A stretch of 64,000 bases of DNA from Flavobacterium psychrophilum (GTDB lineage Bacteria; Bacteroidota; Bacteroidia; Flavobacteriales; Flavobacteriaceae). Under the pieces are notes generated by a model. It was given only the letters and a program-made list of their open reading frames with translations, searched no databases and had not been told where the DNA came from. The translations under genes were made by a program, and so were the position numbers. The stretch is from NCBI GenBank assembly GCA_001708385.1, contig CP012388.1:3472001-3536000 (forward strand), given 5' to 3'. This document shows, piece after piece, positions 1 through 64,000 of this stretch. How positions within the stretch are numbered: position 1 is the first letter of the stretch; the number at the start of each line of letters is the position of its first letter.

Positions 1-90
1 TTCTGCTTCCTTTTCCCAGTTTTCAAAAGCTCCTTTACCTTTAATTTCATCAAAAGATATGGCTAAATCTTTAATATTAATTGGTCTCAT
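1..90 (-). CDS. Partial gene of unknown family, downstream partner of the AAA ATPase
   Basis: An ATG at position 90 on the minus strand opens a frame that runs 30 codons to the window edge without a stop. It starts MRPINIKDLAIS and is rich in Lys and Glu. It overlaps the end of the upstream ATPase gene by 14 bases, a typical sign of translational coupling. ATPases of this kind are often followed by a TIGR02646/PtuB-type HNH nuclease gene, but only the N-terminus is visible and no catalytic residue can be checked, so that identity is a guess. Confidence 0.45.
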   Translation of the reverse strand, partial: MRPINIKDLAISFDEIKGKGAFENWEKEAE

Positions 91-1717
91 CAGAAAAATG
101 TTGCTTGGTTAATTTTTCAATTATAGCCTTACTCAAAATCTTTAATTCTTCCTCTTCTTGATCTGTAAATTCAACTTTTTGAAATAAAGGATTTTCGGAT
201 ATTGCTTCTAAGTATTTATCATACCATGGATCAAAAGTTGTATCGTTAAAGCCTGATTCTTCTATTTCACTTTCAATCTTTTTATACTCCTGATATTCTA
301 CATCCGAATTTTCATTATTGTCAATTTTAAATTGTAAATACCTTTTCCGGTTAAGTTTTAACTGCATGTATTTACTTAAGACTGATGGTAATCCGAAAAG
401 TTCACTTCTCAGGATTCCTGTTACATCTAATGCTCTTGGATCAATATGTGGAATTTCTACTTCTAATTTTCCAGCATGATTGGTTCGGAAAATCCTAACT
501 TCTTCCTTGCGCAAACTTCCAATTACTAATGGATCGTGGGTGTTAATAATTATTTGAGTTGATTGATGTTTATCAACGACCTTATCTAAAAATTCTAAAT
601 ATCTCCATTTCCAAATTGGATTTAGATGGGTGTCAGGTTCATCTAATAGGATAAGGGAGTTCTCGGCTTTCGTAAATTTCAAAAGTCCTAAAACCGTCAG
701 TAATTGTTGCTCTCCTTCACTTAGTTCTTTGAAGACAATTTTACCAGCATTTCTTTTCCTAACTTTAACACGAACTTCTTCTATAAGATCTGAAATATAA
801 AGGCTTTCTAAAGCTTTGAAGAAATCAGTATTGTCCTTATAATGTTTAGCAAGTGCTTTTAAAGATGATTTATCCTTTATAAAAAGATATAATCTTTGCT
901 GAGTTTTACCATCTGTTCTAAAATTATCTTTAATTCGTGGTGAATCATATATTGGGGCTATAGCTAAATCCCATACTTTATCTAAAAAATTTTTAACCAA
1001 TCCATCGGAACCAAAGAATCGATTATCTCCTTTGCCTTTCCACAAAGGCTTCTTGAGGACAAATAAGACGGATTCCAAATCTTCAATACCCAAAATTTCA
1101 TTTAGAAACTCAACCGAAGATTTTTCTTCATCTTCAAAGGAAAAATAAGCAAGAAGCACAAAATATGAGTGAACTAATTGGACATAAAATAGTTTGCGTA
1201 AATCATCTAATTCATTTTCGCGAAAATTTTTCTTAATGATTTTTTCATAAAATGCTTTTTGATGATCCCAGAATATCTGTTCAAGTTTGTTGCTTAATCC
1301 TGAGTAATAAGCAAATACATACTTTGGCTGATATAAATGTTTTGTGTTTTGAGCAAAGAATGCCGAAAAAGGCTTCGTTTCGCCATTAACTGAGATAGAA
1401 TAGTCTCTCTTTTTAATATTACTATCTATTTGTTTAAAATCTTCGCTTTCTTCGCTTTCTTCGACTTCGCCTACTGTAATGTTAATTTTATGTTCATCAA
1501 TCGTATAATCAATTATATAATTGAAATCGGTTAGCTTTCTATCATTAGATTTACTAAGGTCGAGGTGTTTAAATATAAGAATGAGTGCTTCCATAAAGTT
1601 GGACTTTCCTGTAGCATTTTGTCCCATTAGAACTGTTTTCATTTCCCTGCAATCAAGGTCGATATGAAAGTCCCTTAAGTTCTTATAATTCTCTATATAG
1701 ACTTTATTTATTCTCAT
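77..1717 (-). CDS. AAA ATPase associated with a restriction system (PtuA/RecF-like)
   Basis: The 546-residue protein begins with an SMC/RecF-type ATP-binding half: a beta-strand KVYIENYKNLRDF, then Walker A GQNATGKSN near residue 33. The signature LSEGEQQLL lies near residue 335 and the Walker B segment LILLDEPDTHLNP near 357, followed by the His-switch strand IIINTHDP. This order is that of ABC-type ATPases of the OLD/RecF/PtuA group, and the GEQQLL...DEPDTHLNP core is typical of ATPases encoded within type I restriction or Septu loci. The gene overlaps hsdS by four bases (ATGA) and the next gene by 14, so the three are one operon. It probably senses or acts on DNA ends or invading DNA with its partner; the exact role is inferred. 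Confidence 0.8.
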   Translation of the reverse strand: MRINKVYIENYKNLRDFHIDLDCREMKTVLMGQNATGKSNFMEALILIFKHLDLSKSNDRKLTDFNYIIDYTIDEHKINITVGEVEESEESEDFKQIDSNIKKRDYSISVNGETKPFSAFFAQNTKHLYQPKYVFAYYSGLSNKLEQIFWDHQKAFYEKIIKKNFRENELDDLRKLFYVQLVHSYFVLLAYFSFEDEEKSSVEFLNEILGIEDLESVLFVLKKPLWKGKGDNRFFGSDGLVKNFLDKVWDLAIAPIYDSPRIKDNFRTDGKTQQRLYLFIKDKSSLKALAKHYKDNTDFFKALESLYISDLIEEVRVKVRKRNAGKIVFKELSEGEQQLLTVLGLLKFTKAENSLILLDEPDTHLNPIWKWRYLEFLDKVVDKHQSTQIIINTHDPLVIGSLRKEEVRIFRTNHAGKLEVEIPHIDPRALDVTGILRSELFGLPSVLSKYMQLKLNRKRYLQFKIDNNENSDVEYQEYKKIESEIEESGFNDTTFDPWYDKYLEAISENPLFQKVEFTDQEEEELKILSKAIIEKLTKQHFSDETN

Positions 1718-3306
1718 TCTTTATCTACCAACTTTAAAAATGACTCCTTTCCATCCCTTTTTGTTTCAATGACCACTCCTGATTCAATGTTTGTTTTGAG
1801 TGCGTCATAAAATTTATCAATACTGTCTTTGTAGATGGATGACTGCCAGACAAGGTTAGATGCTACCGGCTCTTTACTGTCTTTAAGAATCTCAATTATG
1901 TCTTTTAAATTTTCTTCCATATCCAAGGTATTAGGTGTAGATATTCTAGTAACTATTTCAAATTTATTACGGATAGACGGGAAAAGGAAGCGCTGGGTCT
2001 TAACCTTTTCAAGGAGTATCGTTGCGGGCTCGTCATTGCTTGTTTGGGGGACTAATTTTCCCTTCAAAGCATCTTGTAAAAGATGTTGCTTTAGAACATC
2101 AGATTGCAATAGCCCGAAATTAACTGACTTTTCAATCGCAGATATATTTGAGAACTGTCTATCTAATTCTTCTGCAATTGAAACTTGTTCATCATATGAC
2201 GAAGGGATAGGAATGGGTATTTTATTTAGGTTTAATTGAGATAGTTTAGGCTGTGCACTTCCGGTAACATATTTAGAAATGTCTAATGAATTAAAATAAT
2301 AGTATAGATAGTCTAAATGATAACCGCTTTTTGCCTGTACAATATGAGCATGATTGTTAACCCAAAATTTTCCATCAACTATAAATGCTAATTCTTTAGA
2401 TTTAGTTAAAAGGTTAGCTCCATCTTCACCTATCAAAAGATATCGACCCTCAAAAATGTAATCATCAATATGATCAATTACACCCGTTGCTCCATAATAT
2501 CTAAACTTACCTTTTCTCTTAGATCGCACAGATTTGCTGAGTGGTACCCTCTTTGAATCGTAGTTTAATATACATTCTTCAAATCTAATAATTTTCCATC
2601 CTTTTGGTAATTCCCCGAATTTTACTTCGGGGTCAATGAGTTTACCACTAAATGCATAATGTAAAATTGTAGTCTTGTACTTTTTTAGTTGAGCCAAAGC
2701 TATTTCTAATTGCTTATTACCTTTTTCTAATTCACTGAACAACTCGTCCAGTTTCGAAGCTATCCTGTCTTGCTCAGATCGAGGAGGAAGTGGGATAAAA
2801 ATATCTCTAACAATTGTTAAGTTAACCCTTGATCGGGTAGTACCCTTTGTAATCCTTTTAAATTGATCCTGAATATATTTACTGTTTATTGCATAGACTA
2901 AATAATCAGTATTTACGATTTGATTATCAGGTCTTATTCTCATAAGGTCAGCGACAATTATTCCTTCAGGGTATTTCGCCGGAACTTTGCAGCAAAGACC
3001 TAAAGGCTCTCCTAATTTAGTAATAATTATATCTCCTAATTGAAACGAATGGCGTTTCAACTCCTCTGCCTTTCGTTCAGTAATATATTGAATATTTTTA
3101 TCCAGAAAATAGCCAGCTTTAATGTTTTGGATCCTAAAAACGGGTATGCCTGCTGACTTATATTCATTTGCTTTTAGATTTGAACCAAAAGGTCCGTCAA
3201 CAAAGTCGCTTTTTGGATTGCTGACCATATCACTTAATTTAGCATTTATCCAATTCTCTGGTAAGCTCATATTGTTGTCAGTGTTATCTATATTCTTGGT
3301 ACACAT
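1714..3306 (-). CDS. hsdS: Type I restriction-modification specificity subunit HsdS
   Basis: HsdS reads the bipartite DNA target of a type I restriction enzyme and docks HsdM and HsdR. The 530-residue protein has the expected two-fold layout. The first target-recognition domain begins LPENWINAKLSDMV. The first conserved helix contains PPRSEQDRIASKLDELF followed by a long coiled region ending FSGKL. The second recognition domain starts around LPKGWKIIRFEECI, and the second helix (YDEQVSIAEELDRQF) ends LKGKLVPQ. About 100 extra C-terminal residues follow, possibly a small winged-helix extension. Start is the first ATG; an internal ATG 12 codons later (before SLPENW) is an equally good start. 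hsdM and hsdR are not in the window and may lie to the left. Confidence 0.92.
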   Translation of the reverse strand: MCTKNIDNTDNNMSLPENWINAKLSDMVSNPKSDFVDGPFGSNLKANEYKSAGIPVFRIQNIKAGYFLDKNIQYITERKAEELKRHSFQLGDIIITKLGEPLGLCCKVPAKYPEGIIVADLMRIRPDNQIVNTDYLVYAINSKYIQDQFKRITKGTTRSRVNLTIVRDIFIPLPPRSEQDRIASKLDELFSELEKGNKQLEIALAQLKKYKTTILHYAFSGKLIDPEVKFGELPKGWKIIRFEECILNYDSKRVPLSKSVRSKRKGKFRYYGATGVIDHIDDYIFEGRYLLIGEDGANLLTKSKELAFIVDGKFWVNNHAHIVQAKSGYHLDYLYYYFNSLDISKYVTGSAQPKLSQLNLNKIPIPIPSSYDEQVSIAEELDRQFSNISAIEKSVNFGLLQSDVLKQHLLQDALKGKLVPQTSNDEPATILLEKVKTQRFLFPSIRNKFEIVTRISTPNTLDMEENLKDIIEILKDSKEPVASNLVWQSSIYKDSIDKFYDALKTNIESGVVIETKRDGKESFLKLVDKE

Positions 3307-3640
3307 GTTATTTAGTAACCGCTATAAAAGCCATTTCTATTTATAATACAGTGAATCAAGTGTGTAGTATTTGTACTCTTGAGTATGTAAGGAATATTTT
3401 CTAACCGACCTGAGATTATCTTTGTTTTTAATGTATGGGTAGTCTTCCTAATCAAATATAGGGTTTTCTAATAAATTAGCAAGTATGTAACTTGAAATTG
3501 ACCACTTTTCGGCACAAAAACAAAAAACCCTTGAGAATCTATTGATTTTTAAGGGTTTTAATTTGTTTCTTGTGGTACCCCCAGTACTACAATGAAAAAT
3601 ATATAATAGTCCAATATCTATTTTTTTTGAGGTCCAGACG
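3307..3640. other. Intergenic stretch between hsdS and the HNH gene
   Basis: This stretch contains the putative promoter region of the leftward hsdS operon and the terminator hairpin of the HNH gene. A 71-codon minus-strand frame runs through it but has no recognisable domain and crosses the hairpin, so I do not call it a gene. The segment marks a visible shift from the AT-rich restriction operon to less AT-rich DNA on the right. Confidence 0.5.
3524..3559 (-). terminator. Terminator of the HNH endonuclease gene
   Basis: Nine-base arms AAAACCCTT and AAGGGTTTT are separated by 18 bases. On the minus strand the second arm runs into a T-rich tract, as expected for an intrinsic terminator below the leftward HNH gene that ends at 3641. 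The loop is long, so strength is uncertain. Confidence 0.5.
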
Positions 3641-4702
3641 CTAGTCCATTGTTTTAAACCCATTATTACCTGCTATTGTATGCAGGGGCAAAATCACGCT
3701 CTGATAGGTTTCAGTAGTAATCCCTGTATTTTCAAGAAGGGGGAAAACAGTCCAATATTCTTCCAAGAACTTATTTTTAGGAAAGGTAGAAGTTACGATC
3801 TCATACGCGTGTTTGTGCAAACGGACAAACGGTTCTAAATATTTCTCTATAGATGGCAACCGATTTGATTTAGTGCTATTGAATTGTTTATCAATTGGCG
3901 CGAGGTTCCAAATCAGGTCATGCGATACGAAGGCATGGGGTATAAAATGGTCTACCGCATAATTGGTTATGTCCATTTTGGTATTGGTATATATGCAATC
4001 AATTGTTCCTATTTCCTTAAAGACAATATCCCAGTATTGTTTGCGTTGCATCGATAGCGAACCCCTAAATGGTGGCTTTACAAGCTTACCTGCAATATCT
4101 GGTACGCTTGGATTGCGCAACTGAAGAAATTCCGCAAGGTTCCATAAGCAAAAATCTTTTAGTATGCGCGAATGTATTTTCAGGTAATCCACCCACTTCG
4201 GATTAACAATAACCTGTCGACCATTGAGCGCGTATAAACATTCCTGCTCAAAAGTTGTTGATGCATCATAAATGTATCGTTTGTAACTACTATCACTGGT
4301 AGTGCCGGATTTGTTAAACCAAGGTGTCAAAAACCAATGTGGTACATTTTTATCGAAATGCCACAATGTTTTTATTGTAAGGAGATTTTTTGAAGCAGTC
4401 AACCGGGTTACAATTTCCTCCTGACGCAGGTTTACCGGTATGCCTTCTGTTTGTTTAATCATTTGTACTGCCTGCTGTAAAAGATCCTGTTTGCCAAACG
4501 ATACATGAAAGTAGTTTACGGTGTACCATGCCCCCGCAACCATACGGGCAAACAGTTCCTGTTTATTTATAATTGTATTTCCCTTTTCGACGGCTTCAAT
4601 TAATGCTAAAAACCAGTAGAATTTGTACGTTGCCGAGGTGCTTGAGAAAAGCCCGGAAAGCTTCTGGATGGGCAGGTTATTATCGTGAGGAAATTGGGGC
4701 AT
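3641..4702 (-). CDS. HNH endonuclease domain protein
   Basis: A 353-residue protein with a C-terminal HNH nuclease core around residues 250-290: DHFIPHAFVSHDLIWNL, followed by LAPIDKQFNSTKSNRLP. The Asp-His pair, the central Asn-Leu-x-Pro and the downstream Asn-Ser-x-Lys are the recurring positions of this HNH subfamily. The N-terminal 240 residues are helical and unassigned. The gene stands alone on the minus strand, divergent from the helicase gene across about 300 bases. Its position between a restriction operon and a defence-like cluster suggests a role in DNA interference, but that is context only. Confidence 0.75.
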   Translation of the reverse strand: MPQFPHDNNLPIQKLSGLFSSTSATYKFYWFLALIEAVEKGNTIINKQELFARMVAGAWYTVNYFHVSFGKQDLLQQAVQMIKQTEGIPVNLRQEEIVTRLTASKNLLTIKTLWHFDKNVPHWFLTPWFNKSGTTSDSSYKRYIYDASTTFEQECLYALNGRQVIVNPKWVDYLKIHSRILKDFCLWNLAEFLQLRNPSVPDIAGKLVKPPFRGSLSMQRKQYWDIVFKEIGTIDCIYTNTKMDITNYAVDHFIPHAFVSHDLIWNLAPIDKQFNSTKSNRLPSIEKYLEPFVRLHKHAYEIVTSTFPKNKFLEEYWTVFPLLENTGITTETYQSVILPLHTIAGNNGFKTMD

Positions 4703-4794
4703 ACGTTGGTTTTGCTATGTTTGTTTATTTCATTGATCGAGTAATGAATAGACCAAATATAGACTCTTCTCATTAAAAAACAAAGTATGGCTCA

Positions 4795-4869
4795 AGCCCT
4801 GCCTGCGCCGTGATTGCAGCGGCATCCTTTTCAGAGAAAAAGATACAGCGGAAAGCGCGACGAGGCGCC
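4795..4869. repeat. REP-like palindromic repeat, copy 1
   Basis: A GC-rich block carrying the core GCAGCGGCATCCTTTT, then a short A-rich turn, AAAAAGATACAGC, and flanking GCGCC/GGCGCC arms. The TCCTTTT...AAAAAGATA part can fold back on itself. A second copy with the same core is at 12,556-12,626. Both copies lie between genes next to the defence-like cluster. Elements of this look are scattered between genes in flavobacterial genomes, as far as I recall. Confidence 0.7.
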
Positions 4870-5001
4870 TTCTTACAAATGCGTTGTGGTATATTCTATA
4901 AAGAAGTTTCAAATTTAATGCCTGTAAACAAAAAATATTATCTATTTGTTTAGAATCCAATTTTTTACGTAATTGGCATCAAATAAACCTTACAACCTCA
5001 T

Positions 5002-7542
5002 ATGCCCCGCCGACAGCAAACATCTGCTATATCTATACTAAGTATTGTAATGCTTTGCATTTCAATTATTGGCATTTATTATTTGTATAAGAAATACGTA
5101 ATTGAGAAAAAGCAACGACAGCAGCTACTCTCTTTAAAAGAGCAAATAAATGAAGCCAATAGTTACGGTGCCCGTTTAGTTGATTTTAGCAGCTATTTTG
5201 CGTATTACGACGAGCAGCAGTACCGCAAGAACTTTCAAGCCTTGCGAAAATCAATAGTTCCCAACTACGGGCGTTTGGGACTGGATCTGCCCCTTGAGGA
5301 CGCAATCCGGACTTTTATAGCAACGTATGATTCCATAACTACAATCAGGAAAGACTACAATGATGCCTTTGTCAAAAAAGAATCAGAGGCCTACCGCTAC
5401 CTTTTTGATTCCCTTGAAGAATACCCTTTATCTGATGACCAGATTGAGGCAGTTATCCGGGATGAGGACAACAACCTGATCATTGCCGGGGCGGGTACGG
5501 GAAAGACTACCACAATATCTGCCAAGACGGCCTATATCCTGGAAAAAGGACTGGCAAAGCCCGAGGAGCTGTTGATCATTTCCTTTACCAAAAATGCGGT
5601 TAAAGAGATGAAGGAGCGTTGTGTAAAGTTCTGTAAAGACATCCCTGGCGTGGAAAACCTGGATGTAAGGACATTTAACAGCTATGGCTACCTGGTCAAG
5701 CGCCACTGCTCAAAAGACGAGCTGCACCTGGCCTTTGGTGGGGATGAAGAGGCTGCCAAGTCCTGCCTACAGGAAATATTTGATGAATTGTTTTTGAACG
5801 ATAGCACCTTCCAGCGTAAGGCGGTGAATTTCCTCGCTTTTTTCAACAGGCCGGAGCGCGACGAGTTCAAGTTTAAAACCAAGGATGAATATTTAAAGTA
5901 TGAGCAGAGCTTTAAAAACGTAACGCTTGATGGCAAAACAGTGAGCAGCAAGGAAGAAATGCAGATCGGCAATTTCTTCTGTTTGTTTGGTATCAACTAC
6001 GAGTACGAAAAGCACTTCCCGCTGGCACCTGAGGACCGTAATGCAGACTTTGGCAGCTACCACCCTGATTTTTTCCTGACCGATTATGAGATCTGGCATG
6101 AGCATTTTGGGATTGACCGCGAGGGTAATGTCCCAGACTGGTTTACCAATAAACATCCCTATCCGAATGCCACAGCATATTATACGGCAGGAATGCAATG
6201 GAAGCGCTACATACACTATAAAACAGGTTCGAAGCTGATTGAGACCTATTCGTATGAAAATAAGGAAGGGAGCCTTATCAACAACCTTAAAAAACGATTA
6301 TTGGAACTTGGCGTGGCACTAAACCCCCAAAAGCCCGAAGATATCCTTCCGATGGTAAAGCAATCGGCCTATTACGAAGATTTCATCAACCTTATGCACA
6401 CATTTTTAGGCCTTATGAAATCCAATGCCAAGTCGCCGGAGGCCATAATAGCAAAAATGGGCGACCGCCGCCTTTCTGTCTTCCTTGATGTTTTCAAACC
6501 AGTGTACCGACGTTATCAGGAACGTTTAAAAAGCGCTTCAGAGGTTGACTTTAATGATATGGTCAACCAGGCAGCCCAGCATATAGGCCGGGGCGATTTT
6601 ACAAGGCCTTATAAATATATACTTGTCGACGAGTTCCAGGATATGTCCCTTGGCCGTTATGAACTTCTGAAGAGCCTGAAAAAACAAAATCCAGGTGTCA
6701 AGTTGTATGCTGTAGGTGATGACTGGCAATCGATTTTCAGATTTACGGGTAGCGACATCTCAATTATCACCGAATTTGAGAAACACTTCGGTTTTACATG
6801 TATGACTCCAATTTTGCGCACCTACCGCTTCAACGACGAGATACTTCAGGTCTCAAGCAACTACATCCAGAAAAACCCTGCCCAAATCCGTAAAACCCTG
6901 TTTTCAGACCGAGTGGCGGATGCTAAAAGCTTTGCCTTTATCGGATCAGAAGTTGCCGGTGGCCGTGAAGCCCACCAAGAGGCGAAGGAGCTGGGGATCC
7001 GTTTGGTTTTGGAGGAGGTGAAAAGCCTCAATGCAAAAGCCAAAGTATTTTTAATCGGCCGCTACCACCATAATATACCACATTCCTTCAAGACCTTGCA
7101 AAAGGAGTATCCTGGCCTGACGGTAGAATACTACACGGCTCACCGGTGTAAGGGTATGACCTGCGATTACGCTATCCTTTTGGATGTTAATTCCGGTACG
7201 CTGGGTTTCCCCTCAGAGATGGCTGACGATCCACTACTGAACTATTTATTACATGAGGGTGACGGTTATGAGAATGCAGAGGAGCGCCGTGTATTCTATG
7301 TGGCAATCACTAGGGCCAGGCATAAGAATTTCCTGTTGTATAATAAACTAAACCCCAGTAAATTCCTAAGTGAGATTATGGATGAGCCGGACGCAGCTGA
7401 ATCACTGGCATCAAAATGCCCGGAATGTAGCGGGCGGCTTGTCGAGCGCAAAGGCCCTTACAGCACTTTTATCGGATGTTCCAACTATCCGCATTGTGAT
7501 TACAAAAAAAGTAAGAGCCTTACCGCTACCACAACCGTTTAA
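5002..7542 (+). CDS. UvrD/HelD-like superfamily 1 helicase with membrane anchor, inserted nuclease-like domain and C-terminal zinc ribbon
   Basis: An 846-residue SF1A helicase. A hydrophobic segment at residues 9-29 probably anchors it to the membrane and is followed by a basic, coiled stretch. Helicase motifs are complete: Q-motif LSDDQ, Walker A AGAGTGKTT (162-170), DEFQD, GDDWQSIFRFTG, TAHRCKGM and VAITRARH. Between motifs Ia and II sits an insertion with YHPDFFL, EHFGID and MQWKRY, resembling the PD-(D/E)XK-like insertion of bacterial helicase IV. The C-terminus has a topoisomerase-type zinc ribbon with CPEC and CSNYPHC. It lies directly upstream of the STAND gene, with the stop at 7542 only 7 bases before a possible GTG start, so the two are probably coupled. 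It likely unwinds or translocates on DNA; a defence role is inferred from context. Confidence 0.85.
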   Translation: MPRRQQTSAISILSIVMLCISIIGIYYLYKKYVIEKKQRQQLLSLKEQINEANSYGARLVDFSSYFAYYDEQQYRKNFQALRKSIVPNYGRLGLDLPLEDAIRTFIATYDSITTIRKDYNDAFVKKESEAYRYLFDSLEEYPLSDDQIEAVIRDEDNNLIIAGAGTGKTTTISAKTAYILEKGLAKPEELLIISFTKNAVKEMKERCVKFCKDIPGVENLDVRTFNSYGYLVKRHCSKDELHLAFGGDEEAAKSCLQEIFDELFLNDSTFQRKAVNFLAFFNRPERDEFKFKTKDEYLKYEQSFKNVTLDGKTVSSKEEMQIGNFFCLFGINYEYEKHFPLAPEDRNADFGSYHPDFFLTDYEIWHEHFGIDREGNVPDWFTNKHPYPNATAYYTAGMQWKRYIHYKTGSKLIETYSYENKEGSLINNLKKRLLELGVALNPQKPEDILPMVKQSAYYEDFINLMHTFLGLMKSNAKSPEAIIAKMGDRRLSVFLDVFKPVYRRYQERLKSASEVDFNDMVNQAAQHIGRGDFTRPYKYILVDEFQDMSLGRYELLKSLKKQNPGVKLYAVGDDWQSIFRFTGSDISIITEFEKHFGFTCMTPILRTYRFNDEILQVSSNYIQKNPAQIRKTLFSDRVADAKSFAFIGSEVAGGREAHQEAKELGIRLVLEEVKSLNAKAKVFLIGRYHHNIPHSFKTLQKEYPGLTVEYYTAHRCKGMTCDYAILLDVNSGTLGFPSEMADDPLLNYLLHEGDGYENAEERRVFYVAITRARHKNFLLYNKLNPSKFLSEIMDEPDAAESLASKCPECSGRLVERKGPYSTFIGCSNYPHCDYKKSKSLTATTTV

Positions 7543-7636
7543 ACTTACAGTGATACCCGGCAGAAAAGTAGTTGCCTCTTTTTCCGATTATAAAACTTAT
7601 TTTCCTTATCACCAACCTTTAGAATATCCTTGCTTT

Positions 7637-10600
7637 ATGAGCGTTACCAAAAATGCCCCTGATGGTTATGACTATCAGTATCTTGCTAGTCTCTACGCCT
7701 TTCTTTTACTGGGAAAGTCAAGAAAAATTGCAGAAGCCTATATTGACAGGGAAGGCTTTGGCGACTTAACTTTAATCTTTACGGATCACAGAGATGAACC
7801 TTACGAGTTTGAATTTAAAAATCGCAAGCCGGGTTTTGATGAAAAATATTTTGTGGAATGTATTTCGAAGTTTAGTGCCCATAGTGATTCCGAGTACATA
7901 CTGTCCAAGTTGTCTACGGGAAAAATCAAGCGTTTTTACCTGATAACATCAACACGGGTGGAACAGTTTGCAGCCGATTTCTTTGTAATAACTACTAAAT
8001 CAGACTGGAGCAAACCTTTACCGCAGTACAAAAAAAAGATTTTTGAAGCGTTTCGCGCAGCAGTGCTAAAGTATAACCAGAAAGACGAGCCCCGTGATAA
8101 ATATGTAGCATCGCATATAGGTTCTGCAACAGATCTTGATTTGAAAAATCTGCTTGAGGGCATCTACCTTGTGGATCAGTTGGATGAAGACCAGATTCGT
8201 GCCAGAATCCACGATCTTTTGTCGGACTTAACGATAGCATTGTCGCATCAGGGTAGCTTGATTAACAAACTTATTGATGTCATTAAAAATAGTAAGACTT
8301 CGGGCTTAAATATCGCGGATACTATATATAACGAGCTACATTCATTACAATCATGGTCGCTTCCGGTGGATGAACATTATCTCTTAATGGGAGACGAAGC
8401 CAGCCTTTTGGATGAACTCAGCTCGCGAAAAATAGTTTTGCTCACCGGGAGTACCCTATGCGGCAAGACCCAACGGGCTTACTACATTGCTCAGCAGCTC
8501 CTCAAAAATTATCCTTCGGCTAAGTTTCTTCCGGTAGGTGAGGTTCATATGGCAGAACAATTCTTACTGAATTATGACGCTGAGACAAAGATTTGCTATC
8601 TTGAAGATCCTTTGGGGCAATACCGTGACGATGTAGGTATGGTCGCATACAAACAATTGGAGGGGCTATTGAGGCGTATGCCAAAATACATGGAGCGTTA
8701 TCTTATTGTAACGGCAACCACCGAAATTACTACAGCCATTAGTAAAAGCGGCTATATGAGCGAATTTACCTGGCATGACCTTACTGTGCGTGAGGCCCCG
8801 ATAGCATGCAAGATATGGAATGCATTATCTTCCGGATCGGGTTTTGACCACCTTATTCAAAAAATGGTAGTCGAAACGATAGAGACCGCAGATCAGGATG
8901 CTATTCTCCAGCCCGGACAATTAAAGCAGCTCGTCGGCTCATTACAGGCCAATCGTCCAGGGAGCCTTGAACAAGTAAGGCATTTAGCCAGCGCCAAAGC
9001 GCAGGACATTACAAATGTAATTACCTCAAGGGGGGAATCAGTTACTAATGCAATGATTATACTGGGGCTTGGTGCTACGATTCAAAAAGGTCTCTATGAC
9101 ATTGACCTGTCCTATCTTGAGCATTCAGAGCCGGACTATCTCCCCGGTATTAATGATGATGAAACCGGGGTCACAGGAACATCGATTAGCGCCTTGGAAA
9201 CAGTATACATGATCCCTGAATACAAAAGTTTTACTGCGAGCGTGTCACTGCGTGGTGTCATTTCACAGCTGATCGATTATGGGTACATTCGTGCGTTTGG
9301 GGATGGCAGTTATGTTTTTGCCCACCCTGTATATCAGGAGGCAGCCAGACGGCTTTTAGACGGCAATAACCCAATGCGATTTGAGGCCGCCCTAAGACAC
9401 TGTCGCAAATTGTTGGGTTGCCTGAATCCATCTTTGGCATTGCAAAGTGCAAAGAATCTTTACTTGCTTTATACCAATGCGTTAAACCAGACACAGCGGC
9501 AAATTGTTTTTGACCTTGCAACATTGGCGATACGATCAACATTTGTAGTGGTACGGGAAGAAGCCCTTCTATTTTTAGTTGCCCATCGTAATGCTTTAAA
9601 TGAAATGATTACAGGAAATGTAAAAGATGCTTTTCAACATAGGAATGATTTTGGTACAGGAAATTACTGTTGGCAGGGGCAAATCCTTTTTATACCCGAT
9701 GCCAAGCATCTGGAGACATGCAGAAGCCGGAATTATAGAAGCAAAAGGCAGTGCCTTGATAACTGGGAAGCCTACCTGTCAAGGCCCGTATCCTTGGAGC
9801 CAGCTCAGGCTTTCGAATTAATGGATGGGCTTTTGCTGGTAACTAAGTCAGAAAAAAGACAGCTAAGTTTTGATTATATTGTGCTAAAGGCATTCCTTCG
9901 TTATAGAGAGGGTGTTATCAGGGAGCGTGCTGCCTATCTTATCGCCGCAAGTATCACCGAGGAAACTTTTGCTGACCTTACTACGCTGTATTATGAAAAT
10001 GATCCTTTTGTAAAATTCCAGCTTATTCGTGGGCTTTTTCGTTCCTGGCCTTACATGACGGACAAGAATAAGAAAAGTGAAGTCTTGGCGTTCATGCAGG
10101 CTACCTTTGATGAACCTTTCGTTATTCTCGGTGCCATCGGCTTATTTACAGAATTTGCGGCGGGGTATGCACGGAGTAGCTTTGACTGGATGTATGAAAT
10201 ACAAGCTTCTATCAAGAAGCACATGTGGTTCCTTTGGGGAGAACTGATGGTAGTTCTTTTTCGCCACCTTCCGACGGATGTACATGTTAATCATGGCCGG
10301 TTCAGTGCGACCTTAGCAGAGGCTCAAATCAGTAAGGAGGCAAGAGTAAAAATTATTTTTGCTTATCTTGACTGGCTTCCGGCATATTTTAAAGACTCTG
10401 GCCGTTACTGGGATATGTCTGAAATCTTTATTTTTTTCCTGAGAGAAAACTTTCTAATGATTCCTAAAGTGAGGCGTATTGGCTTGATAAAAAAAATGTT
10501 ACTTCTGGAAGATACGGAGTTTGTTGCATCAATGGCTAATTTGCTCATTTCAAATTGGGGAAATTTAAATGATAAGGAAAAGAAAGTTATCCTCTCTGCC

Positions 10601-11491
10601 TTGCCAAGCTTAGGCAGAAAGGGGCAGTTGGCTGCATTTAGTTGTCCAGAAGCCACAGTGGACGTACAGCTTGCTGCCACTGGAGTTAGCATCCTGGGCT
10701 TAAGCACCACCACGATTGCCAATACCCTCACGGAGGACTTTATCAAGGAATTATTATCGGCAGTATATCTTGATTATTCACGATGGGGTGTTGCCAATTT
10801 AAATAAGGTTGTCTTTGACCCTTTGCTCTATTATTATATTGATAAAACTGATAAAAAACCATTTGCAGTAGCAGTGCGTGTTTTCCTTGATGATTTTCTT
10901 TTCAACAGTAGTAGAAATGGACTTTGGAAAAAACCTAAATCACTGATAGATGGTATAGTATCCGGCGGCAACGCTCATGCATTTTTGCTTACAACAACCA
11001 TACTGCTTCATGACCTTATCGTCAATCGCGGCAGCCGAGCCGGTATTTTACTTGATGTGCTGTACAAAGACGCTACACAGGATAATCTGGCAACACTGAG
11101 TGTGAAAATAATAAATAACTTAGAGGGGATATCCTACAGTGAAAACCTTAAAAGCGTCAAGAATTACATTTCAGAGTATTACCAAGACAATTTTATCCTT
11201 GAGAAGAGTATTTCAATGTTACTTGATATGCCGTCTGATAACGATGACCATACAATTGTAAAAAAGGGATTTGCAAAAATAATATTGTTTGGCCTTGAAC
11301 AAAAAAAGTTACGCTTGCATCATTACCTATTATACTTCCGTGACTGGGCTGATAAGAATACACATTTAATGGAAGAGCAATACAAACCTATAATTAATGA
11401 TTACTTCAGCTATTTGCATGGAATTTCTCGAGAGCAGGCAGAGGCCATGGAACAGGAAATAGTTAATTCATCCTCCTATTTAAATAATTAA
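7637..11491 (+). CDS. Avs-like STAND NTPase with N-terminal Cap4-like PD-(D/E)XK nuclease domain
   Basis: About 1,284 residues. The N-terminus has GYDYQYLASLYAFLL, a Glu-Asp stretch (IDREGFGDLTL) and a YEFEFKNR strand, the arrangement of the Cap4/DUF4297-type dsDNA nuclease with an E-x-K catalytic pair. A P-loop LLTGSTLCGKTQ lies near residue 275 and Walker B KICYLEDPLGQY near 320, as in STAND ATPases of the nSTAND3 kind. The remaining 900 or so residues are helical repeats with no domain I can name, suited to sensing. Nuclease - STAND - helical sensor is the plan of Avs antiviral proteins. I chose the ATG at 7637; a GTG at 7550 would add 29 residues and couple it to the helicase. Family assignment is by motif only. 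Confidence 0.7.
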   Translation: MSVTKNAPDGYDYQYLASLYAFLLLGKSRKIAEAYIDREGFGDLTLIFTDHRDEPYEFEFKNRKPGFDEKYFVECISKFSAHSDSEYILSKLSTGKIKRFYLITSTRVEQFAADFFVITTKSDWSKPLPQYKKKIFEAFRAAVLKYNQKDEPRDKYVASHIGSATDLDLKNLLEGIYLVDQLDEDQIRARIHDLLSDLTIALSHQGSLINKLIDVIKNSKTSGLNIADTIYNELHSLQSWSLPVDEHYLLMGDEASLLDELSSRKIVLLTGSTLCGKTQRAYYIAQQLLKNYPSAKFLPVGEVHMAEQFLLNYDAETKICYLEDPLGQYRDDVGMVAYKQLEGLLRRMPKYMERYLIVTATTEITTAISKSGYMSEFTWHDLTVREAPIACKIWNALSSGSGFDHLIQKMVVETIETADQDAILQPGQLKQLVGSLQANRPGSLEQVRHLASAKAQDITNVITSRGESVTNAMIILGLGATIQKGLYDIDLSYLEHSEPDYLPGINDDETGVTGTSISALETVYMIPEYKSFTASVSLRGVISQLIDYGYIRAFGDGSYVFAHPVYQEAARRLLDGNNPMRFEAALRHCRKLLGCLNPSLALQSAKNLYLLYTNALNQTQRQIVFDLATLAIRSTFVVVREEALLFLVAHRNALNEMITGNVKDAFQHRNDFGTGNYCWQGQILFIPDAKHLETCRSRNYRSKRQCLDNWEAYLSRPVSLEPAQAFELMDGLLLVTKSEKRQLSFDYIVLKAFLRYREGVIRERAAYLIAASITEETFADLTTLYYENDPFVKFQLIRGLFRSWPYMTDKNKKSEVLAFMQATFDEPFVILGAIGLFTEFAAGYARSSFDWMYEIQASIKKHMWFLWGELMVVLFRHLPTDVHVNHGRFSATLAEAQISKEARVKIIFAYLDWLPAYFKDSGRYWDMSEIFIFFLRENFLMIPKVRRIGLIKKMLLLEDTEFVASMANLLISNWGNLNDKEKKVILSALPSLGRKGQLAAFSCPEATVDVQLAATGVSILGLSTTTIANTLTEDFIKELLSAVYLDYSRWGVANLNKVVFDPLLYYYIDKTDKKPFAVAVRVFLDDFLFNSSRNGLWKKPKSLIDGIVSGGNAHAFLLTTTILLHDLIVNRGSRAGILLDVLYKDATQDNLATLSVKIINNLEGISYSENLKSVKNYISEYYQDNFILEKSISMLLDMPSDNDDHTIVKKGFAKIILFGLEQKKLRLHHYLLYFRDWADKNTHLMEEQYKPIINDYFSYLHGISREQAEAMEQEIVNSSSYLNN

Positions 11492-11496
11492 CAGCT

Positions 11497-12513
11497 ATGA
11501 CAGCGCCAGTTTATAATATCTTCGAAGTGTTAGAAAAAGGAGATAAGGAATTAATACATTCAGCTTTTATAAAGTTTTTAATGCAGGACCGGCCCGACTT
11601 TTATTTTCAGTTTTTGAAACTTGAGGGGGATTACAACCCTCCTCAACTTGAGAAAACTTATGGTAAAGGGAAGCAGAAAAGTCGTTTTGATATAGAGGTC
11701 CAGAGCATTGATGGCAATGCGGTCATAACTGTGGAAAATAAGTTCAAGTCCTTTCCGGATTTTGCTCAGCTTCAAGCCTACGAGGCGAGTTTAAAAAAGT
11801 ACCACAAGAAAAAAAAGCACCATAAATTTTTGATTTGCTTTGACAAGGAGGTTGTTTCACACGTGGAGGGTTGGATTGTAAAGGATTATAAAGACCTCGC
11901 GGTTTATGTCAGGGAACATTATGATCTTGCAGGGAGTGATGACACCAGCGTTTTTGTAAGACACTACTATTTTTTACTTGAAGGATACTACAGTAGATAT
12001 GAGACCTTAAACTCTGACTTACGCCCCCTTTTTTGCATACCTGTGGCGGAGAGTAATAATTTTTGGCTCAAACTTTTTTATCATGCGCTAAAATGCAGGC
12101 TTGACATCTTTTTTGCTGAAAAAAATCTCTTGGTAGAGGTGTATGTCAACAAGGGCAATACCCTGACTCCGCTGATGAATATTGTTCCTTTGCACTGGGA
12201 CAACGGCCATAAGCGACTATTGATTCAATTCCAGGGCAATGACTTAAAGTTTTATCTGAACAATGATAGTAAGGAGCTACTTTTAAGGCTTATTGATTTT
12301 GCAAATGAATGTTTTCAACAGGGCAGGTATTCGTTAAAGAAACTTACCAACAGGGAGTCTAAAACCTGTTTTATACTTAAAACCACTATCACAAAGGAGC
12401 ATCCAGAAGCACCCATGACTATAAATACGGTATTTGATTTGGTTATTGCGTTTTATAAAATGTTGGATGAGCATATAATTTTTAAATATCTTAATTGGGA
12501 AAGCAAAATGTAA
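11497..12513 (+). CDS. PD-(D/E)XK nuclease superfamily protein (PDDEXK_4-like)
   Basis: The 338-residue protein starts five bases after the STAND gene stop, so it is in the same operon. A nuclease core is visible near residues 55-90: RFDIEVQ supplies the Asp, and AVITVENKFKSFPD supplies the E-x-K pair, followed by QLQAYEASL, a helix with the Gln-Tyr often seen after the active site in the PF14281 group. The rest is mixed alpha/beta with no further motif. Linkage suggests an effector or accessory nuclease of the helicase/STAND cluster, or an independent restriction-like protein. Confidence 0.7.
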   Translation: MTAPVYNIFEVLEKGDKELIHSAFIKFLMQDRPDFYFQFLKLEGDYNPPQLEKTYGKGKQKSRFDIEVQSIDGNAVITVENKFKSFPDFAQLQAYEASLKKYHKKKKHHKFLICFDKEVVSHVEGWIVKDYKDLAVYVREHYDLAGSDDTSVFVRHYYFLLEGYYSRYETLNSDLRPLFCIPVAESNNFWLKLFYHALKCRLDIFFAEKNLLVEVYVNKGNTLTPLMNIVPLHWDNGHKRLLIQFQGNDLKFYLNNDSKELLLRLIDFANECFQQGRYSLKKLTNRESKTCFILKTTITKEHPEAPMTINTVFDLVIAFYKMLDEHIIFKYLNWESKM

Positions 12514-12555
12514 GGCTCTAAAAGATTTCTACACTTTTTTGATTAGTTTATCATG

Positions 12556-12626
12556 TCGCGCCCGTGACCGCAGCGGCATCCTTTTCTGAAAGAAAAGATA
12601 CAGCATAGGGCGCGTGAAGGTGCCCC
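12556..12626. repeat. REP-like palindromic repeat, copy 2
   Basis: Shares the core CAGCGGCATCCTTTT, then a self-complementary TCTGAAAGAAAAGATACAGC turn, with copy 1 at 4,795-4,869. It is flanked by GCGCCC and GGGCGCG arms. It sits between the PD-(D/E)XK gene and the convergent small gene, so it could also act as a terminator. Confidence 0.7.
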
Positions 12627-12629
12627 TCA

Positions 12630-12848
12630 CTATTGTTGCTGTTTTGCCTTATCGAGCATATCCTGATAGAATTCTTTCAGCCTCCACCAGGCTGGGCAGT
12701 TTTCAATGTTGCCCTTAAAGTTGCTGATGGTTATATAACAGTTGTCCAGGAATTTTTGGGTATCGGTAATCTTTGCCCATGGCTTCCACTGAAGTTCCAC
12801 AGGCGGTGGATTTTTTTCAAAATAGCGTTTGATTTCTTCTAGGTTCAT
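12630..12848 (-). CDS. Small DUF6965-like protein
   Basis: A 72-residue acidic/amphipathic protein starting MNLEEIKRYFEKN, with a conserved-looking centre KITDTQKFLDNCYITI and a C-terminal WWRLKEFYQDM helix. The pattern (short N-terminal helix, ITD-x-x-KFL, closing helix) resembles DUF6965, a family of small Bacteroidetes proteins of unknown function common in mobile DNA. A plus-strand frame opposite it has no such pattern. Function unknown. Confidence 0.55.
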   Translation of the reverse strand: MNLEEIKRYFEKNPPPVELQWKPWAKITDTQKFLDNCYITISNFKGNIENCPAWWRLKEFYQDMLDKAKQQQ

Positions 12849-12985
12849 GTGTTAAAGGTATAAAAGAAGGAGCTGCAAAGCAATACCGTTCTCGCTCTTC
12901 ATACCCATTAATAAGGTGGTGTAAACAGCTTGTAAATCAATCTCCTTTTGTCTATTTTTATGCCTAACTAACATAACCTCATGTA

Positions 12986-15900
12986 ATGAAAATCATAGAC
13001 AGGACCGACATTGAATCGTGGGCAAAACGTTATGAAGCCAAGAGCGATTTTCCCTATTTAATTTCAAGGCTAGTGAGGGCCACCGGGCTGCCGAGCTTAC
13101 AGGTCAACATACTTTCAGGGAGTGCTGCCTACTTAGGTGGCTGGGACGGAATTGTTTTTTCGGAGGATGACCGCAGCTACTACCCTAAAGGCATTTCACT
13201 ATGGGAGTTCGGTACGGAATCCAATGTAAAGAAAAAAGCTGAAGAGGATTATAAGAAACGGACTGCCGATCCTTTGGGGTATAATAAAAGTGAATGTACG
13301 TATATTTTTATTACACCCTATCTGTATACGAAGAAGGGAGCATGGGTGAAGGAGAAAAAGGCGGAGGGGGTATGGAAAGATGTACGGTTTTACGACGCTG
13401 TCGATCTTGTACAGTGGCTTGACCATTGTACGCCCGTAGAAATCTGGTTTGCCACATTAACAGGTAAACTGCCCTACGACGGAATTTATGGGGCTGACCA
13501 ATTTTGGGAAGAATGGTCGGTTGGCCCACAGTATACCTTTACTCCCGAAAGTATAACCTCAGGCAGGGAACGTGCAATGGAAGCCTTAAAGGAATTTTTA
13601 TCCGGAGCGCCCGGCATAAAGGCTTTCAGGGCGTCCACCAAAAATGAAGCGATAGCTTTTGTTGTAGCCAGCGCAAAGCAGTTTTTACCTGAAGAACAGA
13701 ACCGTTTTTTCGCAAAAACTTTATTGGTTGAACATGAAAGTTCTTATAGACCCCTACACAAGAATACCAAAGTTGCTCTTAATATCATTCCTAAATTTGA
13801 GAACAAACAGTCGGTATATGCCGCGGTCTCCAGTGGACACCATGTTATTGTACCCCTGGGAGGAGATGATGAATTTAGCAAAGACTTTACAGTAGGATTA
13901 CCCATACTTGGTAAGGAAGGGCTTGTGAATTCCTTGGTGGCAATGGGGTTTTCACGTGAAGATGCAGAGCGTTACTCCAGGGAAGCGGCGCGGGACATTA
14001 CAATACTCCGCCGTATGCTGCATTTTCAGCATAATGCTCCGATATGGAGTAAAAGTGCCCAGGTACCGGAATTACTGCCCGCCCTGATTGTGGGCCGGTG
14101 GAATGATAAAAGCGAAGCGGATCAGGAACTATTAGTTAAGTTGGCGGGTAAGCCCTATGACCAATTTGTAGCCGAAATGGCGCAATGGCTCCGAAAGCAG
14201 GAAGCGCCCCTGTTATTTATTGGTGATATGTGGCGGTTAACATCACCTTTAGATTTATGGTCGACCATAGCCTCACATTTAAAAAGCAGCGACCTTCAGT
14301 ACTTAAGCGATGCATTGCAATTAGTGTACGGTGATTTTACTGAAGAGGCTCCAGGGGATGAATCTAAATATTTCACTAAACCTACAAAATATTCAAAGTG
14401 GATTAAAGAAGGCCTTACACAATCTATTGTGCTCATTGCGGTCTATGGCTATGGGTTAAATATTCCCGGAGTAAGTAACCCACAGCTTTGGGTTAATGGG
14501 ATAGTATCGAGCTTGATAGGAGCAGCTACTGGCCCACAATGGAAAAGCTTTGACCAGCAATTGCCACTTTTGTCAGAGGCATCCCCGGAAGTTTTTATCG
14601 AGGCTGTATACAGCAGTCTAGAACATCCTGACAAACCTATTATGGAAATGTTTAATACTTCACAGGGACTTCTTGGGGATACCCCGCACCACACAGGCTT
14701 GTTGTGGGCATTGGAAGGCCTCGCCTGGTTACCGGAGTATCTGTATGATATTACAATACTGTTGCTTAAGTTATCGGACTTAGACCCAGGTGGAAACCTT
14801 GTAAACAGACCTGACAACTCCCTTGTTGAAATTTATTTACCATGGCACCATCAAACCCTGGCTCCGTATAAGGAGCGCATGGAAATATTGGAGGCGGCAG
14901 TCATGCGCGAACCGGAACAGGGCTGGCATTTATTGCTTAGGCTTTTACCTAAGAATTTTGGTTATGCAAGCCCCACACATAAAATGAGATGGAGGCTTTT
15001 TAGCCAGGACACGAACCTTACATATACCTATGAAGAGACTTACGAGACCTATAGCCATGTTATCAGGCTGCTCTTAAAGCTGTATGATAAGAGTGAAGTA
15101 CGTATGGCACAATTGGTGGAACAATCCGATGAGTTAGCAAACATTGCTGATCTTGAGGTGGTATTGTCTTTTATTGAGGATGCGTTGCCAGAAATGCCTC
15201 CTTCGGAAGTCATCCGGGAAAAACTCCGCAGTATATTGTCACGCCACAGGGCTCACCCTGATGCGCAATGGGCGCTTCCACAAGAATTTTTAGTGCGTTA
15301 CCAAAAGCTTTATGATCTTATGATACCGGATGACCTTTTGCAAAAAAACAAATGGTTGTTCGAGGGCCATTATATTGAGTTTCCCGATGGTGACCCTGAC
15401 TGGGATTCAACTGACGAAAAACACCTCGCACACAGTAACCGTATAAAAAGTGAACGTCTTTCTGCTCTACAAGACATATATCAGTCTAACGGTGTTTCAG
15501 GAGTTATAGAGTTAGCAAGTATTGCGGGCTTTCCGACGGGTGTTGGTGAGACGCTTTCGGAAATTGAACTTTCAGACCCTGAAATAATAGAGGTTACGAA
15601 AGTGCTTTTTTCAAATGATGCGCCTTTAGAATTCCTGCATAGCTTTATAAGAGGCATGGTGCAACGACATGGGCTTGACTGGGCCATTAAACTATATGAT
15701 ACATTTTCATCAAAAGATTATGCTCAGGAAGGGCTTGTCAATGTTTTTACACACTTAAACCACAATACACCGCTTTGGGATTTTGTTGACAAACAAGATG
15801 AAAAGTTCCGTGAGTTATTCTGGTCGAAAACATGGGTTAATTTTTATCATGTCACACCAGAAGAAAAACTTAGGGGCATCAAGTACCTACTTAAATACAA

Positions 15901-16762
15901 GCGGTTTTATTCCGCCGTCGAAGAAACTTATATGGGTAAGGAAAAAATTAACCCTGAATTTATATACGAGGTTCTTGATACCACAGCAAAAAACAAGTCT
16001 GCAGAAGAGCGGCCACTTAGGGAGTATGTAATTTCCACCTTATTTGAAAGGCTTGATAAAAGTGACCTTCCCGATGAAAAAAAGGCATCGTTGGAACTTC
16101 ACTATCTCAGTATCATTGGAAATTCCCCAAGCCGCTACAAACCAAAGTATCTTAATAAAGAATTGGCTGAAAATCCAAAATCTTTTGTTGAGGTTTTAAA
16201 ATGGGTGTACATGCCTAAAAGTGAAGATCGCAGAAAAGAGGAGTTTGAGAATATATCGAGGGAAGCCCGGGAAGGTTTGGCCAGGCAGGGCTATAGGTTA
16301 CTGGATAATTTCAAGGATATACCGGGGATGGATGCTGATGGAACTGTTGATGCTGTCGTACTTAATTCCTGGGTAGCCGAAGTACGCGAATTGGCTGCAT
16401 TGGAGGACCGGCTTGAAATTGCAGATATGCAAATTGGAAAGTTGCTGGCTCAATATCCCGAGAAAAATAAGGAATATTGGCCTGCGGATGCTATAAGTGA
16501 CGTTTTGGAACTTGTCAATACGGAAAGCATTAAAAATAATTTTTCTATTGCGATTACTAATAAACGTGGTTTTACGTCAAGAGCCGCCTTTGAGGGTGGT
16601 GCTATTGAAAGAAGAAATGCCGCATATTTCCAAACACTCTCTGACGCACAAAGGTTGAAGCACCCCATGGTTTCAAAAATACTCGGACAAATAGCACAAC
16701 GTTATCTTAATGACGCACAGCGGGAAGATGATGAGGCTAAGAGGGACAGTTTAGAATATTAA
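12986..16762 (+). CDS. Large protein with N-terminal restriction-endonuclease-like GWDG domain, candidate defence protein
   Basis: A 1,258-residue protein. Residues 1-180 form a domain with LSGSAAYLGGWDGIV, YPKGISLWEFGT, a Lys-Ala-rich helix with DYKKRTADPLG, the strand TYIFITPYLY and YDAVDLVQWLD. The Asp of GWDG and the Glu of WEFG could be the two acidic residues of a PD-(D/E)XK-like fold, but no clear catalytic Lys follows on the same strand. A segment KAFRASTKNEAIAFVVA lies where related large proteins have a divergent NTPase strand-loop-helix; no intact P-loop is visible. The long remainder is helical and unassigned. It has its own short upstream region after the convergent small gene. 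Role in defence is inferred from architecture and neighbours. Confidence 0.6.
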   Translation: MKIIDRTDIESWAKRYEAKSDFPYLISRLVRATGLPSLQVNILSGSAAYLGGWDGIVFSEDDRSYYPKGISLWEFGTESNVKKKAEEDYKKRTADPLGYNKSECTYIFITPYLYTKKGAWVKEKKAEGVWKDVRFYDAVDLVQWLDHCTPVEIWFATLTGKLPYDGIYGADQFWEEWSVGPQYTFTPESITSGRERAMEALKEFLSGAPGIKAFRASTKNEAIAFVVASAKQFLPEEQNRFFAKTLLVEHESSYRPLHKNTKVALNIIPKFENKQSVYAAVSSGHHVIVPLGGDDEFSKDFTVGLPILGKEGLVNSLVAMGFSREDAERYSREAARDITILRRMLHFQHNAPIWSKSAQVPELLPALIVGRWNDKSEADQELLVKLAGKPYDQFVAEMAQWLRKQEAPLLFIGDMWRLTSPLDLWSTIASHLKSSDLQYLSDALQLVYGDFTEEAPGDESKYFTKPTKYSKWIKEGLTQSIVLIAVYGYGLNIPGVSNPQLWVNGIVSSLIGAATGPQWKSFDQQLPLLSEASPEVFIEAVYSSLEHPDKPIMEMFNTSQGLLGDTPHHTGLLWALEGLAWLPEYLYDITILLLKLSDLDPGGNLVNRPDNSLVEIYLPWHHQTLAPYKERMEILEAAVMREPEQGWHLLLRLLPKNFGYASPTHKMRWRLFSQDTNLTYTYEETYETYSHVIRLLLKLYDKSEVRMAQLVEQSDELANIADLEVVLSFIEDALPEMPPSEVIREKLRSILSRHRAHPDAQWALPQEFLVRYQKLYDLMIPDDLLQKNKWLFEGHYIEFPDGDPDWDSTDEKHLAHSNRIKSERLSALQDIYQSNGVSGVIELASIAGFPTGVGETLSEIELSDPEIIEVTKVLFSNDAPLEFLHSFIRGMVQRHGLDWAIKLYDTFSSKDYAQEGLVNVFTHLNHNTPLWDFVDKQDEKFRELFWSKTWVNFYHVTPEEKLRGIKYLLKYKRFYSAVEETYMGKEKINPEFIYEVLDTTAKNKSAEERPLREYVISTLFERLDKSDLPDEKKASLELHYLSIIGNSPSRYKPKYLNKELAENPKSFVEVLKWVYMPKSEDRRKEEFENISREAREGLARQGYRLLDNFKDIPGMDADGTVDAVVLNSWVAEVRELAALEDRLEIADMQIGKLLAQYPEKNKEYWPADAISDVLELVNTESIKNNFSIAITNKRGFTSRAAFEGGAIERRNAAYFQTLSDAQRLKHPMVSKILGQIAQRYLNDAQREDDEAKRDSLEY

Positions 16763-16791
16763 TTACTTACAGCTATATGCAATTTTAAGTT

Positions 16792-17016
16792 TTACCGGAA
16801 TAAGTACTTGTCCAGCTCATGGCCGTGCTTAAACTGGTTTTTACCCAATATCTTGTTTGATAGCTGACAGTACTCGATTTCGACGAAGAAATCATTAATG
16901 CTGTAGAGCTGGTAATGGATGTTATCTACAATAATATCATCTACATGCTTACCCTGTTCCCAGACGGCCTGGTACTGGTTATTATCATCAAGAGCGAGAA
17001 AATCATATAGTTTCAT
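16792..17016 (-). CDS. Small conserved-looking hypothetical protein
   Basis: A 74-residue protein read from the ATG at 17016 (MKLYDFLALDDNNQYQ). The frame extends 21 codons upstream, but that part overlaps the terminator of the histone gene and is unlikely to be translated. The sequence is a compact alpha/beta pattern with FFVEIEYCQLSNKILG. I recall similar short proteins in Bacteroidetes mobile elements, but I know no function. It is downstream of and co-directional with the histone H1-like gene. Confidence 0.6.
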   Translation of the reverse strand: MKLYDFLALDDNNQYQAVWEQGKHVDDIIVDNIHYQLYSINDFFVEIEYCQLSNKILGKNQFKHGHELDKYLFR

Positions 17017-17047
17017 AAACGAAGGCGGCGTGAGGATGAATAAAACA

Positions 17048-17071
17048 AAGCCCCCGGAAAAACGGGAGCTT
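17048..17071 (-). terminator. Terminator of the histone H1-like gene
   Basis: On the minus strand AAGCTCCCG, TTTTTC loop, CGGGGGCTT is followed by TGTTTT. The stem has one mismatch. It sits eight bases below the histone stop codon. Confidence 0.65.
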
Positions 17072-17078
17072 CGCAACA

Positions 17079-17252
17079 TTATTTCTTAGACTCTTCAATG
17101 GTAACTTTCCTGTAGTCTTTAAAGAGTTTTGTAAGCTCCAGTGTTGATTTTCGAGCACGCCCGCCTGCGGCTTTATTGCCCTCGGCATTAGCTTGGGATT
17201 CTTTTTGAAAGGTTGCGATTTCAGCGCTGATCTGTTCCAGTAGTTCGTTCAT
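17079..17252 (-). CDS. Histone H1-like (Hc1-type) DNA-binding protein
   Basis: A 57-residue basic protein, MNELLEQISAEIATF at the start, with KAAGGRARKSTLELTK in the middle and a final KLFKDYRKVTIEESKK. The GNKAAG-x-RARK-x-(S/T)LE core is the hallmark of short Bacteroidetes histone H1/Hc1 homologues, which coat and compact DNA. It ends eight bases before a clear terminator. Presence on mobile DNA suggests silencing or protection of the element, but this is inference. Confidence 0.8.
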   Translation of the reverse strand: MNELLEQISAEIATFQKESQANAEGNKAAGGRARKSTLELTKLFKDYRKVTIEESKK

Positions 17253-17340
17253 GGTAGTTTATTTAAAGGAAAGCAAAAATAGAAAGGTTTGGGCATAAGG
17301 TTACGTTAAATGGGGCGGCTACCACGTAAACTATTGGTAA

Positions 17341-17356
17341 TTTAGTAATTACTAAA
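17341..17356. promoter_or_regulatory. Perfect 16-bp palindrome upstream of the DUF3606 gene
   Basis: TTTAGTAATTACTAAA is perfectly self-complementary and ends 12 bases before the ATG of the DUF3606 gene, where it would overlap the promoter or 5' leader. It is a plausible operator for a small dimeric regulator; no matching second copy was noticed. Confidence 0.4.
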
Positions 17357-17368
17357 AAAATAAAGATT

Positions 17369-17551
17369 ATGAGCGATAACACAAAAAACACAGGAAGCCC
17401 AGACCGTGACCGTATCAGTACCTCTGAAGATTATGAGCTACAGTACTGGTCAGATAAATTCGGGGTAAGTAAAGAAGAGCTGATCAGTGCTGTAAAAGCA
17501 TCTGGCAGCAGTAGCCCGGACAAGGTTGAAGCCTACATTAAAGGTAAGTAA
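17369..17551 (+). CDS. DUF3606 domain protein
   Basis: A 60-residue protein with TGSPDRDRISTSEDYELQ (written here in part) and YWSDKFGVSKEEL, followed by a short helix AVKASGSS. This DRxRI...YE...YW...F-x-V-x-x-xEL pattern is that of DUF3606, small stress-associated proteins common near DNA-repair genes and in soil Bacteroidetes and Proteobacteria; the function is unknown. The gene is followed one base later by a strong terminator, so it is monocistronic. Confidence 0.85.
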   Translation: MSDNTKNTGSPDRDRISTSEDYELQYWSDKFGVSKEELISAVKASGSSSPDKVEAYIKGK

Positions 17552-17575
17552 AGGACTGTATAACAGTCCTTTTTT
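17552..17575 (+). terminator. Intrinsic terminator of the DUF3606 gene
   Basis: Perfect 8-bp stem AGGACTGT/ACAGTCCT with an ATA loop, followed by six T residues. Confidence 0.85.
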
Positions 17576-17637
17576 GTAAATATTCATCAGATCGATTTTT
17601 TGTATCTTAGCACACTATAACCTTTAATTGTGCAACC

Positions 17638-17991
17638 ATGGCAATCCTTAAAACAGTGGAATACACCGACAAAGTTGGTGCTGAAGAAATTCGCGTAAAG
17701 CTTTCGGTACGCTCTATCCCCGAAGATTTAGAGATCGCTAACCTTGATATGGATGAATACCGTGAATTCACCTTTTTAATTCGGGTAACGACCGATCCCC
17801 TATTAGATGAAGCGAAGGAACTACCCGAACAGCTGGTGTACATTATTGAAAACGGCGGGGAACACAGGATGGGCACTCTGGTCAATGATAATTTTGAAGA
17901 AATTGAAGAGACGCGTTTTTTACAGGGCATCTCAGTCCATGCATTGCAGGTTTTGCTTTTGGCTGGCGACGCCGGCCATTTCAAGAGCTAA
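17638..17991 (+). CDS. Hypothetical protein, acidic
   Basis: A 117-residue acidic protein with no domain I recognise. It has alternating strands (EEIRVKLSVRSI, REFTFLIRVTT), an acidic helix (DEAKELPEQLVYII) and a hydrophobic C-terminal helix (ISVHALQVLLLAGDAGH). A TATCTTAG box about 28 bases upstream of the ATG fits the Bacteroidetes -7 consensus with one mismatch, so it probably has its own promoter. It converges on the DUF1810 gene with two bases between stops. Confidence 0.6.
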   Translation: MAILKTVEYTDKVGAEEIRVKLSVRSIPEDLEIANLDMDEYREFTFLIRVTTDPLLDEAKELPEQLVYIIENGGEHRMGTLVNDNFEEIEETRFLQGISVHALQVLLLAGDAGHFKS

Positions 17992-17993
17992 CG

Positions 17994-18422
17994 CTATAAA
18001 TTTCGATTTGAATTTTCAAGGATACGTAGCGTTTTCTTATCGGGTACACCGCCAAAGTACTTAGCAAGGACTTTTTCGAAAACCGGGTCTGTGTTTGTAA
18101 GGGCAGCGAAAAGGGTCATGGAAGACATGAGTTTCAGGTCATCAGGAGAACCAAAAATCTGTGTTGCGGATTTGCCCTTTACTTCTAATAAAGCATTGGC
18201 AATTTGTATCAGTCTTTGCCCAAGCAATGGATCTTTTAAATAGGCGATAGCCTCTTGCTTATCTTTAATACCGTAATGTTCGGCCATACTGCTGCTCCCC
18301 AATCCTTTGAGTTGGGGGAATATGAACCACATCCAATGGGTATGTTTGCTGCCTTGCTGAATTTCCTTTAGCGCATGGGGATATATTTCCTGCTGTGCCA
18401 ATACGAACCTATCCAAATCCAT
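17994..18422 (-). CDS. DUF1810 family protein
   Basis: A 142-residue protein that begins MDLDRFVLAQQEIYPHAL and contains GSKHTHWMWFIFPQLKGLG, GIKDKQEAIAYL and DDLKLMSSMTLF. These are the defining blocks of DUF1810, a compact helical family of unknown biochemical role. It starts three bases below the ligD stop and so forms an operon with it, which suggests a repair- or nucleotide-related job. Confidence 0.88.
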   Translation of the reverse strand: MDLDRFVLAQQEIYPHALKEIQQGSKHTHWMWFIFPQLKGLGSSSMAEHYGIKDKQEAIAYLKDPLLGQRLIQIANALLEVKGKSATQIFGSPDDLKLMSSMTLFAALTNTDPVFEKVLAKYFGGVPDKKTLRILENSNRNL

Positions 18423-18425
18423 GAT

Positions 18426-21101
18426 TTACTTTTTATAGAGTACATTCTGCGCATTTAGTAATGCTTTTTCCATATCAATTCCACCCTCAAGCGTTCCCTT
18501 AAACAGATCCCCTTCACTTTTAACTCTCCCGAGTGCATTTTTAATGGTAAAGTCTTTCATCTTTAACCCCTTTTTTACCTCATCCCAGTGCAGGGGCATA
18601 GAGACTGTTGCACCCGGCTTGGGGCGCAGCGAATAGGCACAGGCAATCGTTGCGCCGGGACGGTTTTGCAGAAAGTCCAGGTACATTTTTCCGGCGCGGT
18701 CTTTTATTTTCCGCTCCAGTGAGGTAAATTCCGGAAGCCGCTCGTGCACTATTGATACCAGGAGCCTGGCAAACATCTGTGACTGGTCGTAACTATATTT
18801 ACCCCCCAATGGTATATAAATATGGATGCCGGTTGATCCTGAGGTTTTTACATAGCTTACCACATCAATAGCATCCAGCACTTTTTTTACCTCTCGGGCT
18901 GCCTGTATGACCTGCTCAAAAGTTGTTTTTTCGGCCGGGTCAAGATCAATCACGCAATAATCGGGATTATCCGGGTGTTGTATGCGGCTAAACCACGGAT
19001 TCATCTCAATGCAACCAAGAGATGCCATCCAGAGTAATGTGGCCTCATCATCACCGACTAAAAATTCCTTATCCTCCCCATCGCTGGTGGTATAGGGATA
19101 TGTGGTTGCCCATTCGGGTGCCTTGCCCTTTACATCCTTCTGGTAAAAGCTCTTTCCATGAATACCACTCGGGAAACGGTTTAGCGACAGGGGCCGATCT
19201 TTGAGATGCGGAAGGATATAGTCAGCAACCTGGTAATAGTAGTTGAACATATCGCGCTTGGTATACCCTTCTTCGGGCCAGTACACTTTGCTTAGGTTGG
19301 TAAATTTCAGGTTATGCCCATTGACCTTTTTAACCTGGGATTCTTCTTTTGGGTTGAGCAGCGTTTTTACCGCCCCTCGCTTTGGGGCTGAGACAAGCTT
19401 ATCCTGTTTGGCAGGGGATGTAACGGTTTTGGTTTCGGCAGCCCTCTCCCGTACAACATCCTTAGCTTTTTTATCCGTGCGCATCCCTTCAAACGAAGGG
19501 TGTCGGAAGACCCCATCGCCGGTCACCTCGATAAAGCTTACCTCGCACACCAGTTCAGGTTTTAGCCATGTAGCGGTGGCCTTGGGCGGGTTCGGTCTGA
19601 ATCTTGAAGGCTTGTTGACATCCGGTTTGGTGTCAAAAGGGATTTTATCAGTAATAAGCGGCTTGAAAAGCGCCATCATTTCTTTCTGTTTCTTGTCGCT
19701 GAAACCGGTGCCGACTTTACCGACATACTCAAATTTACCCTTTTCATATACGCCAAGTAAAAGCGAACTAAACTGCTTGGCCGTGCCTTCGTTTCGGGTA
19801 AAGCCGCCAATGACCACTTCCTGGCGTTGGTTGACTTTAATTTTTAGCCAGTCTTTGGAACGGGCGTCGATGGCATAGATACTGTCTGCTTTTTTTGCCA
19901 TGATCCCTTCAAGCCCCATTTTCTGTGCTGCTTCAAAAAAGTCAATCCCGTTGGTGTCAAATACCTGGCTCAGGCGCACATGGTCGTCATTTGTGGGCAA
20001 TATTTCTTTCAGTATCGCTTGGCGTTCTGATAGCGGCAGCCCGGTAATGTCTTTCCCTTCATACCATAAAAGGTCAAAGGCATAGTACACCAGGTCGCCA
20101 TCGGCTTCGCTGCGCCAATTCTGCAGGGCACTGAAGTTGGCTTTACCGTCCTTGCCGATTACCAGTATTTCCCCATCCAATACCGCATTGATGCTCCAGG
20201 AATCCATGACTGCTGCGATGGGGTAGTATTTCTCGGTAAACGATTTGAGGTTTCGGGATAAAAGGTCTGACTTGCCTTTGTTGATGTAGGCCAGGGCGCG
20301 GTAGCCGTCCCATTTTACCTCATAGATCCACCCTGGGGTATCAAAAGGCTCGCTCACCAGCGTGGCCAGCATGGGCTTTACCTCGGTAAGCAGTTTGCTT
20401 CTTTTCCCTTTTTTCAACAATGCATCGGCCTGTAATGCCTTTGGCTTTTCTTTAGTAGTTTCAACTTTCTTTTCCAATGTTTCCTGCTCTGATTCGGCAG
20501 GTTTCTTTCCGTAAATGTTCGTGCTGGTTTTGGCAACCTGTTCGAGCGTCTTTCCCGATACCACGGACTTATCTTTTTTTGTTACGTCAGTGGCAGTGGC
20601 ATATTTGTCCTCCAGCTTCATCAGCAGCCAGCCGTTCTCGCCCCGCCCATGGGCTTTAATCAAGGCGAATGCGCCTTTAAGTTTTTTACCTTTTAATACA
20701 AACTTGATCTTGCCGCTGTGCAGCCCGGCGCGCAGTTCCTTATCCTGATCCTTTTTCGTCGTGGCCTGAGATTCAAACGGCTCATAAAAACCTTCGTCCC
20801 AGACTATGACAGTGCCCCCGCCATATTCTCCCTGAGGAATGATACCTTCGAAATTGCGGTAATCGTAGGGATGGTCCTCTACCATCATGGCAAGGCGTTT
20901 TACTTCAGGGTCCGCCGATGGACCCTTGGGTACCGCCCAGCTTTTGAGTACGCCTTCCATTTCAAGGCGAAAATCGTAATGCAGGTGGGATGCCGCATGT
21001 TTCTGAATTACGAAGCGCAATTTATCATCGTTGCTTTTCCCGCCGAAAGGCTCTGGGGTCTTAGAGGCGTCACGCTTTTGTCTGTATTTTTCTAAAGCCA
21101 T
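18426..21101 (-). CDS. ligD: DNA ligase D (phosphoesterase-ligase-polymerase)
   Basis: LigD seals double-strand breaks in bacterial end joining, normally with Ku. The 891-residue protein has all three modules in the order phosphoesterase, ligase, polymerase. The first contains HAASHLHYDFRLE and WAVPKGPS near residues 34-62. A Lys/Glu-rich linker follows, then the ligase with nucleotidyl-lysine motif YEVKWDGYRAL near 265-275, LDGEIL and the GFTRNEGT OB-fold part. The polymerase (about 600-891) has KVYWPEEGYTKRD, CVIDLDPAE (metal-binding Asp pair) and TSGSTGIHIYIPL. No Ku gene is in the window; it may be elsewhere. It is divergent from the DUF4385 gene. Confidence 0.95.
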   Translation of the reverse strand: MALEKYRQKRDASKTPEPFGGKSNDDKLRFVIQKHAASHLHYDFRLEMEGVLKSWAVPKGPSADPEVKRLAMMVEDHPYDYRNFEGIIPQGEYGGGTVIVWDEGFYEPFESQATTKKDQDKELRAGLHSGKIKFVLKGKKLKGAFALIKAHGRGENGWLLMKLEDKYATATDVTKKDKSVVSGKTLEQVAKTSTNIYGKKPAESEQETLEKKVETTKEKPKALQADALLKKGKRSKLLTEVKPMLATLVSEPFDTPGWIYEVKWDGYRALAYINKGKSDLLSRNLKSFTEKYYPIAAVMDSWSINAVLDGEILVIGKDGKANFSALQNWRSEADGDLVYYAFDLLWYEGKDITGLPLSERQAILKEILPTNDDHVRLSQVFDTNGIDFFEAAQKMGLEGIMAKKADSIYAIDARSKDWLKIKVNQRQEVVIGGFTRNEGTAKQFSSLLLGVYEKGKFEYVGKVGTGFSDKKQKEMMALFKPLITDKIPFDTKPDVNKPSRFRPNPPKATATWLKPELVCEVSFIEVTGDGVFRHPSFEGMRTDKKAKDVVRERAAETKTVTSPAKQDKLVSAPKRGAVKTLLNPKEESQVKKVNGHNLKFTNLSKVYWPEEGYTKRDMFNYYYQVADYILPHLKDRPLSLNRFPSGIHGKSFYQKDVKGKAPEWATTYPYTTSDGEDKEFLVGDDEATLLWMASLGCIEMNPWFSRIQHPDNPDYCVIDLDPAEKTTFEQVIQAAREVKKVLDAIDVVSYVKTSGSTGIHIYIPLGGKYSYDQSQMFARLLVSIVHERLPEFTSLERKIKDRAGKMYLDFLQNRPGATIACAYSLRPKPGATVSMPLHWDEVKKGLKMKDFTIKNALGRVKSEGDLFKGTLEGGIDMEKALLNAQNVLYKK

Positions 21102-21182
21102 AATAAAAACACTTTAACTTACTTAAAGTTAGCTTAATAAAAGCAATTGCAAATCTGCTTTATCATAACTTTAGCTTAGCAA
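21102..21182. promoter_or_regulatory. Divergent promoter region of ligD and the DUF4385 gene
   Basis: An inverted repeat ACTTTAA-N5-TTAAAGT spans 21,111-21,129 just upstream of ligD. On the plus strand TTGC at about 21,148 and TAACTTTA at about 21,165 fit a Bacteroidetes promoter for the rightward gene. A shared regulator of the two genes is possible. Confidence 0.4.
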
Positions 21183-21191
21183 GTGAGCATT

Positions 21192-21671
21192 ATGGAGAAG
21201 CCAAGCTATTTAAATTTCAACATAGAAGACTATCCGTGGAAAGCGGATATTGATTACCGTAAGCATCCAGAGCTGTATAGGGTTGGTAAGGGAGAGCAGG
21301 GCGTGTTGATTTGCGAGCCTTATAAGAGTGAGATTGGGCAGCACTGGAGGTTTAAAAATGCTGATGTTGCATGTGAGAGCAGTGAGAAGATTACCGCACA
21401 GTTCCTTAACTATCTTGCGGATGGTGATTTTGTCGGAGCTGATATGGCGCGGAAATACCTTCAGATGGGTTTCACCCGTGCCCGGCGTTATGCTAACTAT
21501 AAAGGCGGCAGAAAATACGATAAAGAAAAAAATTACCAGCAGATTGAGAAAGGTACCGGAACACCTGAAAAAGCGGAAGCTGCAGCCGTATTCTATAAAA
21601 GCTGGAAGGGGGCGGAAGCAAACACACAATATACGGACCTTAAGAAAAAATGGAAAGAAAAATATGGATAG
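21192..21671 (+). CDS. DUF4385 family protein
   Basis: A 159-residue protein from the ATG at 21192; a GTG nine bases earlier would add three residues. Diagnostic blocks are DYRKHPELYRVGKGEQGVL, CEPYKSEIGQHWRFK, DFVGADMARKYLQMG and FTRARRYANYKGG. This matches DUF4385, a basic, probably nucleic-acid-associated family of unknown function, often found next to end-joining or plasmid genes. It is divergent from ligD, which supports a repair connection. Confidence 0.85.
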   Translation: MEKPSYLNFNIEDYPWKADIDYRKHPELYRVGKGEQGVLICEPYKSEIGQHWRFKNADVACESSEKITAQFLNYLADGDFVGADMARKYLQMGFTRARRYANYKGGRKYDKEKNYQQIEKGTGTPEKAEAAAVFYKSWKGAEANTQYTDLKKKWKEKYG

Positions 21672-21700
21672 CGCAGAAAACCGTATCTTCAATTTCTTTC

Positions 21701-22120
21701 CTACACGGCAGGTGTCAGGCTGTTATTCCAATAATCTAATATTTGCTGGACTGTTTTTTTCAGGTCATTATATTGCGAAGGCTTTTGAAAATAACCTTGT
21801 GCAGCGAGCTCATAGGCTTTATCGACTACAGTTTCGTCAGCCGAGGTGGATAAAAAAATATAAGGTGAGCATTTTTTGGTCAGTTCACTATTTTCCAATA
21901 TGATTTTCCGCAGTTCCAGGCCATTCATCATAGGCATATTAATATCGGATATCACAATAAATGGTTTATTATTATGCTCCCTGATGTAATCCAGGGCATC
22001 GTGAGCATTGGCAGCATACTTCCTATTATTGGGCACGCCTAATTCAGCAAATACCTCTTCGAGATAATCCCTGTCATCTGCGTCATCTTCAATAATTAAT
22101 ATGTCACCCTTTTTTATCAT
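21701..22120 (-). CDS. Single-domain response regulator (CheY-like)
   Basis: A 139-residue receiver domain. The acidic pocket is LIIEDDADDRDYL, the phospho-acceptor Asp lies in IVISDINMPMMNG near residue 58, the conserved Ser/Thr in FLSTSA and the Lys in GYFQKP. There is no output domain, so it would act by protein-protein contact. The form is that of the two-component receivers common in Bacteroidetes with an extended beta3-alpha3 loop. No cognate kinase is nearby. It lies 100 bases downstream of the alkB gene on the same strand. Confidence 0.9.
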   Translation of the reverse strand: MIKKGDILIIEDDADDRDYLEEVFAELGVPNNRKYAANAHDALDYIREHNNKPFIVISDINMPMMNGLELRKIILENSELTKKCSPYIFLSTSADETVVDKAYELAAQGYFQKPSQYNDLKKTVQQILDYWNNSLTPAV

Positions 22121-22220
22121 AAGAAATTTTCATTAAAGATACGGTAAAGTTCCCGGTTTGTGATGATTCAGCGGGATTTAACAATAATTTGTTGTTGGGT
22201 GATTAACCCTATTGGTAGTT

Positions 22221-22838
22221 TTATGTTTTTTTTATTTGCCTGAAAGTGAGGTTAATCCTTGGAAGCAGTGGCTTTGCTGATTTAGGAATGTGGTGTTCCC
22301 AATAGGTATTGGTAGTTCCCGATATCAAAAGTAGTGTGCCGTGGTGCAAGGGTATTTCCACCTGAGCAACCTCTTTATTGGTCTTGTGCCGGAAGCGGAA
22401 AGGACGGGTCTGCCCAAACGTTACTGAGGCTATATTAGGGTTTCGCCCAATTTTATGCTCCTTATCAGAATGCCAGGCCACACTGTCATTCCCGTCACGG
22501 TATAGGTTCAGCAGCACTGCATTGAACCTTAGCCCGGTTTCCTGTTCCACTTTTTGACGAAGCTCTAAAAGTTCTGGTGTCCAGGATTGTGTTGCCTCAC
22601 CGGACTCTTCCTGCTCCCCGTACCATGCAATCATGCGTGGTGCTGTTACCATCTTATCGTACATAGGCATTTGGTATTGACGCCAGGGAGTATCACGCAG
22701 CAAGGTTACATAATAACAATCTGCCTCCTCTTTAGGGATGAAGCCATCATATTGCATCAGTTCCATATCCGGTAGGTCAAAATATTTCTTTGGGCTTGAG
22801 CCAACCACAAAAAGGTCGGTATCATTAAAAAGTGTCAT
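22221..22838 (-). CDS. alkB: AlkB-like 2-oxoglutarate/Fe(II) dioxygenase
   Basis: A 205-residue dioxygenase that would repair alkylated bases by oxidative demethylation. Visible are PRMIAWYG, the LLNLYRDGNDSVAWHSDKE block with the iron-binding His-x-Asp, ASVTFGQTRPFRFRHK, the product-side LLLISG and the distal His plus 2-oxoglutarate Arg in HHIPKS...PRINLTFR. This layout fits the ALKBH2/3-like bacterial group. Its start overlaps the upstream exonuclease gene by 14 bases, placing it as the last coupled gene of the mutagenesis/repair operon that begins with dinB. Confidence 0.9.
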   Translation of the reverse strand: MTLFNDTDLFVVGSSPKKYFDLPDMELMQYDGFIPKEEADCYYVTLLRDTPWRQYQMPMYDKMVTAPRMIAWYGEQEESGEATQSWTPELLELRQKVEQETGLRFNAVLLNLYRDGNDSVAWHSDKEHKIGRNPNIASVTFGQTRPFRFRHKTNKEVAQVEIPLHHGTLLLISGTTNTYWEHHIPKSAKPLLPRINLTFRQIKKT

Positions 22839-24231
22839 AATTTGCAGGTGTCAATGTTAAACTTGATTGCGGCTTAAAAACTTTTCCGGGATGCTTCGCT
22901 GCATAGGTATTAATCAGTTGCATGATATAGCCATTGCTGGCGTAGGGGGTCACATAGTCCCTGATGGCTGAAACTTCTGTAATGCCAATATCGGCAGATA
23001 AATACCCCATACCATAAAAATGCCCTTTCTCTATCCATATGCAGCTAAGCTCATCGCGGCATCGGCCTTTATCCACTATGGCATAAGTCGGACGGGAGCC
23101 TTCCAGAAAATCAAGTGCTTTATTTACACAATCGTTGTGATGCCCCTTATCGGGTAATGACGTGAGGTCGCGGATTGTCAAACCTTCTTCTGTCGACCCG
23201 CCATAATATAAGAACCTGCTATCTATAGTAAATTGCGCTGCAAGCTTTAAAATCAGGTTGACCCCATCGTGCAGTGAATGGAACATTTCGATGTAGGATT
23301 GCTGCTTTGCGAGTTTACCTACAGCGAGGTATTTGTATCCGTTGCGCGCTTCATATTCGTACAGTCCAAACTTTGGGTCAAACTTTTTTAGCGCCCTGTT
23401 ATGAATGGGCCATAGCTTTTTAATCTCGCAGCATTCGAGCAGCAACGCCATGAATTCCGAAGCACATACCTCAAAGGAGATGCTGTATATGTCCCGCAGA
23501 AAGTTTTGGCGTTGTGGTGTAATTTTGTGGCCGCTGAAATGCTGGGCCACGCGTTTTTTTAAATTCTTTGCCTTGCCAACATACACCACCTTCTTTTCCC
23601 TGGTATAGAAATAATACACGCCGGGTTTTTCAGGTAACGCTTCAAAATCTTCGGGCGGCAGGTTGGGTGGTAGCCGCTGATCCTGTGCGTTCTTTTTAAC
23701 CATCTTATCAATAACCGATTCACTGTCCCATTGCAAAAGCATGGAAAGCAAGATGGCCGTTGCGTCAGCATCGCCTCCTGCGCGGTGGGCACGAAGAAGA
23801 GGTATGTCCAAGGAACGGCATAAATTGCCCAAGCTGTAAGACGGAAGTCCGGGCTTTATCTTACGGGCAGCACGTACGGTACACAGCTTGTTTTTAGCGG
23901 TCCATTTCAGCCCGGCCCTGCTTAACTCATGACGGACAAACGAGTGGTCGAAGTTGACATTGTGCGCTACAAAGATCCGTCCTTCCAGCATCTCCAAAAC
24001 TTTCTCAGCCACATCGTCAAATATAGGAGCATGTGCTACCATTTCATTATTAATGCCGGTAAGTGCAAAAATGGGGAGCGGTATTTCTTTTTGCGGGTTG
24101 ACCAGTGTTTCGAAACGGTCAATAATATCGGTACCATCATGGATAATGACAGCGATTTCGGTGATGCGGCTGCCACTGGCATTACCACCTGTGGTTTCAA
24201 TATCTACTATTGCATATTCTGTGTTTGTCAT
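22825..24231 (-). CDS. DEDDh exonuclease fused to a GIY-YIG nuclease domain
   Basis: The 468-residue protein joins a DnaQ-like 3'-5' exonuclease (VDIETTGG, HNVNFDHSFV, HRAGGDADA; residues 1-175) to a UvrC/Cho-type GIY-YIG domain (LPEKPGVYYFY, VVYVGKAKNLKKRV; about 200-290), then an unassigned C-terminal half. Such fusions resemble the epsilon-UvrC proteins annotated as excinuclease Cho relatives. It overlaps dnaE by four bases and alkB by 14, so it is co-translated with the polymerase. It could provide proofreading or damage incision for that polymerase, which is an inference. Confidence 0.88.
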   Translation of the reverse strand: MTNTEYAIVDIETTGGNASGSRITEIAVIIHDGTDIIDRFETLVNPQKEIPLPIFALTGINNEMVAHAPIFDDVAEKVLEMLEGRIFVAHNVNFDHSFVRHELSRAGLKWTAKNKLCTVRAARKIKPGLPSYSLGNLCRSLDIPLLRAHRAGGDADATAILLSMLLQWDSESVIDKMVKKNAQDQRLPPNLPPEDFEALPEKPGVYYFYTREKKVVYVGKAKNLKKRVAQHFSGHKITPQRQNFLRDIYSISFEVCASEFMALLLECCEIKKLWPIHNRALKKFDPKFGLYEYEARNGYKYLAVGKLAKQQSYIEMFHSLHDGVNLILKLAAQFTIDSRFLYYGGSTEEGLTIRDLTSLPDKGHHNDCVNKALDFLEGSRPTYAIVDKGRCRDELSCIWIEKGHFYGMGYLSADIGITEVSAIRDYVTPYASNGYIMQLINTYAAKHPGKVFKPQSSLTLTPANYDTF

Positions 24232-27200
24232 ACTACGTTCTTTTGCTGTGGCGTATTCATTTTGTGTCTGGGCAGGTTGATTTCCTGTTCCTGAGGGTAT
24301 GGAGCGCGTTGGGTCATGGACACATCCTCACGCAGCTTTTCCTGGGTACGCATGCTTTCAGCATCGCTTTCCCTATAACGCGGGTCAGCAATGAACGGCA
24401 TCTTTTCCATTTTGGATATGGTAATAGTCGGAAAATGGTAATCCACTTCAACAGTACCCAGTAGCAGGTAGCAGCCGCCCCCTTTAAAAGGATATTCCTT
24501 AAGGCTCCCTGTGAAATGCGCCGTATCAAAAAAATCCCCGTTGGCATCGATCCAGGTACCAAAATACATGGCTCCCATTTTTGTAGGGACATGCTTGCGG
24601 GAAACCAGATAGGCCAGCATTTTCACCTGTTTCTTGTGGTGATGTACCAAATCGCATGCCATTACATCCCCCCGGTAGCTGGTCTTCAAAAGATTGAAGG
24701 GTGTTACGGAAACCGGAAAGCCCAGTAGCTCGATCTCATCGAAAGCGTCCTCAAAAGGTGAACGCTTTAGCTCTGGTAATTTGTATTCCCGGACCGGTTC
24801 GGGGAGCAACTGCGGCTGGCGATGTTCCGGCTTAAAGTTCATCATGATGCGTCTTGCTGTCACCAGCAGTTCGTTCTTATTTTTACCCGTTGAGCGGAAT
24901 GCCCCAATGTAAATCAAAAGCTGGAGCCCTTCAATGCCTATAGGCACGCGATTGATAAAATCCTCCAGCGAACTATAAGCTCCATTAGCCAGGCGCTCTG
25001 ATACGATTGACTGTGCAATTTCACCCTGCAGTCCCTGCAAATGCATATACCCCAAATAAATATCTTTACCATAAAGTGTGGTTTCCACCTCGCTTTTGTT
25101 GACGCATGGATTATGGATGGCAGCGCCCGACATCCGGGCCTCGTGTACATATACTTCAGTTCGGTAAAAGCCGCCCTGGTTGTTGATTACTGCCACCATG
25201 AATTCAATAGGATAATGCACCTTCAGGTACAGGCTCTGGTAACTTTCCACGGCATACGATGCCGAGTGTGCCTTACAGAAGGAATATCCTGCGAAGGATT
25301 CTATCTGCCTGTAAATTTCAGTACTTAACTGCTCCGGATGCCCCTTGGTGGCACAGGAAGCAAAGAAGTTATCCTTTACTTTTTGTAATGCAGCGAGTGA
25401 GCGGCCTTTGCCGCTCATCGCACGGCGCAGTATGTCACCATCCTCGGGGGCAACCCCGCCGTAATGCAGTGCAATCTTAATCACGTCCTCCTGATAGACC
25501 ATTATACCATAGGTCTCGCCTAATTGCTCCTCAAATACAGGATGGAAATACTCGAACTTATTGGGATAATTGTGACGGAATATATATTCCTTCATCATGC
25601 CGCTTTGGGCTACACCAGGACGTATAATTGACGAAGCAGCCACCAGTACCTTATAGTTGTTGCACTTCAGGCGGCGGAGCAATCCCCTCATGGCGGGGCT
25701 TTCAATGTAAAAGCAGCCAATGGTTTTTCCTTTGCCAAGGTATTCATTGCAGGCTGCTTCATCTTTGGAAATGGACGTATCCCTAATATCCACAGTAATC
25801 CCCTGGTTCCTTTTGATAAGCTTTACCGTGTCATCGATGTGCCCGATACCCCTTTGGGAAAGTATGTCAAATTTATCAAAACCAATTTCTTCGGCTACAT
25901 GCATATCGAACTGCACTATTGGAAATCCTTTTGGAGGCATTTCCAGCGCGGTAAAATCAGTGATAGGGTCTTCTGAAATCAGGATCCCACAGGAGTGCAT
26001 GGAGCGTTGGTTTGGGTATTTTTCCATCATCATCCCGTAGCGGTGTACCAGCTTGACTACTTCATTTTTATCATGCTGGTCCATAGCGGTACCGGATAAG
26101 GCATCCAGCTCTTCTTTGGGGAGGCCAAAGACTTTGCCGACCTCACGGAATATGGATTTGTACTTGAATTCGACATTGGTGCCGCAGAATGCCACGTGGT
26201 CCGCACCATACCTACGAAAGATATAGTCCAGTATCACATCGCGCTCTTTCCACGACCAGTCAATATCAAAATCCGGCGGACTCTTTCGGTTCAGGTTCAG
26301 GAAGCGTTCGAAATACAGGTCCAATTCCAAAGGGCAGATATCTGTGATCCCTAAACAATACGCAATGATACTGTTAGCCCCGCTGCCACGACCGATATGG
26401 AGAAAACCCATCGAATTGCTGTAGCGTATAATATCCCACGTAATCAGGAAGTACCCGCTGAACTCCAACTGATGGATGACTGCCAATTCTTTTTCTACTC
26501 TTTCCTTCGCAGCATTATTATCTTTTCCATACCTGCGCAGCAGCCCCTGTTGTGCCAGACTGGTGAGTAATTCTAAATCCATTTCACGGTTAGCGGTGTA
26601 GTTCTTTTTGTTGCGGGGCAAACCAAACTCGTATTCAAAATGGCACTTGTTGATAAGCTTAAAGGTATTCTCGATAATCTGTGGATATTGGCTATAGCGC
26701 ACCATGATCTCCTCAGGGGCATCCATCATCTCGTTAGGGCAGCAGTAATCCTCGTGAGTCAACTTGCTTCCCAGGGTATTTAAATCGATGGCGCGGAGTA
26801 TACGATGCAGATTATGTTCTATTTTGTTGCGAAAGGTGACGGGCTGCAGCACCACCATCTTATCAAGCCTGTTTCTCCATTCAGGCCGGATCAGCAATGA
26901 GAGGTTTTCAGGCCTGATACCTATGTATTCAAAGTCCCTTAAAATGTCAGGTACATTCTGAACAGGATATATTACAAAAACCCCTTTAAAATCAGGTGCC
27001 TGTTCAGGTACAGGCAAGCCTTCAAGATTGTGTTTGGTGCGATGGCGGTTGATCTCTCCAATCCCTGAACGGTTTTTTGCAAGGGTAATATATAAAAGCC
27101 TGTTGTTCTCCCGGAATTCCATCCCTACCAGCGGCTTAATCCCAGCCTCATTACATGTTTTATAAAATTCATAGATACCTGTAATGGTATTGATGTCCGT

Positions 27201-27305
27201 CAATGCCATAGTAGCAGCGCCAAGACTTTTGCCTTGGGCTACCAATTCGCTAACCGGTATTGTACCGTAGCGCAGGCTGTGGAAAGAATGGCAATTCAAA
27301 TACAT
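24228..27305 (-). CDS. dnaE2: DnaE-type DNA polymerase III alpha subunit, error-prone (DnaE2-like)
   Basis: A 1,025-residue C-family polymerase. The N-terminal PHP domain begins with YLNCHSFHSLRYGT and MALTDINTITG. Catalytic palm motifs include IGRGSGANSIIAYCLGI and PPDFDIDWSWKERD with the Asp pair. FDMHVAEEIGFDKFDILSQRG and GLLRRLKCNNY follow, then a fingers/HhH region (IEGLQLLIYIGAF) and a short OB fold. It is shorter than replicative DnaE and sits next to a Y-family polymerase, the arrangement of SOS mutagenesis cassettes. The start abuts the dinB stop (27,305/27,306). It likely performs translesion synthesis with DinB; the error-prone label rests on context and length. Confidence 0.88.
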   Translation of the reverse strand: MYLNCHSFHSLRYGTIPVSELVAQGKSLGAATMALTDINTITGIYEFYKTCNEAGIKPLVGMEFRENNRLLYITLAKNRSGIGEINRHRTKHNLEGLPVPEQAPDFKGVFVIYPVQNVPDILRDFEYIGIRPENLSLLIRPEWRNRLDKMVVLQPVTFRNKIEHNLHRILRAIDLNTLGSKLTHEDYCCPNEMMDAPEEIMVRYSQYPQIIENTFKLINKCHFEYEFGLPRNKKNYTANREMDLELLTSLAQQGLLRRYGKDNNAAKERVEKELAVIHQLEFSGYFLITWDIIRYSNSMGFLHIGRGSGANSIIAYCLGITDICPLELDLYFERFLNLNRKSPPDFDIDWSWKERDVILDYIFRRYGADHVAFCGTNVEFKYKSIFREVGKVFGLPKEELDALSGTAMDQHDKNEVVKLVHRYGMMMEKYPNQRSMHSCGILISEDPITDFTALEMPPKGFPIVQFDMHVAEEIGFDKFDILSQRGIGHIDDTVKLIKRNQGITVDIRDTSISKDEAACNEYLGKGKTIGCFYIESPAMRGLLRRLKCNNYKVLVAASSIIRPGVAQSGMMKEYIFRHNYPNKFEYFHPVFEEQLGETYGIMVYQEDVIKIALHYGGVAPEDGDILRRAMSGKGRSLAALQKVKDNFFASCATKGHPEQLSTEIYRQIESFAGYSFCKAHSASYAVESYQSLYLKVHYPIEFMVAVINNQGGFYRTEVYVHEARMSGAAIHNPCVNKSEVETTLYGKDIYLGYMHLQGLQGEIAQSIVSERLANGAYSSLEDFINRVPIGIEGLQLLIYIGAFRSTGKNKNELLVTARRIMMNFKPEHRQPQLLPEPVREYKLPELKRSPFEDAFDEIELLGFPVSVTPFNLLKTSYRGDVMACDLVHHHKKQVKMLAYLVSRKHVPTKMGAMYFGTWIDANGDFFDTAHFTGSLKEYPFKGGGCYLLLGTVEVDYHFPTITISKMEKMPFIADPRYRESDAESMRTQEKLREDVSMTQRAPYPQEQEINLPRHKMNTPQQKNVV

Positions 27306-28466
27306 TTACAATACTTTAGATTGGTAGAGACCACTACCGCGCATTACGGCATTGGAGCCGAAACGATTCTTAATTTTGTCCATCGTCTGGTACAGCGACA
27401 TCATCTCCTGGGTGTCCTCGAAGAGATTGATCTGGTAGGAACCCCGCACCAGCTTACTGAAGCGCACCCCTACAAGCCTTAGGCTCATCCGGCGCTGGTA
27501 GAGCTTGTCAAAGGCTTCCAATACTGCTTTGGTAAGGGTATGGTCAGAAGCAGTGTAGGATAAGGTCACCTGCCGTGTTTCAGTATCAAAATTGGAATAC
27601 CGGATCTTTACCGTCACATTGGAGGTAAGCCATCCCTCAGTCCGTAACTGATAGGCTAATTTTTCAACCATCGTGCAAAGCACAGAACGCAGAAAAACCA
27701 AATCTGTAGTGTCCTGATGGAAAGTGTCTTCTGTAGATAGGGACTTGCGTTCGCGGTAAGGCTCCACCGGGTTGTTATCAATACCGTTAGCTTTTTTCCA
27801 CAATTCAATGCCGTTCTTGCCGATCATTTCCTGCAGGACATTTACCGGCATCTCGGCCAGTGTCTGAATGTTGCGGATTGCAATCCGTGATAGCAGCTTA
27901 AAAGTAGCATCCCCTACCATTGGAATTTTGCGGATGGATAGCGGGTTGAGGAACTGCTGTACCATCGGTTGGGGGATTTCCAGGTTTCCCTTGGGCTTTC
28001 CCTCACCGGTAGCGATTTTGGAGACGGTCTTATTCACTGATAAGGCAAAACTGATCGGCAGTCCTGTCTCATGTGTTACCAGAGAAGAAAGTTCATTCGT
28101 CCATTTATAGGAACCATGGAACTTATCCATTCCGGTTATATCCAGATAAAATTCATCGATGGAAGCCTTTTCCATAACAGGTGCACGCTCTTCGATTATC
28201 TGTGACACGGTATTGGAATAACGGGAAAATAATTCCATATCGCCCTTTACAATACGCGCATCGGGACACAGCCTGAGTGCCATTTTAATGGGCATAGCAG
28301 CATGGACCCCAAACTTACGGGCTTCATAGGAACAGGATGCAACAACGCCCCGGTCGCCCCCTCCTACAATTAACGGAACACCCTCTAATGCGCTGTTTTG
28401 CAGCCTCACACACGACACAAAAAAAGTATCCAAATCCATATGCACAATTGAGCGCTCCATAATCAT
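27306..28466 (-). CDS. dinB: Y-family DNA polymerase IV (DinB/ImuB-like)
   Basis: The 386-residue polymerase has the first catalytic block IVHMDLDTFFVSC, steric-gate region and CSYEARKFGVHAAMP, the second catalytic block ASIDEFYLDITG with adjacent Asp-Glu, and HhH segments (RKIPMVGDATFKLL). A little-finger domain follows with LRLVGVRFSKL. All acidic catalytic residues are present, so it should be active, unlike ImuB. An ATG two codons downstream is an alternative start. It is the first gene of dinB-dnaE-exo-alkB and is transcribed divergently from the LexA-like repressor, which probably represses it. Confidence 0.9.
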   Translation of the reverse strand: MIMERSIVHMDLDTFFVSCVRLQNSALEGVPLIVGGGDRGVVASCSYEARKFGVHAAMPIKMALRLCPDARIVKGDMELFSRYSNTVSQIIEERAPVMEKASIDEFYLDITGMDKFHGSYKWTNELSSLVTHETGLPISFALSVNKTVSKIATGEGKPKGNLEIPQPMVQQFLNPLSIRKIPMVGDATFKLLSRIAIRNIQTLAEMPVNVLQEMIGKNGIELWKKANGIDNNPVEPYRERKSLSTEDTFHQDTTDLVFLRSVLCTMVEKLAYQLRTEGWLTSNVTVKIRYSNFDTETRQVTLSYTASDHTLTKAVLEAFDKLYQRRMSLRLVGVRFSKLVRGSYQINLFEDTQEMMSLYQTMDKIKNRFGSNAVMRGSGLYQSKVL

Positions 28467-28490
28467 TCTTATTTGTACAAGGCAAAATTA

Positions 28491-28538
28491 GGACAGATAT
28501 TCCCAAAATTATTTATATTTGTCGGGATAAATAATCCC
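28491..28538. promoter_or_regulatory. Divergent promoters and operators between dinB and the LexA-like repressor
   Basis: On the plus strand TATATTTG (28,514-28,521) is a perfect -7 box for the repressor gene. On the minus strand TAATTTTG (28,511-28,504) is a -7 box for dinB. GGGATAAATAATCCC (28,524-28,538) is a perfect inverted repeat just after the repressor -7 box, and a related GGACAGATATTCCC (28,491-28,504) lies just after the dinB box. Both sites could be bound by the repressor, giving autoregulation and damage-inducible control. Confidence 0.65.
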
Positions 28539-28547
28539 AAAACACAT

Positions 28548-29309
28548 ATGTCTTTATTTTCCGACAACATCAGACATCTAAGGTTAAAAAAAGATGTTTC
28601 CCAGGAAATCATCGCTGAGAAACTCGCTATAAGCCGTGACAGCCTTTCAAAATATGAACAGGGAAAGTCACAGCCGCCCCATGAAATTTTAATAAAAATT
28701 TCCAGGTACTATCATGTGAGCATCGACCTGCTTTTGACGGTAGACATCCGAAAGGTTGACATGGAAGGGCTAATAAAACTGGATGATAACCGTATTGTGC
28801 TCCCCATAACTGTAGATTATGAAGGCAGGAGCATTATCGAAATTGTCCCCCACAAAGCCAAGGCAGGGTACCTGGCAGGGTATGGTGATCCGGAATTTAT
28901 AGAAGGCCTGCAACATATGTCACTACCTTTTTTGGGAGAAGGCACGTTCAGGGCTATTGCTATTGACGGTGATTCCATGCCGCCTTATCGGGATAGTTCC
29001 CTGATTGTGGGAAAATATTTGGAGGACCGCAAAAGCATCAAGACGGGAAATACTTATATTTTTCTAACTAAAAATGAGGGGATAGTATATAAGAGAGTTG
29101 CCGCCGTATTGGAGGACAGCCTGATATTAAATTCAGACAATTCTTTTTACGCGCCCTACAAGGTTTATCTGGTTGATATCCTTGAAATTTGGGAGTTTGT
29201 TTTAAGCATGGACACAAAGGCTTTCAGGCCTGAGGATATTTCATCTGAAGGTATTCGAGATTTGCTCCTTGAGATTCGTAGTGATGTAAAAAAACTCCAT
29301 TACAAGTAG
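28548..29309 (+). CDS. LexA-like XRE/S24 repressor
   Basis: A 253-residue protein from the ATG at 28548, chosen because it begins right at the XRE helix-turn-helix (NIRHLRLKKDVSQEIIAEKL, SRDSLSKYEQGKSQPP) and follows the promoter. The C-terminal half is an S24 autopeptidase: likely Ala-Gly cleavage site in KAKAGYLAGYGDPEF, catalytic Ser in IDGDSMPPYRDSS and Lys in VYKRV. Such proteins cut themselves when RecA filaments form and thus release SOS genes. It is divergent from dinB-dnaE-exo-alkB, so it most likely controls that operon and itself. Confidence 0.88.
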   Translation: MSLFSDNIRHLRLKKDVSQEIIAEKLAISRDSLSKYEQGKSQPPHEILIKISRYYHVSIDLLLTVDIRKVDMEGLIKLDDNRIVLPITVDYEGRSIIEIVPHKAKAGYLAGYGDPEFIEGLQHMSLPFLGEGTFRAIAIDGDSMPPYRDSSLIVGKYLEDRKSIKTGNTYIFLTKNEGIVYKRVAAVLEDSLILNSDNSFYAPYKVYLVDILEIWEFVLSMDTKAFRPEDISSEGIRDLLLEIRSDVKKLHYK

Positions 29310-29314
29310 ATTTT

Positions 29315-29566
29315 ATGTCTGAACGCATTGTATTTGACACAAAAAGGGAATTACAGCCTCAGCAGCAACAGGAGCTTTTACGGTTTAGGGGGATTCTAAT
29401 ACAAAAAGGGTATACTGATATCATTCACTTCGCTGATAAGCATCCCGATTTGCATACTCATTATTTTGATGTATCAAAGGACCAGGCAGCCATTGTTATA
29501 GCCTTCATGAGGCAGTACCTGGATGAGCGTTGCTGGAATTGGTGTGTATTTGCTGATAACCGATAA
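29315..29566 (+). CDS. Small hypothetical protein
   Basis: An 83-residue protein that starts five bases after the repressor stop, so probably co-transcribed with it. Its sequence (ERIVFDTKRELQPQQQQELL, then YFDVSKDQAAIVIAFMRQYL) has no domain I know. The 3' end overlaps the convergent TPR/AraC gene by about 60 bases, which would make one of the two gene ends dispensable or the transcripts mutually antisense. Confidence 0.55.
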   Translation: MSERIVFDTKRELQPQQQQELLRFRGILIQKGYTDIIHFADKHPDLHTHYFDVSKDQAAIVIAFMRQYLDERCWNWCVFADNR

Positions 29567-31202
29567 TAGGATCTTCCTGATGTAAGGCGTCCATATATTC
29601 CGTAAAGGAAACCCCCATTCGGTTAAAAAAAGCTTTATGCAGACTGATAGTAGTGCTGTAGCCGATATCGCCGGCCAGTGCTTTGTGGGTATAATTACGT
29701 GCTTTTTTATCTGTTGCAAGCACATGCACCAAATGGTCAATTTTGAGGTCGTTAAGGTAATCTGGTGTTTTCTTGCCACGGTATTCATGGATCAATATTG
29801 ATACATATTTGGTGTTGGTGTCCAGTAGCTTTGCCATACGCGCAAGGTTCATATCTTTTCCCAGATATTTTTTTTCGGATTCAAATTTGGTAAGGCGTTC
29901 CAATAATATTACAACAACTTCTTCTTTTATGGAGGGTGGTGTGTTTTTAATCATTTCGGGTCTCTGTTCCTCATCCTTCGATTTTGTTTTTCTTCGCTTA
30001 AATATCAGCCATCCCATATAAAAGCCAATTCCAAGGGTAAATGCAAGGGGTAAGATCCAGAATGTTTTGCTATTTCCACTATCGGCTAAGGCTTTCTCAA
30101 GCCTCGCCTTTTCCCTTCGGAGCTCCTTCGAATCGAATTCATTTGAAAGCCTGCCAGACAGATATTTGTAGTCGGCGTGCAAAGTGCTGTCTGCATAAAG
30201 TAGTGTATTTGTATACCGTAGCTGCTCTTTGAGGTTTCCCCTCTTTTTGCTGTCGGCAATGAGCTGGTGAAAAGCTGGTAAAAGATCCGGTCGCAGATAG
30301 TGTGTATGATCAAAAATCTTTGCTACTTCCTGATAAGATTCCAATGCTTCATCTTCTTGGCCCATAACCATCCTTATCCTGCCAATATAGTAGTGGGCTA
30401 CAGCTATATTGTACTGGTCGTTCATTGACTCTAGAAAACTAAAGGTGCTTTGGAGGTGCTTGATTGCAGTGACATAGTTTTTTTTAAAATAAAGGTTTAC
30501 CCCTTCACTGTGCAAAAAATAGGGCAGCATTTCTGACTCTTCCTGTTTGGCAGCCTCAGCAATTCCCTGCCGGTTTATGGTGGTACATCTCTCATATTCC
30601 CCAAGGCGATTGTAACACAGGCCTAAAAGGTGTAGCGTATTGAGGTAACCCCGTGGTACATTTTTTTTAAATTTTACAAGTTGAGGTTTAAGTAAGCTTA
30701 CTGCCTGACTGTAATAACCCAAATAATACTTTACCTGGGCAATGCAATATATGGTTTTTAAATAAAGAGGGTCGTCAATCTCATTTGAAAGCAGGTTTTC
30801 TGCCTGCAGATAGCAGTCCAAAGCAGGAACATGCTTCCGAGCGCTATAATATACTGCACCCTTGGTTAGCAAAGCTGAAGCAAGGTCTTTTTTACCGAGG
30901 GTGCTAGTAGCCTGTACTATACTGTCAGCATATTGTAATCGTACAGGATAAGCTTTCTCCAAGTGCAGTTTATTTTTATATCCTTGCGCAAGGTACTTAG
31001 CATTGTTGAGTTTTTTTGCTTTTTGAATTATGGCATTATTGTAGGCAAAGGCAGTAGTTTCAATTCCCGCATCATCAAGCTTTTCTTGTAAATAATCGAA
31101 TGATAAATGGGTTAATGTATCTTTTGCGCTATGGTTTTCGGACTGGCTAAAAACAAAAAGCGGAAATAAAAAGCAATACAAAGGCATTATAACTCGTAAC
31201 AT
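29505..31202 (-). CDS. TPR-containing membrane sensor with C-terminal AraC-type HTH
   Basis: The 565-residue protein starts with a signal-like hydrophobic segment (MPLYCFLFPLFVFSQ; an internal Met five codons in may be the real start). About 330 residues of tetratricopeptide-like helices follow, with repeats such as AVSLLKPQL, LLGLCYNRLGEYERC and AIKHLQSTFSFL. A transmembrane helix (TFWILPLAFTLGIGFYMGWL, near residue 375) then leads to a cytoplasmic AraC HTH (LARMAKLLDTNTKYVSILI, GDIGYSTTISLHKAFF). It would sense something in the periplasm and act on transcription directly. It is divergent from a lipoprotein gene, which may be its target. Confidence 0.85.
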   Translation of the reverse strand: MLRVIMPLYCFLFPLFVFSQSENHSAKDTLTHLSFDYLQEKLDDAGIETTAFAYNNAIIQKAKKLNNAKYLAQGYKNKLHLEKAYPVRLQYADSIVQATSTLGKKDLASALLTKGAVYYSARKHVPALDCYLQAENLLSNEIDDPLYLKTIYCIAQVKYYLGYYSQAVSLLKPQLVKFKKNVPRGYLNTLHLLGLCYNRLGEYERCTTINRQGIAEAAKQEESEMLPYFLHSEGVNLYFKKNYVTAIKHLQSTFSFLESMNDQYNIAVAHYYIGRIRMVMGQEDEALESYQEVAKIFDHTHYLRPDLLPAFHQLIADSKKRGNLKEQLRYTNTLLYADSTLHADYKYLSGRLSNEFDSKELRREKARLEKALADSGNSKTFWILPLAFTLGIGFYMGWLIFKRRKTKSKDEEQRPEMIKNTPPSIKEEVVVILLERLTKFESEKKYLGKDMNLARMAKLLDTNTKYVSILIHEYRGKKTPDYLNDLKIDHLVHVLATDKKARNYTHKALAGDIGYSTTISLHKAFFNRMGVSFTEYMDALHQEDPIIGYQQIHTNSSNAHPGTAS

Positions 31203-31475
31203 AAGTAGTATTTTTCATCGCATGTATATCATTTACGGCTTATAATCAGGGGCGTGCAAATTAAAAGTGTTGTTTCTACATTTCGCATAATGATACGTAA
31301 AAGGCTCAGATTTCACTATTAAATTCCGGAATTTAACACTCATATATTCTGGAATTTGGCAATAATAGGCTTGCATAGCTCTTGCGCTTCGAGTTGTTTT
31401 GCCCTGAATTCGAACAGTCCAACCATCTGTCGCCACCCGGGAGCATCAGATACTTTAATCCAAAAGTTACTAACA
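31203..31475. promoter_or_regulatory. Divergent regulatory region with repeated AATTCYGGAATTT palindromes
   Basis: AAATTCCGGAATTT at 31,321-31,334 is a perfect 14-bp palindrome. TTCTGGAATTT recurs 24 bases further on (31,348-31,358). The spacing of a little over two helical turns between the TPR/AraC gene and the lipoprotein gene fits a paired operator for a dimeric activator. Confidence 0.45.
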
Positions 31476-32171
31476 ATGAAAAAAAATCCATTAGTTGCAA
31501 TAGCGTTGCTATTGCTTATATCGTGTGCCCCGGATACAACCACAGACTCAGGACCATTAACTACTTATAAAGCAAAATCCGGATCCATATCTGATGCAGC
31601 CAACCCTGATAATCCTTATGATGAGGTGGGTGCGTTGCGTAACACAATACTGGATGGCGTAATGAACAGCGTATCCAAAGGTATCTCACATGAGGAGCTT
31701 CTTAAAACGGTCAACGATGTTGCAAAAGGCTATAATGGGTTTGCTGCCTTTAAGACCGCTGACTTTCATACCATGACTACAGCGGAGCTCGATGAACTAT
31801 TGCAAAGCACCCCGACGCTAGATGCTGTTGTCATAGGCTTACCACTCTCAATAGAAAATAAAGTTCAGGTGAAGTCTTTCCTTGAAGGATTACTGGATTC
31901 AGATGATACTGATTTTGAAGCTGTTTATAATTACATTGTGAATTTTGAAAACCACGTTGTCGGTTCTTCAGCATTTTCCAACAGCGAAAAGCAATTCATT
32001 TTGACTTTGACTTCCCTTCAGCGCTATAGTGCCTACTACCGTAAAAAGCCCAAAGACAAAGATTGGGATTTGCTGATAACCGGAATATTGGCTGAGACGC
32101 AGGGGGCTGGTTATGATATTGCCTCTTCGATTCTGTATTCCGTGAGTTTTGAAGCAGCCACACACTTGTAA
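31476..32171 (+). CDS. Predicted lipoprotein of unknown function
   Basis: A 231-residue protein from the ATG at 31476; the open frame extends upstream but only this Met gives a signal peptide. MKKNPLVAIALLLLISC is a type II signal with a lipobox LISC, so the mature protein would be lipid-anchored. The rest is acidic and helical (NTILDGVMNSVSKGI, FLEGLLDSDDTDFEAVYNY) without a known domain. It stands alone between a divergent TPR/AraC gene and a strong terminator, suggesting control by that regulator. Confidence 0.75.
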   Translation: MKKNPLVAIALLLLISCAPDTTTDSGPLTTYKAKSGSISDAANPDNPYDEVGALRNTILDGVMNSVSKGISHEELLKTVNDVAKGYNGFAAFKTADFHTMTTAELDELLQSTPTLDAVVIGLPLSIENKVQVKSFLEGLLDSDDTDFEAVYNYIVNFENHVVGSSAFSNSEKQFILTLTSLQRYSAYYRKKPKDKDWDLLITGILAETQGAGYDIASSILYSVSFEAATHL

Positions 32172-32182
32172 GATCTATGCCA

Positions 32183-32221
32183 AAATGAGCCAGCCTGCCA
32201 CAAAAGCAGGCTGGCTCATTT
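32183..32221 (+). terminator. Strong terminator after the lipoprotein gene
   Basis: Perfect 16-bp stem (AAATGAGCCAGCCTGC and its complement) with a 7-base loop CACAAAA. The last T residues of the stem provide only a short T tract on either strand. Confidence 0.8.
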
Positions 32222-32249
32222 GGTCTGCATATAAATAAATGTAGGTAAT

Positions 32250-33428
32250 ATGGCACAGGGCTACTTACTCTATGATATTGAGCGCCTTGTAGCAAGGCTT
32301 GGCTCAAATGATATTGCCATTAGCAGTGCAGTATCGAATTTCGAAAATATAATTGGCCAGATACAGCAGGAGTCGGATACCTTTAAAGTGAGTTTGTCAA
32401 ATGCAGTCTTCAGGCTTAGGAAAGAAAAGCAGGTATGCCTTCTTATCGAAAAATACCATCGGGCAACGGTGTTACTCATTGATGAATTTCTTGAACGACA
32501 GGAAGAGTTATCCCAACCGGTGATCATGTTAAGGATTCATCAGATACTTAACGATATGCTGCTGTTTATAGAAAAACGCTTCTCTGCTTACCTCAACCCG
32601 GAATCTGAACTTCCCAGCCACTATGTTTCACTTTCTCAAAAGGAATGGAAGTCCAGGCTTAAGGAAATGGAAAGCAGCTACAGGGAGGCTGGCGCGGAAG
32701 GGCTATTTGAATTTGTAAGTGAAAATATTATGCGGTTTATCCATGCGAAACGGCACCGTCATTTGCCTTTGCGTACACTCCTTTATCGTAAAGAACTTAT
32801 CACGGAAATGGAAGGTTTATCACAGTCGGTAAAGATGGGACAAATGCCAAAGGCGTTGCATGAATTACTTATATACATGAATTATAATAGCCTGGGATAC
32901 CTTGAATATTATACACGCGAACTTACCGGCATCACTGGTACACTGCGAACTTCGGAGGAACAGGCTGCTTTCCTTAAGAAGCGATATAAGAAATTCAAGC
33001 ACTTGTATTGCAATACCTACATCGCATTACATCTCGGAAAAGACAATATAAAAGGTTTGATTAGCGGATGGTTTGAAAGCCAGCTTTCACTTCTTTCACA
33101 GGGAAAACTCAGTACGGCGGTACCCTATGGAAAAGCCTATAAGGGGCTGGCACCACCGCCCCCGCTTAAAGTTATGCCGAAAATCATTTGTACCTTCTCA
33201 GCTACTCAATTAGCTATCCTGCTTCGGGTGGCCGACCAGGCACAACTGATAAAGGCACCGTCTCTTTCGGCAGTCTTTAAAGCTGTAGTTCCGCATCTTT
33301 CTACTTTACATACAGGGGATTTATCACCCGATTCTATTCGTAGCAAGTCCTATCTCTTTGATGAAAAAGACAGGGAAAGTACGATAGATCTGTTGCAGCA
33401 GCTGATAAAAAAAATTAAGGATTTGTAA
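32250..33428 (+). CDS. rteC: RteC-like regulatory protein of the conjugative element
   Basis: A 392-residue, mostly helical protein. Its second half has the run expected for RteC: LHELLIYMNYNSLGYLEYY, KKFKHLYCNTYIALHLGKD, then a C-terminal block with FSATQLAILLRVADQAQLI, LSAVFKAVVPHLST and SPDSIRSKSYLFDEK. RteC proteins of CTnDOT-type elements govern excision and transfer genes. It lies just upstream of the tra operon, as a transfer regulator would. The N-terminal 170 residues are diverged. Assignment is from sequence pattern and position. Confidence 0.6.
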   Translation: MAQGYLLYDIERLVARLGSNDIAISSAVSNFENIIGQIQQESDTFKVSLSNAVFRLRKEKQVCLLIEKYHRATVLLIDEFLERQEELSQPVIMLRIHQILNDMLLFIEKRFSAYLNPESELPSHYVSLSQKEWKSRLKEMESSYREAGAEGLFEFVSENIMRFIHAKRHRHLPLRTLLYRKELITEMEGLSQSVKMGQMPKALHELLIYMNYNSLGYLEYYTRELTGITGTLRTSEEQAAFLKKRYKKFKHLYCNTYIALHLGKDNIKGLISGWFESQLSLLSQGKLSTAVPYGKAYKGLAPPPPLKVMPKIICTFSATQLAILLRVADQAQLIKAPSLSAVFKAVVPHLSTLHTGDLSPDSIRSKSYLFDEKDRESTIDLLQQLIKKIKDL

Positions 33429-33434
33429 ATAATT

Positions 33435-33460
33435 GGGGTACAACTTTAAGGTTGTACCCT
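33435..33460 (+). terminator. Hairpin after the RteC-like gene
   Basis: GGGTACAAC/GTTGTACCC arms around a TTTAAG loop, followed by TAATTT. The stem is perfect over nine base pairs but the T tract is weak, so it may be a terminator or a protein-binding palindrome. Confidence 0.55.
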
Positions 33461-33469
33461 AATTTGTAC

Positions 33470-33500
33470 TTGATACGCTTTTATTTCATTCGTTACTTTG
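33470..33500 (+). promoter_or_regulatory. Candidate promoter of the tra operon
   Basis: TTG at 33,470-33,472 and TTACTTTG at 33,493-33,500 are 20 bases apart, close to the Bacteroidetes -33/-7 arrangement with one mismatch in the -7 box. It lies 80 bases upstream of the first tra-linked gene. Confidence 0.4.
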
Positions 33501-33579
33501 TCCTGTAAATGTTACCCGACATAAGGGACATCACCTTACTATATTACAAACGTGATGTTGAACGAAAAAATGAAAAGGT

Positions 33580-34044
33580 ATGTTTACAACTATTTCCTGG
33601 GGCAATTACCTCATCGCAGTTGCCCTCTTATCTGGAGCATGGTACATTTATGTTGGCTTGAGGTATTATAAAAATGAACTTCTCGCATTTTTTCATAGCA
33701 AAAATAAAACAGGCTATGGCAATAAGTCTCCCGAGGGGACTGCGCAGGAGAATATCTTTATCGATCAGCCAACAACTCCCCCAATAGCCATAAATGAACT
33801 TGAAGACGATACTTTTCAAGAGGTTGATCACCTTATAGGTCGTCTCAAAAAGTTATTTTCAGAAGTACAGAGTACAACGGCAAAGGAAGAATTCACAAAT
33901 TATCTTGGGCTTTTACTGGCTGAATATCCCTTACTGGCACAGTCGGTATTCAAAAGCCAGGTCAACGAATTTATCCTCTCTGAAATGGCTCGGGGCAATT
34001 TGTCTTTTCAATTTACACATCAGCAGTTACAGCAACTTTGGTAA
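33580..34044 (+). CDS. Hypothetical tra-operon membrane protein
   Basis: A 154-residue protein with an N-terminal transmembrane helix (NYLIAVALLSGAWYIYVGL, residues 9-27), a polar linker rich in Pro and Thr, and a C-terminal helical part (EEFTNYLGLLLAEYPLLAQS, FTHQQLQQLW). The probable first gene of the conjugation operon. Similar single-pass proteins occur just upstream of traE in Bacteroidetes elements. It has no known domain. Confidence 0.65.
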   Translation: MFTTISWGNYLIAVALLSGAWYIYVGLRYYKNELLAFFHSKNKTGYGNKSPEGTAQENIFIDQPTTPPIAINELEDDTFQEVDHLIGRLKKLFSEVQSTTAKEEFTNYLGLLLAEYPLLAQSVFKSQVNEFILSEMARGNLSFQFTHQQLQQLW

Positions 34045-34175
34045 TAGCTAAAAAACAGGCGGAGGTGTTTCGCCTGCCCATCCCTGTGCGATAGGCAGAT
34101 ACGTGACAAATTATTGGGAACGAGGCAATCGTAATCCCTCCGCTTTCTTATTGTATAATCTAAAAGGAATGTAGT

Positions 34176-34502
34176 ATGAAAAAGAACAGGAAACTTTTGA
34201 CCAGCGGCCGCATCATTTGTGCCTTTACGGTAGCAATCTTGCTGACGGCACAACAAGTAAATGCACAGGATGGCCTTGCCGGTATTAATGAGGCCAATGA
34301 CCAGGTGCGCAGTTATTTCGATGCGGGGTGCAACCTGATGTACGCGATTGGGGCAGTGCTTGGGCTTATAGGGGCTGTAAAGGTGTACCAGAAATGGAAT
34401 GCCGGTGACCAGGATACAAGCAAGGTAGCAGCGGCGTGGTTTGGCAGCTGTATATTTCTTGTGGTGGTGGCAACAGTAATCCAGTCGTTCTTCGGCGTAT
34501 AA
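34176..34502 (+). CDS. traE: Conjugation protein TraE (DUF4134, VirB2/VirB3-like)
   Basis: A 108-residue protein with an N-terminal signal peptide ending near VNAQDG. The mature part reads GINEANDQVRSYFDAGCN, followed by two hydrophobic helices (LMYAIGAVLGLIGAVKVYQK; AAAWFGSCIFLVVVATVIQS). This is DUF4134, the TraE family of Bacteroidetes conjugative elements, with a pilin-like two-helix form. It precedes traF and traG as in CTnDOT-type operons. Confidence 0.88.
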   Translation: MKKNRKLLTSGRIICAFTVAILLTAQQVNAQDGLAGINEANDQVRSYFDAGCNLMYAIGAVLGLIGAVKVYQKWNAGDQDTSKVAAAWFGSCIFLVVVATVIQSFFGV

Positions 34503-34512
34503 GCTATGCCTT

Positions 34513-34956
34513 ATGGAATCGCTGCTCAAAGAGGCGTTGTGGGACTACATTGTAACCCACAACCCGGAACTGATGTAAGACCTGCAGGAGGCCTATGCTG
34601 TGAGTGACTATCTTGATAAAAAGGTGCGCAGTATCCAGCCGATGGCCATCCAGATGTTACAAGATGACTTCCCAAAATATCTTATTGAGGCGCGTTGCCT
34701 TGAGGTCCTTACCGGGGAGCTCAGGCCATCACGCTATCTGTACCTGAAAAGCATCTTTGAAGAAGAATTTGCCGATGAGGCTGCGCTGTATAGCGATTCG
34801 GGTATACTGGTATGTGAGATAATAGGGATGCTGGAGTACTGTAGGGAGCTGATGGATGAGATGGGTTTTTCAGTCCAGAACGAAGGGAATCCGGATATAC
34901 GGAATGCAGTAATAGGCCATTTGTATGGCTATCTCTATGCGGAGCATAAATTGTGA
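34513..34956 (+). pseudogene. tra-operon gene interrupted by an in-frame TAA
   Basis: The frame starts at ATG 34513 (MESLLKEALWDYIVTHNPELM) and meets TAA at 34576-34578. It continues without another stop as DLQEAYAVSDYLDKKV and on to YGYLYAEHKL at 34956. Both parts read as a single acidic helical protein of 147 residues of the kind found between traE and the methylase/helicase gene in these elements; I know no function. Either a point mutation has broken the gene, or translation restarts at GTG 34600 (118 residues). A sequencing error is also possible. Confidence 0.65.
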
Positions 34957-34967
34957 AAGGTTGAGCT

Positions 34968-37900
34968 ATGGCGTACAATGTAAAGGAAAAATTGCAAGGC
35001 AACATCGCGGCTATTGAGGCGGCTATCGCCTGGGACAATGGCACAGTATTGACCGATGCAATGCAGCAAGACTTAAATAACTATTCAGGCTTTGGAGGCA
35101 TCAAAACCATACTGTACCCAAAAGGCAATGAAGCCGACTGGCTTGCTAACGGCGCTACCCAAGCAGACCTGAAACTACACCCTGAGATGATGCGCCTGCA
35201 TGGAATCCTTGAAGATGCTTTTGGAGAAGAGGGCTACCAGGAAGTGATAAACTCATTGCGCAACAGTGTGCTGACTGCCTTTTATACCCCGGAAGTGGTA
35301 CCCAGGGTCTTGTACGAAACTTTAAAAGAAGCTGGGTTATCGCCCCAAAGGTTATACGAGCCATCGGCCGGTGCAGGAGTTTTTATTCGGGAAGCAGAAA
35401 AGGTCTTTGACTCATTCGGACAGGTTACAGCTGTTGAAAAAGATAGGCTCAGTGCTTTGGTGCTAGCCGCCCGAAACAGCGTGAACGCTTCCACAACTAC
35501 TACTTTCCAAAGCCCACTGGAAGAAGCCCCGACTGATGACAACGGTACGTATGACCTTGTGGTTAGCAACATCCCCTTTGGAAATTTCAGCGTGTACGAT
35601 GCAGCATTTCCTGAAAAGGCATTATCAGGGAGGATACACAATTACTTCTTTGCCAAGGGGCTGGACAAATTGGCCGAAGGCGGTGTGATGGCCTACCTCA
35701 CCACCAATGCTTTTTTAGACAGCCCATCCAACCATGCAGCACGGGAGCACCTATTTGTACATGCTGATTTCGTAAGTGTGAGCGTCATGCCGGATAACTT
35801 AATGAGCGATACGGGCAACACCCAGGCACCGAGCCACCTATTGATTGTACAAAAGAACTCAGTAAAGCAAACTTTATCCGTCGAGGAAAAGCTCCTCGTA
35901 CAGTCCGTAAAAGCAGAAAACAGTTTAGGGGCTTATGATGTCAACCGTTATCTGCTAGAACATCCCGAGCTCATTGTCGGTAACGAGCTTAAGGCAGGTA
36001 CCGACCAGTACGGCAAACCCCACCAGGTAGTGTGGCAAACCGGAAACCTTGATGATATTTCGGAAAAATTGGCAGGAACCATACGGGAAGGTTTGCAGGA
36101 AAGGCTCAGCCGCCAGAGGTTTGTAAAGGCATTACAGGATTATATCCCGGGACGGGCTGAAAAGCCGAAGCTTACCTATACCGCGATGCCGGAGCGCCAG
36201 GAAATGGAAGCGCCGATACAGTTAGGTCTTTTTGATGCCCTGCCTGCGGAAAGCCTGGGTCGGGCAGCGGACTACATCAATGAAATGGATGCTACGGTAG
36301 TCGATAAGAAGTCAGGGCGTATCCTGAGCACCATACGTACACAGGACAACCCAGAACATGAAAGTGTGGTGCTTTTGGCGGCCCGGATGCTTAAATCCAA
36401 GCAATATGTGTACAAGCTGTATGCGAATGTACAGGAATTGCAGCCAATGCCTGCCAACTGGATGACGGCAGGCCTTTTAACCCATGAGATTGCTTCAGTA
36501 TCCAACCAGTTGCAAAAATTCGGTCACGGGTACCGGTATGAAGGTGATACTCTTTTGGAAAAGGCATTCCGGCTGAAGGAAGAGAAACCGCTGGAACTGG
36601 AACTGAAACCATTTTATGCAGAGGGGACTTTGGTGGTACTGGAGGGTGCTGTAGGAACGCTTCGCAACATTAGGCATGATACAAAGGAAGCGGACTTTTA
36701 TCCCTTAGCCAGCCGGGGAAGCGTAGCACTGCTCAGCCACTATATACAGCTTAGGGATATGTATCAGGTACTTTTTGTACGCGAACAATCCGGGTATCCG
36801 GATGAAGAGCTTCGTAAAAAGCTCAATGAAGGATATGAGGGTTTTACACAGCAGTACGGGCCGCTAAACCATCCTGCAAATGCACGGCTCATCATGGAGG
36901 ATACGGCTTTTGGGATCACGATGCTGTCCTCGCTGGAGCGCAAGGACGATGGGCAGTATGTCAAGGCAGATATACTAACGGCTTCCCTTATACAAAGGGA
37001 AGAAAGGTACTATACCGATGATGTGGTTGAAGCGCTCGCGAGGGGGCTTAATGAGACCGGAAAGGTGGATTTGGATTTTATTACGGCTGCCACCAGCCTG
37101 TCTGAAGAAGAAGCCATACAACAGCTGGGCAACCATATTTTCATAAACCCTGTTAATAGTGGTTGGGAAACCCAGGATGAATACCTCAGTGGTAATGTTG
37201 TGGATAAACTCATGCAGGCAAAGTCCGCACTGGAATTAGAGCCAGATAATGTGCAGTTCCACAAAAGTGTCGAAGCTCTTGAAAAAGTCCAGCCGGAGCG
37301 GATTGGTTTTGAGCTGCTGGATTTCAACCTTGGTGAGCGGTGGATACCGGAACAGTATTACGAGCGGTTTGCTTCAGAGTTCTTTGAAACGGATGTACAG
37401 GTCAACTACTTTGAATCGCTGGATGCCTTCAAGGCTACTATGGGGCATAATACCAAGGTCGACAATGAATATGCGGTAACCCCTAAAAGCGGCAGGACCA
37501 CCTATGGCTATACCATGCTGGAGCATGCCCTTGAGAACACGGCTCCTTTTTTTACCTATGAGGTAAAAGGTATCGACGGAAAGCCTATCCGGCTACCCGA
37601 CAATGAGGCCATACAGCTGGCGCACCAAAAAATTGAGGCCATACGCAGTGGTTTTATACAATGGCTGGATAATCTGCCGCAAAGCGATAAAAAGGAACTG
37701 GAGCAAAAGTACAACGATACATTCAACTGTTACCGCCTGCGGGAATACGACGGCAGCCACTTGACCTTTCCGGGATTGGATCGCAAGGCACTCGGCATAG
37801 ATGATTTGTACAGCTCACAGAAAAATGCGGTATGGCGCATCATACAAAACAGGGGCGCGCTTGTTGACCATGAGGTAGGCTTGGGTAAAACCCTGACCAT

Positions 37901-40487
37901 GGTAGTTGCCGCCCATGAGATGAAGCGGCTGGGTATCTCACCCAAGCCGATGATACTGGCACTGAAATCCAACGTGAGCCAGATTGCCAAGACCTACAGA
38001 CAGGCCTATCCTGGCTCGCGGATATTGTTTCCGGGCGAGAATGATTTTACGCCTGCTAGAAGAACACGGCTGTTTCATGAGATCAAGAACAACAACTGGG
38101 ACTGTATCATATTGACCCACGACCAATTCGGCAAAGTGCCGCAGTCACCCGATATCCAGAAAACCATCTTCAAGCAGGAACTCATCAGTGTTGAGAAAGA
38201 CCTTGATACAGTAAAAGAACTTGGTGGCGAAATCTCCAAGAAAATGCGTAAAGGGCTTGAGGTACGTATGAACAACCTGGATGTAAAGCTCAAAACCCTT
38301 GAGAAAGAAATGGAAGAGAAAAAGGATAAAGGGATTGATTTTGACCAAATGAATGTCAGCCATTTGTTTGTTGACGAATCTCATAAATTCAAGAACCTGA
38401 CCTTTACCACAAGGCACAACCGGGTAGCGGGGCTCGGCAATATGCAGGGCAGCCAGAAGGCGCTCAACATGCTCTTTGCGGTGCGCACACTCCAGAACAG
38501 GTATGAGAGTGATTTATGTGCAACCTTCTTATCGGGTACCCCGATATCGAACAGCCTTACCGAGATGTATCTTATTTTCAAATATATGAGGCCTAACGAA
38601 ATGGAGCGACAGCGTATTTCAAACTTTGATGGCTGGGCGGCGGTTTATGCGCGTAAGACAACGGACTTTGAATTCAATGTAACCAATGAAATTGTTGCCA
38701 AGGAACGCTTCAGGCATTTTATCAAGGTACCGGAACTGGCACTCTTTTATAATGAGATTACCGATTATAAAACGGCCAAACACATCAGCCTGGACCGCCC
38801 AGAGATTGCGGAAACACTGGTTAATATAAAACCCAGCCCTGAGCAGGAAGACTTCATCCACAGGTTGATGCAGTTCGCTAAATCAGGTGATGCACGGCTT
38901 ATCGGAAGGGACCCGCTTACCCGTGAAGAAGATATGGGTAGGATGCTGATTGCAACGAATTATGCCAAAAAGATGGCGGCCGATATGCGCCTGATTGATG
39001 AAAGTTACAGCGACCACCCGGATAACAAGCTCAATACCTGTGCACGTAAGGTGGCAGAAATCTATCAGGACAGTACCCTACACAAAGGAACACAAATAGT
39101 GTTCTGCGATATAGGTACCCCTAAGCCCGATACCTTTAATCTGTACGATGCACTGCGCGATAAGTTGGTCAGTGATTTAGGGTTGCCATCTAATGAGGTA
39201 ACTTTTATACACGACTGGAGTGATAAACAAAAGCCTGACCTCTTCCGCAAGATGAATGCCGGTGAGATACGGGTATTGGTAGGCAGTACCGATAAGGCTG
39301 GAACCGGTCTGAATGTGCAGCAGCGTGTAGTAGCGATGCACCATCTGGACATCCCCTGGAAGCCCTCGGAGTTTGAGCAGCGCAACGGGCGTGGCGGCAG
39401 GCAGGGCAACTGGGTAGCAAAGGAACACTATGGTAACAAAGTGCAAAATTTTATCTATGCCACCGAGCAGTCACTGGATAACTACAAATTCAACCTGCTC
39501 AAGAACAAGCAGACCTTTATTAGCCAGATGAAGAACTGCGAGCTGAATGTCCGCACGATTGACGAGGGGGCAATGGATGAGCAAAGCGGTATGAACTTCT
39601 CGGAGTACATCGCCATCCTTTCCGGTGATACCTCGCTGTTGGAAAAGTCCAAGTTGGAAAAGAAGGTGGCGGTTTTAGAAGGGGTACGCCTGGCACATTA
39701 CAAGGAACTGGCAGGTAATAAAAACCAACTGGAATATTTGAACAATGAGAAAGTATCGAAAACTGGCACATTACAGAAACTGGAGGCTGATGCACTTTTT
39801 TATAAAGACAGGATGATCCATGATGCGGATGGCACAAAAGCCAATCCGATACTGCTGGAAGGCCGCCACATCGCAGATCCGGAAGATTTAGGTAAGCGTA
39901 TCATACAGCTTTACCGTGAATGGATACCGCAGCCTGGTGAGGCAGAAGGCAAACGTATCGGCTCGTTGTACGGGTTCGGCCTGTACATCCGCCATGAGCG
40001 GGAGATGGTTAGGGAAAAGGACAATTACCGATTTTATTATTCCAATTCATTTTATGCCCAACGGGAAGAAAATGGCATAAAGTACACTTACAACAAAGGG
40101 GCTCCAAACGTTGATAACCCCAAACTGGCGGCTCGGCATTTCCTGAATGCCATTGACCGGGCGGAATCTCTTAGTGAAAAGTATGCTAAGGAACTGCAAA
40201 GTATTAGCGACCAAATCCCTAAGCTGGAAAAACTCTGCCAAAAGCCTTTTGAGAAGGAAGCGGAGTTGCAGGTGATGAAGTCGCAACTGGCAACCCTTGA
40301 AAGGGATATTGCCCTTAAGATACAGGAAAAGCAGCTGCAGTCTGAAAAAGAGGTTACCGGGCATCAAGAGAATGTGCCGGAAAACAAACAAGCTGTTACT
40401 GTAAAAGGGGATGAAACCCCGAAGAAAGATAAAATGCAGGGCCTTATGTATGCCCAAATGCGGAAAAATAACCGGATGAAATTTTAA
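34968..40487 (+). CDS. Giant N6-adenine methylase/SF2 helicase (BmhA-like) of conjugative elements
   Basis: The 1,839-residue protein joins two enzymes. Near residue 130 is a SAM-binding motif EPSAGAGVF and near 200 the catalytic motif VSNIPFG, an NPPF variant of adenine methylases. The second half is an SF2/SNF2-like ATPase with Walker A HEVGLGKT (about 970), VDESHKF (about 1,136), LSGTPISNS, and the C-terminal helicase lobe [12 protein letters not shown] and [13 protein letters not shown] coiled C-terminal tail follows. Such proteins are conserved in Bacteroidetes ICEs and are thought to modify the element's DNA against host restriction. The Asn-Ile-Pro-Phe variant may alter catalysis. It sits between the interrupted small gene and traF. 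Confidence 0.88.
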
Positions 40488-40490
40488 GGT

Positions 40491-40814
40491 ATGGCAAGTG
40501 TATATCAGGTAAATAAAGGGATTAACCAGAGCATTGAATTCAAAGGGCTGAAAGCCCATTACATCTGGTATTTGGGTGGCGCAGTGGTCGCCCTGATGGT
40601 GGTGTTTGCCATCATGTATATCGTCGGTTTACCCTCGTTGGTTTGTATAGGGGTAATCGGTGTAATGGGCACATTAACAGTGATGCACATCTACCGCCTC
40701 AGCCACAAGTACGGCGAGTACGGACTGATGAAAGCGCTGGCCAAAAAACAACTACCGAAGGTGCTCAAATTGAAAAACCGATCCGTGTTTTTCTTAAACC
40801 AAAAAAGCAAGTAA
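40491..40814 (+). CDS. traF: Conjugation protein TraF (DUF4133, VirB3-like)
   Basis: A 107-residue protein starting VYQVNKGINQSIEFKGLKA, with two adjacent membrane helices (YIWYLGGAVVALMVVFAIMY; LVCIGVIGVMGTLTVMHIY), then a basic tail. This is the DUF4133/TraF family. It starts three bases after the methylase/helicase stop and ends one base before traG, as in related tra operons. Confidence 0.88.
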   Translation: MASVYQVNKGINQSIEFKGLKAHYIWYLGGAVVALMVVFAIMYIVGLPSLVCIGVIGVMGTLTVMHIYRLSHKYGEYGLMKALAKKQLPKVLKLKNRSVFFLNQKSK

Positions 40815-40815
40815 T

Positions 40816-43281
40816 ATGGAAAAGCAAATAGAACAGATACTGCCCATCATGGCTGTAGAACACGATTGTATCTTATCAAAGCAAGGTGATGTCACCATAG
40901 TGTTTAGGGCAGAACTGCCGGAACTCTTTACCCTTTCAGATCAGGAGTATGAGGCATTCCATCAGATATGGCTTAAAGCCCTGAAGTTGCTGCCCAAGCA
41001 TACAGTGTTCCATAAGCAGGACTGGTTTCTGGAAAGTAGATATGCCGCAGATTTTTCAGGGGAAGATAACAGTTTTCTCTCCCAGAGCAGTGAGCGGTTT
41101 TTTAACGAGCGGCCCTTTTTAGACCATAGCTGCTACATTATGCTGACCAAGAAGCCCGATGGGCGTAAAAATGTAAGCTCTGTATTTTCGAGCCTGCTCA
41201 AGCGCAGCATTGTTCCGGAGGAAACCCTGAGCCCACAGTTGTTACAGGATTTTTTAGATAACGTAGGCCAGTTTAGGCGTATATTGGAAGATAGTGGTTT
41301 TGTAACCCTTACCAGGCTTACCGGCAAGGAACTCTCCAGTAGTGAAAGCAACATGGGTTTCATCGAGCAGTACTGTCTTTTAGCAGAGCGCCCACATCCT
41401 TTTGTATTCGGGGATATCGCCCTTGAGGATGGTTTGCGTGTAAATGATAAGTACTGTCAGCTCTACGCTCTTGCCGATGCGGCAGACCTTCCCGGGCTGT
41501 GCGGTTCACGTATCAACTACGATAAGTATTCCACCGACCGCACCAAATTCAGTATTGGCTTTGCTTCAACCTTAGGGCAGCTTCTGTCCTGCAACCATAT
41601 TTATAACCAGTACCTTTTTTTAGATGACCCTCAAAAGACCATCCAGAAAATGGAGTCCAAGAGGTTACGTTTGCAGTCTCTATCAGGCTACAGCAGGGAA
41701 AACAGTATTGCCAGGGATGCCACCAATGATTTTTTAAATGAGGCCATTAGCCAGCAACGTCTACCGGTCAAAGCACACTTTAATGTATTGGCATGGACCG
41801 ATACCAGGGAAAAGCTGAAAGATATTAAGAACATGGTATCCTCAGCCTTAGCGCAGATGGATGCCGTGGCGCGTCAGGAAACAGTGGGTGCGCCCCAGAT
41901 CTGGTGGGCTGGCCTGCCGGGTAACGCGGCGGATTTCCCAATGAATGACACCTTCGACACTTTTGCTGAACAAGCTACCTGTTTCTTTAACCTTGAAACC
42001 GGATATCGCTCGTCGCTCAGCCCGATGGGCATACGCCTCGGAGAGCGCCTTAACGGCAAGCCTGTGCATGTAGATATAAGCGATGAGCCCGTAAAGATGG
42101 GTATCTGTACCAACCGTAATAAATTCATACTTGGCCCTTCGGGAAGTGGCAAGTCGTTTTTTACCAACCACATGGTACGCAGTTATTATGAGCAGGGAAC
42201 CCATATTGTGTTGGTGGACGTGGGGCACAGCTATAAAGGGCTATGTGATATGGTTAACGGATACTATTTTACGTACACTGAACAAAATCCAATCCGGTTC
42301 AATCCCTTCTATATAGGGGACGGCGATACGCTTGACACCGAAAAAAAGGAAAGCATCAAGACGCTGCTTTTGGCGCTTTGGAAAAAAGACGATGAAGCCT
42401 TTAAGCGTAGTGAGTATGTTGCCCTCTCCAATGCCATTGGCGGATACTACAATTACATGAATAAAAACAGGGATGTTTTCCCAAGCTTCGACACCTTCTA
42501 TGAGTTTTTGAGAGACCATTATGTAGCGGTTTTGGAGGAAGACAAGGTTAAGGAGAAAGATTTTGATGTGGATAATTTCCTGTATGTGCTAAGGCCCTAT
42601 TATAAGGGTGGTGAGTTCGATTACCTGCTCAATGCTACGGAGAACCTGAACCTATTGCAGGAACGCTTTATTGTATTTGAACTGGACAACATCAAGGATC
42701 ACCCCATACTGTTTCCGGTCGTGACCATTATTATCATGGAAGTATTTATCAATAAGATGCGCAAAATGAAAGGCGTCCGCAAAATGATACTGATTGAAGA
42801 GGCCTGGAAAGCACTAATGAAAGAAGGGTTTGCCGAGTACATTAAATACCTGTTTAAGACCGTGCGTAAATTCTTTGGGGAAGCCATTGTGGTGACCCAG
42901 GAGGTCGAGGATATTATTTCTTCGCCGATTGTAAAGCAGGCGATCATCAACAACAGTGACTGTAAGATACTACTCGATCAAAGCAAGTACCAGAATAAGT
43001 TCGACCAGATACAGGAACTGCTCGGGCTTACCGAAAAAGAGAAGGCACTCGTTTTGTCGGTTAACAAAGCCAACGACCCGGCGCGGAAGTACAAGGAAGT
43101 CTTTATATCTCTCGGAGGTATTCTTTCTAAAGTCTACCGTACCGAGGTTTCGCTGGAGGAATATTTGGCCTATACCACGGAAGAAACGGAAAAAGTTAAG
43201 GTACAGGCCTACGCCCAAAAATTTGGAGGGGACATTAAAAAGGGCATTGCTGCCCTGGCTAATGAAATGCGAAACACATAA
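40816..43281 (+). CDS. traG: Conjugation ATPase TraG (VirB4-like)
   Basis: An 821-residue ATPase that powers pilus assembly and DNA transfer. Walker A LGPSGSGKSFFTNHM is near residue 440 and Walker B KMILIEEAWKAL near 655, followed by the VirB4-type TVRKFFGEAIVVTQEVEDI. The N-terminal third has the conserved entry domain (VFRAELPELFTLSDQEYEAF). Length and motif spacing match TraG of Bacteroidetes elements. It is linked to traF in a near-overlapping arrangement. Confidence 0.93.
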   Translation: MEKQIEQILPIMAVEHDCILSKQGDVTIVFRAELPELFTLSDQEYEAFHQIWLKALKLLPKHTVFHKQDWFLESRYAADFSGEDNSFLSQSSERFFNERPFLDHSCYIMLTKKPDGRKNVSSVFSSLLKRSIVPEETLSPQLLQDFLDNVGQFRRILEDSGFVTLTRLTGKELSSSESNMGFIEQYCLLAERPHPFVFGDIALEDGLRVNDKYCQLYALADAADLPGLCGSRINYDKYSTDRTKFSIGFASTLGQLLSCNHIYNQYLFLDDPQKTIQKMESKRLRLQSLSGYSRENSIARDATNDFLNEAISQQRLPVKAHFNVLAWTDTREKLKDIKNMVSSALAQMDAVARQETVGAPQIWWAGLPGNAADFPMNDTFDTFAEQATCFFNLETGYRSSLSPMGIRLGERLNGKPVHVDISDEPVKMGICTNRNKFILGPSGSGKSFFTNHMVRSYYEQGTHIVLVDVGHSYKGLCDMVNGYYFTYTEQNPIRFNPFYIGDGDTLDTEKKESIKTLLLALWKKDDEAFKRSEYVALSNAIGGYYNYMNKNRDVFPSFDTFYEFLRDHYVAVLEEDKVKEKDFDVDNFLYVLRPYYKGGEFDYLLNATENLNLLQERFIVFELDNIKDHPILFPVVTIIIMEVFINKMRKMKGVRKMILIEEAWKALMKEGFAEYIKYLFKTVRKFFGEAIVVTQEVEDIISSPIVKQAIINNSDCKILLDQSKYQNKFDQIQELLGLTEKEKALVLSVNKANDPARKYKEVFISLGGILSKVYRTEVSLEEYLAYTTEETEKVKVQAYAQKFGGDIKKGIAALANEMRNT

Positions 43282-43291
43282 TACAACAGCT

Positions 43292-44008
43292 ATGGTACTA
43301 AAAAAGTTTACACTCGGCATACTCAGTTTTATGTTGGCATTTGCACCTGTGAGGTCAGTGGCAGCAGCTCCCATCACAATAGCAGAGACCAGTAGTGCGG
43401 CAGTCTTGCCGCTACTGACCATCATAAAAGAAGCATTAAAGAAAATCATCAAGGCTATTGACTTGCATATCCAACGCCTTCAGAATAAGACGATATGGCT
43501 ACAGAATGCACAAAAGCAAATTGAAAATGCGCTGTCTAAGTTGAAACTGGATGAAATATCCGAGTGGACAGAGAAACAAAAGGAACTCTATAAAGGCTAC
43601 TATGAAGAGCTTATGAAAGTAAAGGCAATGGTTTCGTATTACCAGCGTATCCGTGATATTGTGGATAAGCAGCAGCGATTAGTCAGCGAATACCAAAATG
43701 CATGGGGGCTTTTGCAGCAGGATGACCATTTTACCAGTGATGAAATTGCCTATATGGAAAAAGTATACAACGGTATACTGGGGGAAAGCATTGAGAATAT
43801 TGACGTGATTTTTATGGTAGTCGAATCCTTTACCACTTCCATGAGCGATGCGGAGCGTCTTGAAATGATTAACGAAGCGGCAGACCGTATTGAAGCGAAT
43901 TATGACGACCTCAAACTGTTTAACAAACAGAATATGCTGTTGAGCCTACAACGGGCACGCAGTAAAGCAGATATAGATTTAATTAAGAGAATGTACGGCT
44001 TACCTTAA
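43292..44008 (+). CDS. TraI-like secreted conjugation protein, paralogue 1
   Basis: A 238-residue protein taken from the ATG at 43292; the frame extends upstream inside traG in another reading frame, which I regard as chance. A signal peptide (LGILSFMLAFAPVRSVAAAP) precedes a long coiled-coil helical part (IDLHIQRLQNKTIWLQNAQKQ) and a C-terminal block SMSDAERLEMINEAAD. The next two genes share the same build, so this is one of three tandem paralogues probably acting in the periplasm like VirB5/TraI. Confidence 0.78.
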   Translation: MVLKKFTLGILSFMLAFAPVRSVAAAPITIAETSSAAVLPLLTIIKEALKKIIKAIDLHIQRLQNKTIWLQNAQKQIENALSKLKLDEISEWTEKQKELYKGYYEELMKVKAMVSYYQRIRDIVDKQQRLVSEYQNAWGLLQQDDHFTSDEIAYMEKVYNGILGESIENIDVIFMVVESFTTSMSDAERLEMINEAADRIEANYDDLKLFNKQNMLLSLQRARSKADIDLIKRMYGLP

Positions 44009-44020
44009 TATCAAAACGTT

Positions 44021-44635
44021 ATGAAAAAGATGATGATGACAATGCTGCTTTTCGGATGTATTGCTAGCCCGGTACAAGCGCAGAACAAAACGGTGAAAAC
44101 GATGATGGAACAGATTGTTGCGCTACAGGTCTATATTGGTTATGCCCAAAAGGGCTACTCCGTTGTAAAAACAGGGCTTGATATAATTGGGAATCTAAAA
44201 AGGGGGGAATTCGACCTACACACCGATTATTTCAATTCTTTGGCGCATGTTAACCCAGAAGTGCAGGGTTATGTAAGTATTGGCAAGACGCTGCTCTTAC
44301 AGGGACAGATATTGGAACTTTGTGATGGTGCAAGGGATTTCCTGCAAGGAAACCCATATATGCGTACTGATGAACTGGATTACCTGGAACGGGTTTTTGC
44401 ACAGCTGCTTGAGGACTGCCACACCATACTGGAAGAAATGGAAGCAGTTGCGACCGACAACCAGCTGACCATGAAAGACAGCGAACGCATACAGCGTATT
44501 GACGGGCTCTATGAAAGGATGCTGGATGCCTACAATTTTAGCCAGCAGTTTACCGGTGAGGCCAAACTTCTGGTACAGTCCCGCAAAAAGGAAGATGTTG
44601 ATGCAGAAATGGCCAGAAGATTACAAGGGCTTTAA
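44021..44635 (+). CDS. TraI-like secreted conjugation protein, paralogue 2
   Basis: A 204-residue protein with signal peptide (MMMTMLLFGCIASPVQAQN), helical body (GYAQKGYSVVKTGLDIIGNL), and the shared C-terminal pattern TMKDSERIQRIDGLYERML. It corresponds to paralogues 1 and 3 in length, order and the MxDxERxxxID motif. Cys in the signal region is not at a clear lipobox. Confidence 0.78.
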   Translation: MKKMMMTMLLFGCIASPVQAQNKTVKTMMEQIVALQVYIGYAQKGYSVVKTGLDIIGNLKRGEFDLHTDYFNSLAHVNPEVQGYVSIGKTLLLQGQILELCDGARDFLQGNPYMRTDELDYLERVFAQLLEDCHTILEEMEAVATDNQLTMKDSERIQRIDGLYERMLDAYNFSQQFTGEAKLLVQSRKKEDVDAEMARRLQGL

Positions 44636-44640
44636 AAAAC

Positions 44641-45276
44641 ATGCTTATGAAAAAGTTAGTTATACTACTATTCGTGCTCTTTTTACCTTTTTGCAAGGTA
44701 AGCGCACAGGCACAGGAACTACAGCAATTGGCGCTCAATATTGAGAAGCTCGCACAGTTCCGGCAAATCCTTAAGGACATGAAAAAGGGTTATGAAATCC
44801 TGACCAAGGGGTATAATACGGTCAAGGACCTTACCCAAGGGAACTTTAGCCTGCATGAAGCTTTTCTGGATGCGCTGCTTGAAGTAAGCCCAACGGTCAG
44901 AAATTATAAGCGTATAGCAGAAATTATTGAAATGCAAATCAAGCTCATACAGGAACAGGGCAATGCTTTTGGTCGATTTCAGGGTAGCGGTAACTTTAAC
45001 GGCGATGAACTTTCTTATATCGGAAGGGTCTATGACAACCTGGTGGAAAAAAGCCTGCGTAACCTTGATGAACTTTTGGTTGTAATCACTGCCGGACAGG
45101 CGCGTATGAGCGATAACGAACGCCTGGAGGCTATTGACCGTATCTATGAAGACATGCAGGACAAGCTTTTATTCCTGAGGGACTTTAGCAACAATACAAC
45201 AGTGCTTTCCGTGCAGCGTGCTAAAGAACATCAAGATGTACAAAAGATGGAAGATCTGCATGAAGTAACCCCTTAA
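44641..45276 (+). CDS. TraI-like secreted conjugation protein, paralogue 3
   Basis: A 211-residue protein with signal peptide (KLVILLFVLFLPFCKVSAQ), helical region EILTKGYNTVKDLTQGNFSL and C-terminal RMSDNERLEAIDRIYEDMQ. The NFSLHEAFLDALLEVSP part aligns with GEFDLHTDYFNSLAHVNP in paralogue 2. An ATG two codons later is an alternative start. Confidence 0.78.
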   Translation: MLMKKLVILLFVLFLPFCKVSAQAQELQQLALNIEKLAQFRQILKDMKKGYEILTKGYNTVKDLTQGNFSLHEAFLDALLEVSPTVRNYKRIAEIIEMQIKLIQEQGNAFGRFQGSGNFNGDELSYIGRVYDNLVEKSLRNLDELLVVITAGQARMSDNERLEAIDRIYEDMQDKLLFLRDFSNNTTVLSVQRAKEHQDVQKMEDLHEVTP

Positions 45277-45286
45277 TTATTGGCTT

Positions 45287-46471
45287 ATGAAACGATTTAA
45301 AAAGGTTGCTTTTTTAGCAACCCTGGGATTACTATTCCCATATGTAGCGTCAGCGCAAGGCATGGCCGATGAGATGCAGAGCCTACATGGAGTGCTTGAG
45401 GAATTGTATGATGAGATGATGCCCCTGTGTAGTAATCTTATGGGAGTTGGGCAAGGTATCGCGGGTTTTGCTGCGTTGTGGTACATTGCCTCAAGGGTGT
45501 GGAAACACTTGGCAGCAGCAGAGCCGATTGACTTTTATCCGTTGTTCCGCCCGTTTGTACTGGGCTTCTGTATTACCATATTTCCGTCAGTGCTAGCGAT
45601 GATTAACGGGGTAATGAAACCTACGGTTACTGCTACTGCGGCTATGGTTGAGAATTCCAACCAGGCCATTGAAGTATTATTGGAAAGGAAAGAAGAAGCT
45701 ATTATGAATAGCGATGTCTGGCAGATGTATGTAGGGGAAGACGGTAGTGGCGACCGGGATCGCTGGTATAAGTACACCCATGATGATGCTGACCCCGATG
45801 ACGAAGGTTTTTTCGAGGGTATCGGCAACGATATAAAGTTTGCTGCAGCCAAGATGTCCTATAATTTCCGGAATTCGGTAAAGGAATGGATGAGCGAGGT
45901 ACTTCGTATACTCTTTGAAGCGGCTGCGCTCTGTATTAATACCCTGCGGACCTTCCAACTTATTGTCTTGTCAATATTAGGACCCTTGGTATTTGGCTTG
46001 GCTGTTTTTGACGGTTTGCACAATACCCTTAGCGCATGGCTGGCACGCTATCTGAATATATTCCTCTGGCTGCCGGTAGCTAATATATTCGGGGGAATTA
46101 TCGGGAAGATACAGGAAAAGATGCTCCAAATCGACATTGACCAGATCGGGAACTATGGTGATACCTTTTTCAGCAGGACGGACATGGCCTATATGGTATT
46201 TATGATAATCGGTATCATAGGTTACTTTACAGTACCCTCAGTTGCCAATTACATCGTACACGCTGCCGGAGGCAGTGCCCTTACCCAAAAAACAACCAGT
46301 ATTTTGAGCGCAAGCTATAGTACTGTTGCCAGCACGTCTACAACTGCCGGACAGTATACTACAGGTATGGCCGCCGATGGAGCAAAGCTTGTAGTAGATG
46401 GAGCGAAAGCGACAGGGCAAGGAGCGGCAGTAGCTGGCGGGTATATGGCAGATAAACTAAAAGGAAACTAA
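45287..46471 (+). CDS. traJ: Conjugation protein TraJ (VirB6-like membrane protein)
   Basis: A 394-residue protein with an N-terminal signal (VAFLATLGLLFPYVASAQG) and several hydrophobic stretches (LVFGLAVFDGLHNTLSAWLA, YMVFMIIGIIGYFTVPSVA) plus a Gly/Ala/Thr-rich tail. Order and form identify it as TraJ, the multi-spanning channel component of Bacteroidetes transfer systems. It follows the TraI-like array and precedes traK. Confidence 0.9.
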   Translation: MKRFKKVAFLATLGLLFPYVASAQGMADEMQSLHGVLEELYDEMMPLCSNLMGVGQGIAGFAALWYIASRVWKHLAAAEPIDFYPLFRPFVLGFCITIFPSVLAMINGVMKPTVTATAAMVENSNQAIEVLLERKEEAIMNSDVWQMYVGEDGSGDRDRWYKYTHDDADPDDEGFFEGIGNDIKFAAAKMSYNFRNSVKEWMSEVLRILFEAAALCINTLRTFQLIVLSILGPLVFGLAVFDGLHNTLSAWLARYLNIFLWLPVANIFGGIIGKIQEKMLQIDIDQIGNYGDTFFSRTDMAYMVFMIIGIIGYFTVPSVANYIVHAAGGSALTQKTTSILSASYSTVASTSTTAGQYTTGMAADGAKLVVDGAKATGQGAAVAGGYMADKLKGN

Positions 46472-46482
46472 AAACGAAAGCT

Positions 46483-47103
46483 ATGTTCACAAAAATGAAA
46501 AACATCGACAGCGCATTCCGTTATGTACGGCTCTTTACCCTTGTAGTAATTATATGTAGCCTCGCTGTCGCTGCCCTCAGCCTGTATAAAAGCTTTAGCT
46601 TGGTGTCGCAGATGCAGGGTAAAATTTACATACTTGCTAATGGTAAAGCTATAGAAGCCTTCGCTGCAGACCGAAAGGACAATATACCGGTAGAAGCCCG
46701 CGATCATGTAAAGGCCTTCCATAAGTTCTTCTTTACACTTGATCCTGATGAAAAAGTAATACGTACCAATATCAACAAGGCCTTAAACCTTGCAGATGGT
46801 ACTGCAAAAAGAGTGTATGACGACCTCAAGGAGAAGGGGTATTATGCCGGGATAATTTCGGGGAATATCAGCCAGGGTATTGAGGTAGACAGCGTACAGG
46901 TAGATATAAAAGGCTATCCGTACCATTTCAGGTGCTACGCTACCCAACAGATCACAAGGGCTACAACAACGGTTATCCGCAGCCTGATTACCGAAGGGGC
47001 TCTCAGGAATGTGTCCCGCAGCGACAACAACCCGCACGGCTTTTTGATAGAACATTGGGCGACCATAGAGAACCGCGATATTGCTACAGAAAACCGAAAA
47101 TAA
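46483..47103 (+). CDS. traK: Conjugation protein TraK (VirB8-like)
   Basis: A 206-residue protein with one transmembrane helix (LVVIICSLAVAALSLYKSF, residues 20-38) and a periplasmic domain containing ARDHVKAFHKFFFTLDPDEK, INKALNLADGTAKRVYDDL and GYPYHFRCYATQQITRAT. These blocks are the TraK signature. It would link inner-membrane parts of the transfer channel. Confidence 0.92.
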   Translation: MFTKMKNIDSAFRYVRLFTLVVIICSLAVAALSLYKSFSLVSQMQGKIYILANGKAIEAFAADRKDNIPVEARDHVKAFHKFFFTLDPDEKVIRTNINKALNLADGTAKRVYDDLKEKGYYAGIISGNISQGIEVDSVQVDIKGYPYHFRCYATQQITRATTTVIRSLITEGALRNVSRSDNNPHGFLIEHWATIENRDIATENRK

Positions 47104-47109
47104 GGCAGT

Positions 47110-47565
47110 ATGGGATTTTGGAAGAAAAAGAAACAGGAAACGGCGCCGGGACCAGTAGCGTTTTGGTTAATGGAGAAAAAAAGGAATGTAAAAGAATGGT
47201 GGGTAAAGCAGATGGTAAATCTAAGTTCTAAACTCTCGATCAGCCAGCAAAAAATACTATTTATTGTGATATGTATTTTTTGCTGTGGGTACAGCAGTTT
47301 TTTGATCCTACAAGGATTTAGTGTTATCAATGATACGAAAGCAATTCCCATTAATTCGATTGCAAGGCCTGATTCGCGAAAGCCTATTATTAAAAAAGAA
47401 GATCATAAGAGCGGCGAAATAGCACGTATAAGATATTTGCTTTCAATTATGGACAGCCTTAAAGATAACCCAAGTGGGAAACCACAGTATGACAGTATCG
47501 TCAGGTACCGACCGGGACTTTTAGATACTTTGAAAAAGTTAGAAGAATATTATGTAACCGAATAA
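47110..47565 (+). CDS. TraL-position inner-membrane protein
   Basis: A 151-residue protein with a basic N-terminus and one membrane helix (LFIVICIFCCGYSSFLILQG, about residues 50-70). The C-terminal part is polar with IRYLLSIMDSLKDNPSG and the tail LLDTLKKLEEYYVTE. It lies between traK and traM, where CTnDOT-type elements have traL. Sequence similarity to TraL cannot be judged here, so the symbol is left empty. Confidence 0.7.
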   Translation: MGFWKKKKQETAPGPVAFWLMEKKRNVKEWWVKQMVNLSSKLSISQQKILFIVICIFCCGYSSFLILQGFSVINDTKAIPINSIARPDSRKPIIKKEDHKSGEIARIRYLLSIMDSLKDNPSGKPQYDSIVRYRPGLLDTLKKLEEYYVTE

Positions 47566-47575
47566 AGTCAATAGC

Positions 47576-48853
47576 ATGAAAAATAAAGTGTTAACCCCGA
47601 AAGATTTAAGGCAGCGCAAACTGTTTTTAGCGCTGCCCCTCATGGCCTTGCCATTCCTTACCCTTTTCTTCTGGGCGCTGGGTGGAGGCTCAACTACGGC
47701 CATTGCGGCTACATCGCCTGTTGAAAAAGGTTATAATGTCAACCTGCCAAATCCAAATTTTAAAGACGATAAGGCATTGGATAAACTAAGCTATTATGAT
47801 AGGGCCAGCGAAGATTCATTAAAAGGGAAGGCTAAAAATGAACGTAGCGCTTCCTATATAGGGTCAAATAAAGCATTTCAGGAAGAAGTAAATGTTATCC
47901 CGGAGCGTGCACAGACGAGGCCTTCAGCAAGGGGGGTAAATAGTCTAGCCTACCGCAGCCCGGCTGAGGAAAAGGTACAAAAGCGCCTTGAAGCCCTTCA
48001 AAAGGCCATAAAAAATCCCTCAATAAAGCAACCGGTAAAGGGCAAAACATCTGCCAATGCACTACAGGAAAATACTAATCCCGAAATCGACCGCCTTGAA
48101 TCGATGATGGCTTCTATGAATGGCCCGGGGGAGGCAGACCCGGAATTACAGCAGCTGGGCTCCATGTTGGAAAGGATAGTGGATATTCAGCATCCGGAGC
48201 GCGTGCAGCAACGGTTAGAGGAACAATCCGAGCAGAAGCGAGGGCAGGTCTTTGCGGTATCGGCCTCTGGTAAGCCGGAAAATGTATCGGTACTGGAAAA
48301 TGGCATTCGAAATTTTGGTCAAGTAAGTAGTTACCAAAGTCATGGGTTTTATTCCCTTGATGATGAGCCCACTGATAGCAATGTCGGTAAAGCCATAACA
48401 GCGGTCATCCATGAAACACAAACATTGGTTAATGGTGCTGTAATCAAACTAAGGCTGACTACTGACATTATGATAAACGGTATTGCAATTCCCAAAGACC
48501 ACTTTATTTTCGGTACAGTTTCATTAAAAGGCGAACGCCTTACAGTAAACATTGAGAGCCTGCAATACGATACTTCAATTTTTCAGGTTGATCTCACGGT
48601 CTACGATATGGATGGCATGGAAGGAATCTATATTCCCGGAGCCATTGCCCGCGATGTAGCGAAGAGCTCTGCTGACCGTTCGGTGCAATCTCTGGGAGTA
48701 AGTACTATTGATGATTCGTGGTCCTCCCAGGCTATGGGTGCAGGTATCGAGGCAGGTAAAACACTGTTCAGCAAAAAGGCAAAACTTGTAAAAGTTATGG
48801 TTAAGGCCGGTTACCAGGTACTATTGTATGATGAAAAAGCTAACAAAAAATAA
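47576..48853 (+). CDS. traM: Conjugation protein TraM (VirB10-like)
   Basis: A 425-residue protein with an N-terminal membrane anchor (LFLALPLMALPFLTLFFWAL), a long polar, coiled linker rich in charged residues, and a C-terminal beta domain with GFYSLDDEPTDS, TLVNGAVIKLRLTTDIMING and IPKDHFIFGTVSLKGERL. This is the TraM family, equivalent to VirB10, which spans the envelope. Confidence 0.93.
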   Translation: MKNKVLTPKDLRQRKLFLALPLMALPFLTLFFWALGGGSTTAIAATSPVEKGYNVNLPNPNFKDDKALDKLSYYDRASEDSLKGKAKNERSASYIGSNKAFQEEVNVIPERAQTRPSARGVNSLAYRSPAEEKVQKRLEALQKAIKNPSIKQPVKGKTSANALQENTNPEIDRLESMMASMNGPGEADPELQQLGSMLERIVDIQHPERVQQRLEEQSEQKRGQVFAVSASGKPENVSVLENGIRNFGQVSSYQSHGFYSLDDEPTDSNVGKAITAVIHETQTLVNGAVIKLRLTTDIMINGIAIPKDHFIFGTVSLKGERLTVNIESLQYDTSIFQVDLTVYDMDGMEGIYIPGAIARDVAKSSADRSVQSLGVSTIDDSWSSQAMGAGIEAGKTLFSKKAKLVKVMVKAGYQVLLYDEKANKK

Positions 48854-48859
48854 ATTTAT

Positions 48860-49675
48860 ATGAAAAAGCTAATTGTATTGATGTTGGTAATGCTGTCTGC
48901 CTTACCCATCTATAGCCAGGACAGTCCAGTCTCAGAATATGTTCAGATCACTCCCGAGTCTCTAACTATAGCTGTAGGTAAAACAACCAATCTTATTTAT
49001 CCATTTGCTATCGCAAGTGTAGACCGTGGGAGTAGGGATATACTGGTTCAGAAAGCAAAGGGGCTTGATAATATTCTCCAGGTAAAAGCCGCGAGGGAAT
49101 GTTTTGAGACTACAAATCTCACCGTAATTACTTCAGAAGGGAAATTATATTCATACAATGTTGCTCATGATGAGACAACCAGCCAGCTTAACCTTGACTA
49201 CACAAATGGCAGGTTAAGTGCTACAGAAAAGTACAATCAATCCCAAGCGAAAGAGTTAAGTGCAATTGCGGCATCATTGAGGCCAAATATCTACGGCTTA
49301 AAAGATAAGAATGATGGGGTAAAATTAGCAATAGAGGGAGTTTATATACATGAGAACCTGTTTTTCTTCAAAGTCAGGATAGACAACAATACGAATATCA
49401 ATTACGATATCGGCCAGCTACGGCTATTTATAAAAGATCAAAAAAAGTCAAAGAGGACCGCCTCACAGGAAAATGAAATTACACAATTGTTTGTACAGAA
49501 CCCTGTCAAGGTAATAAAAGGTTTAGAAGAACAAATTATGGTGATTGTTGTATCAAAGTTCACTATTCCAGATAAAAAGGAAATGGTTTTTCAGGTTATG
49601 GAAAAAGATGGGGGGCGACACCTTGAGATGCGCGTAAAGAATAAAACAATAATCAAGGCGGAGGTTATACTGTAA
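48860..49675 (+). CDS. traN: Conjugation protein TraN (DUF4138, VirB9-like)
   Basis: A 271-residue protein with a signal peptide (LIVLMLVMLSALPIYSQD) and a beta-rich mature part: ESLTIAVGKTTNLIYPFAIA, VDRGSRDILVQKAKG and LEGVYIHENLFFFKVRID-type strands. This is the TraN/DUF4138 pattern, the outer-membrane component resembling VirB9. It follows traM with six bases between. Confidence 0.9.
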   Translation: MKKLIVLMLVMLSALPIYSQDSPVSEYVQITPESLTIAVGKTTNLIYPFAIASVDRGSRDILVQKAKGLDNILQVKAARECFETTNLTVITSEGKLYSYNVAHDETTSQLNLDYTNGRLSATEKYNQSQAKELSAIAASLRPNIYGLKDKNDGVKLAIEGVYIHENLFFFKVRIDNNTNINYDIGQLRLFIKDQKKSKRTASQENEITQLFVQNPVKVIKGLEEQIMVIVVSKFTIPDKKEMVFQVMEKDGGRHLEMRVKNKTIIKAEVIL

Positions 49676-49685
49676 AAATTAGGAT

Positions 49686-50819
49686 ATGAAAATTCATAAT
49701 TATGAATATGATGCAATCCTGGATTATCTACTTAAACAAAGCTGGAGTGGAAATACTGTGGTTGCATTCCTTGATGATTCGGCACCTGTAAGCACGGAGG
49801 AACTTATCTGCTTTCAAACACCTTACGAGGCAAAAGAATATTGCTATGAAATGTCTACCGACCTGGATTTTTACAAGTTCAACGGCCTTAAAACCATGTA
49901 TAGGGCTATGAGTGAGGCACGCCAGGACAAGAGCTTACTCATTATAGATTCGGGATTGGTGGATGTATCAGCTATGATTACGGCCAGAGAACAAAAGTTA
50001 GAGAGTGAACAAATTTTTAATAGTCAAAATGATAAAGTTATGAACGAGAACAATTTCAATTACCTGAAGGATCAGGTAAAATATACAGGTTTCGGAGATA
50101 GCCTGGAATATGAGCTAAGGCAGAAAATTAATCAGCAATTACCGGAGTTTAAATTAGCCTACAAAAATGAATACGGTAAAGATAAAGTTGAGGTCACACT
50201 TAATTTTAAAAAATCCGAGCAGGGCGATATGTATTTTTTTAATTCCTACAACGTAAAACTTCAAAAGGAAAATGCTGAGACCCTGCAGCAAAACATATAT
50301 GTTAACAGCAAGGGTACCATTACAATGAAGGAAGCTTATAACCTGTTAAGTGGAAGATCTGTCAATAAAGATATGCAGACGAAAGAGGGGCAGGATTATA
50401 ATGTTTGGATCAAATATGACTTCAAAAACACCGATGATCGTGGAAATTACAAACAACTCCAATATGGTAAAAATTATGGTTATGATATTGAAGCACAGCT
50501 TGCCAAGCATCCCGTAAAAGAACTCCTTAATGATCAATATAAGGCAGAATTAATTGACTCACTCAAGAAGGGAAATTTACAAGCGGCTACTTTCGTAAAA
50601 GAAGGGCAGGAAGTTAAACAGTTCATTGAGGCAAACCCACAATATAAAAACATTAATATTTACGATAGTAATTTGCAGCGCGTTGACAATAAGCGTTCCG
50701 TCAGTCAGGAACAAAATGAAGGTAAACAGCAATCGGCAAAAAGTGCAAAATCTAAAAAAGACGAGCATGATATGGAGCCTGAACAAAAACAGAATAAGAG
50801 AAAGCAGCAACGCATATAA
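49686..50819 (+). CDS. Conserved-looking hypothetical protein of the tra operon (DUF3945-like C-terminus)
   Basis: The 377-residue protein has two parts. The first 110 residues are an alpha/beta stretch (ILDYLLKQSWSGNTVVAFLD). The remainder begins MNENNFNYLKDQVKYTGFGD and contains YVNSKGTITMKEAYNLLSGR and YGYDIEAQLAKHPVKELL, resembling the DUF3945/DUF4099 proteins of Bacteroidetes elements. The tail is a Lys/Gln/Glu-rich low-complexity region ending KRKQQRI. It is likely nucleic-acid associated. Last gene of the conjugation run, six bases before the next small gene. Confidence 0.65.
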   Translation: MKIHNYEYDAILDYLLKQSWSGNTVVAFLDDSAPVSTEELICFQTPYEAKEYCYEMSTDLDFYKFNGLKTMYRAMSEARQDKSLLIIDSGLVDVSAMITAREQKLESEQIFNSQNDKVMNENNFNYLKDQVKYTGFGDSLEYELRQKINQQLPEFKLAYKNEYGKDKVEVTLNFKKSEQGDMYFFNSYNVKLQKENAETLQQNIYVNSKGTITMKEAYNLLSGRSVNKDMQTKEGQDYNVWIKYDFKNTDDRGNYKQLQYGKNYGYDIEAQLAKHPVKELLNDQYKAELIDSLKKGNLQAATFVKEGQEVKQFIEANPQYKNINIYDSNLQRVDNKRSVSQEQNEGKQQSAKSAKSKKDEHDMEPEQKQNKRKQQRI

Positions 50820-50825
50820 TGCTTT

Positions 50826-51143
50826 ATGAAGACAATGGATATACTTTTTAGTTTTTGGGAGGGGATATTAAAAGATCCTCGCATAACGATGCGGCATGTA
50901 GGTTTATATGCCGCTCTGTTGTGTATATGGAAAAAAATGGGTAGTAGAGATCCGCTTTGCCTGTACAGCCATCAGGTAATGGAATTAGCAAAAATCATTA
51001 CCCAATGTACATATCACCAATATATTAGGCAATTGGCTGAATACGGCTATATAAGGTATGAACCCTCATTTAAGAAAAATCAGCCCAGCAAAATTTTTCT
51101 TCTCGCTAACCTCGATGTAAAGAAAGAGAACATAGATATTTAA
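50826..51143 (+). CDS. Small winged-helix-like protein A
   Basis: A 105-residue protein: MRHVGLYAALLCIWKKMG is a helix, then TYHQYIRQLAEYGYIRYEPSF forms the recognition helix and wing of a replication-initiator-like winged HTH. It aligns with protein B at 51,430-51,723 in the order HxxLYA, TYHxYxxxLxxxGYIxYxPS. Such pairs occur near the integrase of Bacteroidetes ICEs; they are candidate regulators of excision. Confidence 0.65.
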   Translation: MKTMDILFSFWEGILKDPRITMRHVGLYAALLCIWKKMGSRDPLCLYSHQVMELAKIITQCTYHQYIRQLAEYGYIRYEPSFKKNQPSKIFLLANLDVKKENIDI

Positions 51144-51155
51144 TAAGATGTAATT

Positions 51156-51443
51156 ATGAGTGAAGTGGTAACAAAAGAAGATCTGAGGCAATTTGGTTTG
51201 CTTATGATCAATAGTTTTCGAGAGGCTATCACGGAGGTGATACCAAAAGATAAAACCGAATTTAGCCTTGAATGGGTTAAAAGTAAGGTTGTGAGAAAGT
51301 TGCTTGATATGTCCCCCGCATCATTGCAGAACCTTCGGGTTATGGGAAAAATTCGCTTTAAAAAGGTCTTGGGATCCTATTATTACAATAAGAATGATAT
51401 TGAAAAATTATTTAATGATGATCAACGAAATGGAAACAAGTGA
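51156..51443 (+). CDS. Excisionase-like helix-turn-helix protein
   Basis: A 95-residue protein with a C-terminal MerR/HTH_17-type DNA-binding half: WVKSKVVRKLLDMSPASLQN, RVMGKIRFKKVLGSYYYNKN, DIEKLF. The 'LLDMSPASLQNLR..GKI.F.K..G.YYYN..DI' arrangement is that of helix-turn-helix proteins encoded beside integrases in Bacteroidetes elements, some of which work as excisionases. Position next to the integrase supports that role; function is inferred. Confidence 0.7.
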   Translation: MSEVVTKEDLRQFGLLMINSFREAITEVIPKDKTEFSLEWVKSKVVRKLLDMSPASLQNLRVMGKIRFKKVLGSYYYNKNDIEKLFNDDQRNGNK

Positions 51444-51723
51444 TTTGGTAAAAATTCATAGGCTGCTTGAAGTAGACCAAAGGCTGAATGCCTGGCATAT
51501 TTCAATGTTGTATGCTATAATTGTTTTGGCTTTAAAACAGAAGAAAAAGACTGCCATTAGAGTGAGTAGGAGTAAAATTATGGCGTTATCCCATATAAGT
51601 ACAATTCCTACTTATCATAAATATTTTAAGGATCTTCAGGCATTGGGTTATATAATTTATAGACCATCCTATCATCCTATACAACATAGTGAATTAGATT
51701 TAGCAGGCAATCTAAATAATTAG
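51430..51723 (+). CDS. Small winged-helix-like protein B
   Basis: A 97-residue protein from the ATG at 51430, chosen because its length then matches protein A; ATG 51418 is an alternative. It overlaps the excisionase-like gene by 14 bases. HISMLYAIIVLALKQKKKTA, SRSKIMALSHISTIPTYHKY and LGYIIYRPSYHP give the same winged-HTH pattern as protein A. Three coupled genes (A, Xis-like, B) thus form a small regulatory operon. Confidence 0.65.
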   Translation: METSDLVKIHRLLEVDQRLNAWHISMLYAIIVLALKQKKKTAIRVSRSKIMALSHISTIPTYHKYFKDLQALGYIIYRPSYHPIQHSELDLAGNLNN

Positions 51724-51815
51724 ATTGCCTGTTTTGTTGTTTAAAGTGGTAAATGTGGATCTTAATAAAGAATTTTGGAATAGCGCATTGTTAACAGGGA
51801 AGTACGGGATATGTT

Positions 51816-51847
51816 GTGGCACTTTCTCTGAACCTTGACGGTGCCAC
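51816..51847. repeat. 32-bp integrase-flanking palindromic repeat, copy 1
   Basis: GTGGCAC, 18 bases starting TTT, then GTGCCAC; the arms are perfectly complementary. The same structure with identical length recurs at 52,012-52,043 and 53,552-53,583. Confidence 0.85.
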
Positions 51848-52011
51848 AGAAATTATACTTAATAAATGTTTTCCACAAAATTGAAGCGTATTTAGCAAGG
51901 TTATTTAAATAATTAGGTGCTTTGTTTTCACATTCAATACAATTTTAAAAGGGAGTGTTACCGTCAATTTTGCAGATAACTTGCTGTGAATCTGGTTGTA
52001 ATTTAAAAAGT

Positions 52012-52043
52012 GTGGCACTTTTTTATAATCTTATAGATGCCAC
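52012..52043. repeat. 32-bp integrase-flanking palindromic repeat, copy 2
   Basis: GTGGCAC, 18 bases starting TTTTTT, then ATGCCAC: one arm base differs from copies 1 and 3. It lies 98 bases left of the integrase stop. Confidence 0.85.
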
Positions 52044-52080
52044 AAAAAATCTACATCGAAGGTATTTTTGAATATTAAAA

Positions 52081-52104
52081 AAAGCCTACATGTATGCAGG
52101 CTTT
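52081..52104 (-). terminator. Integrase terminator
   Basis: AAAGCCT/AGGCTTT stem with a ten-base centre that is itself partly complementary. On the minus strand it is followed by a run of T residues, as expected below the leftward integrase gene. Confidence 0.75.
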
Positions 52105-52140
52105 ACTATCTGTTATATAAAAAGCAAAACAACTTTCAGG

Positions 52141-53448
52141 CTATTGGATTGCAAGCTTTAATTTAAGCTCTGCAATTTCCTTTTTTAGTTCAAGAATAAC
52201 TTCATCATTATTTGACAAATGTCTTTCGTTAGGATCAGCCAATCTTTCTTTTAGTACTTCCATTTCTCTCCCTATTGCCATTTGTTCAGTAATTGCATAC
52301 TCTTCAGTTTGTTTAACGGAACTATGCCCAAGCATCTCCTTTACCACATGGATAGGGACACCATTGGCGAGAGTAACGGTACTTCCAAATGTTCTTCTGG
52401 CTTTATGGGTATTGAGACTACATGTAAGCCCGCATAATGCCGCAATTTCTTTTAGATACTCATTCATTTTCTGATTTGAAGCCACAGGAAGAATTGTTCC
52501 CCTTATCAGACAGACGGGATCTTCCTTATAACGATCCATAATCTTAATTGCCTGCGGAAGTAACGGTACATGGAAAGGGCTTGCTGTCTTTTGACGTGTT
52601 TTAATGATCCATAACTTTCCATCAATACCATTTTTAATATCACTATGTTTTAGATTAAATACATCTACATAGGCCAGCCCGGTATAGCACTGAAAAATGA
52701 ATACATCCCTTATTACACTTAATCTTCTGGTTGCAAAGGTGTAGTCTTCTATTGCCGTAAGTTCTTCGAGGCTTAAGGGACTTTTAAGAACTTTTGTCCT
52801 TTTCCCCTTAAAACTGGCAAATGGGTCTTTTTGAATGATGTCCCTGTGCAAGGCTCTGATTACCATCTTTCTTACATAGGTAATATGTTTTAGCGTAGTA
52901 TTACTGTTGCAGTGCTTTACCGTCTTGAGATAAAACTCGTAGTCTTTTATAAATTCATATTTCAAATCCCTAAATTCAATATCTTCGATTCGGTATTTAA
53001 ATTCAATGAATTCTTTAACATGGTTTTTTGCTACTACAAACCTCTTGTGTGTCCCAATTGCATATTCTCCAGTACCTACAAGAGCTTTTAATTCATCGTT
53101 GTGTTGCTGGAACTCCTCCAGCAACTTCGCCCTTGAGACATCTCTTCCCAGTACGTAATCAATAATACGCTGCGAAGTTATCGTGTGGGAATTCAATATT
53201 AATTCTGCTTTAAATTGAACGATTTTATTGGTGAGCGTATCAAGATAGAAGTTAATTGCCTTTGCATCCTCCTTATTCCCCGTCGCTCTGCAGGATTGCT
53301 GATCCCAACGTTTAATGTCCCATTTTTGTTTGGTTGATGTCTCTTTTGCTATTCCATCAACTGTGATCCTTAAATAAATTAATCTCTGGCTTGTCACCTT
53401 CTTTGGTGACTTTAAAAAAAATGTAAGCCTAAAACTGTTCTCTAACAT
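52141..53448 (-). CDS. int: Tyrosine recombinase (ICE integrase)
   Basis: The 435-residue protein has an N-terminal Arm-binding/SAM-like part (LRITVDGIAKETSTKQKWD, then FIEFKYRIEDIEFRDLKYEF) and a C-terminal catalytic domain. Visible catalytic positions are Lys in TRQKTASPFHVPL, His and Arg in THKARRTFGS (about residue 344), His in LGHSSVKQTEEYA and nucleophile Tyr near residue 383. The first catalytic Arg is missing: the box reads YTGLAYVD with Ala in its place, as in many Bacteroidetes integrases related to IntDOT. It is transcribed away from the tRNA-Leu 3' end where the element is inserted. Confidence 0.92.
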   Translation of the reverse strand: MLENSFRLTFFLKSPKKVTSQRLIYLRITVDGIAKETSTKQKWDIKRWDQQSCRATGNKEDAKAINFYLDTLTNKIVQFKAELILNSHTITSQRIIDYVLGRDVSRAKLLEEFQQHNDELKALVGTGEYAIGTHKRFVVAKNHVKEFIEFKYRIEDIEFRDLKYEFIKDYEFYLKTVKHCNSNTTLKHITYVRKMVIRALHRDIIQKDPFASFKGKRTKVLKSPLSLEELTAIEDYTFATRRLSVIRDVFIFQCYTGLAYVDVFNLKHSDIKNGIDGKLWIIKTRQKTASPFHVPLLPQAIKIMDRYKEDPVCLIRGTILPVASNQKMNEYLKEIAALCGLTCSLNTHKARRTFGSTVTLANGVPIHVVKEMLGHSSVKQTEEYAITEQMAIGREMEVLKERLADPNERHLSNNDEVILELKKEIAELKLKLAIQ

Positions 53449-53551
53449 AATTCAACAATTTAATTAAACATAAAGGTCGAACTATAGTATCTTAAAATCA
53501 AGTCGTTAAACAGCTTAACAGGTTGTTTTGTAGTTATTTAGCTAAATGGTC

Positions 53552-53583
53552 GTGGCACTTTTTTTCAAAACTCCGAGTGCCAC
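53552..53583. repeat. 32-bp integrase-flanking palindromic repeat, copy 3
   Basis: GTGGCAC, 18 bases starting TTTTTTT, then GTGCCAC. It lies between the integrase start and the tRNA-Leu gene, on the other side of the integrase from copies 1 and 2. Confidence 0.85.
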
Positions 53584-53641
53584 ATTACTGCCACCATATT
53601 TAGGAGCTTTTTTAAAAATAATGCGATATGCTTAAAACTAA

Positions 53642-53676
53642 AAAAAGCCTACAAACTGTTGATTTGCAGGCTTTTT
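53642..53676. terminator. Bidirectional-looking terminator downstream of tRNA-Leu
   Basis: AAAAAGCCT/AGGCTTTTT stem extended by CAAA/TTTG, with T runs on both strands. It would end tRNA-Leu transcription before the integrase. The arm sequence matches that of the integrase terminator at 52,081. Confidence 0.75.
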
Positions 53677-53720
53677 GAGCTTTTTTGAAATAAATTCGCT
53701 ATTTTAAAAACAGCTAAAAG

Positions 53721-53802
53721 TGACCACGATGGGATTCGAACCCATACGCCTTGCGGCACCACCCCCTCAAGATGGCAAGTCTACCAATTTCTCCACGTGG
53801 CC
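53721..53802 (-). tRNA. tRNA-Leu(GAG), ICE attachment target
   Basis: An 82-nt cloverleaf: acceptor GGCCACG/CGTGGTC, anticodon arm CCATC-TTGAGGG-GGTGG with anticodon GAG, a short variable arm (TGCCGCAAGGCG), and a T arm with GGTTCGAATCC. CCA is not encoded. Its 3' end faces the integrase. Confidence 0.95.
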
Positions 53803-53820
53803 AAAAAAGTATGGGCAAAA

Positions 53821-53848
53821 AAAAAGTTAAGCGTTAGCTTAACTTTTT
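53821..53848 (-). terminator. Hairpin between tRNA-Lys and tRNA-Leu
   Basis: Perfect 12-bp stem AAAAAGTTAAGC/GCTTAACTTTTT with a GTTA loop. On the minus strand it is followed by several more T residues, so it would terminate tRNA-Lys transcripts. Confidence 0.75.
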
Positions 53849-53849
53849 G

Positions 53850-53922
53850 TGACCCGGCTGGGATTCGAACCCAGGACCCCATCATTAAAAGTGATGTGCT
53901 CTACCAGCTGAGCTACCGAGTC
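53850..53922 (-). tRNA. tRNA-Lys(TTT), copy 1
   Basis: 73 nt with acceptor GACTCGG/CCGGGTC (one G-U-type pair), anticodon loop CTTTTAA with anticodon TTT, and T arm GGTTCGAATCC. Identical to the next copy. Confidence 0.95.
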
Positions 53923-53956
53923 TTGCTTTCAGGAAATAAAATCAGGTCTTAAATAG

Positions 53957-54029
53957 TGACCCGGCTGGGATTCGAACCCAGGACCCCATCATTAAAAGTG
54001 ATGTGCTCTACCAGCTGAGCTACCGAGTC
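53957..54029 (-). tRNA. tRNA-Lys(TTT), copy 2
   Basis: 73 nt, same sequence as copy 1, 34 bases upstream of it on the minus strand; a tandem duplication within one tRNA operon. Confidence 0.95.
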
Positions 54030-54258
54030 TGTTATTTCAATCCCTGAATGCGGGTGCAAATATACGCATCTATTATTCATAATTCAAAGCGTTTTCAGGA
54101 GAAATTTGTCTTTTTTCTGAATATTTTTTTTAACACCTTTATTTTAAGGGGCTTATTGAAAAAAGAAAATTTAATGTCAATTTAATGTTAGCTTTCAAAT
54201 TGAGATATTTTTTCATCGCGACGTATCATCTGACAAAAAAAGTGAGTAAAATTGCAGT

Positions 54259-54774
54259 ATGGAAAAAATAATATTGTGCGGATATATGGCTTCGGGCAAA
54301 ACTACAACGGCACATTTGCTGGCAAAAGCGTCGGGTTTACCCTATATAGATCTTGATGAGGTACTGGAACAGAAATCTGGCAAGACTATATCGGAGCTGT
54401 TTGAGGAGGTAGGGGAGGTTAAATTTCGTAAAATGGAACATGAGGCTCTTAATAGTATAGTAAGTCGCTCAGAGGGCTTTGTTTTAAGCCTGGGTGGTGG
54501 TACGCCTTGTTACGCCAATAATCATTTAGTAATGGAAAGGGAAGATGTGGTTTCTGTATACTTAAAAGTATCTATACCCGAGTTGGGCAGGCGTATACGC
54601 CAACAGGAAGGAAAACGCCCGCTCGTAAAAAAGCTGGGCGATGAAGAACTGGATGAGTTTATTGCTAAACATCTTTTTGAACGCAGTTATTTTTACCATA
54701 AGGCAAAACACGTCCTTTCTGCCGATGGCAAGACCCCGGAAGATATGGTAAACGAAATAATGAGCCTGTATTAA
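54259..54774 (+). CDS. aroK: Shikimate kinase
   Basis: A 171-residue kinase that phosphorylates shikimate in the chorismate pathway. Visible are the P-loop GYMASGKTT, substrate-binding IDLDEVLEQ, KFRKMEHEAL with the shikimate-binding Arg, LSLGGGTPC and the lid RIRQQEGKRPLV. The length matches the family. It converges on the phosphoribosyltransferase gene with a four-base overlap. Confidence 0.93.
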   Translation: MEKIILCGYMASGKTTTAHLLAKASGLPYIDLDEVLEQKSGKTISELFEEVGEVKFRKMEHEALNSIVSRSEGFVLSLGGGTPCYANNHLVMEREDVVSVYLKVSIPELGRRIRQQEGKRPLVKKLGDEELDEFIAKHLFERSYFYHKAKHVLSADGKTPEDMVNEIMSLY

Positions 54775-55268
54775 TCTTCCAAATAGGCGTGCTGGTCGTT
54801 TTCATCTAAAACCACCTGAACGTTTTCACGCAGGGAGGTAGAAAGCGACAGCCCTTTAAAATCGGCCTTAACGGGATATTGTTTGTGGTTCCTGTCTACA
54901 AGTACGGCAGTTTTAAACTTTTTAAGGGGTACTTCAAGAAAATGCTTTACGCCATAAATAAGGGTAGTGCCGCTGTTAAGTACGTCGTCTACCAATACAA
55001 GGCTTTTGTTAGCATAGGCTTCGGAAGGTAAAGATGTTTTTACCGGCTCCAACGGCTGCTGTTTGTTTATCGTTACTTCACACAGGGTTACCTTAATGTC
55101 AGATATTTTTTCAAGTTCTGTACCAAGCTTTTGGGCAAACAGGTAGCCGTTCTTAGCTATCCCTGCCAATACCACTTCGGTGTCTTCAGGAAAAGTTTCA
55201 TATATCTGATATGCAATACGTTTAGTTTTGTGGTCTATTTCCTGTTGTGTAAGGATAATATTTTTCAT
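54771..55268 (-). CDS. Phosphoribosyltransferase (PyrR-like)
   Basis: A 165-residue type I phosphoribosyltransferase. The PRPP loop is VLVDDVLNSGTTLIYG, preceded by VVLAGIAKNGYLFAQKLG. The fold and short length resemble PyrR or Hpt proteins; no RNA-binding feature can be confirmed, and in Bacteroidetes such genes are usually annotated simply as phosphoribosyltransferase. It precedes the S4 gene on neither shared operon with certainty (58 bases apart, same strand). Confidence 0.85.
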   Translation of the reverse strand: MKNIILTQQEIDHKTKRIAYQIYETFPEDTEVVLAGIAKNGYLFAQKLGTELEKISDIKVTLCEVTINKQQPLEPVKTSLPSEAYANKSLVLVDDVLNSGTTLIYGVKHFLEVPLKKFKTAVLVDRNHKQYPVKADFKGLSLSTSLRENVQVVLDENDQHAYLED

Positions 55269-55326
55269 TATAGTGGTTGTGTAATTTTAGTCAAAGATAG
55301 AAAAATGGTTGTTTTGGTGGCTGATT

Positions 55327-55722
55327 TTATTCGTCGTCGTCATCAATATCCAGTCCGTATTCATCGAGGTCACGCCTGTCTTTTTTGGTAGGCCTTCCGG
55401 TACCGGCAGCGCGATAGTGGGCTTTAGAGAGCTTAAGAAGCTCCAGGTGCTCGAATGATTCGGGTGGTGTTTCGTCTTTGCGGTACATATCTACCAGTTT
55501 TGGACCCACACGATTGGCAGGAACATCCAGTATACTTAATATATAGTTTATCTGGTCACGTCGAACGGTTACTTTATCACCCGCAAAAACATCGCGCGAT
55601 GGTTTGGCCTGTTGCCCGTTAACCGTAACATGGCCTTTTAATATAGCCTGTGTTGCAATGCTGCGGGTTTTATAATAGCGTACGCACCATAAATATTTGT
55701 CTATCCTCATACTATTTGTCAA
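55327..55722 (-). CDS. S4-domain RNA-binding protein (Hsp15-like)
   Basis: A 131-residue protein with an N-terminal S4 domain (RIDKYLWCVRYYKTRSIATQ, GHVTVNGQQAKPSRDVFAGD) and a C-terminal basic tail (GRPTKKDRRDLDEYGL) ending in a run of acidic residues. The S4 start and length match the heat-shock protein 15 (HslR) group, which binds stalled ribosomal subunits. Confidence 0.88.
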   Translation of the reverse strand: MTNSMRIDKYLWCVRYYKTRSIATQAILKGHVTVNGQQAKPSRDVFAGDKVTVRRDQINYILSILDVPANRVGPKLVDMYRKDETPPESFEHLELLKLSKAHYRAAGTGRPTKKDRRDLDEYGLDIDDDDE

Positions 55723-55788
55723 AAATCGTTGTTATAGCAATACAAAAATAAATGAAAATTGTATCTTGCGCCATTAAAAAAAATTAAA

Positions 55789-56709
55789 ATGAATAGAATT
55801 TTAAAGGCCTTAAGCCTTCTTTCTCTAATAGTTCTTTTTTCAGCCTGTAAAAGCGATGATGATAAGGTAGTGCCTCCAAGAGATTATGGTGTGCAATATG
55901 CTACAGAGAAAGTTTTAATAGAAGAATATCTTAAGTCACATTATGTTACCGTAAATGCAGAAACTTTTGATGCTACATTTACATCTATACCAACAGGGGG
56001 TACGCAGACATCTATATGGGATCAGCAGGAGTATCCGCTGAAAAGCTTAGAGGTAACAAGAAACGATGTTTTATATACCGTATATTACCTTTCTTTCCGT
56101 GAAGGAACAGGTAAGCAGCCTACATTGGCAGATAATGTAACAGTAACGTATAGAGGTACTAATTTTGAAAATAAGCAGTTTGATTACCAGCCTGTAAGCA
56201 GTACGCCACTTGTTATGCCGCAGCTTATAAAAGGTTGGTGGAGTGTACTTCCGTTATTTAAAGGCGGTGAGTATATAGATGTTCCGGGTGAGCCTGCAGA
56301 ATTTACAAACTACGGTGCTGGAGCAATGTTCCTGCCGTCCGGCCTTGCATATTTTAATTCATCTCCTAACAACCTTGTATCGGCGTATTCGCCTTTAGTG
56401 TTTACTTTCCAGTTGATGGATGTTACCTATACCGACCTTGACGGCGATGGCATACTTAACAGATATGAAGTTAAAGAGGGCCTGGACGCCAACGGAAAAC
56501 CATATACGTTAGAAACAACAGATACGGATGGCGATGAAATACCTGATTATCTTGATGTTGATGATGATGGTGATGGTACTCTTACCAGAGATGAAATAAG
56601 GATACCGGGTACTACAAACCAGTTTTATGAATTTGAGAATATCCCTTCATGTACACCGGATAATCCATCTAATACACTTAAAAAACATTTAGATCCTTCT
56701 TGTAGATAG
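55789..56709 (+). CDS. FKBP-type peptidyl-prolyl isomerase lipoprotein with calcium-binding repeats
   Basis: A 306-residue lipoprotein from the ATG at 55789, giving the signal LSLLSLIVLFSAC with a lipobox Cys. The middle contains the FKBP-type fold (NVTVTYRGTNFENKQFDY, VMPQLIKGWWSVLPLFKGGE, AMFLPSGLAYF). The C-terminus has thrombospondin type 3-like Ca-binding repeats: DLDGDGILNRYEV, DTDGDEIPDYLD, DDDGDGTLTRDEI. Such FKBPs are typical of flavobacterial envelopes. The upstream frame extends 10 codons but lacks a signal. Confidence 0.88.
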   Translation: MNRILKALSLLSLIVLFSACKSDDDKVVPPRDYGVQYATEKVLIEEYLKSHYVTVNAETFDATFTSIPTGGTQTSIWDQQEYPLKSLEVTRNDVLYTVYYLSFREGTGKQPTLADNVTVTYRGTNFENKQFDYQPVSSTPLVMPQLIKGWWSVLPLFKGGEYIDVPGEPAEFTNYGAGAMFLPSGLAYFNSSPNNLVSAYSPLVFTFQLMDVTYTDLDGDGILNRYEVKEGLDANGKPYTLETTDTDGDEIPDYLDVDDDGDGTLTRDEIRIPGTTNQFYEFENIPSCTPDNPSNTLKKHLDPSCR

Positions 56710-56727
56710 GTTCTTATGTAAGCAATA

Positions 56728-56757
56728 AAAAATCCCAATCGAAAGATTGGGATTTTT
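56728..56757. terminator. Bidirectional terminator between FKBP and lipoprotein genes
   Basis: 13-bp stem AAAAATCCCAATC/GATTGGGATTTTT with a GAAA tetraloop; T runs on both strands serve the convergent genes. Confidence 0.9.
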
Positions 56758-56775
56758 GTTTTTACATTGGTACTG

Positions 56776-57231
56776 TTATGGTGTGTAATTACTCCATGGT
56801 GTTTGCGTAGTACAGTTAGGGATTAATCCGCTAACACTAACTTTGTATCCCTTAAGTACAATTCTCCAGCTAAAGCAGGTGCCTGAAAGCTGATGTATAG
56901 CATATGCATTTGTATTGAACAGGTCAACAGAATAGGTGTCAACTATATCAGATACCTCAACTGTGTTACAATTACCGTTACGTATCTGTAGTTCGGCTTC
57001 ATAAAATAATGACGGATTCTGTTCCAAATCATTGTTCCAGGTAACAAACAGCCTTCTTGAAATACCTAACACCTGTGCGTTTATACCTGTTTCGCCCGAT
57101 AAAGGTACGCAGATTGCTTTAGGGGTTATTTCTCTGTTTGCTGCATTTGTTGTAACTGCATTTTCTTCATCCGTGGAACAGCTTACAATTAGCGCTGGTA
57201 AAAACAACGCTGATAATAATAGTTTACGCAT
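56776..57231 (-). CDS. Small predicted lipoprotein
   Basis: A 151-residue protein from the ATG at 57231, giving MRKLLLSALFLPALIVSC, a lipoprotein signal with Cys at residue 18. The mature part is small and beta-rich with several Cys and no known domain (YEAELQIRNGNCNTVEVSD, SGTCFSWRIVLKGYKV). Probably a surface or periplasmic protein; function unknown. Confidence 0.75.
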   Translation of the reverse strand: MRKLLLSALFLPALIVSCSTDEENAVTTNAANREITPKAICVPLSGETGINAQVLGISRRLFVTWNNDLEQNPSLFYEAELQIRNGNCNTVEVSDIVDTYSVDLFNTNAYAIHQLSGTCFSWRIVLKGYKVSVSGLIPNCTTQTPWSNYTP

Positions 57232-57660
57232 AATATAAATATTTAAAGGTTGGTAGCCCAAAATAGTTATTTAATTAAACATAAGCTTTTTAAATCGATC
57301 AAACACAAGCTTTAATCCATAAAATATAATAAAATTATTATAATTAAGATTTTTTTAAGCCTTGAAAAAATCGGTAATCATAAGAATAAGGATGAGAGCA
57401 GGGAAGTAGTTTTTAAGCGTCGTTTTCATTCGGTTGGGGGTGTTTGAATATTGATTATTTCTTTTTGGTTTCGTAAATAAATAAAAAATATTTGTCAGAA
57501 TAAAGCTAAAACAGAATGTTACGATGTGTGGTAAAATTATTCGTTAAGATGCAATTTGGAGATTAAATTGTTGGTAAAATTGTTGGATTGGGTTGTAGTG
57601 CTACGAACCAGTAGGGGAATATAATTCAAGGTTTCGATTATATGTAATTAATCAAGCTTG
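57232..57660. other. AT-rich intergenic stretch
   Basis: No clear gene in about 430 bases. AACAYAAGCTTT occurs twice (near 57,281 and 57,302). A 24-codon minus-strand frame at 57,355-57,429 (MKTTLKNYFPALILILMITD at its start) is hydrophobic and could be a microprotein, but nothing else supports it. Confidence 0.5.
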
Positions 57661-58311
57661 TTACCTACTCTTCATTTGGTTGCCGTAAGAAATCATTTTA
57701 GGAAGTAAAAGAAGTAATGGCAATAAATTCTGTTTTTGAAAACCATTTACGATCGTTAAGATTATTATAAGACTAAAGGCAATGCCAATCAGGACTGTGT
57801 TAATTTTATTTGCTATGTTCAGATAGCCTTTTTCCTGCCATTCATCCCAGATATCAATTATTCTAATGTTGTTCTTAATCGCTATTTTATTTAAATCATC
57901 AATTAGTCTGTTAGCATCTTTGACTTTTATTTTACTTGTGTTGATTTTTATAGTAGTCGTATCTGTTACTATTTTTCTCAAAAACTGCTTATCTATTACA
58001 AAGTATTCGATATTTTCTATGGCTACATTTTCTATGGCTTTATAGTTGAAAAAAAGCTTTCGTTGCCATTTAAACCTGAATGAATTATCTGAAATGGTAA
58101 TTTGCAAATAACCGATAGCGAAATAATACCATAAGTATAAAGAGGCAGCTATTAACGCAAATGCAGCTATAGTACTTTTTGTTGAAGTTAAAAGTGATAA
58201 AATTATTGCTATTGGAAAAATAAGGATGCCCGGTAGTATTCTGGACTGACGGAAAATTGTAAGTTGATATGTTGTTGACAAATGATTGGCTGTTGTTTTT
58301 GATGAAAACAA
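57661..58311 (-). CDS. Hypothetical membrane protein
   Basis: A 216-residue protein with two N-terminal hydrophobic segments (ILPGILIFPIAIILSLL; AAFALIAASLYLWYYFAIGYL), a central soluble beta-rich part (NSFRFKWQRKLFFNYKAIEN; resembling a bacterial PH-like membrane domain), and a C-terminal membrane helix (TVLIGIAFSLIIILTIVNGF). AT-rich relative to its neighbours. No known function. Confidence 0.6.
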   Translation of the reverse strand: MFSSKTTANHLSTTYQLTIFRQSRILPGILIFPIAIILSLLTSTKSTIAAFALIAASLYLWYYFAIGYLQITISDNSFRFKWQRKLFFNYKAIENVAIENIEYFVIDKQFLRKIVTDTTTIKINTSKIKVKDANRLIDDLNKIAIKNNIRIIDIWDEWQEKGYLNIANKINTVLIGIAFSLIIILTIVNGFQKQNLLPLLLLLPKMISYGNQMKSR

Positions 58312-58320
58312 ATAAACAAA

Positions 58321-58347
58321 AAAATCCCGCTCATTGAGCGGGATTTT
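58321..58347 (-). terminator. Transketolase operon terminator
   Basis: 12-bp stem AAAATCCCGCTC/GAGCGGGATTTT around a three-base loop, with A residues upstream giving a T run on the minus strand. Confidence 0.88.
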
Positions 58348-58365
58348 CTATATGTGTACAAAAAA

Positions 58366-59325
58366 TTATTTCTTTCTGTTTACTACTTTTTCAACAGCTT
58401 CTACGATAGCCTGGTTGTTCAGTTTGTACTTGTCCATTAGTTGGGCAGGTGTTCCTGATTCACCAAAACTGTCGTTAACCGCTACGAATTCCTGTGGAGC
58501 AGGATTGTTAAGCGCAAGCACACGTGCAACGCTTTCACCAAGACCACCAAGAATATTGTGTTCTTCAGCAGTTACAATACATCCTGTTTTACCAACCGAT
58601 TTAAGGATAGCTTCCTCATCAAGTGGTTTAATAGTGTGGATGTTGATAACCTCTGCAGAGATGCCTTTAGCTTCAAGAGCTTCAGCAGCGATAAGCGCTT
58701 CCCAAACAAGGTGTCCTGTAGCTACAATAGTAACGTCTGTACCTTCGTTAAGAAGAACCGCTTTACCAATTACGAAATCTTCTCCTGTTTCAGAAGTAAA
58801 ATTCGCAACAGACGGACGGCCGAAACGTAAGTAAACAGGCCCGTGGTGCTCAGCGATAGCAATAGTAGCTGCTTTAGTCTGGTTGTAATCGCAAGTATTG
58901 ATTACAGTCATGCCCGGAAGCATTTTCATCAAACCGATATCTTCAAGTATTTGGTGTGTTGCACCGTCTTCACCTAATGTTAAACCGGCGTGAGAAGCAC
59001 ATATTTTTACGTTTTTGTCTGAGTAAGCCACAGACTGACGGATCTGGTCATACACCCTTCCTGTAGAAAAGTTAGCGAAAGTTCCTGTAAAAGGAATTTT
59101 TCCACCGATGGTTAAACCTGCAGCCATACCGATCATGTTAGCTTCAGCAATACCTACCTGAAAGAAACGCTCAGGGTGGTTAGCTTTAAAATCGTCCATT
59201 TTAAGCGACCCGATAAGGTCAGCACAAAGTGCAACAACATTTTCGTTTGTCTTGCCAAGTTCGGTTAATCCCGCACCAAAACCAGAACGGGTATCTTTAT
59301 TGCCTGTATTTGTATATTTTTTCAT
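58366..59325 (-). CDS. Transketolase C-terminal (pyrimidine/regulatory) subunit
   Basis: A 319-residue protein with the PYR domain ([35 protein letters not shown] with the catalytic Glu, FTGTFANFS) and a transketolase C domain ([33 protein letters not shown]). It corresponds to the second half of a full transketolase, split from the first at 59,411-60,259, as common in Bacteroidetes. The two subunits transfer two-carbon units in the pentose phosphate pathway. Confidence 0.95.
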
Positions 59326-59410
59326 TTGTTTTTCATTTAAGATTTAAAGATTAAAAATTTAAAAATTGCCGAAGGCTTAAATCTTTAAATCATTGAATTT
59401 TTAAATCTTA

Positions 59411-60259
59411 TTAATAGTCACCTAGAGTTGCAGCGTTCTGATTGAAAGCAAGCTGAAGCTGCTCATCGTTTGGCGCTTTACCGTGCCAAGCGTGTGTATG
59501 CATCATAAAGTCTACACCGTTACCCATTTCGGTATGAAGCAGTACACAAACCGGTCTTCCCTGGCCTGTTTTCGCTTTAGCTTCTGTCATACCTGCAATG
59601 ATAGCTTCGATGTTATTACCTTGCTGAATTTCTACAACATCCCATCCGAAAGCAACGAATTTAGCACTAATGCTACCCATGTTAAGTACTTCGTCTGTAG
59701 GACCATCAATTTGTTTACCGTTAACGTCTACTGTAGCAATGTAGTTATCTACTTTATAAGCAGAGGCATACATCATTGCTTCCCAGTTCTGGCCTTCCTG
59801 TAGCTCTCCATCTCCATGAAGGCTATATACAAGGTGTTTGTCTCCGTTAAGTTTTTTAGCTTGTGCAGCACCAATTGCTACGCTCATTCCCTGACCAAGA
59901 GAACCAGAGGCCATGCGTACTCCCGGAAGCCCTTCGTGAGTGGTAGGGTGGCCCTGAAGCCTTGAGTTAAGAAGGCGGAATGTAGCTAGCTCTTCTACAG
60001 GGAAATATCCGCTGCGGGCAAGTACACTGTAAAATACAGGAGAGATGTGACCGTTAGAAAGGAAGAATACATCTTCGTTAAGGCCGTCCATGTCAAAACC
60101 TTCTTTGCGATCCATTAAAACCTGGTAAAGGGCTACTAAAAATTCTGTACAGCCAAGCGATCCTCCAGGGTGACCTGAATTTACCGCATGAACCATACGA
60201 AGGATATCCCTTCTTACCTGAGTTGTTAAGTCATTTAGTTGTTGTGTGTTAGGCTTCAT
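59411..60259 (-). CDS. Transketolase N-terminal (TPP-binding) subunit
   Basis: A 282-residue protein with the thiamine-diphosphate domain: VNSGHPGGSLG, SNGHISPVFYSVLA, GSLGQGMSVAIGAA, and the TPP motif GDGELQEGQNWEA...N. It is upstream of the C-terminal subunit gene with 85 AT-rich bases between, and the two form one enzyme. Confidence 0.95.
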   Translation of the reverse strand: MKPNTQQLNDLTTQVRRDILRMVHAVNSGHPGGSLGCTEFLVALYQVLMDRKEGFDMDGLNEDVFFLSNGHISPVFYSVLARSGYFPVEELATFRLLNSRLQGHPTTHEGLPGVRMASGSLGQGMSVAIGAAQAKKLNGDKHLVYSLHGDGELQEGQNWEAMMYASAYKVDNYIATVDVNGKQIDGPTDEVLNMGSISAKFVAFGWDVVEIQQGNNIEAIIAGMTEAKAKTGQGRPVCVLLHTEMGNGVDFMMHTHAWHGKAPNDEQLQLAFNQNAATLGDY

Positions 60260-60322
60260 TTTTTCTATTAAAGTTAAACTGGTGCAAAAGTAATTTTAAT
60301 TTTCAGGACTGGCAAAAATATT

Positions 60323-60352
60323 TTAGCCTCAATCTGCGACGATTGAGGCTAA
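60323..60352 (-). terminator. Terminator of the serine hydrolase gene
   Basis: 12-bp stem TTAGCCTCAATC/GATTGAGGCTAA with loop TGCGAC. On the minus strand it continues into AATATTTTT. Confidence 0.8.
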
Positions 60353-60375
60353 TAGTTTATTGGAGAAAAACCGGG

Positions 60376-61701
60376 TTACTTGGCTTTGGTAAAGGTAAAT
60401 ACGCCGCCGCCCTGTTTTAGTATCATCTGGTTTTGAGCCGGGTTAAACTCCATTGTTAACCCCGCCTGGCTGAATTTGAAAACGTTTTCTTCTGCGGGCG
60501 ATAGCGGAAATGGACCCTGGCCTGTAGCCTGTGCTATTAACGATGTACCTTCTTTGGTAACCATTATGCTTATAGGTATTTCGGTAGTTGTGTAGTTGCC
60601 TGTATACTTATCAAGCTGTTCTGTGGTATAAGTTGTGGTTTTAAATTCGGGAATTTCAAACGGTTGATTAAATGCCCACCTTAAAGCCACTTCGCTAAGT
60701 TCTTTATTGCTGTAATCGTTATGTCCGTTAGACACGATAGCTATAGTGGTTTTTTCTTCCGGAAAATAGGTTAGCATTGAGGTGAAACCGTCTATACTGC
60801 CGTCGTGTCCGTATGCTTTTTTACCATCCAGGTTAGTAGCAAATATTCCCATGCCATAACCGTCTTTAAGAGTTTTCATTTCTTCAAGGCTTGCCGCCGA
60901 TATTATTTTCCCTAAAAATAATCCTTCAATAAAAAGTGAAAGGTCGGTTGGTGTAGAAACTATAGCGCCTGCACCCATTGGTATAGACATATCTGTTTCA
61001 GGTTGTTTAGTCCATTTACCGGTAAAAGAGTAGGAGTAGGCTTCGTTGTTTGCACTGTTGGTTTTGCTTCCGTAAGCAGTGTTTTTAAGGCCAAGCGGCT
61101 TTATTATTTTCTCCTCAAGAATGGTATTGTACGGTTTGTTATATGCTTTTTCAAGGATGAAACTTAACAATACATAGTTAGAATTGCTGTAAGCGCCTTT
61201 GCTGTCGGGTTCAAATTCGCTTGTGGCTTTAGAAATAATGGCTACCAATTCTGCCTGCGTTTTTGGCTGCGTCATGTAAACCATATAATCAGGGTCGCTC
61301 GTAAAACTGTGAATACCGCTGTGGTGGTTCAGCAAATTGGCAACAGTAATTTTAGAAGCATTTGGCACCGTAGGAAAGTATTTGTCTAGTTTATCGGTCA
61401 GCTTTAGCTTGTTTTCTTCAGCTGCTTTAAAGGTAAGAACCGCAGTAAAAGTTTTGGATATAGATCCTATCCTGAATTTTGTAGTTTCGTTAGATTTAAG
61501 ATTTTTATCCTGATCACTAAAACCAACAGAACGCGTGTAAATTGTTTTTCCGTTTTGTGACAGGGCAATGCTTCCGCTGAATTTGTTGTTTGTTTGCAGA
61601 GCATCGAAGTACTTGTCTAGCGACGCTTTGTTTGGAGTTTGCGCCAAGGCTGCGGTAATGCAAAAAAGGCAGGCAAGAGCAAGTGTAATTTTGTTTTTCA
61701 T
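60376..61701 (-). CDS. Beta-lactamase-like serine hydrolase (class C/penicillin-binding type)
   Basis: A 441-residue exported protein. The signal LALACLFCITAALAQ precedes the hydrolase: SxxK motif SISKTF near residue 80, YSNSNY near 170, and HDGSIDG as the third box. A C-terminal domain of about 100 residues follows (YTGNYTTTEIPISIMVTKEG). This combination suits peptidases or esterases of the S12 family. Substrate cannot be told from sequence. Confidence 0.88.
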   Translation of the reverse strand: MKNKITLALACLFCITAALAQTPNKASLDKYFDALQTNNKFSGSIALSQNGKTIYTRSVGFSDQDKNLKSNETTKFRIGSISKTFTAVLTFKAAEENKLKLTDKLDKYFPTVPNASKITVANLLNHHSGIHSFTSDPDYMVYMTQPKTQAELVAIISKATSEFEPDSKGAYSNSNYVLLSFILEKAYNKPYNTILEEKIIKPLGLKNTAYGSKTNSANNEAYSYSFTGKWTKQPETDMSIPMGAGAIVSTPTDLSLFIEGLFLGKIISAASLEEMKTLKDGYGMGIFATNLDGKKAYGHDGSIDGFTSMLTYFPEEKTTIAIVSNGHNDYSNKELSEVALRWAFNQPFEIPEFKTTTYTTEQLDKYTGNYTTTEIPISIMVTKEGTSLIAQATGQGPFPLSPAEENVFKFSQAGLTMEFNPAQNQMILKQGGGVFTFTKAK

Positions 61702-62020
61702 TGATTGATGATTTAAGTTTGCCTATAAGACGATAATATACCCCGCTTTGTTACAGCGAAAGCCAATAAATTTGTGCTTTTAGGTATTGTTTTTTAATCA
61801 AGCAAATTTTAATTCTTTCTTGAGCATTTGCTTTGACTTTTGCTTAATCAAAAAAGGGGGAGTTCTTATTAAAATTCACCAATCGATTTTCTACGATGGT
61901 TTAAGAATTGATTTTTATTCCGATTTTTAATATGCTACTATCGCGTTGCATTATTCTCCGGGCGCAAAGTGCAATATTGTTTGTTTCACAGTTTCAGAGT
62001 TCAGAGTGTGTAGCTCCCAA

Positions 62021-62114
62021 ATAACCAAATTCACAAATAACCAAATCTACTTTTCGCTGCTCAATAACCAAATCCACAAATAACCAAATCCACCTTAGAA
62101 ACAAATAACCAAAT
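62021..62114. repeat. Five ATAACCAAAT repeats
   Basis: ATAACCAAAT occurs at 62,021, 62,037, 62,064, 62,080 and 62,105, giving spacings of 16, 27, 16 and 25 bases. The unit is often extended to AAATAACCAAATCCAC. Confidence 0.85.
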
Positions 62115-62129
62115 AAACTATAAATGGTT

Positions 62130-62137
62130 TATCTTTG
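62130..62137 (+). promoter_or_regulatory. tgt promoter -7 box
   Basis: TATCTTTG fits the Bacteroidetes TAnnTTTG consensus perfectly and lies 19 bases before the tgt ATG. Confidence 0.65.
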
Positions 62138-62156
62138 CACGCTGTAAAAGAGAGCC

Positions 62157-63287
62157 ATGAAATTTGATTTAATCACTAAAGACCCGCAAAGTAAAGCCAG
62201 AGCGGGCAGCTTAACTACCGATCACGGAGTTATAGAAACGCCAATCTTTATGCCTGTAGGTACCGTTGGTACTGTTAAAGGAGTGCACCAGCGCGAACTT
62301 AAAAATGATATTAACCCCGATATTATATTGGGAAATACGTACCATTTATACCTTCGCCCTGGAACTGAAATACTTGAAAAAGCAGGCGGATTACACAAAT
62401 TCATGAACTGGGATCGCCCAATTCTTACCGATAGCGGCGGCTACCAGGTATACTCGCTTTCGGCTAACCGAAAAATTAAAGAAGAAGGTGTAAAGTTTAA
62501 ATCGCACATTGACGGTTCGTACCATTTCTTTTCGCCGGAAAGCGTAATGGAAATTCAACGTACCATTGGCGCCGATATTATTATGGCCTTCGACGAATGC
62601 ACACCTTACCCATGCGATTACCGTTATGCAAAACGCTCTATGCACATGACGCACCGCTGGTTAGACCGATGCATTACGCATCTTGACAAGCTTCCGTACA
62701 AATATGGCTATAGCCAGGCATTCTTTCCAATCGTTCAGGGTAGTACCTATACCGACCTGAGAGCCCAATCGGCAGAATACATTGCCAATGCCGGAGCAGT
62801 AGGTAATGCTATCGGCGGACTTTCTGTTGGAGAACCTGCCGAAGAAATGTATGCAATGACCGATGTAGTATGCAGCATTCTTCCGGAAGATAAGCCACGT
62901 TACCTTATGGGAGTTGGTACTCCGATAAACATCCTTGAAAATATAGCACTTGGTGTAGATATGTTCGACTGTGTTATGCCTACGCGTAACGCACGTAACG
63001 GAATGTTGTTCACAGCAAACGGGTCTATCAATATTAAAAACAAGAAGTGGGAAGCCGACTTTTCGCCGATAGACGAAATGGGCATTACTTTTGTTGATAC
63101 CGAATATACCATAGCATACTTAAGGCATCTTTTCTCGGCTAACGAATTCCTTGGCAAGCAAATTGCTACCATACACAATCTTGGCTTTTATATGTGGTTG
63201 GTTCGTGAAGCCAGAAAGCATATCTTAGCAGGAGATTTCCGTGAATGGAAAGATATGATGGTTAGAAATATGAGCAATAGGCTGTAA
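62157..63287 (+). CDS. tgt: Queuine tRNA-ribosyltransferase
   Basis: The 376-residue enzyme swaps guanine-34 for preQ1 in tRNAs with GUN anticodons. Catalytic features are TDSGGYQVYS with the proton-accepting Asp, GGLSVGEP and FDCVMPTRNARNG with the nucleophilic Asp. The C-terminal CxCxxC zinc motif of the family is absent: that region reads ADFSPIDEMGITFVDTEY, while the later His (TIHNLG) is present. It precedes the LptF/LptG-type gene by 27 bases, probably as an operon. Confidence 0.95.
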   Translation: MKFDLITKDPQSKARAGSLTTDHGVIETPIFMPVGTVGTVKGVHQRELKNDINPDIILGNTYHLYLRPGTEILEKAGGLHKFMNWDRPILTDSGGYQVYSLSANRKIKEEGVKFKSHIDGSYHFFSPESVMEIQRTIGADIIMAFDECTPYPCDYRYAKRSMHMTHRWLDRCITHLDKLPYKYGYSQAFFPIVQGSTYTDLRAQSAEYIANAGAVGNAIGGLSVGEPAEEMYAMTDVVCSILPEDKPRYLMGVGTPINILENIALGVDMFDCVMPTRNARNGMLFTANGSINIKNKKWEADFSPIDEMGITFVDTEYTIAYLRHLFSANEFLGKQIATIHNLGFYMWLVREARKHILAGDFREWKDMMVRNMSNRL

Positions 63288-63314
63288 GTATAAATCTGTA
63301 AACGAAAATTATAC

Positions 63315-64000
63315 GTGAAAATAATAGACTGGTACATTTTAAAACGCTACCTGGCAACATTTTTTGTGATGCTCATAATGTTTATACCAATCGGTATTGT
63401 TATAGACGTGTCCGAAAAAATTAATAAGATCCTGGCCAACAAAGTGCCGTTTCTTCAGGTTGCGAAATACTATGGCGATTTTACCATCTATTTTGCCAAC
63501 ATGCTTTTTCCTATATTCCTATTCCTTTCTGTAATATGGTTTACCTCTAAACTGGCAAACAATACCGAGATCGTAGCGATATTAGGTTCGGGTATCTCCT
63601 ACATGCGCTTTTTAAGGCCATATATTGTAGGTGCTTCGTTTATATCGTTGCTGGCATTGCTTATGGGGTTCTTTTTTGTGCCAAGTGCCAGTAAAGGCTT
63701 TAATGATTTTAGGTACAAGTATCTGAAAAACAACTCGGAGACCCGACAGAGCAGCGACGTATACAAACAGATAAACGACAACGAGCAGATTTACGTTAGT
63801 AACTTTGATTACAGCAATAAAACCGGCTACAACTTTACTTTAGAGCATTTTAAGGACAATAAGCTGGAATATAAAATGAATGCCAGCACCATTCGCTGGA
63901 ACGAAAAAGACAGTACCTATACCCTTAATTCTTATACCAAACGTACTGTTGGGCCTATGGGCGATAAGCTGGAATCGGCAACCGAAAAGAAATTCAAGTT
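63315..64000 (+). CDS. LptF/LptG-type permease (YjgP/YjgQ family), 5' part
   Basis: A frame opening at GTG 63315 (VKIIDWYILKRYLATFFVML) runs to the window edge. The N-terminus and first membrane helices (FFVMLIMFIPIGIVIDVSEK, FANMLFPIFLFLSVIWFTS, GSGISYMRFLRPYIVGAS) match the YjgP/YjgQ permeases of the LptB2FG lipopolysaccharide exporter. The periplasmic domain has begun at the window edge. Whether it is LptF or LptG cannot be told. Confidence 0.9.
   Translation, partial: MKIIDWYILKRYLATFFVMLIMFIPIGIVIDVSEKINKILANKVPFLQVAKYYGDFTIYFANMLFPIFLFLSVIWFTSKLANNTEIVAILGSGISYMRFLRPYIVGASFISLLALLMGFFFVPSASKGFNDFRYKYLKNNSETRQSSDVYKQINDNEQIYVSNFDYSNKTGYNFTLEHFKDNKLEYKMNASTIRWNEKDSTYTLNSYTKRTVGPMGDKLESATEKKFK

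What the first reader, a model, noticed from the sequence alone, without database searches (positions are those of the whole stretch)
5002..12513. Helicase, Avs-like STAND NTPase/nuclease and PD-(D/E)XK gene form a candidate defence operon
Three plus-strand genes are tightly packed (a GTG 7 bases after the helicase stop; five bases before the third gene). They code for a membrane-anchored UvrD/HelD-type helicase with zinc ribbon, a protein with Cap4-like nuclease, P-loop STAND core and about 900 residues of helical repeats, and a PDDEXK_4-like protein. Avs proteins combine nuclease, STAND and sensor in one chain. Coupling one to a membrane-anchored helicase and a second nuclease is not an arrangement I know.
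Basis: partly seen in the sequence, partly recalled or inferred. Interest (0 to 1): 0.85.

Follow-up and report, generated by a model that had tools for sequence, protein, structure and literature searches.

The report
Two-nuclease phage-sensor gene pair
Two tightly packed genes in a Flavobacterium-like genome encode a large protein predicted to sense phage infection and then cut DNA, plus a second predicted DNA-cutting enzyme likely to work with it, while the helicase gene beside them is likely a bystander.

Summary
The three genes are real, but the proposed three-gene operon is not supported as a unit. Gene B (7637-11491) carries an nSTAND3 NTPase, the domain reported for Avs5. Its N-terminal domain keeps a D...[E/Q]xK signature (8 of 8 aligned heads) and matches Cap4 nucleases profile-to-profile. 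Gene C (11497-12513), 5 bp downstream, is a PDDEXK_4 protein; its confident model shows a second, YbjN-like domain. The nearest relatives of B (55%) and C (61%) both report a longest contig of 5073 bases, so the pair is probably conserved at least once. C is absent beside B in 10 of 10 other B loci read, so the pair is at best a rare sub-variant. Helicase A belongs to a widespread helicase-IV-like family and has neither B nor C nearby in 9 of 9 loci read. B starts at ATG 7637 by homology, so the A-B gap is 94 bp, not 7. One point favours an A-B-C block: a roughly 60-bp direct repeat flanks all three, its exact 16-mer occurring only twice in the genome. Best reading: an Avs-like nuclease receptor with a partner nuclease, beside a bystander helicase; function is inferred. 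A new variant of a known kind.

The parts
7637..11491 (+). Gene B: 1284-aa Avs-like protein (Cap4-like head, nSTAND3 core, C-terminal region of unknown fold)
   Evidence: Start by homology; nSTAND3; relatives
7637..8011 (+). B residues 1-125: predicted Cap4-like PD-(D/E)XK nuclease head (D43, E59, K61)
   Evidence: hhalign P 8.7e-5 against Cap4 proteins, shuffles lower; D43 and K61 in 8 of 8, E/Q59 in 8 of 8
8369..9001 (+). B residues 245-455: nSTAND3 NTPase core, Walker A 271-278, Walker B 319-325
9002..11488 (+). B residues 456-1284: C-terminal region, assumed sensor; residues 571-1284 not modelled
   Evidence: No Pfam repeat hit at E<=1; conserved along its length in four proteins; role inferred
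11497..12513 (+). Gene C: 338-aa PDDEXK_4 protein
   Evidence: Pfam; 47 relatives; AF2 mean pLDDT 90.2
11497..11937 (+). C residues 1-147: PD-(D/E)XK nuclease domain (E18, D65, E80, K82)
12010..12507 (+). C residues 172-337: YbjN / secretion-chaperone-like domain, possible docking domain
5002..7542 (+). Gene A: helicase-IV-like protein with N-terminal hydrophobic segment and C4 zinc ribbon; read as a neighbour, not a part of the system
   Evidence: linkage test
4808..4869 (+). Left copy of the structured direct repeat
12562..12624 (+). Right copy of the structured direct repeat

Best explanation
Genes B and C likely form a two-gene anti-phage system in which B is predicted to sense a phage protein, assemble through its nSTAND3 NTPase and cut DNA with its Cap4-like domain, while C would add a second DNA-cutting activity. 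Inferred: phage sensing by the C-terminal region, ATP-driven assembly, damage by DNA cleavage, and docking of C on B through its chaperone-like half. Helicase A is read as a separately acquired neighbour.
For: nSTAND3 in B and in 5 of 7 other B-like proteins scanned from loci over the cut-off plus L032; exactly 6 of 7 over cut-off, L029 just under. nSTAND3 is the NTPase named for Avs5 (PMC12931631, passages). Nuclease head: hhalign P 8.7e-5, score 32.8, against at most 15.5 in 40 column shuffles; D43/K61 in 8 of 8. C: PDDEXK_4 over cut-off, E18/D65/E80/K82 in 28 of 28, confident model. Pairing: 5-bp gap; P0002 and P0005 both with longest contig 5073, the two genes needing 4884 bases. Island setting: PtuA-like AAA, HsdS, HsdM and PLD nuclease genes next door. 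Similar GC3 of B and C (40.9, 42.2) against 51.5 in A.
Against: C is absent beside B in 10 of 10 other B loci read, and relatives of C at 45-49% identity sit on long contigs whose lengths match no B hit. The 5073 contig itself was not read. The window's nuclease head has no Pfam hit and a low-confidence model. No Avs-named model among the PADLOC hits of B. GC3 of B and C lies inside the spread of the 14 window genes computed, 24.9-54.4. No phage assay exists.
Confidence: 0.55

Rival explanations
1. B is a complete one-gene Avs-like system, and C is an unrelated single-gene nuclease (PDC-S26-like) that landed behind it in a defence island.
For: B stands without C in 10 of 10 other loci read. 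PADLOC holds PDDEXK_4-like proteins as single-gene candidates: PDC-S26 hits, best E 3.9e-11.
Against: 5-bp packing and the shared 5073-base contig length of the nearest relatives of both.
Confidence: 0.27
2. A, B and C form one three-gene system, with the helicase feeding or exposing DNA for the two nucleases.
For: Same strand, short gaps, and a direct repeat whose exact 16-mer occurs only twice in the genome brackets exactly A-B-C.
Against: B and C absent from 9 of 9 helicase loci read; A absent from 10 of 10 other B loci; a 90%-identical helicase in Flavobacterium sp. RHBU_3 with no B of that strain among the three B proteins found (a capped search); A-B gap 94 bp after the start correction; GC3 of A unlike B and C.
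Confidence: 0.1
3. C is not an effector but a regulator of B: its chaperone-like half holds B inactive until infection.
For: The C-terminal half of C resembles chaperone-like folds; C follows B at 5 bp.
Against: The nuclease residues of C are invariant in 28 of 28 aligned relatives, so catalysis seems kept; 10 of 10 other B loci do without C.
Confidence: 0.06

Closest known systems
Avs5 / AVAST type 5 (SIR2 - nSTAND3 - repeats; PMC12931631, passages seen)
   Same: nSTAND3 NTPase (PF20720), N-terminal effector, long C-terminal region after it
   Different: B has a Cap4-like nuclease head in place of SIR2, and a nuclease gene 5 bp downstream; its C-terminal repeats were not tested
Avs1-Avs4 (nuclease effectors, as stated in PMC12931631, passage)
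   Same: Nuclease effector on a STAND receptor
   Different: No Avs-named model among the PADLOC hits of B; the only Pfam NTPase family over cut-off is nSTAND3; Avs1 pairs with an MBL nuclease and a protease (PMC12799240, passages), here the partner is PDDEXK_4
Cap4 nuclease domain (PF14130), also HerA-DUF4297 (PMC11291478, listing and start of abstract only)
   Same: G-Y-x-YQ start, D...[E/Q]xK signature
   Different: Window protein not matched by the Pfam model; partner domains differ
PDDEXK_4 / PDC-S26 single-gene candidates
   Same: C scores over the PDDEXK_4 cut-off and hits PDC-S26 models
   Different: C is packed behind an nSTAND3 gene and has a YbjN-like second half
DNA helicase IV (E. 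coli HelD)
   Same: Gene A aligns at 34% and 31% over two blocks; PRK11054 is its best NCBIfam model
   Different: A scores 386 bits, under the model cut-off of 543, and has a hydrophobic N-terminus, a large insert and a zinc ribbon that HelD lacks

Membership tests
Avs (AVAST) | STAND NTPase with Walker A and B | tested here: met
   nSTAND3 34.8 bits over 27.2; conserved Walker columns
Avs (AVAST) | Match to a catalogued Avs model | tested here: not met
   PADLOC hits of B at E<=1 are only mad8 (0.0086) and Csm3 (0.025)
Avs (AVAST) | C-terminal repeat sensor | not tested
   Residues 571-1284 not modelled; no Pfam repeat hit at E<=1
Avs (AVAST) | Anti-phage activity triggered by a phage protein | not testable with these tools
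   Needs infection assays
Avs5 | nSTAND3 domain (PF20720) | tested here: met
   domain assignment of Avs5 from PMC12931631
Avs5 | SIR2-like effector at the N-terminus | tested here: not met
   No SIR2 hit at E<=1 in B; D...[E/Q]xK signature instead
Cap4_nuclease (PF14130) | D...[E/Q]xK active-site signature in a G-Y-x-YQ context | tested here: met
   D43 and K61 in 8 of 8, position 59 E in 3 and Q in 5; aligned on Cap4 residues
Cap4_nuclease (PF14130) | Pfam score over the cut-off | tested here: not met
   No hit in the window head; one of eight heads at E 0.028
Cap4_nuclease (PF14130) | PD-(D/E)XK fold | tested here: inconclusive
   Strand order fits but pLDDT is 24-57 over residues 1-240
PDDEXK_4 (PF14281) | Pfam score over the cut-off and intact active site | tested here: met
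   40.3 bits over 22.3; E18, D65, E80, K82 in 28 of 28
DNA helicase IV (PRK11054) | Equivalog score over the cut-off | tested here: not met
   385.8 bits, cut-off 543
Conserved A-B-C operon | Homologues of the three genes occur together elsewhere | tested here: not met
   0 of 9 helicase loci have B or C; 0 of 10 other B loci have A or C
Conserved B-C pair | Homologues of B and C adjacent elsewhere | tested here: inconclusive
   P0002 and P0005 share a longest-contig length of 5073, contig not read; 0 of 10 other B loci have C

The most novel reading that the evidence does not exclude
A two-nuclease Avs-like immune pair: an nSTAND3 receptor with its own Cap4-like nuclease recruits a separate PD-(D/E)XK nuclease through a chaperone-like docking domain, so that phage sensing sets off two different DNA cuts.
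Probability: 0.35. Interest if true: 0.6.

Novelty: new variant of a known kind. Interest (0 to 1): 0.42.

Why it matters
If B and C work together, STAND receptors would have another way to add a trans-acting nuclease, parallel to the MBL nuclease-protease pairs described for Avs1 and Hachiman, and a PDDEXK_4 protein would gain a partner and a docking domain to test. It also shows the nSTAND3 chassis of Avs5 joined to a nuclease-like head (B) and an HNH-like head (L032), not SIR2 alone. For annotation, it takes a helicase out of a system it probably does not belong to.

Tried and rejected
Tried without result. Sequence or profile search of B against the PDB gave no STAND structure (head profile). 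Viral contigs gave no B or C relative; phage records none of C or B; plasmids none of C. The first genome-contig scan with B alone found none; the allowed second scan with the profile found two. C profile in 249 genus genomes: 8 with a match, own included; the other seven are partial and weaker, best E 1.2e-11. Four stretches around such hits and one Cap4 locus showed no B-profile match at E<=0.01 among ORFs of 100 aa or more. The repeat had no convincing match in plasmids (best E about 2). Paper searches on nSTAND3, Cap4 with Avs or AVAST, PDDEXK_4, Avs5, bacterial NLR with DUF4297, and Flavobacterium with Avs listed no paper on such a pair; one search mixed two terms and its five listed papers held none of the PDDEXK_4 term, and the library lacks most subscription journals and preprints, so this is weak. 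A helicase IV search gave nothing of use.

Full report
What is there. Three plus-strand genes lie at 5002-7542 (A), 7637-11491 (B) and 11497-12513 (C) in a single-contig genome of 4.14 Mb. Close helicase relatives named by their sources are Flavobacterium proteins (RHBU_3 90%, F. album 74%, J372 72%), so the host is Flavobacterium-like. Upstream on the minus strand lie an HNH gene and a restriction-type operon; downstream is a 1258-aa protein without a Pfam family over cut-off.

The nuclease head of B. The window protein has no Pfam hit there; one of the eight aligned heads reaches Cap4_nuclease at E 0.028. I gathered Cap4 matches from Bacteroidota genomes. Of ten loci, seven entered the alignment; L062, L063 and L067 were dropped because my script did not recover an open frame, and two of the seven (L070, L071) are under the Pfam cut-off. 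Profile-profile alignment of the eight heads with these seven gave probability 60.0, P 8.7e-5 and score 32.8; 40 column shuffles reached at most 15.5, and the C family gave 10.6. With the full head alignment the probability was 45.5. The alignment puts G-Y-x-YQ, D43 and E59-x-K61 on the Cap4 residues. D43 and K61 are kept in 8 of 8; position 59 is E in 3 and Q in 5. The low-confidence model has helix, three strands, helix. I take a Cap4-like nuclease as likely, not proven. A relative, L032, starts with an HNH-like region instead (HNH_2 at E 0.019, under its cut-off), which looks like effector exchange.

Gene A. Its best NCBIfam model is DNA helicase IV (386 bits, cut-off 543), with Zn_ribbon_Top1 at the C-terminus. 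It aligns with E. coli HelD at 34% and 31% over two blocks and differs by a hydrophobic N-terminus, a large insert and the zinc ribbon. The family is widespread: 417 proteins at E<=1e-60 in a capped search, 120 listed. Of the 114 listed proteins of 780 aa or more, 101 have a hydrophobic N-terminus and 88 a C4 pattern by my criteria.

Linkage. B by sequence in 100 relatives: 2, own and G042. B profile in 395 phylum genomes: 10 at E<=1e-3, own included; three have long matches (own, G416, G185) and seven match the NTPase part only. Ten other B loci were read: L004, L028, L029, L031, L032 and plasmid loci L041-L045. None has a C-profile match at E<=0.1 or a helicase match at E<=1e-5. Flanks held are 2.1 to 10 kb a side; L031 and L044 are frame-broken and L043 is interrupted by an insertion sequence. 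Nine helicase loci were read: none has B or C, and one (L030) has the HNH relative 7 kb away; L034 is only 3.7 kb. C by sequence: 1 of 100 and 1 of 395 genomes, the own one. The sign of a conserved B-C pair is that P0002 and P0005, the nearest relatives of B and C, both report a longest contig of 5073 bases, of which the two genes need 4884. None of the 120 listed helicases reports that length. I could not read that contig.

Composition and borders. GC3 is 51.5 in A, 40.9 in B and 42.2 in C, against 53.6 and 53.2 in LigD and DNA polymerase III; the 14 window genes computed span 24.9 to 54.4, so this is a weak sign that A is host-like and B-C are not. Against it, a structured repeat of about 60 bp lies in the same orientation at 4808-4869 and 12562-12624. 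Its exact 16-mer occurs twice in the whole genome, its reversed control not at all; a 35-base pattern with up to three mismatches found only the right copy, since the left lacks one base. Of 21 viral-collection stretches with the 16-mer, L088, L090 and L094 also carry the second block nearby; the others do not in the bases printed. It is thus a dispersed intergenic element, and its two copies may mark a piece that came in together. Folding of the copies is modestly better than shuffles (z -1.69 and -1.55).

Reading. B works like an Avs receptor: nSTAND3 is the NTPase named for Avs5 in PMC12931631 (passages), which also says that Avs1-4 use nuclease effectors. B misses two strict tests, a PADLOC Avs model and the SIR2 head of Avs5, so I call it Avs-like. 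C is best read as a partner nuclease; PMC12799240 (passages) describes a separate nuclease of another fold, activated by a protease, in Avs1. The helicase is most likely a neighbour. My confidence in the B-C system is 0.55; B as a nuclease-STAND defence protein on its own is likelier than that.

Noticed in passing
window 4808-4869 and 12562-12624: Structured direct repeat of about 60 bp on both sides of A-B-C; the exact 16-mer occurs only twice in the genome. Similar elements lie in viral-collection contigs L088, L090 and L094.
   Followed up: partly
window 77-3306 (-) and L005:6458-9994 (-): Minus-strand run of HsdS, a PtuA-like AAA ATPase (E 4.5e-170 to a PADLOC PtuA model), a gene without a Pfam hit, HsdM and a PLD nuclease: a restriction locus with a Septu-like ATPase inside.
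   Followed up: partly
window 12986-16762 (+): 1258-aa protein without a Pfam family over cut-off; 22 plasmid records match, 18 over at least 80% of it, best 41.5% on an Adhaeribacter plasmid. A candidate stand-alone defence protein.
   Followed up: partly
L004:1186-6840 (-): Beside B in G042: a metallo-beta-lactamase-fold gene, a protein that looks protease-like by eye, and an SMC-like ATPase gene on the opposite strand.
   Followed up: no
window 3641-4702 (-) and L030:930-1991: The HNH gene divergent from the helicase has a 49% relative on the same contig as a helicase relative, about 7 kb away, with methyltransferase genes between.
   Followed up: no
window 5002-7542, helicase residues about 260-440: Insert absent from E. 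coli HelD with a PDF...EHFG motif (30 of 114 relatives by one pattern); it may be a degenerate nuclease-like domain.
   Followed up: no
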